Source of the DNA: Tenericutes bacterium HGW-Tenericutes-2
Lineage (GTDB): Bacteria > Bacillota_I > Bacilli_A > Acholeplasmatales > Acholeplasmataceae
Direction: 5' to 3'
DNA: 61,023 bases
NCBI GenBank assembly: GCA_002839095.1
Contig: PGXL01000012.1
Location: forward strand, 1 to 61,023
Shown here: piece by piece, positions 1-61,023 of the stretch
Layout: each line of letters opens with the position of its first letter
Numbering within the stretch: position 1 is the first letter of the stretch
Translations under genes and position numbers: made by a program
Notes under the pieces: model-generated
Database searches by the model: none
What the model saw: the letters and a program-made list of their open reading frames with translations, nothing else
What the model was told of the DNA's origin: nothing

Positions 1-10
1 ATTGGTTGAA

Positions 11-48
11 ATAAAAAAGGTATTCAGCAACTCATGCCAAATACCCTT
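11..48 (-). terminator. Terminator after the dehydratase gene
   Basis: On the minus strand GGTATT (19-24) pairs with AATACC (40-45) around a 15-base loop, and the hairpin is followed by a T-rich run (complement of 11-18). It lies about 75 bases past the stop of the dehydratase gene, so that gene is the last one of its transcript. Confidence 0.6.
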
Positions 49-106
49 ATTCATTGATTTACTTATTCGGTACCCCTATCCTTGACAGAGAACCTTTTTA
101 TGTGAG

Positions 107-124
107 ATAGGGATTAATCCCTAT
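107..124. repeat. 18-bp perfect palindrome at the 3' end of the dehydratase gene
   Basis: ATAGGGATTAATCCCTAT is a perfect palindrome that touches the TAA stop of the dehydratase gene. It has no T-run, so it is not an intrinsic terminator by itself. It may act as an mRNA 3' end structure or a protein-binding site. Function unknown. Confidence 0.5.
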
Positions 125-1980
125 TAGTCACCATTTCTTTTATAGGATGGTATAACATGTGCAACAAACTTCTTAACATCTTCATTAGAATATTCTTCAA
201 TTGTCTCGATGATGTTCGTAAGCTCTAATTCACTTTCTAGTACTTCTCTTTGTTTTTCAATATAAATCTTTTGATTTGCTGTTCTGTGCTGATCATCATG
301 ATTATGATCAACTAATAGTTCTTCAAATAGCTTTTCACCAGGTCTAAGACCAGTGATTTCGATTTTAATATCTTCATTTGGCTTAAAGCCAGCTAAGCTA
401 ATCATCTTTTCAGCTAAATCAACAATTCTTACTGGTTCACCCATATCGAGAATAAAGACTTCTCCACCTTGAGCATATACACCACATTGTAATATTAATC
501 CAACTGCCTCAGGAATTGTCATGAAATATCTTGTAATATCCTGGTGAGTGACTGTCACAGGACCGCCATCAGCAATTTGTTTCTTAAATAAAGGGATTAC
601 ACTACCATTACTACCTAATACGTTTCCGAATCTTACCGCAGAAAATTTAGTAGTTTTTGTATGTGCTTGTTGTTCCTGCACGATAAGCTCTGCATATCTC
701 TTGGTTGCACCCATGACATTGGTTGAACGAACAGCCTTGTCAGAGCTTACTAAGACGAATTTCTTCACATTATACTCTCTAGCTAAGCTAGATGCGTTAT
801 AGGTGCCTAAAACATTGGTTCTTACAGCCTCTACAGCACTATCTTCCATGAGTGGAACATGCTTATAAGCTGCTGCATGGAACACGATGGTTGGTTTATA
901 GGTCTTATAGACATCTTCAAGTCTTGTTCTATTATAAACACTACCTATTAAAACCTTTAAATTAAGTTCTCTATGAGACTTACTAAACTTTCTTAGAAGC
1001 TCTTGTTGAACATCATATGCGTTATTTTCATAAATATCAAAGATAATGAGTTGTTTTGGTTCTAGCTCTGAGATTTGTCTACAAAGCTCACTACCAATCG
1101 AACCACCACCACCAGTAACTAAGACAATTTCATCCTTTATAAAACCTTTAATACATTCATCATCTAATTTGATTTCATCTCTATTTAATAAATCTTCGAT
1201 TCTAACATCAATAATTTGAGGCTTATGATGTGAATCTACATCAGTCATTGAAAGTAATTTTTTAATTCTTACGTTTTTATCGGCAATCAGCTGAACGAGC
1301 TTTTGCATTTGCTTAGTAGGATAGTAATTGATTGCGATAATGACTTCTTCAATCTTATAATCATCTATAAATTCTTTGATGCGATCAATAGGACCAACAA
1401 TAAGGATTCCTAATAGTCTATTGCCTATTTTATCTTGATTATCATCAACAAATGCTAATGGTATGTTATTTAAGTCCTTATTACGATAAATTTCTTTAAC
1501 AACAAGCTCTCCAGCATCACCAGCACCAACGATTAAGGTTCTCTTTCCAAGTGCTCTATTCCAATCATAGTTTGTTTTTACATAAACAATGATTCGATTT
1601 GCTATTCTAGGTAATGTTATTAAACCAATTTCTGCAATCGTAATAAAGAAGTATGCTGATTTATACATGAAGGTAATACCACTAAATGCAATGAACACTA
1701 CAATGACCACATTGGAGATTATCGAGACAACTGCAATTTTAATTACATCTTCGAAGCCGACATGATTTTCTAGCATCTTGTATAAACCAGTGATATAGAA
1801 GACTAGTAGTTTAAAGATAATGACTCCAGGTAATGCAAAATATAAGGCGTATTGATCTAAAGGAAGTTCTAAAACCATAAACATAAAAATCGCAATCAAA
1901 TAAGACACTGTAATCATTACAGCATCGAAGAAAGCATATTTAAATAGTTTCAAAAATCTTCTAAAGTCAAGTTGCTTCAT
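124..1980 (-). CDS. Membrane NDP-sugar 4,6-dehydratase (PglF/WbpM/CapD family)
   Basis: 618 residues, the normal length for the long membrane-bound branch that converts UDP-GlcNAc to a 4-keto-6-deoxy sugar for surface glycans. Four hydrophobic segments fill residues 15-130. A first Rossmann domain starts at VGAGDAG (151-157). The catalytic short-chain dehydrogenase domain starts at VTGGGGSIGSE (288-298). The active site reads S412/S413, M423, K427. Methionine in place of the usual tyrosine is characteristic of the long WbpM-type enzymes. It lies downstream of the exopolysaccharide control genes, but a flavodoxin gene separates it from them. The exact sugar product cannot be told from sequence. 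Confidence 0.88.
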   Translation of the reverse strand: MKQLDFRRFLKLFKYAFFDAVMITVSYLIAIFMFMVLELPLDQYALYFALPGVIIFKLLVFYITGLYKMLENHVGFEDVIKIAVVSIISNVVIVVFIAFSGITFMYKSAYFFITIAEIGLITLPRIANRIIVYVKTNYDWNRALGKRTLIVGAGDAGELVVKEIYRNKDLNNIPLAFVDDNQDKIGNRLLGILIVGPIDRIKEFIDDYKIEEVIIAINYYPTKQMQKLVQLIADKNVRIKKLLSMTDVDSHHKPQIIDVRIEDLLNRDEIKLDDECIKGFIKDEIVLVTGGGGSIGSELCRQISELEPKQLIIFDIYENNAYDVQQELLRKFSKSHRELNLKVLIGSVYNRTRLEDVYKTYKPTIVFHAAAYKHVPLMEDSAVEAVRTNVLGTYNASSLAREYNVKKFVLVSSDKAVRSTNVMGATKRYAELIVQEQQAHTKTTKFSAVRFGNVLGSNGSVIPLFKKQIADGGPVTVTHQDITRYFMTIPEAVGLILQCGVYAQGGEVFILDMGEPVRIVDLAEKMISLAGFKPNEDIKIEITGLRPGEKLFEELLVDHNHDDQHRTANQKIYIEKQREVLESELELTNIIETIEEYSNEDVKKFVAHVIPSYKRNGD

Positions 1981-2057
1981 CTGGTTCCCCTGTCATCTCT
2001 TAAGATTTCATTAAATATAGTATACATCATAATTATAAAATAATAAGACGTTTATGC

Positions 2058-2083
2058 ATATAAAATGAAACATCGCTAGATGT
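2058..2083 (-). terminator. Possible terminator after the flavodoxin gene
   Basis: ACATC (2070-2074) pairs with GATGT (2079-2083) around GCTA. On the minus strand it is followed by TTCATTTTAT, a moderate U-rich tail. It sits between the flavodoxin gene and the dehydratase gene, so the dehydratase may have its own promoter. The stem is short. Confidence 0.4.
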
Positions 2084-2114
2084 ATCCCTTTTTTAGCTCT
2101 TTTTAGAATGCCTT

Positions 2115-2567
2115 TTACTTTGCATAATTCTCAATCATTTGAGAGATAACGAATTCTCTTTTCTTTGACTTCCAATTGACTGAGGTCATTTGATTAACGA
2201 TTGCATGCTTGCCTTCGATAATCACTTTCATTTGTTTCAATGTTCTGTTTCCACCCATCCATGCGAATGGGAAGAAATGAGTAATAAATAAATCAACAGT
2301 TTTACCAGATAAATCAGGAAGTTGATTTAAATATACATGCATTGCTTTAGATAAATTAAAACCATGTACTGGAGCTGCAAATACCAAATGATCATATGAA
2401 CTTACATCAGGAGCTTCTACAAGAACTGGATTTAAAATGTTAGGGTCATCATTTTCTACCTTGACTTCCATAACCTCTAAGTTCATTTTAATTGCTAGTC
2501 TTTTTGCAACACCTAAGGTGTTACCAGTTTTTGAATAAATGACAATTCCTTTTTTCATCTGAATCAC
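2115..2567 (-). CDS. Flavodoxin-family protein
   Basis: About 150 residues, a typical flavodoxin-fold length. The N-terminus VIYSKTGNTLGVA is the FMN-phosphate loop (T/S-x-T-G-x-T), and APVHGFNLS resembles the second flavin loop. It probably carries electrons or acts as an FMN oxidoreductase in the cytoplasm; the partner is unknown. Two starts are possible: GTG at 2567, only four bases after AGAGG, or ATG at 2558 with a 13-base gap. Neither is ideal. It stands between the BY-kinase gene and the dehydratase gene with a promoter-like sequence of its own, so it may be unrelated to polysaccharide synthesis. Confidence 0.8.
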   Translation of the reverse strand: MIQMKKGIVIYSKTGNTLGVAKRLAIKMNLEVMEVKVENDDPNILNPVLVEAPDVSSYDHLVFAAPVHGFNLSKAMHVYLNQLPDLSGKTVDLFITHFFPFAWMGGNRTLKQMKVIIEGKHAIVNQMTSVNWKSKKREFVISQMIENYAK

Positions 2568-2602
2568 TACACCTCTATATCATAGATATATCTTGTAAGT
2601 CT

Positions 2603-2631
2603 ATCATAACATATATAGAATTGTGCGTAAA
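2603..2631 (-). promoter_or_regulatory. Candidate promoter of the flavodoxin gene
   Basis: On the minus strand TTTACG (2626-2631), a 17-base spacer ending TGT, and TATGAT (2603-2608). The extended -10 context (TGn) strengthens a weak -35. It lies in the only gap between the BY-kinase and flavodoxin genes. Confidence 0.45.
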
Positions 2632-2679
2632 GATAATAAATACAGTTTTACACACTTATCGTCTATTATTTCAATAATT

Positions 2680-3387
2680 TTACTTTTCGTTGTATTGATA
2701 ATAGTAATAATTCGAATAATTTGTATCCTTCTTACGAATTCTTGTGAGAACACTACCGATAATATTTGCTCCATTATCCTTTAATTCCTTAATGACTCGC
2801 TCACATGCATCGATATTGGTTTCTCTGGATGCAATGACAAGAATCGTACCATCTACAAAGCTTGAAATAATTGCAGCATCTGCTACTGCAGTCATTGGAG
2901 GTGTATCGATAATAATGATATCGTATAAATCTCTTAATTTTAAGATTAATTCCTTGAGTTGTGCACTCATTAAAAATTCTGCAGGAAATGGTAGTTTATT
3001 TCCGGCTGTAATGACATCTAGCTTAGGAGTAACTTTATGGATTGCTTCACTTAATTCAAGATTATCTGTAATGATATTAGATAAACCATTTTTATGACTT
3101 AAATGAAAACCTCGATGAATCTTAGGCTTTCTTAAATCCATATCGATTAATAAGGTTTTCTTCTCACTTTGAGCATAAACAGTTGCTAAGTTAATCGATG
3201 TTACCGTCTTTCCTTCCATCATCTTAGTTGATGTGAGTGAAATGACCTTGACTTCTTTATCAAAGTTAGATAATTCAATATTGGTTCTTAATTTTCGATA
3301 TTGTTCAGAGATAACTGAATTTGGTTCTTTACTTGAAATTGGAATATAGGAGTCTAAACGCTTGTTAAGTTTATTTAATCTGTTCAT
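2680..3387 (-). CDS. BY-type tyrosine kinase of exopolysaccharide synthesis (CpsD/EpsB/CapB-like)
   Basis: 235 residues, the size of the separate cytoplasmic kinase found in Gram-positive-type systems. An atypical Walker A (TSTKMMEGKT, 52-61), the Walker A' motif LLIDMDLR (79-86) and Walker B IIIIDTPP (157-164) are all visible. The C-terminus carries the autophosphorylation tyrosine cluster YSNYYYYQY (224-232). It would be activated by the membrane adaptor encoded just upstream; the two genes overlap by ATGA (3384-3387), which suggests translational coupling. The PHP phosphatase further upstream is the expected antagonist. Confidence 0.92.
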   Translation of the reverse strand: MNRLNKLNKRLDSYIPISSKEPNSVISEQYRKLRTNIELSNFDKEVKVISLTSTKMMEGKTVTSINLATVYAQSEKKTLLIDMDLRKPKIHRGFHLSHKNGLSNIITDNLELSEAIHKVTPKLDVITAGNKLPFPAEFLMSAQLKELILKLRDLYDIIIIDTPPMTAVADAAIISSFVDGTILVIASRETNIDACERVIKELKDNGANIIGSVLTRIRKKDTNYSNYYYYQYNEK

Positions 3388-4082
3388 AGTGTTTCAATCT
3401 CCTCTTCCATATGATAATTAGGGATTGTTCCAAGGACACGTAAACCAAGTCTTTTTTCAATCTCACTTGGGTATTTCACTGTTCTGTCACATACTTCAAT
3501 TAAAAAGATTCCACCAACACCAACAATACCACCTAAAATGATACCAATCGCTACGTAAAGCAATCGATTAGGTCCACTAGGACCTTCAGGAAGGTGTGCT
3601 GTATCAAGAATTTCAATATTATCAAAGCCTTCATAATTTAAACTAACAGCTTGCATGACTTCTATCATTTTATTCGCGACCAGCATGGCTTCTTCATCAT
3701 CATGTGATGTGACAGAAAGCTTAATGATAATTGTCTCAGAGACTCCAGTAATGGTAATCATATCTCGAAATTGATTATGCTTGTAGTTAAGTCCCAGTTC
3801 ATCCATGACTCTAACAATCACTGTATCACTTTTAGCGAGCTCAGTATAAGTCTTCGCTAGACTTTGACCGTATTTATAACTTTGGTCTTGATTGAGCTCA
3901 TCGCTACTGACCAATACAATCATTGATGCATTTGCTGTATACTCATTTTCAAGCATGTCAAATGCATAAACATAAGCAACCATGAAAAATAGGACCATTG
4001 ATCCTAAAATCCAGTACCACTTATTCATTAAGATCTTAAATAAACTTAATAAGTCAATTTCATTCGTTTCATGTTCTTGCAT
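3384..4082 (-). CDS. Chain-length determinant / BY-kinase adaptor (Wzz/CpsC-like)
   Basis: 232 residues from the chosen ATG at 4082, which has AAGGAG six bases upstream; an in-frame ATG ten codons earlier overlaps the preceding gene and has no such site. A first membrane segment (about residues 22-42) and a second near 175-197 flank an extracytoplasmic Wzz domain. The C-terminal tail is the part that activates the partner kinase in this family. It ends in TGA inside the ATGA overlap with the kinase gene. It sets polysaccharide length and presents the kinase at the membrane. Confidence 0.88.
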   Translation of the reverse strand: MQEHETNEIDLLSLFKILMNKWYWILGSMVLFFMVAYVYAFDMLENEYTANASMIVLVSSDELNQDQSYKYGQSLAKTYTELAKSDTVIVRVMDELGLNYKHNQFRDMITITGVSETIIIKLSVTSHDDEEAMLVANKMIEVMQAVSLNYEGFDNIEILDTAHLPEGPSGPNRLLYVAIGIILGGIVGVGGIFLIEVCDRTVKYPSEIEKRLGLRVLGTIPNYHMEEEIETL

Positions 4083-4101
4083 GGTAATCTCCTTAAATTT
4101 T

Positions 4102-4791
4102 CTAGATGCCAATAATTTTTCTTGGGTTCTCTATAAATAATTTTTCTGCAGTTCTTAGACCTTTTTTCTTTACGACATAATGATAAGCTGATTTCATGCT
4201 AGAAACATCTGTTGCTGAATGTGCATCGCTTGCAACGACATCAATTAAATCTTCTTTTAAAAGCAATCTCGCTCTCTTGCATACCTTGCGGTAGATATTA
4301 CCTGTTAAGTTGGGTGATGACACCTGAAGGAGTGCACCTTCACGCTTTAATTGCTTTAAGAGTTCGATGTTAAAGAATTTCGTACGTTCAGGATGCGCAA
4401 TAACAACTTTATATCCGTGAATTCGTAGTTCATAAACCATTTCTGATATATCAATATCTCTTCTTGAAAAATCGACTAAGACATATTTTGAATTATTTAA
4501 TGTATGTCCATGTTCTAAAGTCTTTAGGATGGACTCATGTTCATCAATTTCCGCTCCTAAAAACAAGGATATATCAATATGCTGTTCATTTATCTTATCT
4601 TTTAGTATTTCAAATGCTTTTTGAATCTCTTCTTGAGTGCTTAAGTTTCTACGATATGGTGATACATGTGGTGTTAAACACACAGAATGTATACCAGCAT
4701 TTGCTGCAGACTCTAGCATCTTTATCGATTCATTTAAATCAGGTGCACCATCATCTACACCAAACAAAATGTGAGCATGTAAGTCTATCAT
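4102..4791 (-). CDS. PHP-family protein-tyrosine phosphatase (CpsB/YwqE-like)
   Basis: 229 residues. The N-terminal metal motif DLHAHILFGVDDG (residues 3-15), a central HPER and the C-terminal SDAH signature are those of manganese-dependent PHP phosphatases that dephosphorylate BY-kinases. Its position as first gene before the adaptor and the kinase is the classical order of such modules. It is separated from the regulator gene upstream by a terminator and a promoter-like -10. Confidence 0.9.
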   Translation of the reverse strand: MIDLHAHILFGVDDGAPDLNESIKMLESAANAGIHSVCLTPHVSPYRRNLSTQEEIQKAFEILKDKINEQHIDISLFLGAEIDEHESILKTLEHGHTLNNSKYVLVDFSRRDIDISEMVYELRIHGYKVVIAHPERTKFFNIELLKQLKREGALLQVSSPNLTGNIYRKVCKRARLLLKEDLIDVVASDAHSATDVSSMKSAYHYVVKKKGLRTAEKLFIENPRKIIGI

Positions 4792-4835
4792 TTCTTAACC
4801 TCTTTTATTTTAAGGAATATTTCAAAACAATTTCC

Positions 4836-4841
4836 ATTATA
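4836..4841 (-). promoter_or_regulatory. Candidate -10 box of the phosphatase-adaptor-kinase operon
   Basis: TATAAT on the minus strand 45 bases upstream of the PHP phosphatase start. No good -35 at 16-18 bases; TTGAAA lies 22 bases upstream. A poor -35 would fit a promoter that needs an activator, possibly the regulator encoded next to it. Confidence 0.4.
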
Positions 4842-4910
4842 AATAGCAAACCTTTCGTTTCTTTTTCAATTTATAAAATTAACAAATAATATAGAATATT
4901 GATATAAACT

Positions 4911-4938
4911 AAAGTGACTGATTGTTTTCAGCCACTTT
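4911..4938 (-). terminator. Terminator after the response-regulator gene
   Basis: An 11-base stem (4911-4921 with 4928-4938, one G-U pair) around a six-base loop directly after the regulator stop. The tail on the minus strand (TTTAGTTTATAT) is only moderately U-rich. Confidence 0.6.
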
Positions 4939-4946
4939 TGATTGAA

Positions 4947-5654
4947 TTAGTTCCCCTGTAACGTATCTTCTTCACATAACTTATGATTCAGTCTGTATCC
5001 TAGTCCCCATACAGTTTCAATAATTTGAGATTGATTGCATTGAATCTTTTTTCTAAGTCTAGTAATGTGGATTCCTAATGCATTATCTGTTGCACTTGAA
5101 TCCTCATCCCAAACATAATGAATGATCTTATCCTTTGAAACAACAGTGTTCTTATGCTCAGCTAAAATTTTAAGAATTCTAAACTCTACCTTGGTCAATT
5201 GGATCTGATTTCCATCATATACAATCTCACGATTATCCATACTAATAATGAGCTTTCCAATCTTAATTACATTTTGTTTAACGTGCTTCAATTTGTTGAT
5301 AAATCTTAATACTGATTTAATTCGAGAGGTCATAATTCTGGAACTAAATGGTATCGTAACATGTCCCTCTGCACCATACTCTAGGTATCTTGATTTGTCT
5401 TCATCATCTAGGTTAGAAGAGAATATATAAAGAGGACATATTGAATTCTCTTTAATCGTCTGAATCATTGAAAAATTGTCTGATTCTTGTTCTGATAATG
5501 ATAGTAAAATGAAGTCGAATCCACTCAAGTCATCTAGATTAGATTTAAGAAAGTGTAATGGTTTGACAAATACACTGAAAAAATCCTTCCTAAAATGATC
5601 TATGATTTCGGTAAAAGGTTTACTGTCATCGGCAAGAACTAATAGATTATGCAT
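4947..5654 (-). CDS. OmpR-type regulator with a degenerate receiver domain
   Basis: 235 residues: a receiver-like domain (about 1-118) and a winged-helix DNA-binding domain (about 130-224, ending with the ETVWGLGYR motif). The receiver is unusual. The phospho-acceptor position in FDFILLSLSE is serine 52 instead of aspartate, and the conserved lysine of the KPF motif is isoleucine 101 (TIPF). It therefore should not be a normal phospho-switch. No histidine kinase lies nearby. The neighbouring BY-kinase and phosphatase raise the possibility of control by Tyr/Ser phosphorylation or ligand binding, but this is a guess. Start ATG has GGAGGG upstream. Confidence 0.85.
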   Translation of the reverse strand: MHNLLVLADDSKPFTEIIDHFRKDFFSVFVKPLHFLKSNLDDLSGFDFILLSLSEQESDNFSMIQTIKENSICPLYIFSSNLDDEDKSRYLEYGAEGHVTIPFSSRIMTSRIKSVLRFINKLKHVKQNVIKIGKLIISMDNREIVYDGNQIQLTKVEFRILKILAEHKNTVVSKDKIIHYVWDEDSSATDNALGIHITRLRKKIQCNQSQIIETVWGLGYRLNHKLCEEDTLQGN

Positions 5655-6332
5655 TTTATTCCCTCCAAATAAACGAATCTTTTATTCACATTATATAGAC
5701 AATTCACTTCAAATTAATTTCATTCTAAACAAAACCTCTAAATATCTAAAAAAAAATACAAAATACTTAACATTTTAACTATTTATCACTATTTTAGCAC
5801 ATCATCCTGCAAATTAAGTACAATTACAGGTTTATTTGTATTTAAATCAATTACTCATTTTTTTATGTGGAAATCGGTTTCTACAACTTAAGAAAAATGT
5901 AAGAATTGAAAAGAATGAAGTATTTTTGAAAAAGTGATCTATAATATTTTTTTCTAGAATGTATAGAAAATCATTTATTTTTGAGATGCGTTATCTTAAG
6001 TAGTTTTTTACTATGAAAAGTTTATTTAAAAAAATGAAATTCATAATTTATTTATATCTATTCTTATTTCCTAATGAGTTTAATTTTCTTTGACTATATT
6101 TTAGTTTATTTTTAATTTAGATATTTATTAAAAAGTGCTCAATATTTTCGGACATTTAATTATAATTATTATATATTCAATGCTTATTATTTTCAATGAT
6201 TTTTACTTATCAATTCTATTCAATTCATCCATATAAAAAGTCACTTAAAAAAGGACATTTGATGTGTCATATAATCAGACATCTAGCTTAATTATTTCTT
6301 TAGTAAATGGCTTCTAACTCAACCAATATATA
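5655..6332. other. Long AT-rich non-coding stretch
   Basis: About 680 bases with very low G+C and no convincing gene on either strand. Apart from the promoter region of the regulator (TATAAT on the minus strand, about 40 bases before its ATG), I see only scattered A/T runs and no perfect long repeat. It marks the boundary between the polysaccharide module and the accessory region, and may be decayed DNA, a regulatory region or a silenced spacer. Confidence 0.5.
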
Positions 6333-6368
6333 AAAAAAGCTTATGAAATCTAAAGCGAGATTTCATAA
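6333..6368 (-). terminator. Terminator embedded in the end of the GNAT gene
   Basis: TTATGAAATCT (minus strand, 6358-6368) pairs perfectly over 11 bases with AGATTTCATAA (6341-6351) around a six-base loop and is followed by GCTTTTTTT. The TAG stop of the acetyltransferase lies at the loop-stem junction, so the last codons form the hairpin arm. Confidence 0.85.
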
Positions 6369-6820
6369 ACATTTAGTCTTTCAATACCTAGCACATAATA
6401 GATGTGATCCTTGGGAACTAATCGATCGATTTCAATTGGTTTTCCACTACTTTTTAAAACAGTTCTTTTCGACTGCTCATTCCTTGAATCAGTTGTTAGT
6501 AATAATTTTCTGTAGCCATGTTTTCTCGCTAAATCTTTAATCATTTCTAAAGCATAATATGAGTAGTTATTGCCTCGATAATCCTCATCGATTCCATATC
6601 CAACATGTCCATGAATATAAGTCATTTCACTAAAACCAATTCTTAACGTGATTTTACCAATCACTTGATTTGCTAATAATATTTGGAAACAATAGTAGGG
6701 GATTTCATCAGTCAAATCCCTTTCATGATATCCTAGGAGCTTTAAATCAAGAACTGGCCCTTTGATGATATCTGTTTTAAGGAGTTGATGATGAATCATG
6801 CAATCATATTGAGATTTCAC
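6350..6820 (-). CDS. GNAT-family N-acetyltransferase
   Basis: 156 residues with the GNAT core: the acetyl-CoA loop region GYGIDEDYRGNNYSYYAL and the following helix, then a YRKLLLTTDSRN strand and a conserved Asn/Ser/Lys segment. The acceptor substrate is not predictable. The start is GTG at 6820, chosen because AAGGTGA precedes it by about five bases; the first ATG further in has none. It is the left neighbour of the TnpB element, with which it is divergent, and its terminator overlaps its own 3' end. Confidence 0.75.
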   Translation of the reverse strand: MKSQYDCMIHHQLLKTDIIKGPVLDLKLLGYHERDLTDEIPYYCFQILLANQVIGKITLRIGFSEMTYIHGHVGYGIDEDYRGNNYSYYALEMIKDLARKHGYRKLLLTTDSRNEQSKRTVLKSSGKPIEIDRLVPKDHIYYVLGIERLNVYEISL

Positions 6821-6884
6821 CAGTTCACCTTCAATCTAAGTCTTACATTATATTAATCATATTTTATCTAGATGTTTCAGAAAA

Positions 6885-6911
6885 CTCCCTCTTCAAAGGA
6901 TTAAGTGGGAG
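6885..6911 (+). repeat. Left-end hairpin of the TnpB element
   Basis: CTCCCTCTT (6885-6893) pairs with AAGTGGGAG (6903-6911) with one T-T mismatch around a nine-base loop. It resembles the hairpins that TnpA recognises at the ends of IS200/IS605 elements. It is followed by a promoter-like region and AAGGGGGAG before tnpB. Confidence 0.6.
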
Positions 6912-7022
6912 ATGAATGAAACCGACTTTTTTCTTTAAAATATCTACAATTAACATTCCCTCATATATCATTACATGATATAATATAAGTATATATTATC
7001 GATGTAAAAGGGGGAGAATACT

Positions 7023-8165
7023 ATGAGTGAAACCATCAAAGGTTATGTCTATAGACTGAATCCTACAACCCAACAAATCAATCTCATTAACCAAACATTC
7101 GGATGTGTCAGAAAAATGTGGAATATACTCCTTTTCGAACGCAAATCCATCTATGAACTCTATGGAAAGTATCCAGAGTTACTGAAGAGTCATGACTATC
7201 TCAATCCTAAAACCATTAAAGAACAATTCCCATATATGTATGATGTTGACTCTCAAAGTCTAACCACTGCTTGGCTACATTTGAAACAAGCCTACAGTAA
7301 CTTCTTTAACAAGTCTCATAATGAACCTCAATATAAATCGAGACATAATCCCGTTCAATCTTATACAACCCATACGACCAATGATAATATTCGTATAGAG
7401 GGTACTTATCTGAAACTCCCTAAATTAGGACCTGTTAAGATAAAACTCCATAGAGCGTTACCTCATGGCTCCATAATTAAAGCAGCAACCATCAAGAGAG
7501 ATGGAAAGCGTTACTATGTATCTCTTCGCGTTGAATATGAACACTTATCACAACTAGAGAAAACATTTGAAAAAGCGATTGGACTAGATTATACCCTACA
7601 AGGTCTTTATATGGATAGTGAAGGAAACAAAGCTGATTACCCCAATTACTATAAGAAATCACTCAAGAAGTTAGCTAGAGAACAACGCATCTTATCCAAG
7701 AGAGTTAAAGGATCTGCTAACTACTTGAAACAAAAAGAAAAACTAGCTAGTCTGCATCTTCATATCAAGAACCAACGAAAAGACTTCCTACACAAAGCAT
7801 CTAGATATTTAGTGAATACCTATGATTTAATCAGTATCGAGACACTGGATTTAACTGAAATGGCGAAAACCAAGCATTTCAGAAAATCCATCTCTGATAC
7901 ATCATTTGGGACATTCACAAGATATCTTGAGTATAAAGCAAAGGATGAAGGAAAAACCTTAATCAAGATCGAGAAATATTATCCATCCACAAAGACCTGC
8001 AGTCAGTGTGGAAGAGAGCAAGATATATTACTCTCTGAACGCACATATCACTGTATCTGTGGACACGAGATGGATAGAGACCTAAATGCAGCAATCAATA
8101 TTGGTGTTCAAGGTTTAATCCAATATGTTAAAAATGCGTATGGAACAGACGCGTTAGCTTGGTAA
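7023..8165 (+). CDS. tnpB: TnpB RNA-guided nuclease of IS200/IS605 family
   Basis: 380 residues, within the usual TnpB range. An N-terminal helical domain and beta region is followed by the split RuvC nuclease: D189 in GLDYTL, E273 in ISIETLDL, and D351/D353 in DRDLNAAINI. The zinc ribbon has C326, C329, C344 and C346. All catalytic residues are present, so the protein looks active. In this family the protein uses an omega-RNA from the right end to cut DNA at vacated sites and keep the element in place. Strong ribosome site AAGGGGGAG before the ATG. It is one of the few plus-strand genes, consistent with insertion. Confidence 0.93.
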   Translation: MSETIKGYVYRLNPTTQQINLINQTFGCVRKMWNILLFERKSIYELYGKYPELLKSHDYLNPKTIKEQFPYMYDVDSQSLTTAWLHLKQAYSNFFNKSHNEPQYKSRHNPVQSYTTHTTNDNIRIEGTYLKLPKLGPVKIKLHRALPHGSIIKAATIKRDGKRYYVSLRVEYEHLSQLEKTFEKAIGLDYTLQGLYMDSEGNKADYPNYYKKSLKKLAREQRILSKRVKGSANYLKQKEKLASLHLHIKNQRKDFLHKASRYLVNTYDLISIETLDLTEMAKTKHFRKSISDTSFGTFTRYLEYKAKDEGKTLIKIEKYYPSTKTCSQCGREQDILLSERTYHCICGHEMDRDLNAAINIGVQGLIQYVKNAYGTDALAW

Positions 8166-8241
8166 ATTAACAAACAATAGTTTGTTTTACCCAAGAAGCC
8201 CCCACTTCTAATGGTTTTCATTAAGTGGTGGGAGTAGTTCA
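8166..8241 (+). ncRNA. Right end with predicted omega-RNA 3' part
   Basis: Immediately after the tnpB stop there is a perfect 7-base stem (AACAAAC 8169-8175 / GTTTGTT 8180-8186). A second hairpin follows: CCCCCACTT (8199-8207) with AAGTGGTGGG (8223-8232), one bulge. The element then ends at GTAGTTCAC. In this family an omega-RNA is transcribed from the 3' end of tnpB through such hairpins and uses the 16-20 bases beyond the element as guide; here that would begin near 8241. The 5' end of the RNA lies inside tnpB and cannot be fixed by eye. Confidence 0.5.
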
Positions 8242-8907
8242 CAGGAAAAAGATCGAATATGCAATCAAAATTTGTGCTGCATAGTAAGTAATTAAATTGG
8301 AAGCGATCATTGCTTTATGATTTATATGATTATAATAGATTGGAGCCAGTATTAAATCACTGATACCAAATAGGAATGCTCCAATTAAAATCATCATTAC
8401 ATTTGGGGTATTTCCTTGCTGCATGTAATAAACTATTGCTTGTCCAATCATTAAGAAAATAAGAAATGAATAGATATAGCTAGGAATCTTTGTTTTACCC
8501 ATTTGAAACTTCATTGCATAGCTAACTACCATCACAATTATAGTCATTCCGATACTGAAGAGTATGGAATAAAAGCTAAATCTAGATACTTCTAAAAGGA
8601 ATAACAAATAAAATATATGTCCTAATGAAAATGATATAATACCAGCTAAGATAATCGTGTGATCTTCTTCCTTTGGTCTAAGTGGTCGAAGCGCTAGAAT
8701 TAAATCACCAACCATACCAAATAATAGACCAATAACAATGAAGAGCAATGCTTCACTTATTCTCATTCCAAGACTTACTGATCCAAGAACTATAAATGAC
8801 ATACTAGCAATTGCCTTAAAAAAGAATGCAAAAAGAGGTTTATAAAATAACTCAACCCCGATATAAATACTAGAAAAAAGAATTGCAATCAGTAAATAGA
8901 CTGTCAT
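8239..8907 (-). CDS. YhhN/TMEM86-like membrane protein (lysoplasmalogenase family), 3' end altered by the IS
   Basis: 222 residues with about eight hydrophobic segments. The family landmarks are GDLILA (near 67-72) and GAFLFGISDLILA near 172-184, whose aspartates are thought to be catalytic. Characterised members hydrolyse the vinyl-ether bond of lysoplasmalogens. The TGA stop at 8239-8241 lies at the right end of the TnpB element, so the element has supplied or moved the stop codon. The length is still close to normal, so the protein may work. It is the last gene of the long minus-strand array. Confidence 0.75.
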   Translation of the reverse strand: MTVYLLIAILFSSIYIGVELFYKPLFAFFFKAIASMSFIVLGSVSLGMRISEALLFIVIGLLFGMVGDLILALRPLRPKEEDHTIILAGIISFSLGHIFYLLFLLEVSRFSFYSILFSIGMTIIVMVVSYAMKFQMGKTKIPSYIYSFLIFLMIGQAIVYYMQQGNTPNVMMILIGAFLFGISDLILAPIYYNHINHKAMIASNLITYYAAQILIAYSIFFL

Positions 8908-8939
8908 TTGATCCCCCTTATTCAGTTATCTATATATGC

Positions 8940-9524
8940 TTATTCCTTAGTATCTTTAAAATAAATCGGTGAATTTAAATATCTTCTGAATAATCTTCTT
9001 CTAATTCTTGATTCATGGGAATCAAAGAAAAAGACATTGAATGCTTCCCAGGATAAAATCCAACCACCAATAAATAAACCTTCTACTAATATATTCAATA
9101 AGAACTCACGTTCTGCTAAATTTCTTAAGGCATATGCACCAATTAAGAAAAGAATGGATAAGGTTATATAGGTAGCGAGCTGACGATAATTTCTATTTAA
9201 TGTCTTATCAATTAACATCATCACAACCTTGAAGTTATTCTTAACTGCTGTAATACTCTTTTGTTCTCTATCGATATCCTGTAATTCCTTAGGTAGGTAA
9301 AAACAAACCTCAACTTTCTCTGATAAAGGAATTTCAGTTGCTGCTTGCTCTAAGTAATCCAAAAGCTCAGGCTCCATATCTTTTCTTCTCAGTGGAGATG
9401 CATCCCAACCATTAAAGATTTCAGAGTAATCCTCTAAAGAGATCTCAACGATATATGCTGATGTCTCTGGATTGATGGAATAAATACTTTGTGATTCAGT
9501 TTTTTTAACTCTTTTTTTAAACAT
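8940..9524 (-). CDS. Unrecognised protein: soluble N-terminus plus two membrane segments
   Basis: 194 residues. The first about 115 form a charged soluble part containing FNGWDASPLRRKDM and a predicted helix-rich stretch. Two hydrophobic segments (about 120-136 and 143-160) follow, and then a basic tail (RIRRRLFRRYL). I do not recognise the family. A membrane-anchored cytoplasmic domain is likely. It sits nine bases from the upstream GNAT gene and 32 bases from the YhhN-like gene, so it is probably co-transcribed. Confidence 0.6.
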   Translation of the reverse strand: MFKKRVKKTESQSIYSINPETSAYIVEISLEDYSEIFNGWDASPLRRKDMEPELLDYLEQAATEIPLSEKVEVCFYLPKELQDIDREQKSITAVKNNFKVVMMLIDKTLNRNYRQLATYITLSILFLIGAYALRNLAEREFLLNILVEGLFIGGWILSWEAFNVFFFDSHESRIRRRLFRRYLNSPIYFKDTKE

Positions 9525-9532
9525 AAATACCC

Positions 9533-10081
9533 CTAAAGAAGCGATTTTACATACGTTAACGCGTCATATGAGACTCCATCTACCATTCTACAGTCTTTCA
9601 CACGATTAATCAAATGAAAGCCTGTCTTATGCGCTAATTTGATCATTGGAGTATTGCCTGACCATGTTTGTGTATAGATTCTTTTATATCCTAGCTTTTC
9701 AATATGATTCATATAAGTTAAATATGCATCAGACCCTAAGCCGTGATTTCGATACTTTGGATCGACAATCACCATACCGATTGCGATATCTTTCCCATTT
9801 GAATCAAACTCAAAGGATTCATTGATAAAATATCTACTAATCCAACCGATATGAATATCTTGATAATAGATTTCTAGTCTTGGTTCAAAATCTTCATTTT
9901 TTCTTTTTTCGATTAAGAGTTCTTTTCTTTTTTGATAGTCAGCAGGATCAAATGGTTCATCCTTTTCCCAGGGTGCATCCCAATTCATCCATTCCCTATC
10001 CACTGTAAACCAATAGATGCTATCCTTAATATCATTTAAAGTCATCATTTTTAATGTAACTAGATTACCTTTGATTTCCAT
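9533..10081 (-). CDS. GNAT-family acetyltransferase, RimJ/RimL type
   Basis: 182 residues. The acetyl-CoA binding region IAIGMVIVDPKYRNHGLGS carries the R-x-x-G-x-G/A motif in good form, and the later segment GYKRIYTQTWSGNTPMI is the typical strand with a conserved Asn before the C-terminal helix. RimL-type members acetylate amino groups of proteins, amino acids or small molecules; the substrate is unknown. It lies within the tight minus-strand array, nine bases from each neighbour. Confidence 0.8.
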   Translation of the reverse strand: MEIKGNLVTLKMMTLNDIKDSIYWFTVDREWMNWDAPWEKDEPFDPADYQKRKELLIEKRKNEDFEPRLEIYYQDIHIGWISRYFINESFEFDSNGKDIAIGMVIVDPKYRNHGLGSDAYLTYMNHIEKLGYKRIYTQTWSGNTPMIKLAHKTGFHLINRVKDCRMVDGVSYDALTYVKSLL

Positions 10082-10090
10082 AAAGTCCCC

Positions 10091-11005
10091 CTAAGAAGTC
10101 CATTCCTTATATAGAGTAGGCTTGTAAAATTTAATAATTTTTAAAAATCTGATCGTATTGAATCTTGAAATACGTTCTTTTTCTAATTGAAAATGAATAA
10201 GACCAGGTATTTGACTACCCTTAGGCATATATCCATTCTTTGATTTTTGAATAAGAAGTTGGATTGCATCTTCCATTCTTTGATCATATGGATACTGAAT
10301 AGATGCTAAATACTCTAGAACTCTTAAGATATCATATTTCCATCGCGGTGGATAATGGATATCTATAACAGAAGGATGAATAGCTTCACCAGTTTTCATA
10401 TTTTTAAATAAATCTCTATTGAGTAAGCATTCGACACCCTTAGGTATTGCCCCTCTAACCTCTTCGATTTTATATGTATAACCACTCTTGACATATTCAC
10501 TTAAACCCTCTAAAACCGATAATGTGGTGTGTATAGAGCTTATTTTTGGATTCTTCCCCGAATCCCACGCACAATTCCAGCCACCATCTGAAAACTGATG
10601 AGATAAAATATAATCTATCATTTCAAATAGCTTTTCATTTTTTGTTTTTCCATAGGAAAGAAATGAAACGAGCATGCCAACAATACACATATCCTGATGT
10701 CTTGTTTTACTATACATACCCTTATTTATCCATTCGTAGGTAAGAAGCGTATCAAGACCTCTTTGATAATATGGATGATTACTGGAGATTTCCATATATT
10801 TAAGTTCTTGGATGGTGTAATGTGTGGAAATCCATTTTGGACCATAAACTCCATTTCCCCATCGATTTGTTTTTTCATCAAATAATTTTAAATATTTATC
10901 TATATATCCATGATCAAAATGGTTAGATTCTTGATTCAGTAGATACTTTTTTGTTAAATAGATAGTGACCTCGTCACCTGATAGTAAATAATCAATGATT
11001 TTCAT
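10091..11005 (-). CDS. Terpene-cyclase/prenyltransferase-like alpha-toroid protein
   Basis: 304 residues, all-helical. QFSDGGWNCAW (about 143-153) is a QW-like repeat signature of squalene-cyclase/prenyltransferase toroids. Repeated aromatic-rich helices (WGNGVYGPKWIS, HYPPRWKYDILRVL) fit a partial toroid. It lacks an obvious DxDD or DxD catalytic motif and is half the length of true cyclases, so it may bind rather than cyclise a ligand. Small members of this superfamily occur in Firmicutes without assigned roles. The start overlaps the preceding GNAT gene by 14 bases, so the two are coupled. Confidence 0.55.
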   Translation of the reverse strand: MKIIDYLLSGDEVTIYLTKKYLLNQESNHFDHGYIDKYLKLFDEKTNRWGNGVYGPKWISTHYTIQELKYMEISSNHPYYQRGLDTLLTYEWINKGMYSKTRHQDMCIVGMLVSFLSYGKTKNEKLFEMIDYILSHQFSDGGWNCAWDSGKNPKISSIHTTLSVLEGLSEYVKSGYTYKIEEVRGAIPKGVECLLNRDLFKNMKTGEAIHPSVIDIHYPPRWKYDILRVLEYLASIQYPYDQRMEDAIQLLIQKSKNGYMPKGSQIPGLIHFQLEKERISRFNTIRFLKIIKFYKPTLYKEWTS

Positions 11006-11549
11006 GGTTTATTGATTGAACTAGTTTCTTATGAATCAGCTTTTTAAGCTTAGCCAACTCAAATTCAAAAATATCAACTTCTAGCTTTCCATGCATTTGA
11101 AGATCATACTTGATGACTTTACCACCCAAATGATGATAAAAACTATTGGATGGTGCATGATGATGACTATAAACAATCATCTTCTCCATACCATAGGGTA
11201 AATAGGTATCAATGATATGATTAAGCATCATTAACGATAGATTTCTATTTCTAGCACTTGGATAAATCCAAAGTCCATTGAGTTCAATCCCATTTTCTTC
11301 ACAATCATAAATATCTGCAAAGCTTGCAAAGGCACAGCCTAGCATGGAATCATCTTCAAAGACACCAATTAAGGTTCTTACATCATTGGATTCCTTTTCG
11401 TTATCCACCCAATCCACAAAGAATTGATATTCTTCATCAAATTGAATTTGATTTTCCGCAACACCATTCAACTCTTCACTCCATGATGTAATTTTCAACA
11501 TCACTGCTTCCTTTAATTCTTCTTTTGTTAAATCTCTAACGATTAGCAT
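10992..11549 (-). CDS. GNAT-family acetyltransferase
   Basis: 185 residues. NGLWIYPSARNRNLSLMML is the acetyl-CoA loop, with Asn-Leu where the family usually has glycine; EKMIVYSHHHAPSNSFYHHLG is the typical Asn-x-x-Phe-Tyr-x-x-Leu-Gly ending. The substrate is unknown. It ends in TGA inside the start of the toroid gene (14-base overlap). The tight pairing suggests that the two products act together. Confidence 0.75.
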   Translation of the reverse strand: MLIVRDLTKEELKEAVMLKITSWSEELNGVAENQIQFDEEYQFFVDWVDNEKESNDVRTLIGVFEDDSMLGCAFASFADIYDCEENGIELNGLWIYPSARNRNLSLMMLNHIIDTYLPYGMEKMIVYSHHHAPSNSFYHHLGGKVIKYDLQMHGKLEVDIFEFELAKLKKLIHKKLVQSINHENH

Positions 11550-11584
11550 GGTTCCCCTCCGATACTAATGTGAATATATAAATC

Positions 11585-12220
11585 CTAGCTCTTAAAGACT
11601 TTATGGATTAATAGTTCTTTAAGCTCATCTACAGTATTTGCAATATAATTTGGACTTTCTGCTTCAAGAAGCGTAATATCATCAAAGCCCCAAGTCACAG
11701 ATATAATATCAATTGGTACTTCCTTTGATGATACAATATCTCTTAATTCATCACCAACATATATTGATTTTGTATGCTTTTCTTTTCTAAGTAGCTTTCT
11801 AATCAAGCGTTCCTTCCCAAAGAAGGATGCTTTACCATAGATATGATCGAATTCAATCAAGTCATGATTCTTGATAAAGCTTTCAATGTTATGCTTCGAG
11901 TTTGAAGAAACAATCGATAAGATAAATCCTTGTTCCTTAAGTAATGCAAGTAACTCCTTCATTCCATCAAATGGATAAGTCTCTTCAATGAGTTCACTTA
12001 CAATTCTTCTTGTTTTTCTAGCAAGCTTTGGCAGCTGAAAAATAGAAACCTTGTGTTTCTTAAGTCTCTCATGAATCGATAGCATTTTAAGCTCATGAAT
12101 CTCTTCATGTGTAAAATGCTTGAATCCATATTCCTTAGATAGTTTTTCATAAACTCTGTAGACGATATCGACTGAATTCGATATCGTCCCATCAAAGTCA
12201 AATATAATCATTTTTTTCAT
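11585..12220 (-). CDS. HAD-superfamily phosphatase, phosphoglycolate-phosphatase-like
   Basis: 211 residues. Motif I is DFDGT (8-12) with nucleophile D8 and acid D10; a helical cap follows. SIVSSNS is motif II, K in FFGKERL is motif III and YVGDELRDI is motif IV. It should remove phosphate from a small phosphorylated metabolite in the cytoplasm; PGP- or Gph-like enzymes often act on 2-phosphoglycolate. The substrate cannot be fixed. It is part of the minus-strand accessory array. Confidence 0.82.
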   Translation of the reverse strand: MKKMIIFDFDGTISNSVDIVYRVYEKLSKEYGFKHFTHEEIHELKMLSIHERLKKHKVSIFQLPKLARKTRRIVSELIEETYPFDGMKELLALLKEQGFILSIVSSNSKHNIESFIKNHDLIEFDHIYGKASFFGKERLIRKLLRKEKHTKSIYVGDELRDIVSSKEVPIDIISVTWGFDDITLLEAESPNYIANTVDELKELLIHKVFKS

Positions 12221-12233
12221 GGTAAACCTTTCC

Positions 12234-12704
12234 TTACGCCTTCAATCCAAGCTCCAATAAACGCTTAATTTGCCACTGTCGCTCATTATCTTCGATTTCT
12301 CGTGTATGATCATGATACTTTGATAATAACGACTTCATCACGTAATTTGTAGTGTGTAGTGCATGCATCTTAGCATGAATAGTAGCTGCTGTATGTCCAC
12401 ATGCTCTATAAAAATACTTAAGAAATAAATCATCTTCAGCTCTTGCAAGAACATGAGCTTTTTGAGCATATACTCTAGCTGCAATTACTTGAATATCACC
12501 AGATAGCCATCTGTCTGCTGCTTCAATGCAATCAATCGCTTCACGTTTGATTAAATAATTTTCATCCATGGATTCTGTTAAATGCTTTAAGGCTTCGGAT
12601 GCGAAGACTGCGCAAACCATATGTGAGCTTAGCATCATAATCTCCTTAAGCTCATGAATGTATTTCTTATTCAATATAATTCTTTTTAATGGCTTTTCTT
12701 TCAT
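12234..12704 (-). CDS. Putative Imm-5-like immunity protein
   Basis: 156 residues, mostly helical. The C-terminal stretch YFYRACGHTAATIHAK followed by MHAL resembles the conserved R-x-A-G-H-A-x-A-T-x-H-x-x-x-H-A signature that I associate with the Imm-5 family of polymorphic-toxin immunity proteins. No toxin gene is visible next to it, so it may be an orphan immunity gene protecting against neighbours' toxins, or a family member with another job. The assignment rests on a remembered motif only. Confidence 0.5.
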   Translation of the reverse strand: MKEKPLKRIILNKKYIHELKEIMMLSSHMVCAVFASEALKHLTESMDENYLIKREAIDCIEAADRWLSGDIQVIAARVYAQKAHVLARAEDDLFLKYFYRACGHTAATIHAKMHALHTTNYVMKSLLSKYHDHTREIEDNERQWQIKRLLELGLKA

Positions 12705-12717
12705 GAGTTTTTTCCTC

Positions 12718-13095
12718 TCATATTTTAAAGATAGAACCTATCTTTTCAAGTCCCTCCTTGATGTAGTAGCCATCTACATCACTCATCACATAAATATCTC
12801 GACCTATAAAATGAGATTGGATTACTTGTATTAATCTTTTGCCATAGTGATTTCCTCGTTTTTCTTTATGAACGAGGAGATCACATATATAAACATCAAA
12901 TCCATGATCATCAATTGCTCTAATATATCCAATAATCTCATTATCTATAATCATTATATAGGTGATGGAATCCTTAAGGGATACTAAATACTTATCTTTT
13001 CCATCTCCCTGATAATAACTACTCCATTCATCGCCTTCGGATTCAATTAGTTTCATTAGCATAGAAGCGTCATTTTCTCGATATCTTCTAATCAC
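12718..13095 (-). CDS. Small GNAT-family acetyltransferase
   Basis: 125 residues, near the lower limit for GNATs. VYICDLLVHKEKRGNHYGKR is the core strand and acetyl-CoA loop (KRGNHYGK), and DVDGYYIKEGLEKIGSIF replaces the usual tail in which the gene ends. It stops with TGA, 13 bases before the Imm-5-like gene. The substrate is unknown. Confidence 0.75.
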   Translation of the reverse strand: MIRRYRENDASMLMKLIESEGDEWSSYYQGDGKDKYLVSLKDSITYIMIIDNEIIGYIRAIDDHGFDVYICDLLVHKEKRGNHYGKRLIQVIQSHFIGRDIYVMSDVDGYYIKEGLEKIGSIFKI

Positions 13096-13107
13096 GCAAT
13101 CACTTCC

Positions 13108-14154
13108 TTATAGAAGGTCTAGGTAATCCTTTAGTGCCTTAAAATCTGCAAAGTGCTTAACTTCTACTTCATAATGATCAAGAAGTTCTAGGAATGTATT
13201 GTGATGTAATTTAGCACGCTCACAAAAAAATCCTAAACTACTCGCATTGTATGCTGGTAACATACCAGGAAGAATCTCAAGAACCTCTTCGGTATCTTGA
13301 AAAGCCCATTCCATTTCGATATTGATTTCTGCAGCTGCGAGCATCGCAGTTACATGATCATCAATTTCACAAGCTCTTTCAATCTTATTGTAGTGATTGA
13401 TAATTTCTTCATAGAAGCCTTGCATATTTTCTTTAAACTTCTTAGGCTTCGTATAAAAATCTAAGTTTTCTAGCATATATTTTGTTTCTCTAATCATATT
13501 GGTGATAATGTCTACAATCTTTAGTGGATCATTTTCTAAAAAGAATTGATCGTAATTTTCTTCAAATTCTTGTGGAACATACTTCATTGCTAGAATTTCA
13601 GACTTTAAATGCTTTCTTCCTCTTTTGATGAATGTATTATTAGCAAGTGCGATGACTTCTGTTAAAATATAAAGTATTTTAACACCTTGAAGTCTAACGA
13701 TTGCTACATATTCTTTTTCATCAAGCATTGCATAAAATGGTTCATAAACATTCTTGAGCTTATTTAAAGCTTTTTCGTAGAACTCCTTTGGTTCTAATTC
13801 ATAACTAATCTTTTCCTTAATCAAATTAAATCTTTGTAAATCTTCATCTGATCCTGAATAGAGAACTTGGCCGTCGCTAATGATGGATGTAATGCGTTCA
13901 TCGAATCTTGCGATTTTTTCAATTCTTTCCCAAGAAATTGGCCAAAAATCAAATCCAATGCCATCAATAATAAAGACAAACCCTAAATTCTCTCCTCTTT
14001 TTGTTTTAGGAATGAAGTAGAGGTCAAGATCTGACTTTGCATGCGTGTCATTATAAAGTCTTGAACCCATCATCACTACTAAGGAGATATCATCCTTGTA
14101 ATCCTTTTTAATCTTTTCAATCAGTAAATCTGCTGCCTCGATCGTGTTTATCAT
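13108..14154 (-). CDS. Nucleotidyltransferase-domain protein with helical C-terminus
   Basis: 348 residues. The N-terminus has the polymerase-beta-like signature MMGSRLYNDTHAKSDLDLYF: G30-S31 and metal-binding D42 and D44. The remaining about 230 residues are helical, as in aminoglycoside-adenylyltransferase-like proteins and HEPN-type partners. It could transfer a nucleotide to a small molecule or protein. The third catalytic acid is not obvious, so activity is uncertain. It is in the accessory array together with an aminoglycoside-phosphotransferase-like gene, which gives the region a small-molecule-modifying character. Confidence 0.65.
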   Translation of the reverse strand: MINTIEAADLLIEKIKKDYKDDISLVVMMGSRLYNDTHAKSDLDLYFIPKTKRGENLGFVFIIDGIGFDFWPISWERIEKIARFDERITSIISDGQVLYSGSDEDLQRFNLIKEKISYELEPKEFYEKALNKLKNVYEPFYAMLDEKEYVAIVRLQGVKILYILTEVIALANNTFIKRGRKHLKSEILAMKYVPQEFEENYDQFFLENDPLKIVDIITNMIRETKYMLENLDFYTKPKKFKENMQGFYEEIINHYNKIERACEIDDHVTAMLAAAEINIEMEWAFQDTEEVLEILPGMLPAYNASSLGFFCERAKLHHNTFLELLDHYEVEVKHFADFKALKDYLDLL

Positions 14155-14166
14155 TTCTCTTTTTTC

Positions 14167-14631
14167 CTATTCTTTTATTTTAGTCATGTTTGTCATGACG
14201 AATTCCCATGCTTTTGTAAAATAATCAAATACTTGATCCCATGCATCACCCTCTGGCCAAGCGTGATGTATGAGTTCTACTTTAGTTTTTGAATCGTTTA
14301 GTTTATAGAATCTAATAATGACATGTGTTTGATAAGAATGATTTCTAACATATGGATAACTTGGTGGAGCATTCCATGTAAATGAAATCATTTCATTTGG
14401 AACAAATGACAATACCTTAGATGTTTCACTACCTCGTTCTCCTTCATTTCCATCTAGAATAAAATAAATTTCATATTTTCCAAAAGGAGTTAGCTCAATA
14501 TCGGTTTCTGTTTGAAAGAGTTCACTTGTACCCTTAGTTGTAGACCATAATTCATAAGCTCTTTGAATGGGTAGATTAACTTCTTTAGTTATGATAATTT
14601 TCTTATCAGTGATTTTCATTTGGTTATTCAT
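14167..14631 (-). CDS. SRPBCC-fold (AHSA1/START-like) protein
   Basis: 154 residues. The pattern KEVNLPIQRAYELWSTT at the start, ISFTWNAPPSY in the centre and HAWPEGDAWDQVFDYFTKAW at the end is that of AHSA1-type ligand-binding proteins related to Aha1. They have a hydrophobic cavity; most bacterial members have no known ligand. It lies 25 bases from the P-loop kinase gene and 12 from the nucleotidyltransferase gene. Confidence 0.78.
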   Translation of the reverse strand: MNNQMKITDKKIIITKEVNLPIQRAYELWSTTKGTSELFQTETDIELTPFGKYEIYFILDGNEGERGSETSKVLSFVPNEMISFTWNAPPSYPYVRNHSYQTHVIIRFYKLNDSKTKVELIHHAWPEGDAWDQVFDYFTKAWEFVMTNMTKIKE

Positions 14632-14656
14632 TGAACCACCCCTATGATATTTCTAT

Positions 14657-15217
14657 TTATAGGTCAAACACTTCTTTAATTTGACTTGCAACCTCTTTTG
14701 GTTCAAGATTTGTGTTATTGATTCTTAAATAATGCTTTTTCTTGATTTCACCATCATGTGAATTCAATCTATATTTTTCTTCAAGATTCTTAAACATCGA
14801 CTCAGAAAATTCTAAATTTCTTTTTGTAGGCTTTTCGTTTAATCGATTAGCTGTCTTATTTCTAGAAAGTCTTAACTCATAATCTGCTTCAAGCTCAACA
14901 TAGTAAACCTCTGCACCACGTGAAGTAAATAGATTTTCTAGCTTTTCAATATAGTTCCAATCTTCTTTCATATCAAATGCCCACATGAAGGTGAATATTA
15001 ATCCGTATTCCTCACTTTTAGAAAATACATCAAAGACATCACTTCTAATTCTTTCATTAAGCTCTTTTCCAAAAGGTGTACCAAATGGCATTAAGGATGC
15101 TACTAGCTCAATAGAGATATGATTGTGAAAAAGCTTTAATGGTGTAATTTTTGTAAGTTCTTGGCCGACTGTCATTTTTCCTACAGCATGTGGACCAGTA
15201 ATAATTACTAATTTCAT
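14657..15217 (-). CDS. P-loop kinase-like protein
   Basis: 186 residues. It starts with KLVIITGPHAVGKMTVGQ, a Walker A (G8-xxxx-G13-K14) in which the next residue is methionine and the threonine is one position later. That variant is common in a small shikimate-kinase/AAA_33-like family. A lid with basic residues (RLSRNKTANRLNEKPTKRN) follows around 128-148. It probably phosphorylates a small molecule; the substrate is unknown. It is followed by the SRPBCC gene in the same direction. Confidence 0.7.
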   Translation of the reverse strand: MKLVIITGPHAVGKMTVGQELTKITPLKLFHNHISIELVASLMPFGTPFGKELNERIRSDVFDVFSKSEEYGLIFTFMWAFDMKEDWNYIEKLENLFTSRGAEVYYVELEADYELRLSRNKTANRLNEKPTKRNLEFSESMFKNLEEKYRLNSHDGEIKKKHYLRINNTNLEPKEVASQIKEVFDL

Positions 15218-15286
15218 TGGATACCTCTATTTTAAATCATTCAAATAATCAAACATGTACAATTTTTTACTAAAAAGTTGTTTTGT

Positions 15287-15400
15287 TTAAACTTTGATTT
15301 TTTTAATTATTAAAGGTTCACTTGAACTCACCATCATGACCTTTACAAATCCTAGTTCTTCATAAAAAGCAATAGACTGATTAAATAAGTTTACTATCAC
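15287..15400 (-). pseudogene. C-terminal remnant of a GNAT (or VOC) protein
   Basis: Read on the minus strand in the frame with stop TAA at 15287-15289, this stretch encodes NQSIAFYEELGFVKV, a typical N-x-x-S/A-I-x-F-Y-E-x-L-G-F segment, followed by about 18 further residues. No start codon with a ribosome site precedes it, and it overlaps the end of the MBL gene in another frame. It looks like what is left of an acetyltransferase (or glyoxalase-fold) gene after a deletion that brought it against the MBL gene. Confidence 0.5.
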
Positions 15401-16070
15401 AAATATTTAAGATAACGACTTCAATGTGTTTATAATCCTTTAATCTATACTTGAAATCAAGCATATCTAAATTTGCGTGATGCATAGGAAACACATAGTT
15501 AGGTGATATTAAAATAGCTGCATTGCTCGCCTCTTCAATATCCATAACATAGGTACCACCACATGGTAAAAACGCAACATCGATATCCTTTAAATCCTGC
15601 ATTTCAGGTATTAAATCTGTATCACCAGCATGATAGAATCTTATATTTTCGACATCTATAATATAGCCTACTCCTAAGCCTCTCGTATGAAACTTCTTTG
15701 TTGAATGTCCTTCTTCAGTATTGTATGCTGGAATTGTTTGAATTTTAATATCAAAGAATTCCAAATGCTCAAAGGCATGAATAACCTTAAAGGGATATTC
15801 TGCAGGTGTTAAAGCATTTTCAGCAGCAACAATTACAGTACTTTCCTTCCATATCTTTTGAATTGCTTCAAGTCTCACATGATCCTTATGTGGATGAGTA
15901 ATTAAAATTAGATCTGCTTTATCCTTGAAAAATGACTCTTTAATTCTCAAGGACTCTAGATCGCCACTAAATCCTGGATCGATATGAATGATATGCTCCT
16001 TTGTTTTAATTCTAAACCATGATGAATTTGAATATCTGGTAACTTCTAGAGGATTTCTGTTCGTTTGCAT
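15381..16070 (-). CDS. MBL-fold metallohydrolase (UlaG-like)
   Basis: 229 residues. The metal motif is THPHKDH (H59, H61, D63, H64), with HAGDTDL (147-153) and a late MHH (196-198). These fit the UlaG/YtkL-type beta-lactamase fold, which hydrolyses small molecules or nucleic acids. The final residues (CDSKLI) run into a remnant of another gene, so the original C-terminus may have been replaced. The core is intact. Confidence 0.78.
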   Translation of the reverse strand: MQTNRNPLEVTRYSNSSWFRIKTKEHIIHIDPGFSGDLESLRIKESFFKDKADLILITHPHKDHVRLEAIQKIWKESTVIVAAENALTPAEYPFKVIHAFEHLEFFDIKIQTIPAYNTEEGHSTKKFHTRGLGVGYIIDVENIRFYHAGDTDLIPEMQDLKDIDVAFLPCGGTYVMDIEEASNAAILISPNYVFPMHHANLDMLDFKYRLKDYKHIEVVILNICDSKLI

Positions 16071-16107
16071 AAAGATCTCCTATCTATGATTTCATGTATT
16101 CACTTAT

Positions 16108-16126
16108 AAACATTTACATTTTTTTA
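16108..16126. repeat. 19-bp direct repeat, copy 1
   Basis: AAACATTTACATTTTTTTA occurs here and, identical, at 16170-16188, in the short gap between the MBL and aminoglycoside-phosphotransferase-like genes. The two starts are 62 bases apart. It may be a deletion or duplication scar or a pair of binding sites. Confidence 0.7.
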
Positions 16127-16169
16127 ATAATTCTTTAATTTGTTTATAGTTTACCTCCAATGATGAATC

Positions 16170-16188
16170 AAACATTTACATTTTTTTA
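16170..16188. repeat. 19-bp direct repeat, copy 2
   Basis: Second identical copy of AAACATTTACATTTTTTTA, 25 bases downstream (on the minus strand, before the MBL gene) of the stop of the phosphotransferase-like gene. See copy 1 at 16108. Confidence 0.7.
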
Positions 16189-16212
16189 TTTTTATTATCA
16201 ATTGTTTTATCC

Positions 16213-17115
16213 TTAAACATTACCCTTTTTATACCAAATCGGTATATGTGTCTTAAAATGATTGTAATGCTTAAATGATTTCAAGCAAATTTCCTTCATC
16301 ACATCAACATCCTTTTTTCCGAATGGTCTTGCCCATTCGATGGAATATAATGCAGAGTGAGCGACATATACAGATAGGATTTCCCAAAAGTCATTTGGCA
16401 CTTCATCATCAAAATAGGCATCAATTTGACCAATGGAATAGGGAATACTAATTAAGGTACCAAAGTTTTCTAGCTTATAGAACTCCTCATAGGGATCACC
16501 AATCTCCCATCTGTTAAAATCGATAACTCCAAGCTTTTTATCCTTTGTTAGGATTAAATTACCTGGATGAAAATCACCATGCTGATAGACTGGTAGCTTT
16601 TTCCATATTTTATGAAGGTTGTCCTTGACGTATTGAAGTGCAATCTCATCATCTTCAATTCTTAATTCTGATTGTTCATATTTTAATATTTGAATTCGCT
16701 TTTTTTCTTCCTTTGTTTGTGTTGGTAAATCATTCACTGCTATTGGAAGACTATGAATCTTTTTAAGGATTAAGCCTGCTTCTCTACCTATTTGATATTG
16801 TTCTTCATTGCTTAACATAGGTAGAGCAATTTCTAAATCTTCACCCTCTACCCAAGTCAGTAGCATATAGACCTTCGTTTCATTTTCAAAAACTCCAAAG
16901 TCTACTGGATTAGACATCTTAAAGCCTAATTTGCTATACATAGAAATGACTTCAAACTCTTTTTTCTTTTTATCGTAAAATTTGATATCAGAAATTCTAA
17001 GTAAAAGCTTTTGATTATCCTCAGATTCTACATAATATTTGGTATCAAAGGACCATCCACGTTCTATTTTCTCTATTTTTACCCATTTGTCATAGCCTGG
17101 AATGTCTTCAAACAT
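16213..17115 (-). CDS. Aminoglycoside-phosphotransferase-like kinase
   Basis: 300 residues with the protein-kinase-like fold of APH/choline kinases. The catalytic loop is QHGDFHPGN (178-186, base D181) and the metal motif is VIDFNRWEIGDP (197-208). The lysine-bearing N-lobe is weakly conserved. Such proteins phosphorylate aminoglycosides, choline, homoserine or other small alcohols. Resistance cannot be claimed from the motifs alone. It is the first gene of the accessory array; a pair of 19-bp repeats lies after it. Confidence 0.8.
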   Translation of the reverse strand: MFEDIPGYDKWVKIEKIERGWSFDTKYYVESEDNQKLLLRISDIKFYDKKKKEFEVISMYSKLGFKMSNPVDFGVFENETKVYMLLTWVEGEDLEIALPMLSNEEQYQIGREAGLILKKIHSLPIAVNDLPTQTKEEKKRIQILKYEQSELRIEDDEIALQYVKDNLHKIWKKLPVYQHGDFHPGNLILTKDKKLGVIDFNRWEIGDPYEEFYKLENFGTLISIPYSIGQIDAYFDDEVPNDFWEILSVYVAHSALYSIEWARPFGKKDVDVMKEICLKSFKHYNHFKTHIPIWYKKGNV

Positions 17116-17142
17116 GGAATCTCCCCCTTTTTATATCATGCT

Positions 17143-18510
17143 TTATTTTTTCACTGTAAGCAAGGAAACACTTTCAACTAAGGAAGTGTATGGAAACATA
17201 TCAATAGGTACTGTTTCAACTAAATCATAGGATCTTAATAGTACGTTTAAATCCTTAGCAAGTGTTGAAGGATTACATGATCCATAAACCAGTCTTTCTG
17301 GCATAAACTTTAAGACTAAATCAATGGTTTCATCACCTAAACCAACTCTAGGTGGATCAAAAAACATCACATCAATCTTCTTTTCCTTTAATCCGGATAG
17401 GGCTCTCTTAAAGTCACTTTGAAGAACCGATACGTTTGTTATATTATTTTTAGCAAGTGATAGTCTTGCACTATCACATGCCGATTCATCCATTTCGATT
17501 GCGTAGACATGCTTTGCATCCTTATAGATGTAATGAGCAACTGGAGCGATACCTGCATAGGCATCTATCGCGATCTCATGATGCTTAAGCTGTGCTAATC
17601 TTTTCATTTCCTTATAAAACTTATCTGCTTGAGCAGTATTTAATTGAAAGAATGCTTCAGGCTTTAATAAGAAGCTTAAATTGTTTAGTTTTTCTTCAAT
17701 CGTTTCCTTACCATAAAGAAGTCTCATATCTCCAGTGAAATATCCAGGCTTTTTCATATCTGGATTCATCACTTCAAAGACTGAAACAATATTTTTCTCC
17801 TTTTCAACAAGCTTGGCTACTAAATCTTCGATACGATTTGATTTTTTTAGCATGATAAAAGAAACCTGAGCTTCCTTTAAATTCTCAGAAACTCTAACGA
17901 CTAAGCTTCTGACATAACCACGTCTTGTTCTTGGATCAAATGCGTCAACCTGTAATTCATCCATTAGGGATGCAATCGAAGTTAATATTTGATTGATTAA
18001 AACGTTTTGAACAGGACAATCCTTAATAAAGACGAATCTGTTTGAATTTCTTGCATACATTCCAATTCTAGTCTTTCCTTTAATACGTTGAACAGGAAGA
18101 CTTGCCTTATTACGGTAATTCATCGGATTATCTGCACCAATTGTTTTTTTAACGATAGTTTCATCAATCTTTTGACCTGCATAGCGTTCAAAAGCCTTTA
18201 AAATGATATGTCTTTTTTCTTCTAATGTTTTTTTATAGTCATAATGCTGTGTTTGACAACCACCACATTCTTCATATACAGGACAAAAAGGAATTCTTCT
18301 GTCAGGATTCTCTTTATTGATCGATTCTATTTTCGCAATCGCACGATTGTCAAAGACTTCAGTTACTCTAACAGTGAGCTCTTCATCTGGTAATGCTTGG
18401 TCAACAAAGATGGCTAGCTTATTATAATAGCCAATACCTTCTCCATTAATTCCCATTCTCTTAATTGAGATATTTAGTAAATCATCGATCTTTATATGTT
18501 CATTCATCAT
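17143..18510 (-). CDS. rlmCD: 23S rRNA (uracil-5-)-methyltransferase, RlmCD/RumA type
   Basis: About 455 residues. An N-terminal TRAM domain is followed by the iron-sulfur cysteines CPVYEECGGCQ plus CPVQ, and a SAM-dependent methyltransferase domain (AIDAYAGIAP). The catalytic segment VYGSCNPSTLAKD carries the nucleophilic cysteine. In Bacillus the single enzyme makes m5U747 and m5U1939. The start is taken as ATG at 18510, five bases after AGAGG; a GTG two codons earlier overlaps that site. Confidence 0.9.
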   Translation of the reverse strand: MMNEHIKIDDLLNISIKRMGINGEGIGYYNKLAIFVDQALPDEELTVRVTEVFDNRAIAKIESINKENPDRRIPFCPVYEECGGCQTQHYDYKKTLEEKRHIILKAFERYAGQKIDETIVKKTIGADNPMNYRNKASLPVQRIKGKTRIGMYARNSNRFVFIKDCPVQNVLINQILTSIASLMDELQVDAFDPRTRRGYVRSLVVRVSENLKEAQVSFIMLKKSNRIEDLVAKLVEKEKNIVSVFEVMNPDMKKPGYFTGDMRLLYGKETIEEKLNNLSFLLKPEAFFQLNTAQADKFYKEMKRLAQLKHHEIAIDAYAGIAPVAHYIYKDAKHVYAIEMDESACDSARLSLAKNNITNVSVLQSDFKRALSGLKEKKIDVMFFDPPRVGLGDETIDLVLKFMPERLVYGSCNPSTLAKDLNVLLRSYDLVETVPIDMFPYTSLVESVSLLTVKK

Positions 18511-18580
18511 TCGCACCTCTTATGATACTATTTTATCATAGATAAAGCGTTCTACAGTCTTTCTTTTCGTGCATTCAGAT

Positions 18581-18606
18581 AAAAAAAAGGACCAATTTCT
18601 TGGTCC
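18581..18606 (-). terminator. Terminator of the acetate kinase gene
   Basis: GGACCAA (18589-18595) pairs with TTGGTCC (18600-18606) around TTTC. On the minus strand a run of eight T follows the stem. It lies just after the ackA stop. Confidence 0.9.
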
Positions 18607-18612
18607 AAATTG

Positions 18613-19791
18613 TTATTTAGATTCTAAACGAATAACTTCTCTTGCGATCATGACTTCTTCATTGGTTGGAATGATATAAGCCTTCACCTTAGAATTCTTC
18701 GTTGAAATCATACGCTCACCGCGCTTTTGATTTTCAGCTTCATCTAATTCAATGCCTAATACTTTACAAGCCTTAATGACATCACGTCTAACCTCAGGTG
18801 CATTTTCACCAATACCTGCAGTAAAGCAAATCGCGTCTAATCCACCCATATAAAGATAATAGGAACCGATATAATCAGCAATTCTCTTCACTTGTACTTG
18901 ATGTGCTAAGAATGCTCTATGATTTCCTGCATTCATGCCATCAATAATATCTCTTGAGTCATTAGAAAAACCTGATAAACCAAGGTATCCTGACTTCTTG
19001 TTTAATTCATCTAAGACTTCACCATAAGTCTTATCTTCCTTAGAGGATACTAGCATTAAGACAGCTGGATCGACATTACCACTTCTAGTTCCCATTGGAA
19101 TACCTTCCAGTGGAGTTAGCCCCATTGAAGTATCCACAGATTTTCCACCATCTACTGCACATAAGGATGCTCCATTACCTAAATGGCAAACAACAATTTT
19201 AGCCTTTTTATTGCCTAAAATTTCTGCTGCTCTTTCAGATACATATTGGTGTGATGTTCCATGGAATCCATATTTTCTAACACCATACTTTTCATACCAT
19301 TCATAAGGCACTGCATAAAGGTATGCATCTTCTGTCATGCTTTGATGGAATGTTGTATCAAATACTGCGATTTGAGGTACATTAGGTAATGCATTTCTAA
19401 ATGCTTCAATACCTGTGATGTTTGCTGGATTATGAAGAGGTGCTAAATCGATTAAACCTCTGATATGTGCAACAACATCATCATCAATCACTGCTGAGTT
19501 CTTAAAGTACTCCCCACCTTGAACAACACGGTGACCAACACCCTTAATTTCATCTAGTGATTCGATGATGTTCAAATGAATTAAACCATGGATCACTAAA
19601 TCAACTGCAGTTTTATGATTTAAAATTTGCTTATCTTCCTTAATTTTTTCTCCATTGACCTTGAAGGTAATAATTGCATTATCGTATCCAATTCTTTCTA
19701 CGATACCTGATGTAACTACCTCTTCAGATGGCATTTCAAATAACTGGAACTTTAAGGAAGAGCTACCAGCATTGACTGCTAAAATTTTCAT
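18613..19791 (-). CDS. ackA: Acetate kinase
   Basis: 392 residues, full length for the family. The N-terminus VNAGSSSLKFQLF, the central HGTSHQYVS and HLGNGASLCA, and the C-terminal FTAGIGENAPEVR are acetate/sugar kinase signatures. It converts acetyl-phosphate and ADP to acetate and ATP, the main energy step of a fermenting organism. It has its own promoter-like sequence and terminator. No phosphotransacetylase gene lies next to it. Confidence 0.96.
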   Translation of the reverse strand: MKILAVNAGSSSLKFQLFEMPSEEVVTSGIVERIGYDNAIITFKVNGEKIKEDKQILNHKTAVDLVIHGLIHLNIIESLDEIKGVGHRVVQGGEYFKNSAVIDDDVVAHIRGLIDLAPLHNPANITGIEAFRNALPNVPQIAVFDTTFHQSMTEDAYLYAVPYEWYEKYGVRKYGFHGTSHQYVSERAAEILGNKKAKIVVCHLGNGASLCAVDGGKSVDTSMGLTPLEGIPMGTRSGNVDPAVLMLVSSKEDKTYGEVLDELNKKSGYLGLSGFSNDSRDIIDGMNAGNHRAFLAHQVQVKRIADYIGSYYLYMGGLDAICFTAGIGENAPEVRRDVIKACKVLGIELDEAENQKRGERMISTKNSKVKAYIIPTNEEVMIAREVIRLESK

Positions 19792-19824
19792 CGTTTTTAA
19801 TCTCCTTATCTCTTTTTCAATTCT

Positions 19825-19853
19825 ATCTTACATGATTTTCTAAATGAAATCAA
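19825..19853 (-). promoter_or_regulatory. Candidate ackA promoter
   Basis: Minus strand TTGATT (19848-19853), 17-base spacer, TAAGAT (19825-19830), 35 bases before the ackA ATG. No catabolite-response element is visible. Confidence 0.55.
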
Positions 19854-19874
19854 GTACGTGAACAAATATTCATG

Positions 19875-20531
19875 TTAATATAGGTAAACATAGATTGCTA
19901 CGAACTGCAAAATGGTACCTATGGAAGTAAAAATGTGCCAAATGAAGTGAAAATACTTGATTTTAGGAAATACATAGAATGCAACCCCTATCGAATAAGC
20001 AAGTCCACCACCAAAGACTAGAAAGAATGCTGCTGGCTGATAAGCAAAAAGCTGTTGAACAAAAATGAGTGCACTCCAACCCATCGCTAGATAGATAAAT
20101 AAATGCAATTTTGCATATCTTCTAATCCATATAGATTTAAAGATGACACCGACTAAAATGAGTGACCATTGCACAATAAATAAGACTGGTCCAAGACCTA
20201 ATCCAGAAATTCCAAATAATGGTCTTTGAAGCTCAGGAAGTAAGAGTAATGCTGGTGCGAATGTTCCACCAATTAAAATATAAATCGATAGATGATCAAA
20301 TCTTTGAAATAAATTCTTAGCTCCTGCATGAAAAAGTGCGTGATAGAGCGTACTCATTGTATATAAATTAATAATCCCAAAGCCAAAGATAATAGCTGCA
20401 GTGACTTCTACTGCTCGATCTGACTTAATTAAAAGTAGAATTAATGCGACAATCCCAAAGATTGCCATGACGCCATGAGAAACAGCATTTGCGATTTCTT
20501 CACCTAGTGTTTGTTTGTTGTCTATTTTCAT
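19875..20531 (-). CDS. Hemolysin III family membrane protein (PAQR)
   Basis: 218 residues with seven hydrophobic segments. EIANAVSHGVMAI near the N-terminus, STLYHALFH (about 60-68) and FHFIWHIFTS near the end carry the conserved histidines and Ser/Asp of the metal site of the adiponectin-receptor-like superfamily. Bacterial members are called YqfA or hemolysin III; the physiological role is uncertain. It is the last gene of the pncB-MATE-trmL transcript. Confidence 0.88.
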   Translation of the reverse strand: MKIDNKQTLGEEIANAVSHGVMAIFGIVALILLLIKSDRAVEVTAAIIFGFGIINLYTMSTLYHALFHAGAKNLFQRFDHLSIYILIGGTFAPALLLLPELQRPLFGISGLGLGPVLFIVQWSLILVGVIFKSIWIRRYAKLHLFIYLAMGWSALIFVQQLFAYQPAAFFLVFGGGLAYSIGVAFYVFPKIKYFHFIWHIFTSIGTILQFVAIYVYLY

Positions 20532-20540
20532 AATGTTCTC

Positions 20541-21062
20541 CTATTTTTTGAACTGGTCTAAAAAATCCTTACCCTTGTGTGTCTCGGGTTCCGTTTCGAT
20601 TAAATCCTCATAGTCGAACTGTCTAAGTACTTCATAAGAGACAATTGCGACTGCATTACTTAAATTTAAGCTTCTGACCTTATCGGTCGTAGGTATTCTG
20701 TAGCAGTTTTCAATATGACTTGCAAGAATGTATTTATCGACTCCTGTTGATTCCTTACCAAATATGAGATACAAAGGCTGTTCTAGCTTTTGATATTCAA
20801 TATCTGCATAATTCTTTTTACCATATCGAGTTAAGAATAAGTAAGTGCCTTTATTCTTTGACTCAAAATCTTGAAAGTTTTTATAAAGTGTATAGTCTAA
20901 GTGTTCATAGTAATCTAATGCACTTCTTCTTAGCTTTGTTTCATCAATTTTAAAGCCTAGTGGTTCAATTAAGTGAAGCTTCGCACCAATCGCTACGCAT
21001 GTTCTCATAATATTTCCAGTATTTTGTGGTATTTCTGGTTCATATAAAACGATATGTAACAT
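20541..21062 (-). CDS. trmL: tRNA (cytidine/uridine-34-2'-O)-methyltransferase
   Basis: 173 residues with a SPOUT knot. HIVLYEPEIPQNTGNIMRT is the N-terminal signature and FGKESTGVD and RSLNLSNAVAIVSYE form the knotted cofactor site. It methylates the wobble ribose of tRNA-Leu; the window also holds a tRNA-Leu(CAA), the type of tRNA modified. It overlaps the stop of the MATE gene by one base (TAATG). Confidence 0.93.
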   Translation of the reverse strand: MLHIVLYEPEIPQNTGNIMRTCVAIGAKLHLIEPLGFKIDETKLRRSALDYYEHLDYTLYKNFQDFESKNKGTYLFLTRYGKKNYADIEYQKLEQPLYLIFGKESTGVDKYILASHIENCYRIPTTDKVRSLNLSNAVAIVSYEVLRQFDYEDLIETEPETHKGKDFLDQFKK

Positions 21063-22471
21063 TATATTCTCACCTGCATTTCATAATTAATACCCTTCTT
21101 TAAATAATGACCATAAAAGAGGATTAAAACATTGGAAATCATCATTGCCCAAAATATACCTCGGTAATCATCACTAGGAAGTAGCCATAATGATAATAAG
21201 ACAATTGGAATTCTTAGTCCCCAGAGGCGAAGTGACGCCATCTTTAATGTATATTTAGAGAAGCCACTACCATTAAATAATCCGATATAGCACTGGAACA
21301 GTGCCATGAGTGGCTGAGTAAGTAATAGCCAAACAGTATATTCTCCTGCTATAAAATATGAATCTGAAGTATTCGTACCTAAAATGAGTTCAATAATAGG
21401 ATATCTTAGAGGAATGATGACTGCAATACCAACTAGCATAATACCTAAGGATAAGTTTCTTGAAATCTCATAGCTCTTCTTGGCTCGTTCTGGCTTTTGG
21501 TGACCGATATTTAATCCGATATAGGCTGCAGCAATCGTTGAGATAGCAACGACAGGGTTTAATAGTAAGCTAGAAATTCTATTTCCAACAGAGAATCCTG
21601 CAGATACTGCATCACCATAGCTTAAAATAATACTTTGAATTAAAACAAATCCTAATGCACTTACTGCTTGACCTATCGCTGCAGGAAATGCGAATCTTCC
21701 CATATCCTTAATCGTTGGTAGGTCTAAGTTCATCTCTTTTATATCTAGTTTAATATGCTTTTTACTCTTGATCAAATCATAAATAATAAATGGCATTGGT
21801 GCACCATGTGCGATCAATGTCGCATATGCAGCACCCTCAATTCCCATCTTTAAAACTGAGATGAAATACCAGGTTAAAATAATATTAACAAAGATCCCAC
21901 CAACATTTAAAATCACAGGATACAATGTTTCACCAGTCGATTGTCTAATTGCCTGATAGACCATAAAGACAAAAACTAAGACAAATTCAAGACTTCGAAT
22001 TCTAAAGTACTGACCAGCAAAGACTAACGCCTCACCACGTGCACCCATTAAATAAGCAAATAAATTATAGCCTAAAACCTTATCTGATGTTAGAAAGAAT
22101 ATTCCAGTAACAAGCAATCCAAAGATCACTGCAAGTGTCATTAATTTGGTCGCGTATTTCGTTGCTAAGTCTCTTCTATTCGCACCGACATATTGGCTTA
22201 CCATCGCGACTGTAGCGATTCCTAGCCCTGCACCAAGTGCCATAAAAAAGTTAAAGACTGGCCAGTGAATATTTAATGCTGCGAGTGCTGCATCTAATGT
22301 CTCTTGACTACCTACATCCATTCTAGCAATAAAAACTGCATCCACTAAATCATGAAGGCTCTTTAATAAATTGTTCAAAAAAACGGGTATTGCCATAATG
22401 ACAATACCTTTTAGAATCGACTGATGGTTTAATATGCGATCTATATTTTGTTTTTTCAGTGTTCTAGCCAA
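21062..22471 (-). CDS. MATE-family multidrug/cation efflux transporter
   Basis: 469 residues with twelve hydrophobic segments in two homologous halves, the standard MATE architecture. It begins with the usual amphipathic segment ILKGIVIMAIPVFLNNLLKS and contains LVDAVFIARMD. It exports organic cations or drugs against Na+ or H+. It is coupled to trmL (one-base overlap) and starts 12 bases after pncB. Confidence 0.88.
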   Translation of the reverse strand: MARTLKKQNIDRILNHQSILKGIVIMAIPVFLNNLLKSLHDLVDAVFIARMDVGSQETLDAALAALNIHWPVFNFFMALGAGLGIATVAMVSQYVGANRRDLATKYATKLMTLAVIFGLLVTGIFFLTSDKVLGYNLFAYLMGARGEALVFAGQYFRIRSLEFVLVFVFMVYQAIRQSTGETLYPVILNVGGIFVNIILTWYFISVLKMGIEGAAYATLIAHGAPMPFIIYDLIKSKKHIKLDIKEMNLDLPTIKDMGRFAFPAAIGQAVSALGFVLIQSIILSYGDAVSAGFSVGNRISSLLLNPVVAISTIAAAYIGLNIGHQKPERAKKSYEISRNLSLGIMLVGIAVIIPLRYPIIELILGTNTSDSYFIAGEYTVWLLLTQPLMALFQCYIGLFNGSGFSKYTLKMASLRLWGLRIPIVLLSLWLLPSDDYRGIFWAMMISNVLILFYGHYLKKGINYEMQVRI

Positions 22472-22483
22472 TGATGTAACCTT

Positions 22484-23920
22484 CTATTTTTTATATTTTT
22501 TAATTAACTCTTGTTTTAAATCCCAAAGCTTTTGAGATAAGTCCACATAATACTCATGTGGTTTTTCTAATCTTAAGACCTCTGGCCAAAGCTTCATATG
22601 CTCTTCCTTGGCATAGGCTCTAATTTCTTTTAATGTAGGAAGCTCATAAACTAATTTTCCGTTTTCAAAAATTGGAATGAGTAATGGTATTGCTGTATAG
22701 TTTTCAATGACTTTGCTCTTCCAAGGGAAGTTTGGGTCAAATAAATGGTATGGCTTTCTTGAATCAACTTCTTCTTCAAATAATGTCATGACATCCGCTT
22801 CAGCCATTCCATTTTCATCATAGAAACGGTATACCTGCTTAAATCCTGGAGTTGTTGTTTTAGCAACATTCTCACTAATCTTAATTTTAGGAACTAATAC
22901 GTGATTGACTTCGATTGCTGATAGTTTAAATACGCCACCAAAAACAGCCTCTGACCTAGCGGTCACTAATCTTTCACCAACACCAAAGCTATCGATTTGA
23001 GCACCTTGATGGAGCAATTCTTTAATTAAATACTCATCAAGTGAATTCGATACAGTGATTTTTACATCAGTTAAGCCTTCTTTATCTAGCATCTTTCTAG
23101 CTTCTTTAGTTAGGTAGGTTAAATCTCCTGAATCTAAGCGAATCCCCTTTAATCTAAATCCCTTAGGCTCTAAAACTTCCTTATGAATTCTAATTGCATT
23201 AGGAACGCCTTCTTTTAATGTGTTATAAGTGTCAACTAATAACACTGTATTTTTAGGATAAGTATTAGCATAGGCTTGAAAAGCTTGATATTCTGTTTCA
23301 TAACTTTGAATATAGCTATGCGCCATGGTACCAATCGCTGGAATTTGATACATATAATCGACATAGGTATTAGATGAACCAATCGCTCCACTAATATAGG
23401 CTGCTCTCGCACCAAAAATAGATGCATCATAGCCATGAGCTCTTCTCGCACCAAACTCTAGGACTGCTCTACCCTGCGCTGCATAAACGATTCTAGCAGC
23501 CTTTGTAGCAATCAAACTCTGATGATTGATTGTGAGTAGGATCATCGTTTCAATGAGCTGACACTCTAAAATAGGACCCTTAACAATCATAATTGGTTCA
23601 TGAGGGAAGATTGGTGTCCCTTCCTTCATGGAATAAACGCTACATGTAAACTTAAAATGTCTTAAATAATCTAGGAAACCATCCAAAAAAACTTCCTTTG
23701 ATCTTAAAAACTCAATTTCATCTTCATCAAAGCTTAAATTTTTTATATAATCGATGACCTGCTCAAGACCTGCGAATATTGCATATCCACCTTGGTCAGG
23801 AATTGATCTAAAAAATACATCAAAAACTGCTATTTCATTGTGTTTATTGTCCTTGAAATAACCATTCGCCATGGTCAGTTCATAGAAGTCCATCAAAAGT
23901 GATAATTTACGAACGTTCAT
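22484..23920 (-). CDS. pncB: Nicotinate phosphoribosyltransferase
   Basis: 478 residues. YELTMANGYF near the N-terminus, EFGARRAHGYDASIFGARAAY in the middle (here split) and RLDSGDLTYL are family signatures. It makes nicotinate mononucleotide from nicotinate and PRPP, the entry to NAD salvage. Start ATG is preceded by GAGGAGG. First gene of a four-gene minus-strand transcript. Confidence 0.93.
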   Translation of the reverse strand: MNVRKLSLLMDFYELTMANGYFKDNKHNEIAVFDVFFRSIPDQGGYAIFAGLEQVIDYIKNLSFDEDEIEFLRSKEVFLDGFLDYLRHFKFTCSVYSMKEGTPIFPHEPIMIVKGPILECQLIETMILLTINHQSLIATKAARIVYAAQGRAVLEFGARRAHGYDASIFGARAAYISGAIGSSNTYVDYMYQIPAIGTMAHSYIQSYETEYQAFQAYANTYPKNTVLLVDTYNTLKEGVPNAIRIHKEVLEPKGFRLKGIRLDSGDLTYLTKEARKMLDKEGLTDVKITVSNSLDEYLIKELLHQGAQIDSFGVGERLVTARSEAVFGGVFKLSAIEVNHVLVPKIKISENVAKTTTPGFKQVYRFYDENGMAEADVMTLFEEEVDSRKPYHLFDPNFPWKSKVIENYTAIPLLIPIFENGKLVYELPTLKEIRAYAKEEHMKLWPEVLRLEKPHEYYVDLSQKLWDLKQELIKKYKK

Positions 23921-23973
23921 TTATTTGCCTCCTCTTTTAGACACTCTCTATTTTAACACTTTTCGCTCATTTT

Positions 23974-23982
23974 TGGTATAAT
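23974..23982 (+). promoter_or_regulatory. Candidate extended -10 promoter of yaaA
   Basis: TGGTATAAT 29 bases before the chosen yaaA start; the -35 region (TAACAC, 17 bases upstream) is weak, as is common with an extended -10. Confidence 0.5.
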
Positions 23983-24010
23983 ATTGTTAAGAATAAATAA
24001 GGGGGAAAAC

Positions 24011-24727
24011 ATGATTATCATCTTATCACCAGCAAAAACGTTTTCTAAAACGAAAACCACTTCAAATCAAGTTCCCTATTTTCAAAGTGAAGCTTTATCT
24101 CTTGTGAAATCATTAAAGAAAAAGGGGATTTCTGAGATTATGGATTCAATGAAAATTTCAGAGAATCTCGCCCATGATGTAAAAAATTATTATCTTCATT
24201 TTGAAGAACATCAATTATCAGCCATTCATACCTATGATGGTCAAGCCTTTAAAGGATTTGATATTCATACAATATCTAGCGATCTTCTTCTTAAATCAAA
24301 TGAGCATCTCTATATATTATCAGGGCTTTATGGTTTACTTAAGCCACTTGATCAAATATCTTATTACCGCTTAGACATTAAAGATCAGATTGTAAAAAAC
24401 CTTTATTCCTTTTGGAAGAAAAGAATTGAGAAATATTTCAATGAATTTCATCATGATGAATTGATAATTAATCTTGCATCTAGTGAATATAGCAGATTAT
24501 TACCTAAAAATATAAATATAGTCACAATCGATTTTCTTCAAATACAAAATGGAAAATATAAATCAATTTCAATGTTTGTGAAAAAGATGCGTGGCATGAT
24601 GGCTAGATATTTAATTGAGCATAGTATTACTGAATTAAACGATATGAAGAAAATAGAATTGGATGGATATCGATATAATCCAGAAAAATCTAGCAATACA
24701 GTTTTAATATTTTCCAAGGAGGTATAA
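24011..24727 (+). CDS. yaaA: YaaA-family peroxide-stress protein (DUF328/UPF0246)
   Basis: 238 residues from ATG 24011, which follows GGGGG by five bases; an upstream in-frame start lies too close to the promoter. IILSPAKTF at the N-terminus, a central FKGFD, LSGLYGLLKPLD and the C-terminal GYRYN segment are the family signatures. E. coli YaaA lowers free iron and oxidative damage, and a DNA-binding fold is known. It is followed after two bases by cls. Confidence 0.92.
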   Translation: MIIILSPAKTFSKTKTTSNQVPYFQSEALSLVKSLKKKGISEIMDSMKISENLAHDVKNYYLHFEEHQLSAIHTYDGQAFKGFDIHTISSDLLLKSNEHLYILSGLYGLLKPLDQISYYRLDIKDQIVKNLYSFWKKRIEKYFNEFHHDELIINLASSEYSRLLPKNINIVTIDFLQIQNGKYKSISMFVKKMRGMMARYLIEHSITELNDMKKIELDGYRYNPEKSSNTVLIFSKEV

Positions 24728-24729
24728 CT

Positions 24730-26211
24730 TTGAAGCGCTTGGTTCGGATGATTGTTTCAAGAACGACACTCATTTTACTTTTATTACTGGCACAGATTGC
24801 CCTATTTTTTGTATTAGTTGAGTATGTATCGAATATTGGTGATTGGTCAATTGCTTTTTATACAGTATCAATTATTATTGTCATCTACTTAGTTGCGAAG
24901 GAAGAAAATCCTTATTATAAAATAAGCTGGATCATACCAATCCTTGTTTTTCCATTATTTGGGGGCTTGTTTTATCTGTTTTACCGACAAAGAAACTTAA
25001 GCTCTAAGGTTTTGCAAAGACATTTAAATATTGATTTAAATCGATATGACTATGTTCATACAATAGAAAATAAGCTGAAAACCAAAAAAGCGAACTATTT
25101 AGATAATCAAAACTGGCCAGCATACTCAAACACCAAAACTGACTTCTTAGCTTCTGGTGAAGCGATGTTCGAAGCGATGCTTAAGGACATTCAAAATGCT
25201 AAGAAATATATTTTCTTAGAATTCTTTATCATTAGTCCAGGAGAAATGTGGGATTCACTTTTAAAGGTATTAAGAGAAAAAATCAAAGAGGGATTAGATG
25301 TTAAGCTTGTCTTTGATGATTTCGGTAGTTCAGCTCTACCATTTCGTTATGAGAAAAAACTCAGAAAAATGGGCTTTGATGTCATTAACTTCAACCCAAT
25401 GCGTATCCACTTGAACTTCGCGATGAACTATAGAGACCATAGAAAAATCGTCGTGATCGATGGAAATGTAGGATATACAGGTGGTATTAATATTGGTGAT
25501 GAGTATATTAATAAAATCTCACCCTTTGGTCACTGGCTAGATGCTGGGATTAGAATTGAAGGAAAAGCAGTTTGGAGTCTCGTCATCTCATTTCTTGAAA
25601 CCTACCGCTTTATGGGTAAAAAGGATATTGATTATGAACACTATAAAGGAGATTTAGTGAGCGAATCGGATGGATATGTTGCACCATTTGGAGATACACC
25701 ACTCGATAAAGAGCTAACCACTAAAAATATGTATCTTTCAATGCTTTCAGCTGCAAATACTTCTATTGATATAACAACACCCTATTTAATTATCGATAAT
25801 GAACTAAATACAGCATTAAAGCTTGCTGCAAAATCAGGTGTAAAGGTTAGAATTATCATTCCACATGTTCCAGATAAAAGAATAGTTTATATGGTTACTG
25901 AGTCCTATGTACCTGAGCTGATTCAAGCAGGATGTAATGTTTACAGATATGAACCGGGATTTATACATTCAAAAATGATGATTGTCGATAACAATAAGGC
26001 GATGATTGGAACTGCTAATCTTGATTTTAGAAGCTTATATCTCCATTTTGAGAACAGTGTATTTTTAGATGGCTGCCAAACTATCAATGAAATGACAAAA
26101 TTCTTTGATTCCACGATTGAAAAAAGTATTTGTATAACAAAATCTGGTAAGAGAAATATAATTTACAGATTAATTCAAGTGATGCTTAAAGGATTTTCGA
26201 CATTGATGTAA
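24730..26211 (+). CDS. cls: Cardiolipin synthase
   Basis: 493 residues. Two N-terminal membrane segments, then two phospholipase-D motifs: HRKIVVIDGNVGYTGGIN and HSKMMIVDNNKAMIGTANLD (HxK-x4-D). It condenses two phosphatidylglycerols to cardiolipin at the membrane. The start is TTG at 24730 with AAGGAGG ending about eight bases upstream, inside the end of yaaA, so the pair is co-transcribed. Confidence 0.93.
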   Translation: MKRLVRMIVSRTTLILLLLLAQIALFFVLVEYVSNIGDWSIAFYTVSIIIVIYLVAKEENPYYKISWIIPILVFPLFGGLFYLFYRQRNLSSKVLQRHLNIDLNRYDYVHTIENKLKTKKANYLDNQNWPAYSNTKTDFLASGEAMFEAMLKDIQNAKKYIFLEFFIISPGEMWDSLLKVLREKIKEGLDVKLVFDDFGSSALPFRYEKKLRKMGFDVINFNPMRIHLNFAMNYRDHRKIVVIDGNVGYTGGINIGDEYINKISPFGHWLDAGIRIEGKAVWSLVISFLETYRFMGKKDIDYEHYKGDLVSESDGYVAPFGDTPLDKELTTKNMYLSMLSAANTSIDITTPYLIIDNELNTALKLAAKSGVKVRIIIPHVPDKRIVYMVTESYVPELIQAGCNVYRYEPGFIHSKMMIVDNNKAMIGTANLDFRSLYLHFENSVFLDGCQTINEMTKFFDSTIEKSICITKSGKRNIIYRLIQVMLKGFSTLM

Positions 26212-26221
26212 ATAAAAAAAT

Positions 26222-26245
26222 AATGGTTCGAGCAATCGAACCATT
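26222..26245. terminator. Bidirectional terminator between cls and the antiporter gene
   Basis: AATGGTTCG (26222-26230) and CGAACCATT (26237-26245) form a nine-base stem. T-rich tails occur in both directions (TTCTTTT on plus, ATTATTTTTTT on minus), so it can end both convergent transcripts. Confidence 0.88.
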
Positions 26246-26250
26246 TTCTT

Positions 26251-27456
26251 TTAAGCTTCTATAGAAATTTCTCCAGCCTTCTTTAAGGCTATTTTTGTGA
26301 TTACTGGACCAACAAGCTCATATATTAAAGTTGCTGATAGGATGATTGCTCTGATTTGTGATCCCATTTCAGGATTTAGCACTTGAGTTGCAATTAAGCT
26401 TAACCCAATTGCTACCCCTGCTTGAGGGATTAAAGCAAATCCCAAATATTTTTGGATTACTGGCTCTGCTTTCATGACCCTACCACCAAACCAGGCACCA
26501 AAGATCTTGCCGATGACTCTAAAGATGACATAGACTATACCAATCAGACCAACAACACCTAATACTTCTAAATTAAGCTCTGCACCACTTAAAACGAAGA
26601 ACATAATAAATACGGGAGGTGTTACAAAATAGATTAAGCCATTGATTTCTTCTTGCTTGCTGCTGATATTGGCAAATACTGCACCAAGCATCATACAAGC
26701 AAGTAGGGTAGACCCATGAAAATAGTCTGCTAGAAAGATTGTTAAAAAGATAAAGGTAATCACTAAACTGATTCTATTTCCTCTACCCGTAAACCATCTA
26801 GTTCCTAATGTTAATAAAATACCGAAGATTAAACCTATCAATAGAGAAACAACAATTTCAATGAAAGGATTCAAAATTTGCATCAAAATAGATTGTGAGC
26901 CTACATTGCCTAAGGCATTGGCTATCGCTACAAAGATACCAAATAAGACAATAGCAACCGAGTCATCAATCGCTACAACACTCATTAACGTTTCTGTTAA
27001 TTTCCCCTTTGCCTTATACTGTCTAACGACCATTAAGGTGGCTGCAGGAGCGGTTGCTGCTGCAATTGCTGATAAAACGAGTGCAAATCTAAAGTTTTCT
27101 ACAGTTAGATTACCCTTTAAAGTGAAATAAAGTAATGTTCCTAATAGGGTGACTAATACTGCAAATAATGACTCAAATAATGCAATCACAATTGGAGTTG
27201 CTCCAACACGTTTAAAATAAACGAGTTTCATTTCATTACCAATCGAAAATGCGATAAATCCTAAGGCTACTGTTGATACAATTTCTAAGCTATCAATCGA
27301 GTTCTCAGGTATGAGATTCAAGACACTTGGTCCGATTAATAAACCACCAACTAAATATCCGGTAACGTTAGGAAGCTTTAAATATTTAGCAACCTTACCA
27401 AATAAAAGTCCTGTTGCTATAATAATTCCTGCATAGAGTAAAGCATAAATACCCAA
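26251..27456 (-). CDS. CPA2-family cation:proton antiporter (NapA/KefB-like, membrane domain only)
   Basis: 401 residues with 12-13 hydrophobic segments. GYLVGGLLIGPSVLNLIP is the N-terminal family signature, and VVAIDDSVAIVLFG contains the paired aspartates of the ion site. It lacks the C-terminal TrkA-N/RCK domain of KefB/KefC, so any regulation must come from another protein. The small PII-like gene directly upstream in the same transcript is an obvious candidate. Confidence 0.88.
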   Translation of the reverse strand: MGIYALLYAGIIIATGLLFGKVAKYLKLPNVTGYLVGGLLIGPSVLNLIPENSIDSLEIVSTVALGFIAFSIGNEMKLVYFKRVGATPIVIALFESLFAVLVTLLGTLLYFTLKGNLTVENFRFALVLSAIAAATAPAATLMVVRQYKAKGKLTETLMSVVAIDDSVAIVLFGIFVAIANALGNVGSQSILMQILNPFIEIVVSLLIGLIFGILLTLGTRWFTGRGNRISLVITFIFLTIFLADYFHGSTLLACMMLGAVFANISSKQEEINGLIYFVTPPVFIMFFVLSGAELNLEVLGVVGLIGIVYVIFRVIGKIFGAWFGGRVMKAEPVIQKYLGFALIPQAGVAIGLSLIATQVLNPEMGSQIRAIILSATLIYELVGPVITKIALKKAGEISIEA

Positions 27457-27466
27457 AAGAATTCAC

Positions 27467-27802
27467 CTATCCCTTGTAGCCCTTGATAGAATCAATAGGG
27501 AGTGTGAATGCAATACCTGAATTTGGAGCCATCAGATCTCCAGCAACAGATTCTATAATTTGATAGACTAGATCAACCTGTTCATCTGGTAATGCGAGCA
27601 TAATCACGTGTGATTCTTTTCTAGGTACGTCTAAAATAGCTTTCAATGAACCAATCCATGGGATATCTTCATTTCCTGCTAGCTTTCTTCCCATACCTGT
27701 ACTTTCAAGAATGGTTGCCCCCTTAATTTGATTCTTACTTAATTCCTTTAAAAACTTATCTAATAGCTCTGGTTTATTCATTACATAAATCATCATTTTC
27801 AT
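27467..27802 (-). CDS. PII-like signalling protein next to the antiporter
   Basis: 111 residues with a ferredoxin-like beta-alpha-beta pattern: KMMIYVMNKPELLDKFLKEL, then KGATILESTGMGRKL (as in PII after strand 2) and KESHVIMLALPDEQVDLVYQ. The T-loop region is short. PII-like proteins commonly bind a nucleotide and a membrane transporter. It starts the transcript and ends ten bases before the antiporter gene, whose protein has no regulatory domain. Ligand and partner are inferred, not shown. Confidence 0.62.
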   Translation of the reverse strand: MKMMIYVMNKPELLDKFLKELSKNQIKGATILESTGMGRKLAGNEDIPWIGSLKAILDVPRKESHVIMLALPDEQVDLVYQIIESVAGDLMAPNSGIAFTLPIDSIKGYKG

Positions 27803-27826
27803 AAAATTCGCCTTCTTTCGTTTTAG

Positions 27827-27854
27827 ATTATACGCCTTTATTTACCGTAGTCAA
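27827..27854 (-). promoter_or_regulatory. Promoter of the PII-like/antiporter operon
   Basis: Minus strand TTGACT (27849-27854), 16-base spacer, TATAAT (27827-27832), 25 bases before the ATG. Close to consensus. Confidence 0.7.
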
Positions 27855-27874
27855 TAGATAAATCTCTTTAAAAT

Positions 27875-27901
27875 AAAAAAAGCACCACCATCAGGTGATG
27901 C
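27875..27901 (-). terminator. Terminator of the 230-residue membrane protein gene
   Basis: GCACCACC (27882-27889) pairs with GGTGATGC (27894-27901, one A-C mismatch) around ATCA. Seven T follow on the minus strand. Confidence 0.8.
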
Positions 27902-27916
27902 AGTTTAAATTATAGT

Positions 27917-28609
27917 TTATTTTCTTGCGAATCCGAGGACTCCAAATGCTGAACCTACTACAAATAATAAATATGTTAGTAAATATAACACGATATTAAT
28001 TGTGTTAAATATCTCTACATCATTTAGTGATGCAACAAATTGCTTGCCAGCAAACATTGCCACTGCTAAGAATAACGTAATCGAACCAAGACGAAGCATA
28101 AAGATTGAGAATCTTCCTGGCTTCTTATAGGCAAATAATACCCATAATAAGAATGGAACACCCACAGCAAGACCTGGAATAATATAAGGTGAAATATTAT
28201 TAAGCATATCAATTAATGGTGAAACAAGTCCTAATACAGTAGCTACCCATGTAGGTGATGCTAAGGTGATAGGAAATAATGGAGAGGTTGCTGCTATCGT
28301 TCCTTCAATTAAAACGAAAACTAATACAACTGTTAAGACAACACGAAGCACTAAACCTCTTCTAATTGCCCAAAGCAGCATAATTAAACCTGCAACTAAA
28401 CCAAGTAGAGCATACTCATCAATAATTGGATAAGGTGCTGCAAAATCATTAATCATATTTGCGTATGGTAAAACATTTCCAATCAGTGGTAGATCTTGGT
28501 AACCCAAAATCAATTTTGCACTTAAGAACGTTGATGATACTAAAATAAGTATAAAACCTAATGTTCTAACTAATTTACCCAACGCCTTATTATAAACTCT
28601 TTTGTTCAT
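27917..28609 (-). CDS. Unrecognised multi-pass membrane protein
   Basis: 230 residues, about seven hydrophobic segments (near 12-30, 66-80, 88-105, 115-135, 142-160, 170-187, 200-225). There is no recognisable transport or enzyme motif. It has its own terminator and a -10-like TAAAAT upstream, so it is a single-gene unit between the antiporter and the IIC-like permease. Confidence 0.6.
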   Translation of the reverse strand: MNKRVYNKALGKLVRTLGFILILVSSTFLSAKLILGYQDLPLIGNVLPYANMINDFAAPYPIIDEYALLGLVAGLIMLLWAIRRGLVLRVVLTVVLVFVLIEGTIAATSPLFPITLASPTWVATVLGLVSPLIDMLNNISPYIIPGLAVGVPFLLWVLFAYKKPGRFSIFMLRLGSITLFLAVAMFAGKQFVASLNDVEIFNTINIVLYLLTYLLFVVGSAFGVLGFARK

Positions 28610-28685
28610 ATAAAACTCACCACTTTCTTTCTGAATCTATTCAAAGATTATTTTACCACACTTTATAAGTGATGTTATAAAAATG

Positions 28686-29741
28686 CTATGAATTTATGTC
28701 CTTATTGACTGCTAAATCGCCTATTACAATTATCTTACGTGCTCTAAAGAGTAAATCGATGAAAAATACTAAAGTTGCTGCGAGTACGATCATCAAAATA
28801 ACGGATAGCCAAGCCATGAATGAGTAGTTCATTGCTTCAAGTGTTTGAAGCTGTCCTACTAATCCTGAAGAACCCATACCAGCACCAAATTGTGTTGTGT
28901 TCGTACCTAAGAGTAAGACAAAGATTGGACCTAGAATTGCTGATGCAATAATTGTTGGTAACCAGATCACAGGCTTTCTTAAAATATTTTTGAATTGAAG
29001 CATTGATGTACCAAATGCAATCGATAATACCATACCAATATTGTTATCTTTTCTAGATTGAACAGCGAAGCCAATCATTTGAACTGTACAGCCTACAACT
29101 GCTGCTCCTCCTGCAATACCATCTAGTGTAATCGCGATTGCGATTGCAGCTGAAGATAAAGGAGATGTGAGTAGCATACCCATTGCTACAGCAATTAAAA
29201 TACTCATTGGTAGTGGAGCAATGGATGTTGCACTTTGAATACCAATAGAAATATAATAAACGACAAATCCAATTGGACCAGAAAGTAATAATGTTAGGAT
29301 TAATGCGACTAGGGATCCAAATAATGGAACTAATAAAATATCAATCGGAGTTTTTTTAACTAATACATATTTGATCGCTAAATATCCGAAAACAACAACT
29401 AAATAGGTAGTAACAGGATCATTATTTAGACCTGGAACGATTCCTACACCAAAAGTATATTTAAAGCTAGTTGCTATTCCACCCATTACGGATAGCACAA
29501 CCATCTTTAATCCCTGCATCTTTAGTGATAGTGCGATACCCATCCCGATACCAACACCCATTAAACCGCGTAGTGCAGTAAATAATGTCACCTCAATTAA
29601 TTCAATACCTAAAAGCTTTCCAAATTGTTGGAAAATGACTGCAATGATTAGGGTTGCGAATAAACCATAAACCATTCCATTCATTGTGGTCATGATAAAA
29701 CTCTTTATATTTCCATCCTGCTTTACTGCCTTTTCATTCAT
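28686..29741 (-). CDS. PTS_EIIC_2-type membrane permease
   Basis: 351 residues, glycine- and alanine-rich with about ten hydrophobic segments. The pattern GLMGVGIGMGIALSLKMQGL, VMGGIATSFKYTFG and AMGMLLTSPLSSAAIAIAI resembles the predicted phosphotransferase-type IIC proteins of the PTS_EIIC_2 family, which occur without IIA or IIB genes. Here too none is next to it. Substrate unknown, and sugar transport is unproven for this family. Confidence 0.6.
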   Translation of the reverse strand: MNEKAVKQDGNIKSFIMTTMNGMVYGLFATLIIAVIFQQFGKLLGIELIEVTLFTALRGLMGVGIGMGIALSLKMQGLKMVVLSVMGGIATSFKYTFGVGIVPGLNNDPVTTYLVVVFGYLAIKYVLVKKTPIDILLVPLFGSLVALILTLLLSGPIGFVVYYISIGIQSATSIAPLPMSILIAVAMGMLLTSPLSSAAIAIAITLDGIAGGAAVVGCTVQMIGFAVQSRKDNNIGMVLSIAFGTSMLQFKNILRKPVIWLPTIIASAILGPIFVLLLGTNTTQFGAGMGSSGLVGQLQTLEAMNYSFMAWLSVILMIVLAATLVFFIDLLFRARKIIVIGDLAVNKDINS

Positions 29742-29823
29742 GAACTAGACCTCTTTTCTGATATTTTAAATAAAAGACTTATTAAACTATCAATGATGTT
29801 TACGAAGCCCCCACGTGTATTAT

Positions 29824-29851
29824 AAAACAAAAGCCGTGAAAAATCACGACT
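29824..29851 (-). terminator. Terminator of the tRNA-Leu gene
   Basis: AGCCGTGA (29832-29839) with TCACGACT (29844-29851, one G-U pair) around AAAA. The minus strand continues TTTTGTTTT. It lies 15 bases beyond the tRNA 3' end. Confidence 0.8.
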
Positions 29852-29866
29852 TTTAATTATTTTTAT

Positions 29867-29954
29867 TGGTCCCCGCGGCCGGGCTCGAACCAGCACGGAT
29901 TATTCATCCACCAGATTTTGAGTCTGGCACGTCTACCAATTTCATCACGCGGGG
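29867..29954 (-). tRNA. tRNA-Leu (anticodon CAA)
   Basis: The minus strand folds as a class II tRNA. The acceptor is CCCCGCG/CGCGGGG with discriminator A and an encoded CCA. The D-loop has TTGGTAGA. The anticodon stem CCAGA/TCTGG encloses CTCAAAA, giving CAA, which reads UUG. The long variable arm (about TGGATGAATAATCC) is typical of leucine tRNA. The T-arm is GCTGG-TTCGAGC-CCGGC. It is followed by its own terminator. Confidence 0.95.
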
Positions 29955-30028
29955 TTATTTTACTGCATAACGCAGCAAAATTATGATATCACGGTTTTTC
30001 CCTTTTTGCAATTCGAAATGATTTAAAA

Positions 30029-31705
30029 TTACATTTCTTTTAAAGGAGAAATTCCTAATATTCTTAAGCCTTCATTGATAACAATTTGAATAGAGGAAAT
30101 AAATAAAAGATTAGCATTCTTATGCTTTGAATCCTCGACATTAATTCTTTGTTTACCGTAAAATGAGTTAAAGCCCTGAGCAAGTGCTGTAATGTATCTT
30201 GCAATAATGCTTGGAGCGTTATTTTCTTGAGCTTTAAGAATAATATGAGGGAATTGTGCAAGCTGCTTAATGACTTCAAAATAATGGTCTTCCTCATAGT
30301 ATGAAGCATCTAAATCCTTTAAGTTGAGTTCATTTTCTTTTAAAATGCTTTCAATTCTTACACTAGAGTATTGTAGATATGGACCTGTCATGCCTTCAAA
30401 TTTAAGCATGTTTGCTAAATTGAAGTCGACATCTAAATGTCTTTCATTCTTTAAATCATTAAAGATAATGGCACCGACTCCAACTTTTCTTGCTACCATA
30501 TCTTGATCCTTTAAATCAGGATTTTTTGAGGTGATAGCTTCTTTAGCGTCTAAAATTGCTTGCTTGATGACATCATCAAGTCTAGTGAATTTACCGCTTC
30601 GTGTAGACATTTTCTTGCCATCGACTAAGACTAAACCAAAGTTTACATGCTCTAAATCAAAGTTATATCCCATTAAGTCAGTGACTGCCTTTAATTGCTT
30701 GAAATGAAGCTGTTGTTCATTACCTACAATATATAAAAGCTTATCTGCATGATAGGTTTCATATCGGTATAAAATCGCAGCGACGTCTCTTGTAATATAG
30801 AGTGTTGCTCCATCTGATTTTTTAATTAATGCTGGTGGAAGGTCACTTGCACTTAAGTCGACGATGGTTGCACCTTCATCTACGATAAGTAGTCCTTTTT
30901 CCTCAAGCATATCGACGACTCTATCCATTTTGTCATTATAAAATGCTTCACCATGGAATGAATCAAATTGAACGTCTAATAGCTCATACATTTCCATAAA
31001 CTCACGCAGTGATTCATCTCTAAACCATTGCCATAACTTAATGTATTCAGGATCACCTTGTTCAAGCTTTCTAAATGCATCTCTAGCCATTTGAGTAAGC
31101 TCTTCATTGATTTTCTCTTCATCATTGATTCTCTTATATAGCTTTTGAAGTTCAATAATAGGATTACTACGAATTAATTCTTCATTACCCCATAATTGAT
31201 AGGCAACAATCATCTTACCAAACTGAGTGCCCCAGTCACCTAAGTGATTGACTGCTACAACGTTATAGCCCGATTTTTTATAAATATTTTTTAAGGCATT
31301 ACCAATCATTGTAGATCTTAGGTGTCCAACAGAAAAGCTTTTCGCGATATTTGGTGAAGAATAATCCATAACAACCGTTTTACCCTGACCAACTTCGCTT
31401 TGGCCATAGTTTTCCTGGTTTACCAAAACTGAGTTCAAAATACCTTCAGCTATTTTCTTTCTTTTTAGGTAGATATTTAAAAAGCCGTTGCTAAATTCTA
31501 GCTTCTCAATCTCTTCAATCATTGTTAACGCAGTACTAAACTTGTTATAAACATCAACTGGTGACATCTTCCAAAGCTTAGCATATTGAAAAAGTGGAAC
31601 TGAGATGTCTGCTAAACCTTTTTTAGGTTCTTCCACTACGAGTCCTTCTATATTAAATTCAGATTCAATTTTTTCTCTAATCAGTTTCTTTAAACTTTCA
31701 ATCAT
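30029..31705 (-). CDS. argS: Arginyl-tRNA synthetase
   Basis: 558 residues. The N-terminal Add1 domain is followed by the class I active site: SPNIAKSFSVGHLRST (HIGH-equivalent GHLRS) and KKMSTRSG (KMSKS-equivalent). A DALR anticodon-binding domain forms the C-terminus, ending LGISPLKEM. It charges tRNA-Arg. It is preceded by a terminator after the thioredoxin-like gene, so it may have its own promoter. Confidence 0.96.
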   Translation of the reverse strand: MIESLKKLIREKIESEFNIEGLVVEEPKKGLADISVPLFQYAKLWKMSPVDVYNKFSTALTMIEEIEKLEFSNGFLNIYLKRKKIAEGILNSVLVNQENYGQSEVGQGKTVVMDYSSPNIAKSFSVGHLRSTMIGNALKNIYKKSGYNVVAVNHLGDWGTQFGKMIVAYQLWGNEELIRSNPIIELQKLYKRINDEEKINEELTQMARDAFRKLEQGDPEYIKLWQWFRDESLREFMEMYELLDVQFDSFHGEAFYNDKMDRVVDMLEEKGLLIVDEGATIVDLSASDLPPALIKKSDGATLYITRDVAAILYRYETYHADKLLYIVGNEQQLHFKQLKAVTDLMGYNFDLEHVNFGLVLVDGKKMSTRSGKFTRLDDVIKQAILDAKEAITSKNPDLKDQDMVARKVGVGAIIFNDLKNERHLDVDFNLANMLKFEGMTGPYLQYSSVRIESILKENELNLKDLDASYYEEDHYFEVIKQLAQFPHIILKAQENNAPSIIARYITALAQGFNSFYGKQRINVEDSKHKNANLLFISSIQIVINEGLRILGISPLKEM

Positions 31706-31724
31706 TTTTTCTCATCCTTTATCA

Positions 31725-31747
31725 AAAAAAGCACAGCGTGCTTTTTT
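31725..31747 (-). terminator. Terminator overlapping the stop of the thioredoxin-like gene
   Basis: AAAAAAGCAC (31725-31734) pairs with GTGCTTTTTT (31738-31747) around AGC. The TAA stop of the thioredoxin-like gene (31746-31748) lies in the base of the stem. The minus strand ends in seven T. Confidence 0.85.
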
Positions 31748-32336
31748 ATTCTGTAATCAAAGTAACTACTGCTCTATAAAAATCACGGATATTTCTATTA
31801 ATTTCTGTTTGTACTGTAGATTGACTTGGTGTGAATTGTCTAACAAGTTCACCGTCAATAAATACTAAGAGCTGAGGTGTAGAATTTGTTATTTGAGGGA
31901 ATGCTTCTTGGAATTTAACAAAATCGCCTTGATTTTGTGTTGGATCGATATAATAGATAGTTGATGCGTATTCATCTGCTCCTTCAGAAGCGAAGTAAGA
32001 CGCAAATCCTTTAATATGTGTTTGACATGCAGGACATTGAGCAAAGCCAACATAAACGATAACAACATCATCACTACTAATTATCTTCTTTAATCCCTTT
32101 TTAAATAATCCACCACTATAATCAACTTGATAGAATGGATGATCATCAGCAAGCTCTACATTGTATAGAGCGTAAGCATCTTGTATTTTTTCTTCATTGC
32201 TTGGTTGGAATATTAAAAGTAATCCAAATATCACTACGAAAAAACTGACAATACTTATAATAGTAATTGGATGGATTTTAGGTTCAACTTTACTATATTT
32301 ATCTACTTTAACTTTTTTTACATTTTGGCGTGCCAT
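31746..32336 (-). CDS. Membrane-anchored thioredoxin-like protein
   Basis: 196 residues. One membrane segment (about 22-44) after a basic N-terminus, then a thioredoxin fold outside the membrane with the active site FAQCPACQTH (C101, C104) and the cis-Pro strand STPQLLVFIDG. It resembles PedC/BrcD-like thiol oxidoreductases. It probably handles disulfides of surface proteins; the partner is unknown. A strong promoter precedes it and a terminator lies at its stop. Confidence 0.8.
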   Translation of the reverse strand: MARQNVKKVKVDKYSKVEPKIHPITIISIVSFFVVIFGLLLIFQPSNEEKIQDAYALYNVELADDHPFYQVDYSGGLFKKGLKKIISSDDVVIVYVGFAQCPACQTHIKGFASYFASEGADEYASTIYYIDPTQNQGDFVKFQEAFPQITNSTPQLLVFIDGELVRQFTPSQSTVQTEINRNIRDFYRAVVTLITE

Positions 32337-32365
32337 GTGTAATCCTCCTGGTTTGACTGCTATTG

Positions 32366-32394
32366 ATTATAGCACAAATATATATCATTATCAA
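32366..32394 (-). promoter_or_regulatory. Promoter of the thioredoxin-like gene
   Basis: Minus strand TTGATA (32389-32394), 17-base spacer, TATAAT (32366-32371); AGGAGG and the ATG follow. Confidence 0.7.
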
Positions 32395-32433
32395 TGATGA
32401 ACAGCTGTTTTTAGCCTTTATTTCAAATTATGG

Positions 32434-33732
32434 TTAATTATCTTTTCTAAATACTTTATCATAGATATCATCTACATATTTCAAATAGCTTTTACTATCA
32501 AAAATATCTTTGAGTTCCTCTTTTGATATCACTTTTAAAATAGTTTGGTCATCCTTTAATAAATCGAGTAAATCAATTTGTTTACTCAATGCTTCTAGAG
32601 ATCTCTTTTGAATGAGATCGTAGGCATCGTTACGATCATATCCTTTTTGGATTAAATATGATAATAGCTTTTGGGAATAGACAACACCTTTAGTGAGTGT
32701 AATATTATATGCGATTTGATTCTCATTGACCTCTAATAAATTCAATGTGTCCTTATAACGATTAAGCATATAATCAAGCAATGTGGTAGCATCCGATAAT
32801 ATAATTCGCTCTGCAGATGAATGTGAGATATCTCTTTCATGCCAAAGCGCGATATTTTCATAGGATGTCATCATATAACCTCTAAGTACTCTAGATAATC
32901 CAGTAACATTTTCACTAGATATTGGGTTTTTCTTATGAGGCATCGCTGAGGAACCCTTTTGAGTGGCTGCGAAATATTCGTTGACCTCTTTTACTTCAGT
33001 TCTTGATAAATGTCTGATTTCTATCGCTATTTTTTCTAGTTCACTACCAATGAGTGCAATCACACTCATGTAGTTCGCATGACGATCGCGCTGCAAGGTT
33101 TGTGTAGAAATATTGGATTCATTTAATCCTAAATAATCACTAGTAAGCTTTTGAATCACTGGTGAGCTTGCAGAATAATTTCCTACAGCACCACTTAATT
33201 TAGCAACTGAGACTTCCTCTGCAGCATGAACAAACAATCTTCTTAAACGCTTGAAATCCTCATACCATAAAGCATATTTAAGTCCAAATGAAGTAATTTC
33301 AGCGTGAATACCATGTGTTCTTCCCATGGAAGGTAGCTTTTTATACAATAAAGCTTTTTGATGAAGCACCTTCATGAACGCATCAATATCCTCTAAAAGA
33401 ATGTGATTGACATCTCTTAGGATTAAGGATTGTGCAGTATCAACGACATCTGTCGATGTTAAACCATAGTGAAGCCATTTCTTTTCATCACCTAGGGTTA
33501 GAGATACTGCTCTAGTAAAAGCGATGACATCATGCTTTACTTCATTTTCAATTCGATAAATATCATCTATATTGAAGCTAGCTTTTTCTAATCTTTTAAA
33601 TTCTTCTTCGCTAAATAGACCTGTCTTCATCCAAGCATAGCTTGCTGCAAGCTCAACTGCTAAAAAGCTTTTGAATTTATTCTCATCGCTCCATAAATCC
33701 TTCATCACTTGTCTTTGATATCTTGAGATCAT
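32434..33732 (-). CDS. purB: Adenylosuccinate lyase
   Basis: 432 residues. The fumarase/aspartase superfamily signature GSSAMPHKKNPISSEN (about 262-277) carries the catalytic serine, and TSTDVVDTA and GRTHGIHAE supply other active-site residues. It splits adenylosuccinate to AMP and SAICAR to AICAR. It follows purA with nine bases between. Confidence 0.95.
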   Translation of the reverse strand: MISRYQRQVMKDLWSDENKFKSFLAVELAASYAWMKTGLFSEEEFKRLEKASFNIDDIYRIENEVKHDVIAFTRAVSLTLGDEKKWLHYGLTSTDVVDTAQSLILRDVNHILLEDIDAFMKVLHQKALLYKKLPSMGRTHGIHAEITSFGLKYALWYEDFKRLRRLFVHAAEEVSVAKLSGAVGNYSASSPVIQKLTSDYLGLNESNISTQTLQRDRHANYMSVIALIGSELEKIAIEIRHLSRTEVKEVNEYFAATQKGSSAMPHKKNPISSENVTGLSRVLRGYMMTSYENIALWHERDISHSSAERIILSDATTLLDYMLNRYKDTLNLLEVNENQIAYNITLTKGVVYSQKLLSYLIQKGYDRNDAYDLIQKRSLEALSKQIDLLDLLKDDQTILKVISKEELKDIFDSKSYLKYVDDIYDKVFRKDN

Positions 33733-33741
33733 AGATTCCTC

Positions 33742-35019
33742 CTAAAATATATCTTTCACCATAATGGTCTGATTGCGGTCAGGACCAACAGAAAACATTC
33801 CAATAGGTACACCAATTAACTCAACAATCTTTTCTAAATATTTTTTGGCATTGAATGGTAGATCTTCATAGGATTTAACACCTGTGATATCTTCACTCCA
33901 TCCAGGCATGGTGATATAGTTAGGAACACATCGTTCAAAATCTTCAATCTCAGCTGGAATTCGATCAATAATGACTCCATCTAAGGTATAGTTAACTGCA
34001 ATTTTTAATTCATCAATGCCTGTTAAGACATCTAGTAATGTTACTGCTAAGTAAGATAGACCACTGACACGCTTTGTATGTCTAAGGATTACTGTATCTA
34101 GCCAACCAATTCTTCTTGGTCTACCAGTAGTCGTTCCAAATTCATTTCCAACTGTTCTAATCTGTGTTGCTAGATCTCCATGTATTTCACTTGGCATCGG
34201 TCCGCTTCCTACACGTGTTGTATAGGCTTTAGTCACTCCGATTGCTCCTTCAACTAACCATGGAGCAATCCCTGTGTTTAAGGGCACTGAGGACGCTGTA
34301 GGTGAACTTGAGGTAACAAATGGATAGGTGCCATGATCTAGGCAAAGTAAAACACCTTGTGCACCTTCAAATAATATTTTTTTATCGCTTTCAATCGCTA
34401 GGTTTAAATAGAGTGATGTATCTGTCACATAAGGAGCCATCACCTTAGCATATACTTTGTATTCATTAAAGATTGCATCAAAATCAAGAAGCGGATGATT
34501 TAAGAGCTTTAATTCAGCATTTTTTTCACGAATTAATTCTCTTAAGCTTTGCTCAAATCTTTCTTCATGAATAAATGTTGAAACTCTCATACCGATTCTA
34601 GATGATTTATCAGTATAGGTAGGACCAATTCCCTTATGGGTAGTTCCGATATTTTTACTTCCCTTTAATGCTTCATATGCCTTATCTAACTCTAGGTGAT
34701 AGGGTAGGACAACATGTGCACGATCTGAGATAAGTAAATTGAACTTTGTTGAAACCTTATTGATTTCTTCAACAAAAGCCTTGGGATTAATGACCATTCC
34801 GTTTGCCATTACATTATGAATTTTAGGATTAAGAATTCCTGAGGGTAATAAGTGTAGACTATATTTTTTACCATCAAATACGACTGTATGACCAGCATTA
34901 TTCCCACCTTGATAACGAACGACGATATCAGCATGCAGTGCTAAAAAATCTGTAATTTTACCTTTTCCTTCGTCACCCCATTGGGTTCCAACAACAACAA
35001 GTCTTCTCAATTTTTTCAT
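33742..35019 (-). CDS. purA: Adenylosuccinate synthetase
   Basis: 425 residues, the family length. GTQWGDEGKGKITDFLA is the GTP/IMP P-loop signature, GNNAGHTVVF, KGIGPTYTDKSSR and TTTGRPRRIGWLD follow in the expected order. It makes adenylosuccinate from IMP and aspartate and forms, with purB, a two-gene AMP synthesis operon. Confidence 0.96.
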   Translation of the reverse strand: MKKLRRLVVVGTQWGDEGKGKITDFLALHADIVVRYQGGNNAGHTVVFDGKKYSLHLLPSGILNPKIHNVMANGMVINPKAFVEEINKVSTKFNLLISDRAHVVLPYHLELDKAYEALKGSKNIGTTHKGIGPTYTDKSSRIGMRVSTFIHEERFEQSLRELIREKNAELKLLNHPLLDFDAIFNEYKVYAKVMAPYVTDTSLYLNLAIESDKKILFEGAQGVLLCLDHGTYPFVTSSSPTASSVPLNTGIAPWLVEGAIGVTKAYTTRVGSGPMPSEIHGDLATQIRTVGNEFGTTTGRPRRIGWLDTVILRHTKRVSGLSYLAVTLLDVLTGIDELKIAVNYTLDGVIIDRIPAEIEDFERCVPNYITMPGWSEDITGVKSYEDLPFNAKKYLEKIVELIGVPIGMFSVGPDRNQTIMVKDIF

Positions 35020-35077
35020 CCTCCCGAATTTTTAATCATATACTCATAAAATAAAAAGTGGTCCAAGAACCAAAATG

Positions 35078-35106
35078 ATTTTATCATAGGATTTGACTTT
35101 AGTCAA
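35078..35106 (-). promoter_or_regulatory. Promoter of purA-purB
   Basis: Minus strand TTGACT (35101-35106), 17-base spacer, TAAAAT (35078-35083). The -35 is one arm of the palindrome-like TTGACTTTAGTCAA (35093-35106); the other arm is a possible -35 for the divergent glgA. Confidence 0.7.
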
Positions 35107-35208
35107 TCGAAGGTCAATAAGAATAAATGATTTTTTTCATCCGGATATTCAATCTTTATATCTTGTGAAACATCAATTCTTTTGTTATCATTGAGACAGG
35201 TGAATAAC

Positions 35209-36633
35209 ATGAAAATATTATTTTGTAGTGGAGAAGCTTATCCTTTCAGTAAATCCGGTGGACTAGCAGATGTTGCTGCTGCACTTCCAAAGGCATTAAA
35301 TCAATTGAATCATGAAGTGAAAATCATTACACCCTACTATCAAATGATCAAAGCACATCATGACGATATGAGATTTCTAGGTTCTTCTGTGATTAAGATG
35401 GGAATCTATGAAAAGATTGCTAATTTTTACCAGATTAAGTATGATGACGTTATTTATATTTTCGTTGAAAATGATGAATTTTTTGACAGAAAAAAATATT
35501 ATGGCTATGAGGATGATGCGATGCGCTTCACCTTCTTTAACTTTGCAATCTTTGAATATATTAAGCTAACTGGTGATTATCCAGATGTTGTTCATGCCAA
35601 TGACTGGCAAACAGGACTTATTCCATTTTTTTTAGATGTTAAATATAGACCTCAAAATAAAGAGTTTGCTAGTATAAAAACTGTATTATCGATTCACAAT
35701 TTAGAAAAACAAGGTTCATATCCAATGGAAACAGAAAAGTTATTTGGAAATAAGAACTTCACCTATATCCATTTAGATCGAGTAAATTTCTTGAAATGCG
35801 GGATTATGCGTGCGAACGCAATCAATACAGTATCTGAGAATTATAGAAATGAAATACTAACAAGATTTTATGGTTTCACCCTAGATGGACCTTTAAAAGC
35901 GAGACAACAGGATTTATACGGTATTTTAAATGGACTCGATCAAGAACTATATGATCCAAGAAAAAATCCATCACTCTACAAGAACTATGATGAAAATACA
36001 TTTGCCTTAGGAAAAGAAAAAAATAAGATTGAATTATTAAAGGATTTACACCTAGATGGAGAGAAATTGCCTTTAATCGCATTTATCAACCGGTTTGCAC
36101 GTCAAAAGGGACTTGATATTTTAATGCCTGTCTTGGAAGACTACTTAAAGGATGGAAAATTCAATTTCATCGCGATTGGTAATGGTGACGCACTTTATGA
36201 ATCCTTCTTCTCCGATATGCAAAGAAAGTATCCAAATCATGTCTATTTTGAATCCAGCTTTGATAATGACTTATCTCAAAAGACTTATGCAGCTAGTGAT
36301 TTATTCATGTTACCATCACTTTTTGAGCCATGTGGCTTAAATCATATGATTGCAATGCGCTATGGATCACTACCTATTGTTAGAGAAACTGGTGGATTAA
36401 AGGATACGGTTACACCCTATAATAAATTTACAGGTGTTGGTGTTGGATTTACCTTTAAGAATTATGATGCAGATGAATTAATTGAAGCGATCAATCAGGC
36501 ACTAGATTTATATGATCATGATCACGAAGCATTTAAATCACTAATTCATCAATCGATGCATGTCAATCACTCATTATCTAAAATGGCGAAGCAATACACA
36601 GAGCTATATCAAAAGATACTTAATCAAGATTAA
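35209..36633 (+). CDS. glgA: Glycogen synthase (ADP-glucose type)
   Basis: 474 residues from ATG 35209, with CAGGTGA a few bases upstream; an earlier in-frame TTG reads through that site and is less likely. FSKSGGLADVAAALP is the sugar-nucleotide K-x-G-G-L motif and LFEPCGLNHMIAMRYGSLP the GT5 E-x-x-C-G motif. It extends alpha-1,4-glucan chains. No glgB, glgC or glgP is next to it, which is odd for a glycogen gene. Confidence 0.92.
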   Translation: MKILFCSGEAYPFSKSGGLADVAAALPKALNQLNHEVKIITPYYQMIKAHHDDMRFLGSSVIKMGIYEKIANFYQIKYDDVIYIFVENDEFFDRKKYYGYEDDAMRFTFFNFAIFEYIKLTGDYPDVVHANDWQTGLIPFFLDVKYRPQNKEFASIKTVLSIHNLEKQGSYPMETEKLFGNKNFTYIHLDRVNFLKCGIMRANAINTVSENYRNEILTRFYGFTLDGPLKARQQDLYGILNGLDQELYDPRKNPSLYKNYDENTFALGKEKNKIELLKDLHLDGEKLPLIAFINRFARQKGLDILMPVLEDYLKDGKFNFIAIGNGDALYESFFSDMQRKYPNHVYFESSFDNDLSQKTYAASDLFMLPSLFEPCGLNHMIAMRYGSLPIVRETGGLKDTVTPYNKFTGVGVGFTFKNYDADELIEAINQALDLYDHDHEAFKSLIHQSMHVNHSLSKMAKQYTELYQKILNQD

Positions 36634-36657
36634 TGAATCCATAATAATCCTAAATCC

Positions 36658-36683
36658 AAATCATTAGTGATAAATAATGATTT
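36658..36683 (+). terminator. Possible glgA terminator
   Basis: AAATCATTA (36658-36666) pairs with TAATGATTT (36675-36683) around an eight-base loop; the following tail TATTCTG is only weakly U-rich. Confidence 0.45.
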
Positions 36684-36702
36684 TATTCTGTCAAATAAAT
36701 GC

Positions 36703-36708
36703 TATAAT
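36703..36708 (+). promoter_or_regulatory. Candidate -10 box of the 120-residue gene
   Basis: TATAAT 28 bases before the ATG, preceded by an AT-rich region without a good -35. Confidence 0.45.
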
Positions 36709-36735
36709 TAAAAAAAAACATAAGGGGAAATAGAA

Positions 36736-37098
36736 ATGAGAATACCATGTACAATGTATTTTCCACCTAAAAAGATTGCTGAGTATGGTCATATTACATT
36801 GACTAAGACTGGCATAGACTTAGCAAGGAAAAACAAATTTTTTGCTTTCGGTTTTGGAGCTCTTGGTGCTGTACTGACACCAGCTAAAGAATTCCATAGC
36901 ATTTTGTGGATTGAAGTAGATCATATTGATATGAAGAAATATGGTATCTATAAAAAGGCATGTTATGTGACAATGAAAAACGATAAAGATTATGTCTTTA
37001 GAATGCCTAAAATTGAAGAGTCAATTGCATTATTGAAAGCTGAATTTAAGAAGTCAAAAGAGGCGAAAATCACTTACAATAGCCTATTTCGTGATTAA
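36736..37098 (+). CDS. Unrecognised small protein, possibly PH-domain-like
   Basis: 120 residues with AAGGGG about nine bases upstream. It has a short hydrophobic, glycine-rich stretch (FFAFGFGALGAVLTP, about 37-51) followed by strands such as ILWIEVDHIDMKKYG and CYVTMKNDKDYVFRMP. The alternation of strands and a C-terminal helix is reminiscent of bacterial PH-like domains, but I cannot assign a family. It ends at a clear terminator and is a separate transcript from glgA. Confidence 0.6.
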   Translation: MRIPCTMYFPPKKIAEYGHITLTKTGIDLARKNKFFAFGFGALGAVLTPAKEFHSILWIEVDHIDMKKYGIYKKACYVTMKNDKDYVFRMPKIEESIALLKAEFKKSKEAKITYNSLFRD

Positions 37099-37120
37099 AG
37101 AATGTATACTAAGTTTAAAC

Positions 37121-37145
37121 AAAAAAGACCGAATTGGTCTTTTTT
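37121..37145. terminator. Bidirectional terminator
   Basis: AAAAAAGACC (37121-37130) pairs with GGTCTTTTTT (37136-37145) around GAATT. It serves the plus-strand small gene and the convergent AlkD-like gene. Confidence 0.92.
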
Positions 37146-37166
37146 TTGAATTGTTTTTAATATTTT

Positions 37167-37835
37167 TCATTCGTTGGAAAGATTCATTAATCTATTCTTT
37201 ACATCCTTAGGCATTTTTTCTATAGCATAACGAAATGCTAATCTAGTCATCTCTTGATGTTTATCTATTAGATAATCAACAACTAAATCCTCTTCATAAG
37301 AGGCATATACCTTTAGCATCCAACCAAATCCCTTTTGAACTAAATAATGCTCATCATTTAGTAATAAATCTGATATTTCAAATGGATTAATGATTTGATG
37401 ATTTCTTCTCTTAATTGGAATTAAAAGAGAGGTTGCTGCTGCTCTTCTGACTGCGAAGTTAGGATCATTCACCCAACTCTTTAATCTTATGGAAAGCTCA
37501 GGATACATATCAATCAAATAGCCTAATGCATGTGTTGTAAAGTCATCACAATCATACCAATCTTTAATATACTTTTTAACCCAATCTTCAAAGACATCAA
37601 AGGTTTCTACTTTATATTCTTTTCTTTTACGATATGCGAAATCAAATCCGATTAGCTTACAAACCCATACTCCTGAATCAAGTAAATAAGCAGATATTTC
37701 TAAGACTTCATTCAAGCTTAAATGCTTCACCTTTTGATAATATTTCGAGGATAATGCACGGTAAGCAGGTGTTATTTTTCTCTCTACATTTGAAATATCT
37801 AAGACTAAATCATCATAAAATACTGGCTTTTTCAT
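37167..37835 (-). CDS. DNA alkylation repair protein (AlkD-like HEAT repeats)
   Basis: 222 residues, all-helical. The patterns WVCKLIGFDFAYR, FEDWVKKYIKDWYDCDDFTTHALG, NFAVRRAAATSLL and VQKGFGWMLKVYA are those of AlkC/AlkD-type HEAT-repeat glycosylases, which excise N3/N7-alkylpurines. The catalytic aspartate region WYDCDD is present. It is followed upstream (four bases) by nfo, which would cut the abasic sites that it makes. Confidence 0.82.
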   Translation of the reverse strand: MKKPVFYDDLVLDISNVERKITPAYRALSSKYYQKVKHLSLNEVLEISAYLLDSGVWVCKLIGFDFAYRKRKEYKVETFDVFEDWVKKYIKDWYDCDDFTTHALGYLIDMYPELSIRLKSWVNDPNFAVRRAAATSLLIPIKRRNHQIINPFEISDLLLNDEHYLVQKGFGWMLKVYASYEEDLVVDYLIDKHQEMTRLAFRYAIEKMPKDVKNRLMNLSNE

Positions 37836-37839
37836 CTTT

Positions 37840-38727
37840 TTACTTATTCTTTATCTTTTCAACTAGATTTGGATCGAAGACTTGATTTCTAATCATCATG
37901 ATTTCTTCCTTATATGGAGCATTACCTTCAACATAAGGTGTTTCTAATATTTTAGGAACACTTAAAAAATCAGGATGTTCAATGACTTTAAGTAAGCTAT
38001 CAAATCCTAAAAATCCAAAGCCAAAGTTTTCATGTCTATCCTTAGCTGCACCAACATCATTTTTAGAATCATTGACGTGAAATACTGAAATAAATTCTTT
38101 TCCAACAACTTGATCGAAATGCTTGATGACGCCATCAAAATCATGCTTAACATCATAGCCTGCATCATGTGTATGACAGGTGTCAAAACAAACACTGACT
38201 CTATTTTTTTCACCAACTAAATCCATAATAGCCTTTAATTCTTCAAAGGTCTTTCCGACTTCGTTTCCTTTACCAGCCATGGTTTCTAATGCTATTTTCA
38301 CATCGAGATTTTTCGTGTTTGAAATCACTTGTTTAACGCCTTCAGCTATCCACTTGACCGCAAGTTCACGATCACCGCCTACGGCGCTTCCTGGATGGAG
38401 TACAATTTGTTTCGCGTGCATTGCTGCTGTGCGCTTCACTTCTTCAGTTAGAAATGAGATTGCAAACTCTCTTTTTTCAGGATCTGGATTTGCTAGGTTA
38501 ATAATATAGGGAGCATGGACAATGACATTATCAAATGATAACTGACTATCCTCCATTAATTGAACTGCTTCATCAATTCTTAAATCACTTATTTTTTTTC
38601 TAATTGTATTTTGTGGTGCTCCAGTATAGACCATAAATGCATTCGCTTCATAGCTTAATGCTTCCTTTACGGAACCTAGATACATATCGTCTCCACTCAT
38701 TGAGACATGACTACCGATTTTGACCAT
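37840..38727 (-). CDS. nfo: Endonuclease IV (AP endonuclease)
   Basis: 295 residues from ATG 38727, which has AGGAG nine bases upstream; an in-frame start 16 codons earlier is inside the helicase gene and lacks a site. KIGSHVSMSGD, VSVCFDTCHTHDAGYD, VFHVNDSKNDVGAAKDRHENFGFGFLG (here split) and the ETP near the end are the zinc-site signatures. It incises abasic DNA. It overlaps the helicase gene by 17 bases. Confidence 0.95.
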   Translation of the reverse strand: MVKIGSHVSMSGDDMYLGSVKEALSYEANAFMVYTGAPQNTIRKKISDLRIDEAVQLMEDSQLSFDNVIVHAPYIINLANPDPEKREFAISFLTEEVKRTAAMHAKQIVLHPGSAVGGDRELAVKWIAEGVKQVISNTKNLDVKIALETMAGKGNEVGKTFEELKAIMDLVGEKNRVSVCFDTCHTHDAGYDVKHDFDGVIKHFDQVVGKEFISVFHVNDSKNDVGAAKDRHENFGFGFLGFDSLLKVIEHPDFLSVPKILETPYVEGNAPYKEEIMMIRNQVFDPNLVEKIKNK

Positions 38728-39952
38728 ATTTTTTTCTCCTAATTTCCTGCTTCGCCTTTCTAACGAGCTCCGCATTTTTCTTTTTATAGTTAGGGGTTAC
38801 TTTTTTTGGCTTTTGTATTTTAGCGATTGCGTCTTTTTCTTCATCTGAGATCGCATTATGCTTGACGACAACCTTTTTAATTCCTTCTTTTGTTAATTGG
38901 TAATTCTTAAATGGAATTCCTTTTTCCTTCAGTTTTTCGATCTTTCGATGATCATTAACTGTCATAAAGGTAATAACAACTCCACTATCATACATTCTAG
39001 CAGTTCTACCACTTCGATGCATAAAGAATTCTAGATGATGTGGTAAATCAAAATGGATAATATGAGAGATCTTAAAATCAAGTCCTCTCGCAGCTAAATC
39101 AGATGTGACAACATACTGATATTTCAGCTCATTGATATCTTCAATAATCTTACTTCTTTTCTTCACACCAAGTGTTGAATTGATATTGACGACCTGTAAT
39201 CCCTTTTCTTGGATTGAATTAAAGACTGCCTCTTGATTTTCCTTTTTACTGACAAAGATAAAACAAAGGTATGGATTGATATTTTCAATGACTTGAGTTA
39301 ATGCTTCAAGTCGATCTTGATATTTAATATTGATCAATTGATATTCAATCTTTAATTGATGCTTTTTAGAGGTATCTATTAAATCATAGGCACCAAAGTA
39401 CTTTTTAATAAATGGTTCCATGCCTTGAACAAATGTTGCTGAAAATAGTAATAGCTTAGCTCTAGCTACCGTAGGTAATATAGCATCTAAAAGAGATAAG
39501 AAATCATAATCAAACATCATATCTGCTTCATCTAAGACAAAATAACGTGCTGTTTGAATCTTTAAGATATTCAACTCAACAACGTATTCATAAAGTCTTT
39601 GGGGAGTAGCAATCACGATTTGTGGTTGATACTTTTCAAGCCATTCCTGTTCTCTTTGTTTATTAGATCCACCATAATAGGCACGAACACGAACACTAGA
39701 TTCAACTTCCTTTAGCATCTTTTCAACCTGAATAACAAGCTCATTGGTAGGAACAGTGATTACTGCTTGTACCTCTTGTCTTTCAAAGTTCATATTGGCT
39801 AATATCGGTAAAAGATAGGCGTGTGTCTTACCTGTACCTGTTGGAGCGAGTCCAACCAAATGCTTTTTACTTCCTATAGACTTAAAAACGCCATCTTGAA
39901 TGGGGGTCGTTTTTTCAAATCCTAATTGTTTTAACTTACTTTCTATATACAT
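38711..39952 (-). CDS. DEAD-box RNA helicase (CshB-like)
   Basis: 413 residues from ATG 39952. All motifs are visible: Q motif FEKTTPIQ, I APTGTGKTHA, Ia PTNELV, II VLDEADMMFD, III LFSATF, V DLAARGLDF, VI HRSGRTAR. A basic tail (KVTPNYKKKNAELVRKAKQE) probably binds RNA. CshB-type helicases act in cold-shock and ribosome assembly. The start is preceded by AGGTGA; a GTG three codons earlier is part of that site. Confidence 0.9.
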   Translation of the reverse strand: MYIESKLKQLGFEKTTPIQDGVFKSIGSKKHLVGLAPTGTGKTHAYLLPILANMNFERQEVQAVITVPTNELVIQVEKMLKEVESSVRVRAYYGGSNKQREQEWLEKYQPQIVIATPQRLYEYVVELNILKIQTARYFVLDEADMMFDYDFLSLLDAILPTVARAKLLLFSATFVQGMEPFIKKYFGAYDLIDTSKKHQLKIEYQLINIKYQDRLEALTQVIENINPYLCFIFVSKKENQEAVFNSIQEKGLQVVNINSTLGVKKRSKIIEDINELKYQYVVTSDLAARGLDFKISHIIHFDLPHHLEFFMHRSGRTARMYDSGVVITFMTVNDHRKIEKLKEKGIPFKNYQLTKEGIKKVVVKHNAISDEEKDAIAKIQKPKKVTPNYKKKNAELVRKAKQEIRRKKYGQNR

Positions 39953-39968
39953 CAAAATCACCTGCTAT

Positions 39969-39974
39969 ATTATA
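39969..39974 (-). promoter_or_regulatory. Extended -10 box of the helicase-nfo-alkD transcript
   Basis: TGGTATAAT on the minus strand 17-25 bases before the helicase ATG, implying a very short leader. Confidence 0.5.
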
Positions 39975-40025
39975 CCATTAAACTTTGATATAAGTAAAAA
40001 AAAGGGAATATAGTTAAATTTACAG

Positions 40026-40031
40026 TATAAT
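40026..40031 (+). promoter_or_regulatory. Candidate -10 box of ispH
   Basis: TATAAT 17 bases before ATG 40048. An in-frame ATG at 40030 lies inside this box, which argues for the later start. Confidence 0.5.
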
Positions 40032-40047
40032 GGAAATGGTGATGATA

Positions 40048-40977
40048 ATGAAAGTAATAGATTTAACCCCAAGAGGCTATTGTCACGGTGTTTTAAGTGC
40101 CCTAGCCATGGTAAAAAAAGTAATTAAAACTGAATCCTACCCACGTCCTATTTATGTGCTTGGTCAAATCGTTCATAACGAAAAGATTACCAAAGCATTT
40201 GATGCATATGGAGTCATAAGCCTAGATCAAAAGGGAAAAACAAGACTTGAAATGATTGAAGAAGTCGAATCAGGTACTGTTATATTTACTGCGCATGGTA
40301 TTAGTGATCAAGTGATTAATAGAGCCAAAGAAAAGGGATTAACCATATTGAACGCGACCTGTAGAGATGTCTATAAGGTTCATAAGGCAGTGAAGGATAA
40401 ACTAGTAGAGGGCTATGAAATCATTTATATTGGACATAGAAACCATCCAGAGCCTGAAGCGATACTTGCAATCGATCCTAAAATCTATTTTGTTGAGGAT
40501 GAAAAGGATGCACTTCTACTTCCAAGTGATTTGAAGGATAAGAAGATATTCGTAACCAATCAAACCACCTTAAGTCTTTATGATATTGATTCGGTATTAA
40601 AGATAATCGAAATGAAATATCCAAACTACTTATTTGATAATGAAATTTGTAATGCAACGACAGTTAGACAAGAGGCAGTTGTCAATCAAGAGCATGTTGA
40701 TTTAATGCTTGTTGTAGGGGATCAAATGAGCTCAAACTCGAATAAGCTAGCCTATGTAGGAGAAAAAGCGAAAAAAATTAAAAGTCATTTAATTGGTGGT
40801 GTTGAAGATATCGATTTAAACTGGTTAAAGGATATTGATTCAGTATCTGTTACATCAGGGGCATCTACACCAACAATAGTTACCAATGAAGTCGTAGAAT
40901 TCCTAAAGCAGTATAATAAAAATGACCCCAAAACCTGGGATCATCAATCAAAATTAGACATTTTAGACATCCTATGA
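40048..40977 (+). CDS. ispH: 4-hydroxy-3-methylbut-2-enyl diphosphate reductase
   Basis: About 309 residues. The three cysteines that hold the iron-sulfur cluster sit in PRGYCHGV, LNATCRDV and NEICNATTVRQEA; EVESGTVIFTAHG and VTSGASTPTIV complete the active site. It is the last step of the MEP isoprenoid pathway; dxs is 4 kb away. The start 40048 was chosen because GGTGA lies five bases upstream and the earlier ATGs overlap the promoter. It ends with TGA inside a terminator and overlaps the end of dinB by six bases. Confidence 0.95.
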   Translation: MKVIDLTPRGYCHGVLSALAMVKKVIKTESYPRPIYVLGQIVHNEKITKAFDAYGVISLDQKGKTRLEMIEEVESGTVIFTAHGISDQVINRAKEKGLTILNATCRDVYKVHKAVKDKLVEGYEIIYIGHRNHPEPEAILAIDPKIYFVEDEKDALLLPSDLKDKKIFVTNQTTLSLYDIDSVLKIIEMKYPNYLFDNEICNATTVRQEAVVNQEHVDLMLVVGDQMSSNSNKLAYVGEKAKKIKSHLIGGVEDIDLNWLKDIDSVSVTSGASTPTIVTNEVVEFLKQYNKNDPKTWDHQSKLDILDIL

Positions 40978-40987
40978 TGTCTTTTTT
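40965..40987 (+). terminator. Terminator containing the ispH and dinB stop codons
   Basis: AGACATC (40965-40971) pairs with GATGTCT (40976-40982) around CTAT and is followed by TTTTT. The TGA of ispH (40975-40977) and the TAG of the convergent dinB (40972-40974) lie in the loop and inner stem. The T-run is only on the plus strand, so it serves ispH. Confidence 0.88.
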
Positions 40988-42162
40988 GTTCCTTTGGATG
41001 TACTTTTTGGATACTTTTGATTAATAGAAGAAATAACCTTATATATACTTTCTTCTCTTTTTGTCAATTCCTGATAATTGAATAGATTGTAATCAATTTT
41101 TAAATCCTTCTTTTGAACAACAGAATTAAAGAATACACCTACAAGTCTTAGCGGTTCACCCTTATAGTTTTCTTCGAATAGAGTTTCTATTGCGTCCAAA
41201 ATTTGTTCATAGCTATCCGTATGATTCACAAAGCTTACACTGCGGTTTGTTGTCTCAAAATTGTTATCTCTTAAACGAATACCTACCGTTTTCGTAACCA
41301 ATTCTTCCTTTAATAACCTATCATGTGTATTTTCTAATAGTTCAGTGATAATTTTAAAGATTGCATCCGATGAATCCATATTGTAATTTAGAGTTGTTTC
41401 ATTGGATATCGATTTAGGAATTGCATATTTCTTAGGATCGATGACATCAGATGATCTTCCCATAATATGCTCAATATAGGAAGCATAGGATTGTTCACTC
41501 ATAATCGTTAAAATCTTTTCTTTATTCTCAGGCTTTGTAAATGAACCAATCGTATCGATCCCTATATTTTCTAATCTTGGATATGTTTTTTTACCTATCC
41601 CGTAGCAATCTCTAATCGGTAAAGGGAAAAGTTTATCAACGATATCACTTTTTCTAAGTACAGTGATACCCATTGGCTTTTTCATATCAGATGCCATCTT
41701 CGCTAAAAATAAGGTAGATGCAATCCCGATTGAGCAAGGCAAGCCATGCTCTTTCATTAATCCTTCTTGAATTTCCTTTGCTATTTCTAGAGGATGCTTC
41801 TTCATAGCCGCTTCTGTCATATCTACATAGGCTTCATCGATAGACCCTTCAAGAATAATATTTGAATATCTTTTTAGAAATGTAAAGAATAGACTCGAGT
41901 ATTTTTGATATAGACTAAACTGTGTAGGAACGATAATAAGCTTGGGATAAATCCGAAAAGCATCATTAATATTCATTGCAGAATGAATGCCTAATTTTCT
42001 TGCTGGATAGGACGCAGTTGAAATAACACCACGTCTTGAAGTGGCGTTTCCACCGACCACAAAAACCTTATCCTTTAAATAAGGCTCTTTAATAATCGCA
42101 CAGCTGGCAAAGAAGGCATTTAAGTCGATATGAAAGATAATTTTAATATTCTTTTTCATCAA
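40972..42162 (-). CDS. dinB: Y-family DNA polymerase IV
   Basis: 396 residues. The palm motifs FHIDLNAFFASC (metal aspartate) and EGSIDEAYVDMT (catalytic D-E) are intact; GIGKKTYPRLENIGI is the thumb helix-hairpin-helix; a little-finger domain follows. It has no clear beta-clamp motif near the C-terminus that I can see. It performs translesion synthesis. No LexA-like operator was recognised. It is convergent with ispH, overlapping by six bases. Confidence 0.9.
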   Translation of the reverse strand: MMKKNIKIIFHIDLNAFFASCAIIKEPYLKDKVFVVGGNATSRRGVISTASYPARKLGIHSAMNINDAFRIYPKLIIVPTQFSLYQKYSSLFFTFLKRYSNIILEGSIDEAYVDMTEAAMKKHPLEIAKEIQEGLMKEHGLPCSIGIASTLFLAKMASDMKKPMGITVLRKSDIVDKLFPLPIRDCYGIGKKTYPRLENIGIDTIGSFTKPENKEKILTIMSEQSYASYIEHIMGRSSDVIDPKKYAIPKSISNETTLNYNMDSSDAIFKIITELLENTHDRLLKEELVTKTVGIRLRDNNFETTNRSVSFVNHTDSYEQILDAIETLFEENYKGEPLRLVGVFFNSVVQKKDLKIDYNLFNYQELTKREESIYKVISSINQKYPKSTSKGTKKTS

Positions 42163-42190
42163 AACTCTTCCTTTAGGATAGAAATTATAG

Positions 42191-42196
42191 TATAAT
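42191..42196 (+). promoter_or_regulatory. Candidate -10 box of the 54-residue gene
   Basis: TATAAT 30 bases before the ATG at 42226; the -35 region is poor. Confidence 0.5.
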
Positions 42197-42225
42197 AGTA
42201 ACGATTAAGTGAACGAGGTGAAATC

Positions 42226-42390
42226 ATGGCTAAAAATGTTACAAAACCTGTAAAAGACGAAAAGAAAAAACATTATGTGAATCCAACTGAAACATGGTGG
42301 GGAAAAGCGGTAGTTTGGATCATCGTGTTCGGAATGGTTGGTCTAATTATACTATCATTTATACTTGCCCTTATTGGTGGAAATGCATAA
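42226..42390 (+). CDS. Small single-pass membrane protein
   Basis: 54 residues, preceded by GAGGTGA at five to six bases and a TATAAT box, and followed at once by a hairpin terminator, so it is a complete gene. The N-terminal half is basic (KPVKDEKKKHYVNP); TWWGKAVVWIIVFG starts one membrane helix (about residues 25-50). It resembles small DUF4044-type proteins of Bacilli in layout, but I cannot confirm this. A cytoplasmic basic tail with one membrane anchor is predicted. Confidence 0.7.
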   Translation: MAKNVTKPVKDEKKKHYVNPTETWWGKAVVWIIVFGMVGLIILSFILALIGGNA

Positions 42391-42391
42391 G

Positions 42392-42410
42392 AAAAGCGAA
42401 AGCTTTTTTT
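42392..42410 (+). terminator. Short terminator after the small membrane protein gene
   Basis: AAAAGC (42392-42397) pairs with GCTTTT (42402-42407) around a GAAA tetraloop and continues in T. It reaches the stop codon of the convergent recN gene (42409-42411). Confidence 0.65.
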
Positions 42411-44058
42411 ATTTTCTAAGGAGCATTTTCGCTTGTTCTATTGCAAAATGACTGAGTTTTTCATCAGAAAGCATTAACGCAATCATTTCAATTCTTTGAT
42501 CATCAGATAGCTTTTCAATACGAGTGACCATACGGTCCTTTTCTTTTATCTTGGTGATTCCATAGTGATAATTCGCACGTGCTGCAACTTGCGGTAGATG
42601 GGTAATCACGAGTAGCTGCATATTTTTAGAGAGGTCTTGCATCTTGTTTGCTACCTTTGCTGCAGTTTTACCAGATATCCCGATATCAATCTCATCTAGG
42701 ATTAATAGTGATAGCTCATTAGACCTTGCATAAATTGATTTTAATGCAAACATAAATCTAGCACGCTCACCACCTGATGCAACTCTTGCCAAAGGTTTTA
42801 CTGGTTCACCTTCATTGAGTGATATATTAAATTCTACCTGATCTAAACCAGTTTCTAATAAAGAGGATTCTTCTTCAGATACCACTTCAAACTCAATATC
42901 AAAAATAGCCTTTTCTAAATCAAGGTCCTTCAATTCAGTTAAAACATCACTAGATAGCTTTTTAGCGAGCTTTCTTCTAAGCTCAGATAGCTTTAAACCG
43001 CTCTGATAGGCCTTCTGGAAGGCTTTTTTTACTTCTGCCTGTGAAGATTCAATATAATGATCATAATCGGTAATCAGCATTAATTCCTCTTCGATTTCTT
43101 TTAAGTAGTCAATCACTTCATTAATAGATTTTCCGTATTTATGTTCTATTTTAACAAGCTCATAGCTTCTTTCCTGCATGAGATTGAATTGATCTTCATC
43201 AAAATCAAGAGATTCAATGGTTTGATAAACCTTTGACTTGACGTCATCTAAATCATAATACGCAGAAATCAGTCTTTCACCCATCTCCTTATATTCAGGA
43301 TCTAGGTTAGATATCTTTTCAAGTGCATGACCTGCTTCATAAACCTGGTCAACAGAAAACATTTCATTATCTAATGCTTGATAGGCTGTTCTTAATTGAC
43401 TCATGATTTTATCATGGTTTTTAAGCTTAGCAATTTTTTCCTCTAGAATTTCCTTTTCGTCAGGCTCTAGGTTATAGGCTTTTAATTCTTGAACCTGATA
43501 TTCTATAAAAGACTTCTTTTCTATGGATTGGTTTTTCTTATTCTTGAGCTCTTCAAAATGCTTTTTCTTCGATAAATAATTACTTCTATCGATTAAATAT
43601 GGATTTAAGAGTGAATCTATTTTTTTTTGATCGACTTGATCGATAAATGTAAGATAAAATGATTTATCAAATAAATTCATGGTTTCATTTTGAGAATGAA
43701 TGCTTCCAATGGAATTCATGACTTCCTTGATTCTTGATAAAGTCGTGAGTTCTCCATTGATTTTCATGTTATGCTTCCCATTACTATCAATTTCTCTTTC
43801 GACCTCAATCATTTGGGGTAAACCAAGTAATTCTTGTTTTTTTGGATTCAATTCAAAAAGACCTTGGACATAAGCCTTCTTCTCACCATGACGAATCATT
43901 TGAGAATCACTTCTTTTTCCAAATAATAGCTGCAAGGATTCTAAAATAATGGATTTTCCTGCACCGGTTTCACCAGTCATTGCAGATAATCCATTTAAGA
44001 AATCCATTTCTAAGTCATCAATTAAAGCGAAGTTTTTTACATGCAGTGACTTTAGCAT
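42409..44058 (-). CDS. recN: DNA repair protein RecN
   Basis: 549 residues, SMC-like. Walker A TGETGAGKSIILES near the start, two coiled-coil arms (about 150-360), the signature ARVASGGERARFMFAL and Walker B LLILDEIDIGISG. It gathers broken DNA ends for recombinational repair. It overlaps tlyA by seven bases at its start and is the last gene of the nusB operon, an arrangement also common in Bacilli. Confidence 0.95.
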   Translation of the reverse strand: MLKSLHVKNFALIDDLEMDFLNGLSAMTGETGAGKSIILESLQLLFGKRSDSQMIRHGEKKAYVQGLFELNPKKQELLGLPQMIEVEREIDSNGKHNMKINGELTTLSRIKEVMNSIGSIHSQNETMNLFDKSFYLTFIDQVDQKKIDSLLNPYLIDRSNYLSKKKHFEELKNKKNQSIEKKSFIEYQVQELKAYNLEPDEKEILEEKIAKLKNHDKIMSQLRTAYQALDNEMFSVDQVYEAGHALEKISNLDPEYKEMGERLISAYYDLDDVKSKVYQTIESLDFDEDQFNLMQERSYELVKIEHKYGKSINEVIDYLKEIEEELMLITDYDHYIESSQAEVKKAFQKAYQSGLKLSELRRKLAKKLSSDVLTELKDLDLEKAIFDIEFEVVSEEESSLLETGLDQVEFNISLNEGEPVKPLARVASGGERARFMFALKSIYARSNELSLLILDEIDIGISGKTAAKVANKMQDLSKNMQLLVITHLPQVAARANYHYGITKIKEKDRMVTRIEKLSDDQRIEMIALMLSDEKLSHFAIEQAKMLLRK

Positions 44059-44792
44059 AAAACATCCCCTATCATCTTTTTGATATCTTCTTGATTTTTC
44101 GTCGTTGCTATATATAAAATATATTCCTGATTTCCAGCTTTACCCTTTAAATCAGATTTAATTAATCCCTTAATTGAAAATCCTAATAATCTTGCGTAGT
44201 TTAAGACATCCGTAAGTACTTCCTTATGTCTTTTTATATCCTTGACTACACCTTGCTTAAAATGAATATGACCAACCTCAAATTGAGGTTTAATTAAAGC
44301 GATTATTTCATTTTGATATCCTTGAAGATGATTCAATATTGGCTTAATCGATGTAAAGGATACATCAATCATGATTAAATCACTATCTGGTAACTTCACA
44401 TCTAAAATATTCGTTTCTTCATGAAGTTCAATTTTTGGATTCTTTTTAAGCTCAAGATCCATTTGATCTCTACCAACATCATAGGCATAAACCTTTTTAG
44501 CACCCTCCTGAAGGGCACAATCTGTAAATCCACCAGTCGATGAACCAATGTCACAAACTATCATACCAAGTAGTTCTATACCAAACACTTGAATCGCTTG
44601 ATACAATTTTTCACCAGCACGACTCACATACTTCACTTCTTCAACTAATTTTATCAATTCGTTTGAAACATCATAGCCAGCTTTAGTAATGACAGTATCA
44701 TTTACTAAAACAAGACCACGTTTAATTAAATCCGTGGCCTGACTTCTGGTTTTCGCGATACTCTTTTCCACTAAATAATGATCGAGTCTCAT
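44052..44792 (-). CDS. tlyA: TlyA-family rRNA 2'-O-methyltransferase
   Basis: 246 residues. An S4 RNA-binding domain (MRLDHYLVEKSIAKTRSQA) is followed by an FtsJ-type methyltransferase domain with DIGSSTGGFTDCALQ. TlyA homologues methylate 16S/23S rRNA cytidines; the hemolysin name is historical. It is linked by ATGA overlap to dxs and overlaps recN. Confidence 0.92.
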   Translation of the reverse strand: MRLDHYLVEKSIAKTRSQATDLIKRGLVLVNDTVITKAGYDVSNELIKLVEEVKYVSRAGEKLYQAIQVFGIELLGMIVCDIGSSTGGFTDCALQEGAKKVYAYDVGRDQMDLELKKNPKIELHEETNILDVKLPDSDLIMIDVSFTSIKPILNHLQGYQNEIIALIKPQFEVGHIHFKQGVVKDIKRHKEVLTDVLNYARLLGFSIKGLIKSDLKGKAGNQEYILYIATTKNQEDIKKMIGDVLC

Positions 44793-46615
44793 TTTAGGAA
44801 AGCCTTAATGTTTTCTTCAACTGAATCTAGGTCCATATGAAGTATTTTTAGAATATCCTTATAATGTCCATGCTCAACAATTTGATCAGTGACTGACATT
44901 TCAGTGATACGGTTATGATATTGGTGTTTAGCCATAAACTTTAAAATTTGTGGATATAATGAACCTATGTTTGAGCATTCTTCATATACAAAGATTGGTT
45001 GATTATTCTTGCATATTTCATGAAGCATTTCTTCATCAATAGGCTTAATAAATCTAGCATTGACAATCGATGCATCTAGCTTTAAGTTATCATTTGCTTG
45101 AATGAGCAAATCAAGTGATGGACCATATGAAATCAAGTTAACCTTTGACCCTTTTTTAAGATAAGTCCATGTTGGAGTAATCTCTTCAAACTCAATTCTT
45201 TCCTCAGTCTTATCAAATAAAACTGTACCTCTTGGATAGCGCATGACGTAAGGACTCTTTTGCTTCATAAAGCCATAATAAAGAAGATTACTTGCTTCCT
45301 TTGCATTATATGGCATCGTGATGACCATATTTGGCATTAAGTAAAACATTGAAACATCAAATAGTCCTTGATGGGTCGATCCATCCTCACCAACGATGCC
45401 TGCTCTATCAATTCCAAAAACGACATGATGATTACTTCTTGATATATCATTTAAAATTTGGTCAAATGCTCTTTGAGCAAATGTAGCATATAAGGGTAGA
45501 AATACCTTAACACCTTGATGTGCCATGGACGCTGCCATGGTTGCTGCATGTTCTTCTGCAATTCCAACATCAATATAGCGGTCACTAAATTGTGCAGCGA
45601 AATTAGAAAACTGTGCACCAACCTCCATTGCTGGCATAATCACAAATGTCTTTACATGCTTTTGGAGCTCAACCATATTGATGCTCACAAGTTCACTCCA
45701 TGAAATACCTATTTTTTTACCATTGGATGGTTTTGATACACCATGGTATGTACCAACCTTATCATTTTCTGCCTCTAAATGTCCCTTACCCTTTTCGGTA
45801 ATGATATGAAGAACTACAGATTTTTTTATTTTTTGAATACGTTTTAGGCTATAAATTAATCCCTTGATATCGTGACCATCAATTGGTCCGATATACATAT
45901 ATCCTAAATCTTCAAATATATTTTGTCTTTGCAAGAAGCCACGAAGACCACGTTTAACTCTACCTAAAAATCTAACGACGAATCCAGGTAGTATCGAAGT
46001 CCATATGCGCTTCCACTTTAAGACAATCTTCATCGAACGAAATTTAGTTAATGCTTTAGATATCGACCCTACACTCTTAGAAATACTCATTTCATTATCG
46101 TTTAGGATGATGATTCCTCTGGTCTTATGATCGTTACCAAGCAGGTTTAATGCCTCAAAGGCCATTCCATTGGTAATCGATGCGTCACCGATAACTGCAA
46201 TTCCTTCTCCAGCTTCACCCTTCATATGCTTGGCATATAAAATGCCTAATAAAGCTGATAATGCAGTGCCTGCATGACCGGATTCCCATTGATCATGAAT
46301 GGATTCTTCATAATTGATATACCCCGATAATCCCTTCGTATGTCTTAAGGAATCAAATTCCTTTGCTCTACCTGTTAAAATCTTATGTGTATAGGCTTGA
46401 TGTCCTACATCATAAACAATGACGTCATCTGGACTATTGAAAACATAATGCAATGCAATAATTAATTCAACTGTACCAAGGTTCGAGCTTAAATGACCAC
46501 CAGTTTTGGTGATCGAGTCTATTAGAAATAAGCGAATCTCATCCGCTAATTTTTTTAATTCCTTATGATTCATTTCCTTTAGAAAGCTAGGGTCCTTGAT
46601 GTCAGTTAAATTCAT
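44789..46615 (-). CDS. dxs: 1-deoxy-D-xylulose-5-phosphate synthase
   Basis: 608 residues. GHQAYTHKILTGR, the thiamine diphosphate motif GDASITNGMAFEALN and GIDRAGIVGEDGSTHQG are present in order, with the transketolase C-terminal domain. It makes DXP from pyruvate and glyceraldehyde-3-phosphate, the first step of the MEP pathway. It starts one base from the end of xseB and overlaps tlyA by four. Confidence 0.95.
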   Translation of the reverse strand: MNLTDIKDPSFLKEMNHKELKKLADEIRLFLIDSITKTGGHLSSNLGTVELIIALHYVFNSPDDVIVYDVGHQAYTHKILTGRAKEFDSLRHTKGLSGYINYEESIHDQWESGHAGTALSALLGILYAKHMKGEAGEGIAVIGDASITNGMAFEALNLLGNDHKTRGIIILNDNEMSISKSVGSISKALTKFRSMKIVLKWKRIWTSILPGFVVRFLGRVKRGLRGFLQRQNIFEDLGYMYIGPIDGHDIKGLIYSLKRIQKIKKSVVLHIITEKGKGHLEAENDKVGTYHGVSKPSNGKKIGISWSELVSINMVELQKHVKTFVIMPAMEVGAQFSNFAAQFSDRYIDVGIAEEHAATMAASMAHQGVKVFLPLYATFAQRAFDQILNDISRSNHHVVFGIDRAGIVGEDGSTHQGLFDVSMFYLMPNMVITMPYNAKEASNLLYYGFMKQKSPYVMRYPRGTVLFDKTEERIEFEEITPTWTYLKKGSKVNLISYGPSLDLLIQANDNLKLDASIVNARFIKPIDEEMLHEICKNNQPIFVYEECSNIGSLYPQILKFMAKHQYHNRITEMSVTDQIVEHGHYKDILKILHMDLDSVEENIKAFLK

Positions 46616-46800
46616 TATGCTTTAATTTCCTTTACGATTAATTTTTCTGCTTCTTCAAGCATTTGATAGCATGCCTTAGATAGCTCAATACCTAATTGAT
46701 ATTTCTTGACTGCTTCATCGAGTGGAATATCCTTATTTTCTAGGTCTTTAACAACGCCTTCTAGTTCCTTTAGTAGAACTTCAAATGATTTCTTTTCCAT
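46615..46800 (-). CDS. xseB: Exodeoxyribonuclease VII small subunit
   Basis: 61 residues, short even for this family (usually 70-80). SFEVLLKELEGVVKDLENKD and the LDEAVKKYQLGIELSKACYQML segment are typical coiled XseB features. It forms a complex with XseA, the gene before it with one base between. It degrades single-stranded DNA. Confidence 0.93.
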   Translation of the reverse strand: MEKKSFEVLLKELEGVVKDLENKDIPLDEAVKKYQLGIELSKACYQMLEEAEKLIVKEIKA

Positions 46801-46801
46801 G

Positions 46802-48139
46802 TTACTTTACCTCTTTCTTTGTCACAGATGCTCCAACTGAGCCATCCTTTAATCGAATATTTAACTGATCATTAATCTCAATATCGTGAACGGATGTAAT
46901 CACACGATCATCCTTAGACACAACAGCAAATCCCTTATCCATAAGCATTAAAGGATTTAAGGCAGAAAGTGAATTTCTTAAAATATCGAATTTATACGTT
47001 TTGAGCTCTTGAATGGATTCGATATTTCTAAGCAATCTCATGTAGAGATTTTCTCTTCTGTCCTTATAGCTTCTTATTTTCTCTTCCGGACTTTTCATCG
47101 TTTGCTTTAATGATTCAACACGGTACTTCTTATTTTCTAGTTGATAAAGATAATTTCTTTCTAAATCAATTGTATTTTTCCTTAAATCCGATTTAAGTAA
47201 ATCTAGCTTCACCTGAGGTGATAACCGATCTAATCTTTGGTCTAAATACATGAGTTCTGTTTTTCTTTGACCAAAGTATTGAGCAACCTTATATTCGATT
47301 TGTTCTAAATTTTCTTTAATTTTTTCCTTAATGTCAAAGACATTTGGTGTCGCTAGCTCTGCAGCAGCTGTAGGAGTTGGTGCTCTTAAATCAGATACAA
47401 AATCAGAGAGTGTAAAGTCTGTTTCGTGTCCGATAGCGGTAATAATTGGTATTTTGGAGTCATAGATTGCTTGAATGACAGGCAGTTCATTGAATCCCCA
47501 TAAATCCTCAATCGATCCACCACCTCGACCAACAATTAATACATCAACTTCATTTCTACTGTTCGCTAAAAGTATTTGATTTCTAATGCTTTCAGCACTA
47601 CCAGGTCCTTGAACTAAGGCTGGATATAAATGAATTTCAGTTAGTAAATATCTTCTACTTACTGTATTTTTAATATCTTCAATGACTGCACCTGTTGGTG
47701 ATGTAACAACTCCAATGATTTTTGGAAACTTAGGAATTGGTTTTTTATGCTCTAGCTTGAAATAGCCCTTTTCCTCTAATTCTTTTTTGAGTTGTTCATA
47801 TTTTAAATAGAGTTCACCAATACCATCAAGCTTTAATTGTGTCACTTGAATGGAATAGGTACCACTTGGTTCATATAGACTAATTCTTCCACTGACTAAA
47901 ACGTGATCGCCATCCTTAGGAGTAAACTCAGTTCTTTCGGCATCTCTATTAAACATGATTGCTGAGATTTGAGCACCCTCATCCTTTAGGGTGAAATAGA
48001 AATGTCCTCTTGAATGCTTTTTGAAATTAGAGACCTCACCTTTTAATAATATGGAAAAAAGGTGTTTATCACCTTCGAGCTTGGCTTTAATATATTTAGT
48101 TAAGGCACTGACGGAAAGATATTGTTCCAAAGAGATCAT
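46802..48139 (-). CDS. xseA: Exodeoxyribonuclease VII large subunit
   Basis: 445 residues. An N-terminal OB-fold (FKKHSRGHFYFTLKDEGAQI), the catalytic core with VVTSPTGAVIEDI, VGRGGGSIEDLWGFN and AIGHETDFTLSD, a coiled-coil region and a C-terminal strand ending in K-D-G. It joins nusB by an ATGA overlap (48136-48139). Confidence 0.95.
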   Translation of the reverse strand: MISLEQYLSVSALTKYIKAKLEGDKHLFSILLKGEVSNFKKHSRGHFYFTLKDEGAQISAIMFNRDAERTEFTPKDGDHVLVSGRISLYEPSGTYSIQVTQLKLDGIGELYLKYEQLKKELEEKGYFKLEHKKPIPKFPKIIGVVTSPTGAVIEDIKNTVSRRYLLTEIHLYPALVQGPGSAESIRNQILLANSRNEVDVLIVGRGGGSIEDLWGFNELPVIQAIYDSKIPIITAIGHETDFTLSDFVSDLRAPTPTAAAELATPNVFDIKEKIKENLEQIEYKVAQYFGQRKTELMYLDQRLDRLSPQVKLDLLKSDLRKNTIDLERNYLYQLENKKYRVESLKQTMKSPEEKIRSYKDRRENLYMRLLRNIESIQELKTYKFDILRNSLSALNPLMLMDKGFAVVSKDDRVITSVHDIEINDQLNIRLKDGSVGASVTKKEVK

Positions 48140-48528
48140 CCCTTAATGGTTTTTGCGATATTATCTAATACCTTATTTGTAAATTTGTGTTGTTTTTCAT
48201 CATCTAAATTGCTATAAATCTTTGTAAGTTCTACTGCTTCGTCAATAACGATTTGCTTTGCTAAATCAGTTTTAAGAAGCTCATAGACAGCTAGTCTAAT
48301 AATTGCACGATCTAGAAAGGCTAAGCGATATAAGCTATATTCAAAAAGATGATCTTCGATGATTTTATCAATTTCTTTAATCATTTCTGTTATCTCATGA
48401 TAAATATGCTCTGTTCCTTCTATTTCGAAATATGGAATGAAGGGTAGCTTATCACTTTGATATAAATCATATTGATAAAGTTGGTTCATTAATTCAATGC
48501 GTTGTTCGTGTTTATCTTGGTTCTTCAT
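48136..48528 (-). CDS. nusB: Transcription antitermination factor NusB
   Basis: 130 residues, all-helical. RIELMNQLYQYDL near the start and the C-terminal KQIVIDEAVELTKIYS and FTNKVLDNIAK are family signatures. It binds boxA RNA with NusE for rRNA antitermination. It is the first gene of nusB-xseA-xseB-dxs-tlyA-recN, stops with TGA in the start of xseA, and has a promoter with an inverted repeat. Confidence 0.94.
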   Translation of the reverse strand: MKNQDKHEQRIELMNQLYQYDLYQSDKLPFIPYFEIEGTEHIYHEITEMIKEIDKIIEDHLFEYSLYRLAFLDRAIIRLAVYELLKTDLAKQIVIDEAVELTKIYSNLDDEKQHKFTNKVLDNIAKTIKG

Positions 48529-48546
48529 ATAATTACCTCATATGTT

Positions 48547-48568
48547 ATTGTATCATATTTTATATGAT
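48547..48568 (-). promoter_or_regulatory. nusB operon promoter with overlapping inverted repeat
   Basis: TACAAT on the minus strand (48547-48552) is a -10 candidate. Next to it ATCATAT-TTT-ATATGAT (48552-48568) is a perfect inverted repeat with seven-base arms, lying where the spacer and -35 would be. It may be an operator or just AT-rich chance symmetry. Confidence 0.4.
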
Positions 48569-48587
48569 TTATACACCGAAACAAAAC

Positions 48588-48612
48588 AAAAAAAGCTATC
48601 TAAAAAGATAGC
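48588..48612 (-). terminator. Terminator of the uronate operon
   Basis: GCTATCT (48595-48601) pairs with AGATAGC (48606-48612) around AAAA and seven T follow on the minus strand. It ends the kdgA-kduD transcript. Confidence 0.9.
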
Positions 48613-48633
48613 CTTTGACTTTGTTTTTGAATC

Positions 48634-49404
48634 CTAGCGACCTAACCAACCACCATCAACAGCAAGTGTAAATCCGTTGATATAATTTGCGTTATCACTA
48701 GCTAGGAATACTGCTGCTCCAGCAACATCGCTTGGTTTACCCCAACGTCCTGCAGGAATTCTTTCTAGAATTTCACCTGCACGCTTCTCATCGTCACGAA
48801 GCGCTGCAGTGTTATTGGTTGCCATATAGCCAGGAGCGATTGCATTACAGTTAATACCGTATTTCGCCCATTCATTTGCCATGGTCATTGTAATACCCTT
48901 CACACCTGATTTAGATGCTGTATAGGAGGGAACTCTAATTCCACCCTGATAGGATAGCATCGAAGCGATACTAATAATCTTTCCGCCACTACCTTGCTGA
49001 ATGAATTGGTTTGCTACTGCCTGTGAGAAGAAAAATACAGTTTTCACGTTAATATTCATGACATCATCCCAATTTTGTTCGCTAAAATCTAGGGAATCTT
49101 CTCTTCTAATGATTCCAGCATTGTTAACAAGAATATCAACCTTACCAAAATGATCAACTGCTTGTTTAACTAAATCAATTAAGCCTTCTTTATGGATTGT
49201 AATTAGATTTGATTTAATGCTTAAGAATTTTCTTCCTAATTCTGTAACAAGCTTTTCTGTTTCTGGAGAATCGACATAGTCTATCCCAACAATATTTGCT
49301 CCAGCTTCTGCTAGACCAATACACATACCTTGACCTAAGCCTGTTGATGCACCGGTTACAATAGCTACTTTATCTTTTAAACTAAATTTTTCTAATATTG
49401 ACAT
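48634..49404 (-). CDS. kduD: 2-dehydro-3-deoxy-D-gluconate 5-dehydrogenase (KduD)
   Basis: 256 residues, classical short-chain dehydrogenase. The cofactor loop is TGASTGLG (17-24), NNAG near 94-97, and the catalytic triad S148, Y161, K165 in SYTASK. In the pectin pathway it reduces 2,5-diketo-3-deoxygluconate (DKII) to KDG. The gene lies right behind kduI, which makes its substrate, and is the last gene of the operon. Confidence 0.9.
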   Translation of the reverse strand: MSILEKFSLKDKVAIVTGASTGLGQGMCIGLAEAGANIVGIDYVDSPETEKLVTELGRKFLSIKSNLITIHKEGLIDLVKQAVDHFGKVDILVNNAGIIRREDSLDFSEQNWDDVMNINVKTVFFFSQAVANQFIQQGSGGKIISIASMLSYQGGIRVPSYTASKSGVKGITMTMANEWAKYGINCNAIAPGYMATNNTAALRDDEKRAGEILERIPAGRWGKPSDVAGAAVFLASDNANYINGFTLAVDGGWLGR

Positions 49405-49419
49405 GATATACCTCTTTCT

Positions 49420-50265
49420 TTATTTTAAATCAGACATTTTGACGAAATCCATGTCATCGAATGTCTTATTTTCACCACACATACCCCAAATAAAGGTATA
49501 ATCTGATGTTCCTACACCGGTATGAATTGACCAGCTTGGTGAAATAACTGCTTGTTCATTCGATATGACTAGATGTCTTGTTTCGTCCTTTTCGCCCATG
49601 AAATGGAAAACTCTAGTGTCTTTTTCCATATTGAAATAGAAATAAACCTCCATGCGTCTTTCATGCGTATGGCATGGCATTGTATTCCATGCAGATCCTT
49701 CAGATAGTATGGTCATTCCCATCACTAACTGACATGACTGGCAAACTGCTGGGTGGACATATTGGTAAATGGTTCTTTCATTTAATGTTTTTGGTGAACC
49801 CCATTTGTTAGGATTCGCATTTTTAAATGGAATATGAACTGTTGGATAGCTATGGTGTGCAGGAGCACTATTGATATAGAACTTCGCTGGATTTTTCTTA
49901 TCTAGAGAGCCAAATCTAACCTCTTTAACTCCACTACCAATATAAATTCCATCACGCTCAGCCATTTCATATCTTTTACCATCTAAAATTAAATATCCCT
50001 TACCACCAACATTAATTGCTCCTAGTTCTCTTCTTTCTAAAAAGAAATCAGTGCCTAAGTCCTTAGTGACTGGTAAACTTAACTCTTGATCAATCGGTAA
50101 TATTCCACCTGCTATAATTCTATCGTGGTGTGAATAAGTAAACTGTATTTCATCTTTAACAAAGACATGCTCAATTAAGTATCTGTCTCTTAGTGTATTT
50201 GTGTCGTATTTTTTAGAATCTTCTGGATGATTATTATATCGAATATCTAGCTTCAAGATTCTCAC
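49420..50265 (-). CDS. kduI: 5-dehydro-4-deoxy-D-glucuronate isomerase (KduI)
   Basis: 281 residues, cupin-type. The zinc ligands are H199, H201 and E206 in CHTHERRMEVYF and H248 in WSIHTG. It converts 5-keto-4-deoxyuronate (DKI), the spontaneous product of unsaturated galacturonate, to DKII. The start is GTG, overlapping the stop of the isomerase gene as GTGA, with GGAAGGG upstream. Confidence 0.94.
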   Translation of the reverse strand: MRILKLDIRYNNHPEDSKKYDTNTLRDRYLIEHVFVKDEIQFTYSHHDRIIAGGILPIDQELSLPVTKDLGTDFFLERRELGAINVGGKGYLILDGKRYEMAERDGIYIGSGVKEVRFGSLDKKNPAKFYINSAPAHHSYPTVHIPFKNANPNKWGSPKTLNERTIYQYVHPAVCQSCQLVMGMTILSEGSAWNTMPCHTHERRMEVYFYFNMEKDTRVFHFMGEKDETRHLVISNEQAVISPSWSIHTGVGTSDYTFIWGMCGENKTFDDMDFVKMSDLK

Positions 50266-51080
50266 TTCCCTTCCATTATTTTTTTGATATAGGTAAGACT
50301 TTTTTCTATATCATCACCAGTTACACCTTCAAAAATCAAATATGCATCTGGTGTTACTTCCTGAATTCTTTGAATGATTTTTGGATAATCCATTAGACCT
50401 TGCCCTAAACCAACCTGAATTAGTTGATTATCTTTTACAATAAAATCCTTGAAATGATAAATAACGATATCATTTTTTAAAAGCTTTAATGATTCTTCAA
50501 ATATCTCCATGCGTTGTTGATAATTTCCTATATGTAGATAATTGAATAAATCAATTGTTACCTTTAAATTAGGACTAGAAACCTTGTCTAGGATTTCTTT
50601 AACTCTTTTGGGAGAGTATGCAACATGTGCATATGCTCCTTCGATTGCGATGTAGCTATGCTTCTTTTCAGCAACACCGACTAAATCCTTAACCACTTCT
50701 ATAACATCATCTAAAGCCTTTTGTTCGTGATTTTCCTTTACATAGCCCCATGGACTACCCATGAGTGAACCTGTTTCAGTACCTACGTATTTAGCATTTA
50801 ATGAAAATGCAATATCTAAATGCTTTTTGAAATAGTCAATACCTTGAGTAACTATTTTAGGATCAGGATGAACAGGATTAAAATACGCTCCAAGCATCAT
50901 AATCATTGGATTTGTAAAATGCTTTTTAATAAGATTGATATCATTAAAATCAACTTCTGTATCGATTGCTTTTTTGAAAACTAACTGAACACCATCAAAT
51001 CCTAGAGATTTAACTTTTTCCGATAGACTTTCACATGACATTTTTCCTATATCATGTGCACGAATGCCAATCCTATTCAT
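50262..51080 (-). CDS. TIM-barrel sugar isomerase/epimerase of unknown substrate
   Basis: 272 residues of the AP-endonuclease-2/xylose-isomerase-like fold. IGIRAHDIG at the start, KYVGTETGS, YIAIEGAYAHVAYSP, VTIDLFNYLHIGNYQQR and YHFKDF are the metal-ligand strands. Its place between the regulator and kduI in the uronate operon implies a step in uronate metabolism, for example isomerising a keto-uronate. The substrate is inferred. It overlaps both neighbours (8 and 4 bases). Confidence 0.75.
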   Translation of the reverse strand: MNRIGIRAHDIGKMSCESLSEKVKSLGFDGVQLVFKKAIDTEVDFNDINLIKKHFTNPMIMMLGAYFNPVHPDPKIVTQGIDYFKKHLDIAFSLNAKYVGTETGSLMGSPWGYVKENHEQKALDDVIEVVKDLVGVAEKKHSYIAIEGAYAHVAYSPKRVKEILDKVSSPNLKVTIDLFNYLHIGNYQQRMEIFEESLKLLKNDIVIYHFKDFIVKDNQLIQVGLGQGLMDYPKIIQRIQEVTPDAYLIFEGVTGDDIEKSLTYIKKIMEGK

Positions 51081-51783
51081 TGAAGCTTCCTAGATATCCA
51101 AGTCTTCTAGAAATTCTTTCTGCAATTTGTACAAACTCCTTAGCGATAACCTCGCGATTGGCTCCATCTGCTGCTAAATCAGCAGCAACGAGTACACCAA
51201 CGATTCTGTTTTCAAAGTTCCATACAGGAGCAGCAAGTGTGCAAATATGAGAGGAATCCTCTAGGCTTGAATAAACATAGCGGTCCTTTTTGATTTGTTC
51301 AGTATTTTCAATTCCGTTATTGACTATATTCTTATCAAATACAGCATAGGCTTGTCCAATTGGACCCTTTTCAAAGTCTCTAGATACAGTACCAATTTCT
51401 TGAGGTGTAACAATTTTTGAATTGGTTGGTTGATGCTTAAAGACATAAACGATTTTATCGTTAATGCGTTTCGTAATAAAGACAGTACGACCATATTTAT
51501 CACCAAAGTCCTTAAGCTCAAATTGAGCTGCTTCGATTAAGTTTGAGTTTTTCGTATAGACTGAACCAATCGCAAACATTTTTGAACCGATGACATAGTT
51601 TTTAAGTCTTGGGTCTTTATAGTAAATAGCATCTGCTCTATATAAGGTTTGTAGGAAATCATAGACTGTAGCCTTTGGAATATCTAGCATGCGATAGATT
51701 TGGCCTAAAGTTAAGCCTTCATCATGTCTAGCGATTAATTCTAATATTTGTAAAATTCTTGATACGGATCGATTATCTTTCAT
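51073..51783 (-). CDS. IclR-family regulator of the uronate operon (KdgR-like)
   Basis: 236 residues. An N-terminal winged helix (SRILQILELIARHDEGLTLGQIYRML, here described not quoted in full) is followed by the IclR effector domain with GPIGQAYAVF and the LAAPVWNFENRIVGVL strand. KdgR-type IclR proteins bind KDG and repress pectin genes. It is encoded inside the operon that it would control, between kdgK (ATGA overlap) and the isomerase gene. Confidence 0.88.
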   Translation of the reverse strand: MKDNRSVSRILQILELIARHDEGLTLGQIYRMLDIPKATVYDFLQTLYRADAIYYKDPRLKNYVIGSKMFAIGSVYTKNSNLIEAAQFELKDFGDKYGRTVFITKRINDKIVYVFKHQPTNSKIVTPQEIGTVSRDFEKGPIGQAYAVFDKNIVNNGIENTEQIKKDRYVYSSLEDSSHICTLAAPVWNFENRIVGVLVAADLAADGANREVIAKEFVQIAERISRRLGYLGSFNE

Positions 51784-52802
51784 CGTTGAACCCTCCCTGA
51801 AGCATCTCCACCACTTAAGATGTCGACTTCTGCCTCTGATACTTGATTGAAATCACCTAAAATTGTATGCTTTAATGCACTTGCAGCAACTGCAAATTCT
51901 ATCGCTTCCTGTGGTTTTCTAGTCAGTAGACCATGAATTAAACCACCTGAGAATGAATCTCCACCACCGACACGGTCAATAATTGGATCAATTGTGTAAT
52001 GCTTCGATTGATAGAATGTTTTACCATCATAGAGTAGAGCACTCCATCCATTTTTTGATGCTGAATAGGATTCTCTAAGAGTCGTTGCAATCATCTTAAA
52101 TCCAAATGCGTCCTTCATTTCCTTAAATATTTCCTTGTAGGAGTCTATTTCTAGCTTACCAGATGAAATATCAGTATGCTTTGGCTTAAAGCCTAAGACA
52201 AGCTCTGCATCCTCTTCATTTCCAATACAAACATCCACATATTGCATTAACTCCTTCATCACACTTTGAGCTTCTGCTGGAGTCCATAGTTTTTTTCTAT
52301 AATTTAAGTCAACTGAGATGGTTGCACCTGCTTTTTTTGCTGCAATGCATGCTAGTCTTGTAAGCTCTGCTGCTTTTTTACTAATTGCAGGAGTGATACC
52401 AGACCAGTGAAACCATTTTGCATCCTTAAAGATCAAATCGAAATCAAAATCCTTAGGTTCTGCTAGTGCAATTGCTGAATTTGCACGATCATAGATAACC
52501 TTGGATGGACGCATGGATGCGCCTGTTTCTAAAAAGTAAATACCGACTCTTTCACCACCACGGGTGATAAAATCTGGTTTGACTTGATAGCGTGTGAGTG
52601 CATTGACTGCACTTTGTCCTATTTCATGCTTAGGAAGCTTAGTAACAAAATATGCATCATGTCCATAATTCGCTAACGATACTGCTACATTGGCTTCTCC
52701 TCCTCCATATACAATATCGAAGGATTCTGATTGAACAAATCTTGTTTGTCCTGGTGTTGATAAACGGAGCATGATTTCTCCCATGGTAACAACTTTAGCC
52801 AT
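51780..52802 (-). CDS. kdgK: 2-keto-3-deoxygluconate kinase (PfkB family)
   Basis: 340 residues. GGGEANVAVSLANYG (33-47) is the N-terminal ribokinase signature and DRVGGGDSFSGGL (276-288) the C-terminal one, with base D282. It phosphorylates KDG to KDPG. It follows kdgA by 29 bases and overlaps the regulator gene by four. Confidence 0.92.
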   Translation of the reverse strand: MAKVVTMGEIMLRLSTPGQTRFVQSESFDIVYGGGEANVAVSLANYGHDAYFVTKLPKHEIGQSAVNALTRYQVKPDFITRGGERVGIYFLETGASMRPSKVIYDRANSAIALAEPKDFDFDLIFKDAKWFHWSGITPAISKKAAELTRLACIAAKKAGATISVDLNYRKKLWTPAEAQSVMKELMQYVDVCIGNEEDAELVLGFKPKHTDISSGKLEIDSYKEIFKEMKDAFGFKMIATTLRESYSASKNGWSALLYDGKTFYQSKHYTIDPIIDRVGGGDSFSGGLIHGLLTRKPQEAIEFAVAASALKHTILGDFNQVSEAEVDILSGGDASGRVQR

Positions 52803-52831
52803 TTAAATTCACTCCTTTATATCTTTTCATC

Positions 52832-53473
52832 TTATTTTTTCGCTTCTTTAAATGCTTGAACAAATGCTTGTGCATTTTTAGTAACTGCCTGATAATCATG
52901 CTTTTTAGCAGGACCTGTAAGCTCACTACCAACACCTACAGCAATTACTCCAGCACTGACCCAATCCTTAACATTATCAAGTGAAACTCCGCCTGTAGGC
53001 ATAATGTTAATTTGTGGAAGTGGTCCCTTGACTGCCTTCACATAGGATGGTCCAAATGCTGAGCCTGGGAATAATTTAATAACATCACAGCCAGCTTCCA
53101 TTGCAGTAATCATTTCAGTGATGGTTAAGCAGCCTGGCATATAAGGGATTTGATATCTATTGCATAGCTTAGCTGTATCTAAATTGAATCCTGGGCTAAC
53201 AATATATTGAGCTCCTGCAAGAATCGCTATTCTTGCTGTTTCGCTATCTAAAACTGTACCTGCACCAACAATCAATTCACTTGGTTTAAACGCCTTAGCA
53301 AGGCCTTCAATAACCTGTGCAGCATTAGGAACAGTGAATGTAACTTCAACTGCAGTAATACCACCTTTGATACAGGCTTTAGAGATTTCAATTGCTTGTT
53401 CTGAGGTCTCAGCACGTACAACAGCAACCACTCCTACCTCAGTAATCTTCTTTAAAATTTCATGTTTTTGCAT
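52832..53473 (-). CDS. kdgA: KDPG/KHG aldolase
   Basis: 213 residues, class I aldolase TIM barrel. VVRAETSEQA, E43 in AVEVTF, the phosphate-binding MPTGGVSLDN and the Schiff-base lysine K133 in VIKLFPGSAFG are all present. It splits KDPG into pyruvate and glyceraldehyde-3-phosphate. It is the first gene after the strong promoter and is followed by kdgK. Confidence 0.94.
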   Translation of the reverse strand: MQKHEILKKITEVGVVAVVRAETSEQAIEISKACIKGGITAVEVTFTVPNAAQVIEGLAKAFKPSELIVGAGTVLDSETARIAILAGAQYIVSPGFNLDTAKLCNRYQIPYMPGCLTITEMITAMEAGCDVIKLFPGSAFGPSYVKAVKGPLPQINIMPTGGVSLDNVKDWVSAGVIAVGVGSELTGPAKKHDYQAVTKNAQAFVQAFKEAKK

Positions 53474-53544
53474 CAGATATACCTTCCTTTTTCATAAACG
53501 GTGTTTGTATCCATATTAATGTGTCTATTTATTCATACAATATC

Positions 53545-53574
53545 ATTATATGATAGACGGCTTAATTGTGTCAA
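53545..53574 (-). promoter_or_regulatory. Near-consensus promoter of the kdgA-kduD operon
   Basis: Minus strand TTGACA (53569-53574), 18-base spacer, TATAAT (53545-53550): both boxes are perfect consensus. Downstream, TTGTAT and ATACAA form inverted half-sites separated by about 24 bases before the ATG, a possible site for the IclR regulator. A consensus promoter inside an inducible sugar operon implies repression as control. Confidence 0.75.
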
Positions 53575-53585
53575 ATTGTTATTTA

Positions 53586-55127
53586 TTATTCTTCTACGAA
53601 GTTTTTAACATGCTCAAGTAATAAAGGTTCTCCAGTTGTTTTACCTAATTTAACATTCTTTATTTTAACTTGATCTACATATCTAAATTGTAAGCCTTCA
53701 CCTGTCATTTTATCTAAGAAACTCATCATCGCTGGTACTTCAGGTATTGGGTTTTTAGCATAGGTAAATGTGATGTTTTCTAGTTCAATTGATTTAATGG
53801 GCTGCTCTGGTAATCCATAAAAGAATCCAGCTGCAACATGTACATTTTCACAAACCATATTTTTGAATTTAAACTTTCCTAAATACGGAGTTCTCTTATC
53901 GACTGGTAGTGCCTTTTTACTCCATACATATTCAGTCTTACCATCATCATCACAGTAATAATACATATTCATTACAAGAGGTGTAAGCACATTGTCCATA
54001 TAAATATTTTCAAATGTGATTCCATCAATAACAGCAGATTCTCCTCTACCTCTTCTGGTTTTAATTCTTAAGCCTCTATCAGTTTGTTTGAAATAGCATT
54101 GCGTGACAGTTAAATCCTTAATGCCACCGCTCATTTCACTCCCTAGTACAACTGCACCATGGCCATATGCCATCATACAATTTCTAATAATCATATCTGA
54201 AGTAGGTCTTCTATATTTCATGCCCATCTCATATTTACCGCTTTTAATTGCGATACAATCATCACCAACCGAGAAGTTTACACCAATGACATTGACATGA
54301 TCACATGACTCAGGGTCACATCCATCTGTATTTGGTGAATCCTTAGGACTAATAATTCTCATATCAATAAAATCAATATAGCTAGAAAAATATGGATGAA
54401 GATTCCAGGATGGAGTGTTCGTTACAGTTACACCTTGCATGCCGATGTTATTTGAATTGGATAGAAAAACTCCCTTTGGACGCCATGCACCACCACGCTG
54501 AATCTTATGGGTTATCCACCAATCAGAGTTTTGTGCATTACAATCAATAATACCCTCACCAATAATCTTTACATTTTCAACTAAAATACCTGTAATGATA
54601 CTAGCAAACGTTGGTGCTGGATTACCCTCCCAAGAAGATAATTCAATTAACGATCCATCCGCTTTTGTGATTTGAGCAGGAAGTATTGGATAGACACTTC
54701 TATCTGTATGTCCAAGTAAAGTCGCATTTTTAACGAGTTCAATCGTTTGATTACTCTTTAAAAATAATGGTCTAACCAAATAGGTTCCTTCAGGAATAAT
54801 GACTCTACCATGTTTAGGACATGTTAGCATTGCAGTTTGGATAGCCATGGTATCATCATTTAAGCCATTTCCAATAGCACCAAAATCCTTAACATTAAGA
54901 ACTGTTGATTCTTCTTCAGTTTGAACATCTTCCTTATATCCTAAAACTTCAATTGTATATTTTTCGCCAGGATTTAAATTATATATAGAAAAAACATTGG
55001 TATCTACTTTGCTTAGCATAACCTTGTCATTGACTTTCACATCAAAGACTTCCTTAGCATAGTAGATATCATGATTTTTAAGTTCTAAAGTTAGACTTCT
55101 TGATGATTTAAAAATAACCTTAAACAT
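53586..55127 (-). CDS. Cytoplasmic GH28 polygalacturonase (exo-type candidate)
   Basis: 513 residues. An N-terminal fibronectin-III-like domain (about 1-72) precedes a right-handed beta-helix with all GH28 motifs: NTD 266-268, DD 289-290, GHG 322-324, RIK 354-356. There is no signal peptide, so it acts inside the cell on imported oligogalacturonides; this architecture is typical of exo-polygalacturonases. Its start overlaps the upstream membrane-protein gene by eight bases. It is the last gene before the kdgA promoter. Confidence 0.9.
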   Translation of the reverse strand: MFKVIFKSSRSLTLELKNHDIYYAKEVFDVKVNDKVMLSKVDTNVFSIYNLNPGEKYTIEVLGYKEDVQTEEESTVLNVKDFGAIGNGLNDDTMAIQTAMLTCPKHGRVIIPEGTYLVRPLFLKSNQTIELVKNATLLGHTDRSVYPILPAQITKADGSLIELSSWEGNPAPTFASIITGILVENVKIIGEGIIDCNAQNSDWWITHKIQRGGAWRPKGVFLSNSNNIGMQGVTVTNTPSWNLHPYFSSYIDFIDMRIISPKDSPNTDGCDPESCDHVNVIGVNFSVGDDCIAIKSGKYEMGMKYRRPTSDMIIRNCMMAYGHGAVVLGSEMSGGIKDLTVTQCYFKQTDRGLRIKTRRGRGESAVIDGITFENIYMDNVLTPLVMNMYYYCDDDGKTEYVWSKKALPVDKRTPYLGKFKFKNMVCENVHVAAGFFYGLPEQPIKSIELENITFTYAKNPIPEVPAMMSFLDKMTGEGLQFRYVDQVKIKNVKLGKTTGEPLLLEHVKNFVEE

Positions 55128-55653
55128 TTTGATTCTCCTTAATCATATATTTTGGGTAAACTCTGTTTTTTACCTGTAACCAGATGAAATCCATTACCCA
55201 GTAGACTAAACCAAATGTAATTGGATCAATACCAATATTATCAAACCCAAAAAATAACATTCCAATCGATGGGATACCAATAGATAATAGGCCTTCTATT
55301 GCAAAATAGCTTGCTGTTATCATCACTAAAACATATCCTGCAGTTGCGAGTAAACTTAATATTGATTTTCTTTCCACATGATGCGGTAAATAATGAAGCG
55401 TTGGAAATTTATCATTATGCATCCATACAATGACTTTATTGACGATATACTCAACACCTAAGGTCATTAGTAAAAACATCGCGATTAATAAATCTTCTAC
55501 TGCATAAAAAAATGCAGTAAAAGTTAAGAAAAATGCTGCTCCTGAGACCCAAAACTTCAAAAACCCGACTTTTACTCCGGGTTTAATGTTGTTGAGCTTA
55601 TCAATGCTATAGGGATTGAATGGTTTTTGTTCCGGTTTATTATTCTTCTTCAA
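55120..55653 (-). CDS. Unrecognised small membrane protein (uronate import cassette)
   Basis: 177 residues with about four hydrophobic segments (30-47, 52-67, 95-115, 120-155). The first about 25 are hydrophilic and Lys/Asn-rich. I recognise no motif. The gene overlaps the previous small membrane-protein gene by 14 bases and GH28 by eight, so its product is made in step with the import/catabolic genes. It might be an accessory permease subunit or a DUF624-like helper, but no sequence evidence decides. Confidence 0.7.
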   Translation of the reverse strand: MKKNNKPEQKPFNPYSIDKLNNIKPGVKVGFLKFWVSGAAFFLTFTAFFYAVEDLLIAMFLLMTLGVEYIVNKVIVWMHNDKFPTLHYLPHHVERKSILSLLATAGYVLVMITASYFAIEGLLSIGIPSIGMLFFGFDNIGIDPITFGLVYWVMDFIWLQVKNRVYPKYMIKENQNV

Positions 55654-56134
55654 TTTTCACGTACTTCCAATCTACATAGAACCAAGCAAACACGGTTGCT
55701 AGTATATAAAATGCTGCACCAATCATCATAATATTCATCGAAAAATAACCAGCAGGTGTAATTACAAATTCAGGTCTTAGCTCTACTTCGGTATAAAATA
55801 CATTGACATATAGATACACAATCAAAATCTGTATCGCATTTAAGATTGTAAACATAAATAAGGAAACTGGCGATCTTTTCTTTTTAAATGATAGACTATT
55901 TGCTAATTGCACAAGTGAAATCATATAAATAGAAAATAAATAAAACCCAATCACCTTATTGGTTAATACGTTAATAGCAGCGATATGAGAAACAAAGTTG
56001 GTTTCACCTGTTCTAAAATCAAGAAAAATAGTGAAAACAATGGTTCCAATCAATGTGAAAATGACTGGAATCGAATATTTATTATAGTTATACCAGCGGA
56101 TATGCCAGGGTTCCCTTTTGATTCCATCATTCAT
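55640..56134 (-). CDS. Unrecognised small membrane protein (uronate import cassette)
   Basis: 164 residues from ATG 56134, which has GGAAG about eight bases upstream and overlaps the ATPase gene by eight bases; an in-frame start 19 codons earlier is deeper inside that gene. Four hydrophobic segments (about 18-38, 55-75, 85-108, 125-150) with an aromatic, polar N-terminus (EPWHIRWYNYNKY). No family recognised. It follows the ATPase gene and precedes another small membrane protein. Confidence 0.7.
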   Translation of the reverse strand: MNDGIKREPWHIRWYNYNKYSIPVIFTLIGTIVFTIFLDFRTGETNFVSHIAAINVLTNKVIGFYLFSIYMISLVQLANSLSFKKKRSPVSLFMFTILNAIQILIVYLYVNVFYTEVELRPEFVITPAGYFSMNIMMIGAAFYILATVFAWFYVDWKYVKIEEE

Positions 56135-57230
56135 AAATGCACACTTCCGTTTCTTTATCGAAATAATACAGGTGAGAAACATCAAAATCAAAATATGCTT
56201 CTTCCCCGCGATGAAGGATTACTCGCGAATTAATCTTTGATACTACATTTTTACTTCCAATCGTAAAATGAACAAGTGCATCAGAACCTAAAAGTTCATA
56301 TAACTCCACTTTTGATAAATGACCTTTATCCATTTTATCCTTAAGAGGTCTTTCAATTGTAATATGTTCAGGTCTAACACCTAAAACGATATCCTTACCA
56401 AAATATTCCTTACTTCTCAAAGCTTTATAACTCTTTGTTGAACTTATATCTAGTTTAACTGCACCAATCCATACAAACCCTTCACTATCTATTTTAGCAT
56501 GAAAGAAGTTCATTGGAGGCGTTCCAATAAAGTTTGCTACAAATAAGTTATTAGGTCTTGCGTATAATTCTTCTGGAGTTGCTATTTGTTGGACATATCC
56601 ATCCTTCATCACGACAATTCGATCTGCTAAAGTTAATGCTTCTATTTGATCGTGTGTTACATAAATCATCGTAACACCAAGGCGGTGATGTAATTCCTTT
56701 AATTCTTTTCTCATTTGTCCTCTAAGCTTAGCGTCCAAATTTGAAAGTGGTTCATCTAAAAGGAAAACTTTAGGATCTCTAACAATCGCGCGCCCTAAAG
56801 CTACCCTTTGTCTTTGTCCACCAGATAATTCTCTAGGTTTTCTATTTAAATAGGGAATAAGTCCTAAGACTTCAGCAGCCCACATGACACGTTCATGAAT
56901 TTTATCTGAATCTTCTTTTCTTAGTGTTAATGAAAAAGCCATATTGTGATAAACAGTCATATGTGCATAAAGCGCATAGTTTTGAAAAACCATTGCAATA
57001 TCTCTATCCTTAGGTGCTTGATCGTTAACCTTTAGATTATCGATTAATAGATCTCCAGTACTAATTTCTTCAAGTCCAGCGATCATTCTCAAAGTCGTTG
57101 ATTTCCCACAGCCTGATGGCCCAACTAAGACAATAAACTCACCATCTTTGATATCAAGGTTGAAATCAAACACAGCTTGAACTCCATTTGGGTAGATTTT
57201 ATTTACATTCGTTAAATTCATTGTTGCCAT
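56127..57230 (-). CDS. Sugar ABC transporter ATPase, MsmX/UgpC type
   Basis: About 367 residues from ATG 57230, which has GGGTGA five bases upstream. Walker A GPSGCGKST, signature ELSGGQRQRVALGRA, Walker B VFLLDEPLSNLDA and the H-loop VTHDQ are intact, with the TOBE/OB regulatory domain after about residue 240. MsmX-type ATPases drive carbohydrate importers, often several. It lies between two pairs of small membrane proteins, and the permease genes themselves are not in the window. Confidence 0.93.
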   Translation of the reverse strand: MATMNLTNVNKIYPNGVQAVFDFNLDIKDGEFIVLVGPSGCGKSTTLRMIAGLEEISTGDLLIDNLKVNDQAPKDRDIAMVFQNYALYAHMTVYHNMAFSLTLRKEDSDKIHERVMWAAEVLGLIPYLNRKPRELSGGQRQRVALGRAIVRDPKVFLLDEPLSNLDAKLRGQMRKELKELHHRLGVTMIYVTHDQIEALTLADRIVVMKDGYVQQIATPEELYARPNNLFVANFIGTPPMNFFHAKIDSEGFVWIGAVKLDISSTKSYKALRSKEYFGKDIVLGVRPEHITIERPLKDKMDKGHLSKVELYELLGSDALVHFTIGSKNVVSKINSRVILHRGEEAYFDFDVSHLYYFDKETEVCIYE

Positions 57231-57231
57231 C

Positions 57232-57666
57232 TTATTCACCCATTTCCTTCAAATGATTATGCAAAACTTGAGATTTCTTGATCGTAATCATTCCACCAGC
57301 AATTAAAAATAATGCTGAAGCTATAAGTAATACTGCGATGAATACAAAATGGAAAAATGTAATTTGACCCTTTGCTAGTAATCTTGTTGGTGCATAAAAT
57401 ATACGCAGGATATGAACTGCTGCTATCACGTTGACGATAATAGCCCATTTACGTTCATAGAATTTACAACGCTCAGCAGCTAGAAAAGTGACTAGCATCA
57501 AAACGATATTGATTAAAATCTCTATTGCAGTACTAAAATCGGGAATAATCGTACTTGGTGTAATAATAGCGAATAGTGCAGCAACACTTAAAGCAAGTCC
57601 TAAAAGAATCAGACTATAAGCACTTGAATTCGTTTGGTAACGCATCTTATCTGCTTTAATGTTCAT
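57232..57666 (-). CDS. Unrecognised small membrane protein (uronate import cassette)
   Basis: 144 residues, four hydrophobic segments (about 17-37, 46-62, 73-90, 102-127) with short loops. No motif recognised. It overlaps the 205-residue membrane protein gene by 11 bases and ends one base before the ATPase start, so it is translationally coupled to both. The location suggests a membrane component that works with the ATPase or permease. Confidence 0.7.
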   Translation of the reverse strand: MNIKADKMRYQTNSSAYSLILLGLALSVAALFAIITPSTIIPDFSTAIEILINIVLMLVTFLAAERCKFYERKWAIIVNVIAAVHILRIFYAPTRLLAKGQITFFHFVFIAVLLIASALFLIAGGMITIKKSQVLHNHLKEMGE

Positions 57667-58273
57667 GACTGATCACCATCTTTTCTATTAAACGTGCTCT
57701 TTCCTTTTGAGCTCTTAATTTTTGAACTAAAAATATGAGAAGCATAACAGCTGCTACGATCATAAAGACTGATAAAACATTACCAATCTTAAATACTTGA
57801 AAGCTCTTTTCTCCTGCTCCATGCACAGCATAAAGATAAGCAGGAACTTCTTCTTCAGTAATTCTTGCATACATTCTATTTAATACAGAATTATAATATA
57901 GTGTAATCAATGCGGATACGATTAATAAAACACTTGATAATAGACTTAAAACAATATTACTTATATAAAATTTCTTTCTCTTGATGGATCCAAAGCTTAG
58001 TGTGATTAAGACAACAAGCACCGTAATAAACCCAAGTTCACCCATTAAGCGATTTGCAGACTGAGAAGCACGGTAAAAACTACCGCCTCTAGTTTCACTA
58101 ATTACCATTGCCCAATTTGTACTATATCCCAAAACGTATACAAAATAGGATAAGCTAATAATTAGAACAAATACATAGGTGAGTGCCTGTCTATTCTTAT
58201 ATAGCCACTTGAATGATGATTTTACACCCTCAAGAATGGATTCTAATATTCTTTTAAATATATTCTTCTTCAT
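57656..58273 (-). CDS. Unrecognised small membrane protein (uronate import cassette)
   Basis: 205 residues from ATG 58273; a GTG six codons earlier is possible, and neither start has a strong ribosome site. An amphipathic basic N-terminus is followed by hydrophobic segments near 29-48, 82-95, 105-125 and 165-185, and an extramembrane stretch about 125-160. No family recognised. It is the first gene after the solute-binding protein and a GC-rich hairpin. Confidence 0.7.
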   Translation of the reverse strand: MKKNIFKRILESILEGVKSSFKWLYKNRQALTYVFVLIISLSYFVYVLGYSTNWAMVISETRGGSFYRASQSANRLMGELGFITVLVVLITLSFGSIKRKKFYISNIVLSLLSSVLLIVSALITLYYNSVLNRMYARITEEEVPAYLYAVHGAGEKSFQVFKIGNVLSVFMIVAAVMLLIFLVQKLRAQKERARLIEKMVISHEH

Positions 58274-58316
58274 AGTCACATCTACTTTCACTATATTTCA
58301 TAATCAATGTGGATGA

Positions 58317-58337
58317 TCCGGGGGAAATTCCCCCGGA
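58317..58337 (-). other. GC-rich intergenic hairpin after the solute-binding protein gene
   Basis: TCCGGGGGAA and TTCCCCCGGA form a perfect ten-base inverted repeat around one base. It has no T-run, so it is not a classical terminator. In ABC operons such stems after the binding-protein gene protect its mRNA 3' end and lower downstream expression. It stands out in this AT-rich DNA. Confidence 0.7.
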
Positions 58338-58364
58338 GACCACAAAACTAAATCTATTTGTTAA

Positions 58365-60899
58365 TTAGTTGCTTACTCTCGCTAATGCGTTATTTAGAGC
58401 TTTCTTATAAATTTCTTCATAAGTATTGATACCACTCTTCGTAACCATAGTTGTTAAATAAGTTGCTTGAGTAACACTTCCACCATTACCTGAGAAACCG
58501 AACTTAACAAGTAATGCTAGTTGAGCATCTGCCCAAATGTCATCATAAGTTAATGTTGCGATATCTGCATTTTCATTTGCAGTTAATGCAAATAATGTTG
58601 GAGATAATTGATACCATGGATTATCTGACTCATAAACACCAGCTAATCTAAATGTACCAGCTTGAACAGCGGTATTAATTCTTTGTACACCAGCAACACC
58701 TTGTGGTGACAATGTTTGGAATTCAAGACCTAAACTACGGATATGTCCAATTGGCATAGTTGCACCAACAAAACGTCTTAGGTAGTTAATCATGTTACCT
58801 GAAGCAAGTGCTTGCATTTCTGCCATTGCAGCTGCACTGATTGCAGGAATCATTTCACCATTATATTCAACTTGACCATCAATAAATCCAGCAGGACCAT
58901 AAAGATGAATGTTACCAATTGAACTATCAGATGAATAATCATATAAACCATCAAACAATTGAAGAACTCTTGCAAGTTTTACAGGATTACCTTCAACATG
59001 CTTTGGAATACCCCAAGCTTCGTTCTTAACAGCACGGACGCCTTCTGAGAAATGGAAATATTCACCATTACCCATCCAATCAACGACTGGAGGAAGCACT
59101 GCTTCAAATCTAAATGTAGAATCTACTGCTGAACCAGCTGCGATGTATCCATTTGGAGTTGATGATGCATTATAATCATAAGTCATGAAACCATAAGATC
59201 CTTGTAGTAAAATTTCTCTCCAGTTGTTAGTTTCATTAAAGCTTACAGGAATTAATGAGTCATTATACATTCTTGATAATTGATCAACAGCATCAAGAGT
59301 CTTTTGTTGTACTCTAGCATCTTCTACGATACCAGCTTCATTGAAATATGCCCATTGGTATCTTGAGAACGCACCACGAACACCATACATTTCAAGACCA
59401 CGGAATAAGTTTCTGATTCTTGAGTTAGATGCATCTCTTGGGAAGTAAATTTCAACGTCAGTCTTAGGAGTTGCATGTTCTCTAGTGATAAATTGAGGAT
59501 TTGCATTAATTACATACATTAAAGCTGTGAGTTCATCAGTATCATATGCTGCATCTGTTCCAACAAATACGTCAGATAGTTTAGCATAGCCTTGTGAACC
59601 ATAAGTGTTTTGCATATAAGTTCTAAATGCATTACCCATTGTAGCACCAGTCTTAGTAGGAAGTGCTTCTAAGATGTCAAGGATGTTTTGTGAATGAGCC
59701 TTAGTTACTACACGCGTAGTTCCATCAGGATTAGCAACTGTAACGTTAACGTTCATTACTGCTGGAGTTACTGGTTCTACAGTGAATGTTCCAGTATAAG
59801 CTGCTGAATCAAAAGTAGGTGATGCAACATCAAGAATATCTTGAACCCAGTCAATACGCATCAAGAACATTTGTTCGATTTCTCCGAAACCGTCGAAGTA
59901 AGGAGTGTAATAAATCGCACCGTTAGCTGATGTAACTGAAGATCTAACTGATGGATTTTCTCTTAGGAACTTGTTAAGGTTAGGCATGTAGTTTAAATAT
60001 TTAGTAATATCTACGAAATTACCTGTTAAACCATACTCATTGAATTGAACACCAGTACCATTAATTAAATCAGCACCAGCAAAACCTGTTGTAGCATAAG
60101 CTTGCAGTTGGTCATTTGTAGTTGCAGTTTGTTTTGTATCAACGAAAGTAACATTTAAACGTTCACCAATTGCTTCCCAAACAGGCATAATCATACCATT
60201 TGTGTAAGTCTTACCATTGAGTGAGATGTAAGGATTTGCTTCTTGGTAAGTGATACCTCTACCTTGATAGTTAATCGCAGTGTTTAAATTGATTAGTGTA
60301 GAATTTTCTGTAATGTCAGGAGTTACTGTAGTATCAAAAGATGTATTAATTGATCCAAAAGATACATTAATAGTCTTTTTACCAGCTACTGTTGAACTAA
60401 ATCCAGTTACAGTCATTTCATTTGATTCAAGCAATCTTGTTGAACCATCACTATAAAGTGCAGTAACCTTCAAGCCATCCAATGAAAGTGTACTACCAAT
60501 TGCATACATGGTCTTAAATGGAGTTGATGTAACAGATAATGCAACAAGAGTCGCTGGAGCATCTGGATTACTTACAACGATAGAGAATGTTGCAGTTTTT
60601 CCACTTGCAGTGACAGTGATTGTTTGTGCACCTGAGGCATTTCCATTAAAACCACTTACTGTATAATCCGCACTAGTCAAAATTGCTGTTGAACCATCGC
60701 TATATACAGCTTCAACTTGGATACCAGCTAAATTAAGTGCTGAACTACCTAGCTCATAAATAATTTGAGTAGGAGCTGCTTTAACTGAAATCGTTACAAG
60801 CGTTTTGTCAGTTGGAATAGTAGGTTCATCTTCATTAATACAACCAACTAAAGCAACTAGGGATAATAGTAGAACTATTAAGCCAATAAATTTCTTCAT
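58365..60899 (-). CDS. Solute-binding lipoprotein with two Ig-like repeats
   Basis: 844 residues. A signal peptide with lipobox LVGC puts the lipid on Cys20. Two bacterial Ig-like (Big_3-type) repeats follow at about 33-112 and 118-196, each with GLxV/IQV..YSDGST and a TVxGF turn. The rest is a large LplA/ExoP-type oligosaccharide-binding domain, about 640 residues. It would catch oligogalacturonides at the cell surface. The start has GGAGG upstream. The Ig repeats may act as a stalk. It is the last complete gene of the window; upstream sequence should hold the permeases. Confidence 0.85.
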   Translation of the reverse strand: MKKFIGLIVLLLSLVALVGCINEDEPTIPTDKTLVTISVKAAPTQIIYELGSSALNLAGIQVEAVYSDGSTAILTSADYTVSGFNGNASGAQTITVTASGKTATFSIVVSNPDAPATLVALSVTSTPFKTMYAIGSTLSLDGLKVTALYSDGSTRLLESNEMTVTGFSSTVAGKKTINVSFGSINTSFDTTVTPDITENSTLINLNTAINYQGRGITYQEANPYISLNGKTYTNGMIMPVWEAIGERLNVTFVDTKQTATTNDQLQAYATTGFAGADLINGTGVQFNEYGLTGNFVDITKYLNYMPNLNKFLRENPSVRSSVTSANGAIYYTPYFDGFGEIEQMFLMRIDWVQDILDVASPTFDSAAYTGTFTVEPVTPAVMNVNVTVANPDGTTRVVTKAHSQNILDILEALPTKTGATMGNAFRTYMQNTYGSQGYAKLSDVFVGTDAAYDTDELTALMYVINANPQFITREHATPKTDVEIYFPRDASNSRIRNLFRGLEMYGVRGAFSRYQWAYFNEAGIVEDARVQQKTLDAVDQLSRMYNDSLIPVSFNETNNWREILLQGSYGFMTYDYNASSTPNGYIAAGSAVDSTFRFEAVLPPVVDWMGNGEYFHFSEGVRAVKNEAWGIPKHVEGNPVKLARVLQLFDGLYDYSSDSSIGNIHLYGPAGFIDGQVEYNGEMIPAISAAAMAEMQALASGNMINYLRRFVGATMPIGHIRSLGLEFQTLSPQGVAGVQRINTAVQAGTFRLAGVYESDNPWYQLSPTLFALTANENADIATLTYDDIWADAQLALLVKFGFSGNGGSVTQATYLTTMVTKSGINTYEEIYKKALNNALARVSN

Positions 60900-60939
60900 A
60901 CTTTTCTTTCCTCCGTTTTTTCTTTCTTTTCGTATAATG

Positions 60940-60963
60940 AGACTAGGAGTTATCTCTTAGTCT
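60940..60963. other. Hairpin upstream of the solute-binding protein gene
   Basis: AGACTAGGAG (60940-60949) and CTCTTAGTCT (60954-60963) form a ten-base stem with one G-T pair around TTAT. A T-run (TTTATTTTT) follows on the plus strand only. On the minus strand, where the genes lie, no T-run follows, so it is either an intercistronic stem between permease and binding-protein genes or a terminator for an unseen plus-strand transcript. Confidence 0.5.
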
Positions 60964-61023
60964 TTTATTTTTAAGTCATTGGTAGTAAAATGAAGGCGAA
61001 GGCGTAGTTAAATTATTTGAACC

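What the first reader, a model, noticed from the sequence alone, without database searches (positions are those of the whole stretch)
6881..8260. TnpB-only element with an intact nuclease and readable omega-RNA end
All RuvC residues (D189, E273, D351/D353) and the zinc ribbon are present, there is no tnpA, and two hairpins follow tnpB up to the element end. The bases from about 8242 onward would be the guide, matching the YhhN-like gene. The element looks functional as an RNA-guided nuclease but not autonomous.
Basis: partly seen in the sequence, partly recalled or inferred. Interest (0 to 1): 0.55.

Follow-up and report, generated by a model that had tools for sequence, protein, structure and literature searches.

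The report
TnpB-only insertion element with guide RNA
This is a small selfish DNA element that carries a gene for an RNA-guided DNA-cutting enzyme (a relative of CRISPR Cas12) but no enzyme for moving itself; it looks intact and is a well-bounded example of a known kind.

Summary
Confirmed, with the left end corrected. Window 6868-8242 is a 1375-base IS200/IS605-type element of TnpB-only (IS1341-like) layout. It lies directly 3' of TTTAT (6863-6867), ends in TTCAC (8242) and carries tnpB at 7023-8165. Lining up 27 left and 28 right ends fixes both borders. Three closest relatives keep the YhhN-acetyltransferase pair without an insertion. TnpB has the ISDra2 catalytic triad (D189, E273, D353), a confident TnpB fold (pLDDT 89.7; best PDB match ISDra2 TnpB, Z 31.1) and dN/dS 0.13 against the genome's second copy. 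The 3' RNA has two hairpins, with compensatory changes mainly in the first, and GGAAC/GUUCAC placed as in the ISDra2 omega-RNA pseudoknot. The predicted guide starts at 8243, antisense to the last codons of YhhN, whose protein end is unchanged. No Y1 transposase was found in this genome; sister genome G014 has tnpA pieces behind nearly the same left end, so mobilisation in trans is likely. New member of a known kind. RNA, cleavage and movement are inferred, not shown.

The parts
6863..6867 (+). TTTAT: target site and predicted TAM, just outside the element
   Evidence: 25 of 27 distinct left ends read TTTAT, 1 TTCAT, 1 TTTTC; flanks 5' of it are unrelated; TTTAT is at the empty site of G019, TCTAT in G014 and G004
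6868..8242 (+). whole TnpB-only element, 1375 bases
   Evidence: borders from aligned copies and empty sites
6874..6922 (+). left-end subterminal hairpin (as single-stranded DNA)
   Evidence: DNA fold -8.4 kcal/mol, z -2.14, 6 of 200 shuffles fold as well; nearly the same left end precedes tnpA pieces in G014
7009..7016 (+). probable ribosome-binding site of tnpB (AAGGGGGAG-like)
   Evidence: read from the sequence; not tested
7023..8165 (+). tnpB, 380 aa, RuvC residues D189, E273, D353; zinc ribbon C326, C329, C344, C346
   Evidence: ORF; NF040570 guided_TnpB 314.9 bits against cut-off 100; three Pfam domains over cut-off; residue mapping; fold
8127..8242 (+). predicted omega-RNA scaffold (5' end set by analogy to the 116-nt ISDra2 scaffold)
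   Evidence: inference from ISDra2 and the conserved fold from 8145 on
8142..8146 (+). GGAAC, predicted 5' strand of the pseudoknot, inside the tnpB reading frame; partner 8237-8241
   Evidence: GGAAC in 27 of 27 copies long enough, GTTCAC end in 25 of them; same layout in ISDra2; no covariation to test it
8158..8195 (+). omega-RNA hairpin 1 (outer and inner stem), overlapping the tnpB stop codon
   Evidence: two pairs of the inner stem have changes on both sides; 97.9% and 98.1% of cells paired
8199..8232 (+). omega-RNA hairpin 2, also the right-end subterminal hairpin
   Evidence: 98.5% of cells paired, one pair with changes on both sides; DNA fold of 8163-8242 z -4.11, 0 of 200 shuffles
8238..8242 (+). 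TTCAC, right end of the element
   Evidence: 26 of 28 right ends read GTAGTTCAC
8243..8262 (+). predicted guide (first 16-20 bases of host DNA), antisense to the end of YhhN
   Evidence: position from ISDra2; matches G014/G004 empty sites with 2 and G019 with 4 mismatches in 20
8239..8907 (-). YhhN-family gene; its last bases and stop (TGA) come from the element's end, protein end FFL unchanged
   Evidence: Pfam YhhN 83.9 bits; joined flanks give FFL with stop TAA
6350..6820 (-). GNAT acetyltransferase gene, next to YhhN in relatives without the element
   Evidence: Pfam; adjacency in L114, L115, L116

Best explanation
A non-autonomous IS200/IS605-type element (left end, tnpB, right end; IS1341-like). 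A Y1 transposase supplied in trans by a related element, now absent from this genome, placed it 3' of a TTTAT at the stop codon of a YhhN gene (inferred). A transcript through tnpB and the right end into host DNA is trimmed by TnpB to an omega-RNA of about 116 nt plus a guide of about 16 nt starting at 8243 (inferred from ISDra2 and the conserved fold). The complex should cut the same site where it lacks the element (TTTAT plus guide match), so that repair from the element-bearing copy restores it (inferred). The occupied site is spared because the guide match there follows TTCAC. Shown here: borders, empty sites, intact and selected coding sequence, predicted fold, a covarying hairpin.
For: Borders from many copies; empty sites; triad invariant in 47 rows; TnpB fold; dN/dS 0.11-0.15 in ten pairs of five sequences; RNA structure against slid partners, 98.3% against 38-53% of cells paired; pseudoknot letters placed as in ISDra2; no Y1 in the genome; tnpA pieces behind a 93-95% like left end (about 61 bases) in G014.
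Against: No RNA, cleavage or movement data. The tnpA-bearing elements of G014 are cut by contig ends, so their right ends are unseen. The second zinc pair is CxC, not CxxC. Covariation is modest: 3 of 30 pairs, 7 cells; for two of the five measures 14 and 21 of 500 shuffles reach the observed value, and related sequences can beat shuffles without structure. TTTAT is at 1 of 3 close empty sites here; at the C16 site the relatives G004 and G014 read TTGAT and TTTGT. The NCBIfam IS200_TnpB model is matched below its cut-off, 341.9 against 425. The absence of Y1 rests on a 52-contig assembly.
Confidence: 0.85

Rival explanations
1. A dying remnant: an IS605 element that lost tnpA by deletion, with tnpB a passenger that has not yet decayed and no longer cuts.
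For: No Y1 in the genome; a broken short copy on C36 shows that decay happens here.
Against: dN/dS 0.13 between the two full copies of the genome; intact triad and ends; the match of the window copy to the G014 tnpA-bearing element stops at position 121 of 330, before the tnpA reading frame, so no tnpA remnant was seen; many tnpB-only copies in G014 at unrelated sites.
Confidence: 0.1
2. A host-domesticated RNA-guided regulator or nuclease rather than a mobile element.
For: Purifying selection and no transposase in the genome.
Against: The RuvC triad is intact, unlike the dead-nuclease TldR regulators (recalled, from no call). Copies sit at unrelated sites with both ends intact, and the site is empty in the three closest relatives.
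Confidence: 0.04

Closest known systems
ISDra2 TnpB (Deinococcus radiodurans, IS605 group)
   Same: Fold (Z 31.1, rmsd 2.3 over 344 residues), triad, RNA from the right end, pseudoknot letters and spacing.
   Different: 36% identity; TTGAT is its published TAM (TTTAT also usable, PMC12908284 passage); carries tnpA; CxxC/CxxC zinc finger.
IS1341-group TnpB-only elements
   Same: tnpB alone between left and right ends; 1252-1393 bp is the reported range for the shorter ones (PMC9956272 passage), here 1375.
   Different: The six species of that paper do not include this family; this group has a TTTAT/TTCAC end pair and a CxC zinc pair.
ISFba1 TnpB
   Same: Same fold, Z 29.7 over 356 residues.
   Different: 30% identity; its element and TAM were not examined here.
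tnpA-tnpB element of G014 contig C39
   Same: Same layout of ends; right end AGCC.CCACTTCTATTAAGTGGTGGGTAGTTCAC is like ours.
   Different: Its own TnpB is 39% identical, with a CxxC second pair, and it has a complete tnpA.

Membership tests
TnpB RNA-guided nucleases | RuvC triad D-E-D | tested here: met
   D189, E273, D353 align to D191, E278, D361
TnpB RNA-guided nucleases | curated family model over cut-off | tested here: met
   NF040570 314.9 bits, cut-off 100; the narrower exception model NF038281 is below its cut-off, 341.9 against 425
TnpB RNA-guided nucleases | TnpB fold | tested here: met
   model pLDDT 89.7; 8h1j Z 31.1, Foldseek E 2.6e-26
TnpB RNA-guided nucleases | four-cysteine zinc finger binding zinc | tested here: inconclusive
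   four cysteines present; spacing CxxC/CxC in 5 of 5 clade members against the typical CxxC/CxxC; CxC also in 3 of 43 more distant relatives; zinc binding not testable
TnpB RNA-guided nucleases | omega-RNA made from the right end and guided cleavage | not testable with these tools
   structure conservation only
IS200/IS605 superfamily, TnpB-only (IS1341 group) | subterminal hairpins, no inverted terminal repeats, insertion 3' of a short AT-rich site without target duplication | tested here: met
IS200/IS605 superfamily, TnpB-only (IS1341 group) | no transposase-derived sequence in the element | tested here: inconclusive
   no match to the G014 tnpA frame in the window copy; serine-recombinase remnants not tested
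IS605 group (autonomous) | Y1 tnpA in the element | tested here: not met
   0 of 1 genome with Y1_Tnp; the control set rings in 5 of 14 genomes

The most novel reading that the evidence does not exclude
In this genome the nuclease alone keeps the elements: with no Y1 transposase present, two diverged TnpB copies stay under purifying selection because RNA-guided cutting of empty alleles, met through DNA uptake or recombination, re-copies them. That would be a homing system that outlives its transposase.
Probability: 0.12. Interest if true: 0.5.

Novelty: new member of a known kind. Interest (0 to 1): 0.25.

Why it matters
It is a clean, well-bounded case in an Acholeplasmataceae-type group for an open question: whether TnpB-only elements are moved in trans, move alone, or are decaying IS605 copies (a passage of PMC9956272, calls this unclear). 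One sister genome holds many tnpB-only ends and tnpA-bearing pieces with nearly the same left end, which makes the trans model directly testable. It also adds a compact TnpB clade with a CxC zinc pair.

Tried and rejected
Rfam: no match at gathering score on the element; the one match in the window is a tRNA. Two weak hits at E 0.07 and 0.9 to animal RNA families are taken as chance. The first structure prediction, from four close sequences, was poor (pLDDT 43.8) and was not used. A viral-contig scan with the close alignment found no relative; with the wider alignment 341 stretches encode one, best 80 kept. Promoter and terminator scans were no better than shuffles. Best plasmid and phage matches are all under 60% identity (3617 and 585 records), so no recent source was found there. 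Domestication was considered and set aside.

Guide targets in the own genome: TTTAT plus 13 guide bases has no exact match; 7 places lie within 3 mismatches (one is the element's own right flank), against 14 for the reversed control pattern.

Rows dropped: of 28 distinct left ends, 27 went into (L067 left out as partial). Of 31 distinct right ends, 28 went into (L112, the L066/L094 remnant and L016 left out) and 27 into (L107 too short). Of 80 viral loci, 43 were used. In one search the script's pattern gave 28 CxxC, 3 CxC and 12 unmatched; by eye 11 of the 12 read C-x-N-G-H and one CxxC.

Full report
Where it is. The window is contig C29 of a 2.3 Mb genome in 52 contigs, 99.9% complete. The genome holds two full copies (the window's; C16 at 90% nucleotide identity) and one broken short copy on C36.

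Borders. Copies gathered from the genus were lined up. Left of TTTAT the flanks are unrelated; right of it the copies are nearly alike. Of 27 left ends, 25 read TTTAT, one TTCAT and one TTTTC. Of 28 right ends, 26 end in GTAGTTCAC. In the window this gives TTTAT at 6863-6867 and the element at 6868-8242.

Empty sites. YhhN orthologues were found in 15 of 20 genomes, the own one included. In the three closest (G014, G004, G019; 65-68% identity) the acetyltransferase gene follows YhhN with a short gap and no insertion. Joining the window's flanks gives the same arrangement, without a duplicated target. YhhN still ends in FFL; its stop would be TAA without the element and is TGA with it. The G019 empty site has TTTAT and 4 mismatches to the first 20 bases of the flank; G014 and G004 have TCTAT and 2 mismatches. 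The C16 copy sits just before the ribosome-binding site of a gene whose upstream region is uninterrupted in G004 and G014, where the junction reads TTGAT and TTTGT instead of TTTAT.

Protein. TnpB has three Pfam domains over cut-off. Its nearest PDB sequences are an AI-designed nuclease and ISDra2 TnpB. The triad aligns and is invariant in 47 sequences. The AlphaFold2 model from 47 sequences has mean pLDDT 89.7, pTM 0.71 and matches ISDra2 TnpB with Z 31.1, rmsd 2.3 over 344 residues. The second cysteine pair is CxC in 5 of 5 clade members and CxxC in 5 of 5 more distant relatives. CxC (3) and C-x-N-G-H (11) also occur among 43 viral-contig relatives, so I read it as natural variation, not damage. 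dN/dS is 0.11-0.15 in all ten pairs of five sequences.

RNA. The strand from 8145 to the end folds into two hairpin units in 27 copies: 98.3% of cells pair, against 38-53% when partners are slid by 1-3 columns; 3 of 30 pairs have changes on both sides (7 cells; shuffled mean 1.6, none of 500 as high). For the number of such pairs 14 of 500 shuffles, and for further pair types 21 of 500, reach the observed value. The clearest case is in hairpin 1 (G-C in 20 copies, A-U in 5, G-U in 2). The ISDra2 RNA has a pseudoknot between -5 to -3 and -105 to -103, with flanking non-canonical pairs (PMC10097598 passage). Here the RNA ends in GUUCAC, and GGAAC lies at -101 to -97; GGAAC is in 27 of 27 copies long enough and the GUUCAC end in 25 of them. 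This pseudoknot rests on letters and position; it does not vary enough to show covariation.

Movement. No Y1 transposase match in the genome. Of 20 genus genomes only G014 has one: a complete tnpA next to its own tnpB (39% identical to ours), and two tnpA pieces, cut by contig ends, directly behind a left end 93-95% alike to the window's over about 61 bases. G014 has 13 left-end matches, two of them before tnpA, and 12 right-end matches. The other carriers (G000, G004, G005, G016, G019) have no Y1 match; G004 and G016 are only about 80% complete. Mobilisation in trans is the best reading, not shown.

How it likely works. As proposed for ISDra2 (PMC8612924 passages), excision leaves an empty allele with the target motif next to the guide match; TnpB cuts it and repair from the sister copy restores the element. 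In the window the guide match follows TTCAC, so the occupied site should be spared. No other place in the genome matches TTTAT plus 13 guide bases exactly. The left hairpin is preceded by GAAAA and the right one by AGAAG, which could pair with the TTT of TTTAT and the TTC of TTCAC, as in the guide-sequence scheme of IS608 (recalled, from no call; not tested).

Literature seen. Passages of PMC12908284, PMC8612924, PMC10097598 and PMC9956272; outline and one section of PMC10278001; search listings. PMC12908284 already gives TTTAT as a TAM used for ISDra2 and ISYmu1. No paper in the held library has both Acholeplasma and TnpB; Peloplasma was not searched.

Verdict. An ordinary kind of element, with unusually clear borders and good evidence that it has been kept functional; interest 0.25.

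Noticed in passing
L066 / L094 (G019 contig C109, about 7260-7319): A 55-base remnant: the left end runs straight into the last bases of the right end, with TTTAT before it and TTCAC at its end; the fusion point lies in the ATTAA-TGG stretch shared by the two end hairpins.
   Followed up: partly
L006 (G000 contig C36:40362-40703, minus strand): A short copy with an internal deletion: left end joined to the 3' part of a broken tnpB (one stop codon, frame change) plus the right-end RNA region; its right end reads GTTAAT instead of GTTCAC.
   Followed up: partly
L114, L115 (G014, G004 YhhN gene ends): The empty sites match the first 10 guide bases, but the stop codon is TAG instead of TAA, which turns the would-be TAM TTTAT into TCTAT. 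Whether this is escape or plain drift is unknown.
   Followed up: partly
L005 (G000 contig C16, about 113991-115400): The second full copy sits between a promoter-like stretch and the ribosome-binding site of a gene starting MPTLFIAGDST (hydrolase-like by its GDS motif, recalled), so it may affect that gene's expression.
   Followed up: partly
window 2680-4791: Genes for a CpsB/CapC phosphatase, a Wzz chain-length protein and a ParA-like ATPase lie together on the minus strand (Pfam): a polysaccharide control set, odd for a group known for lacking a cell wall (recalled).
   Followed up: partly
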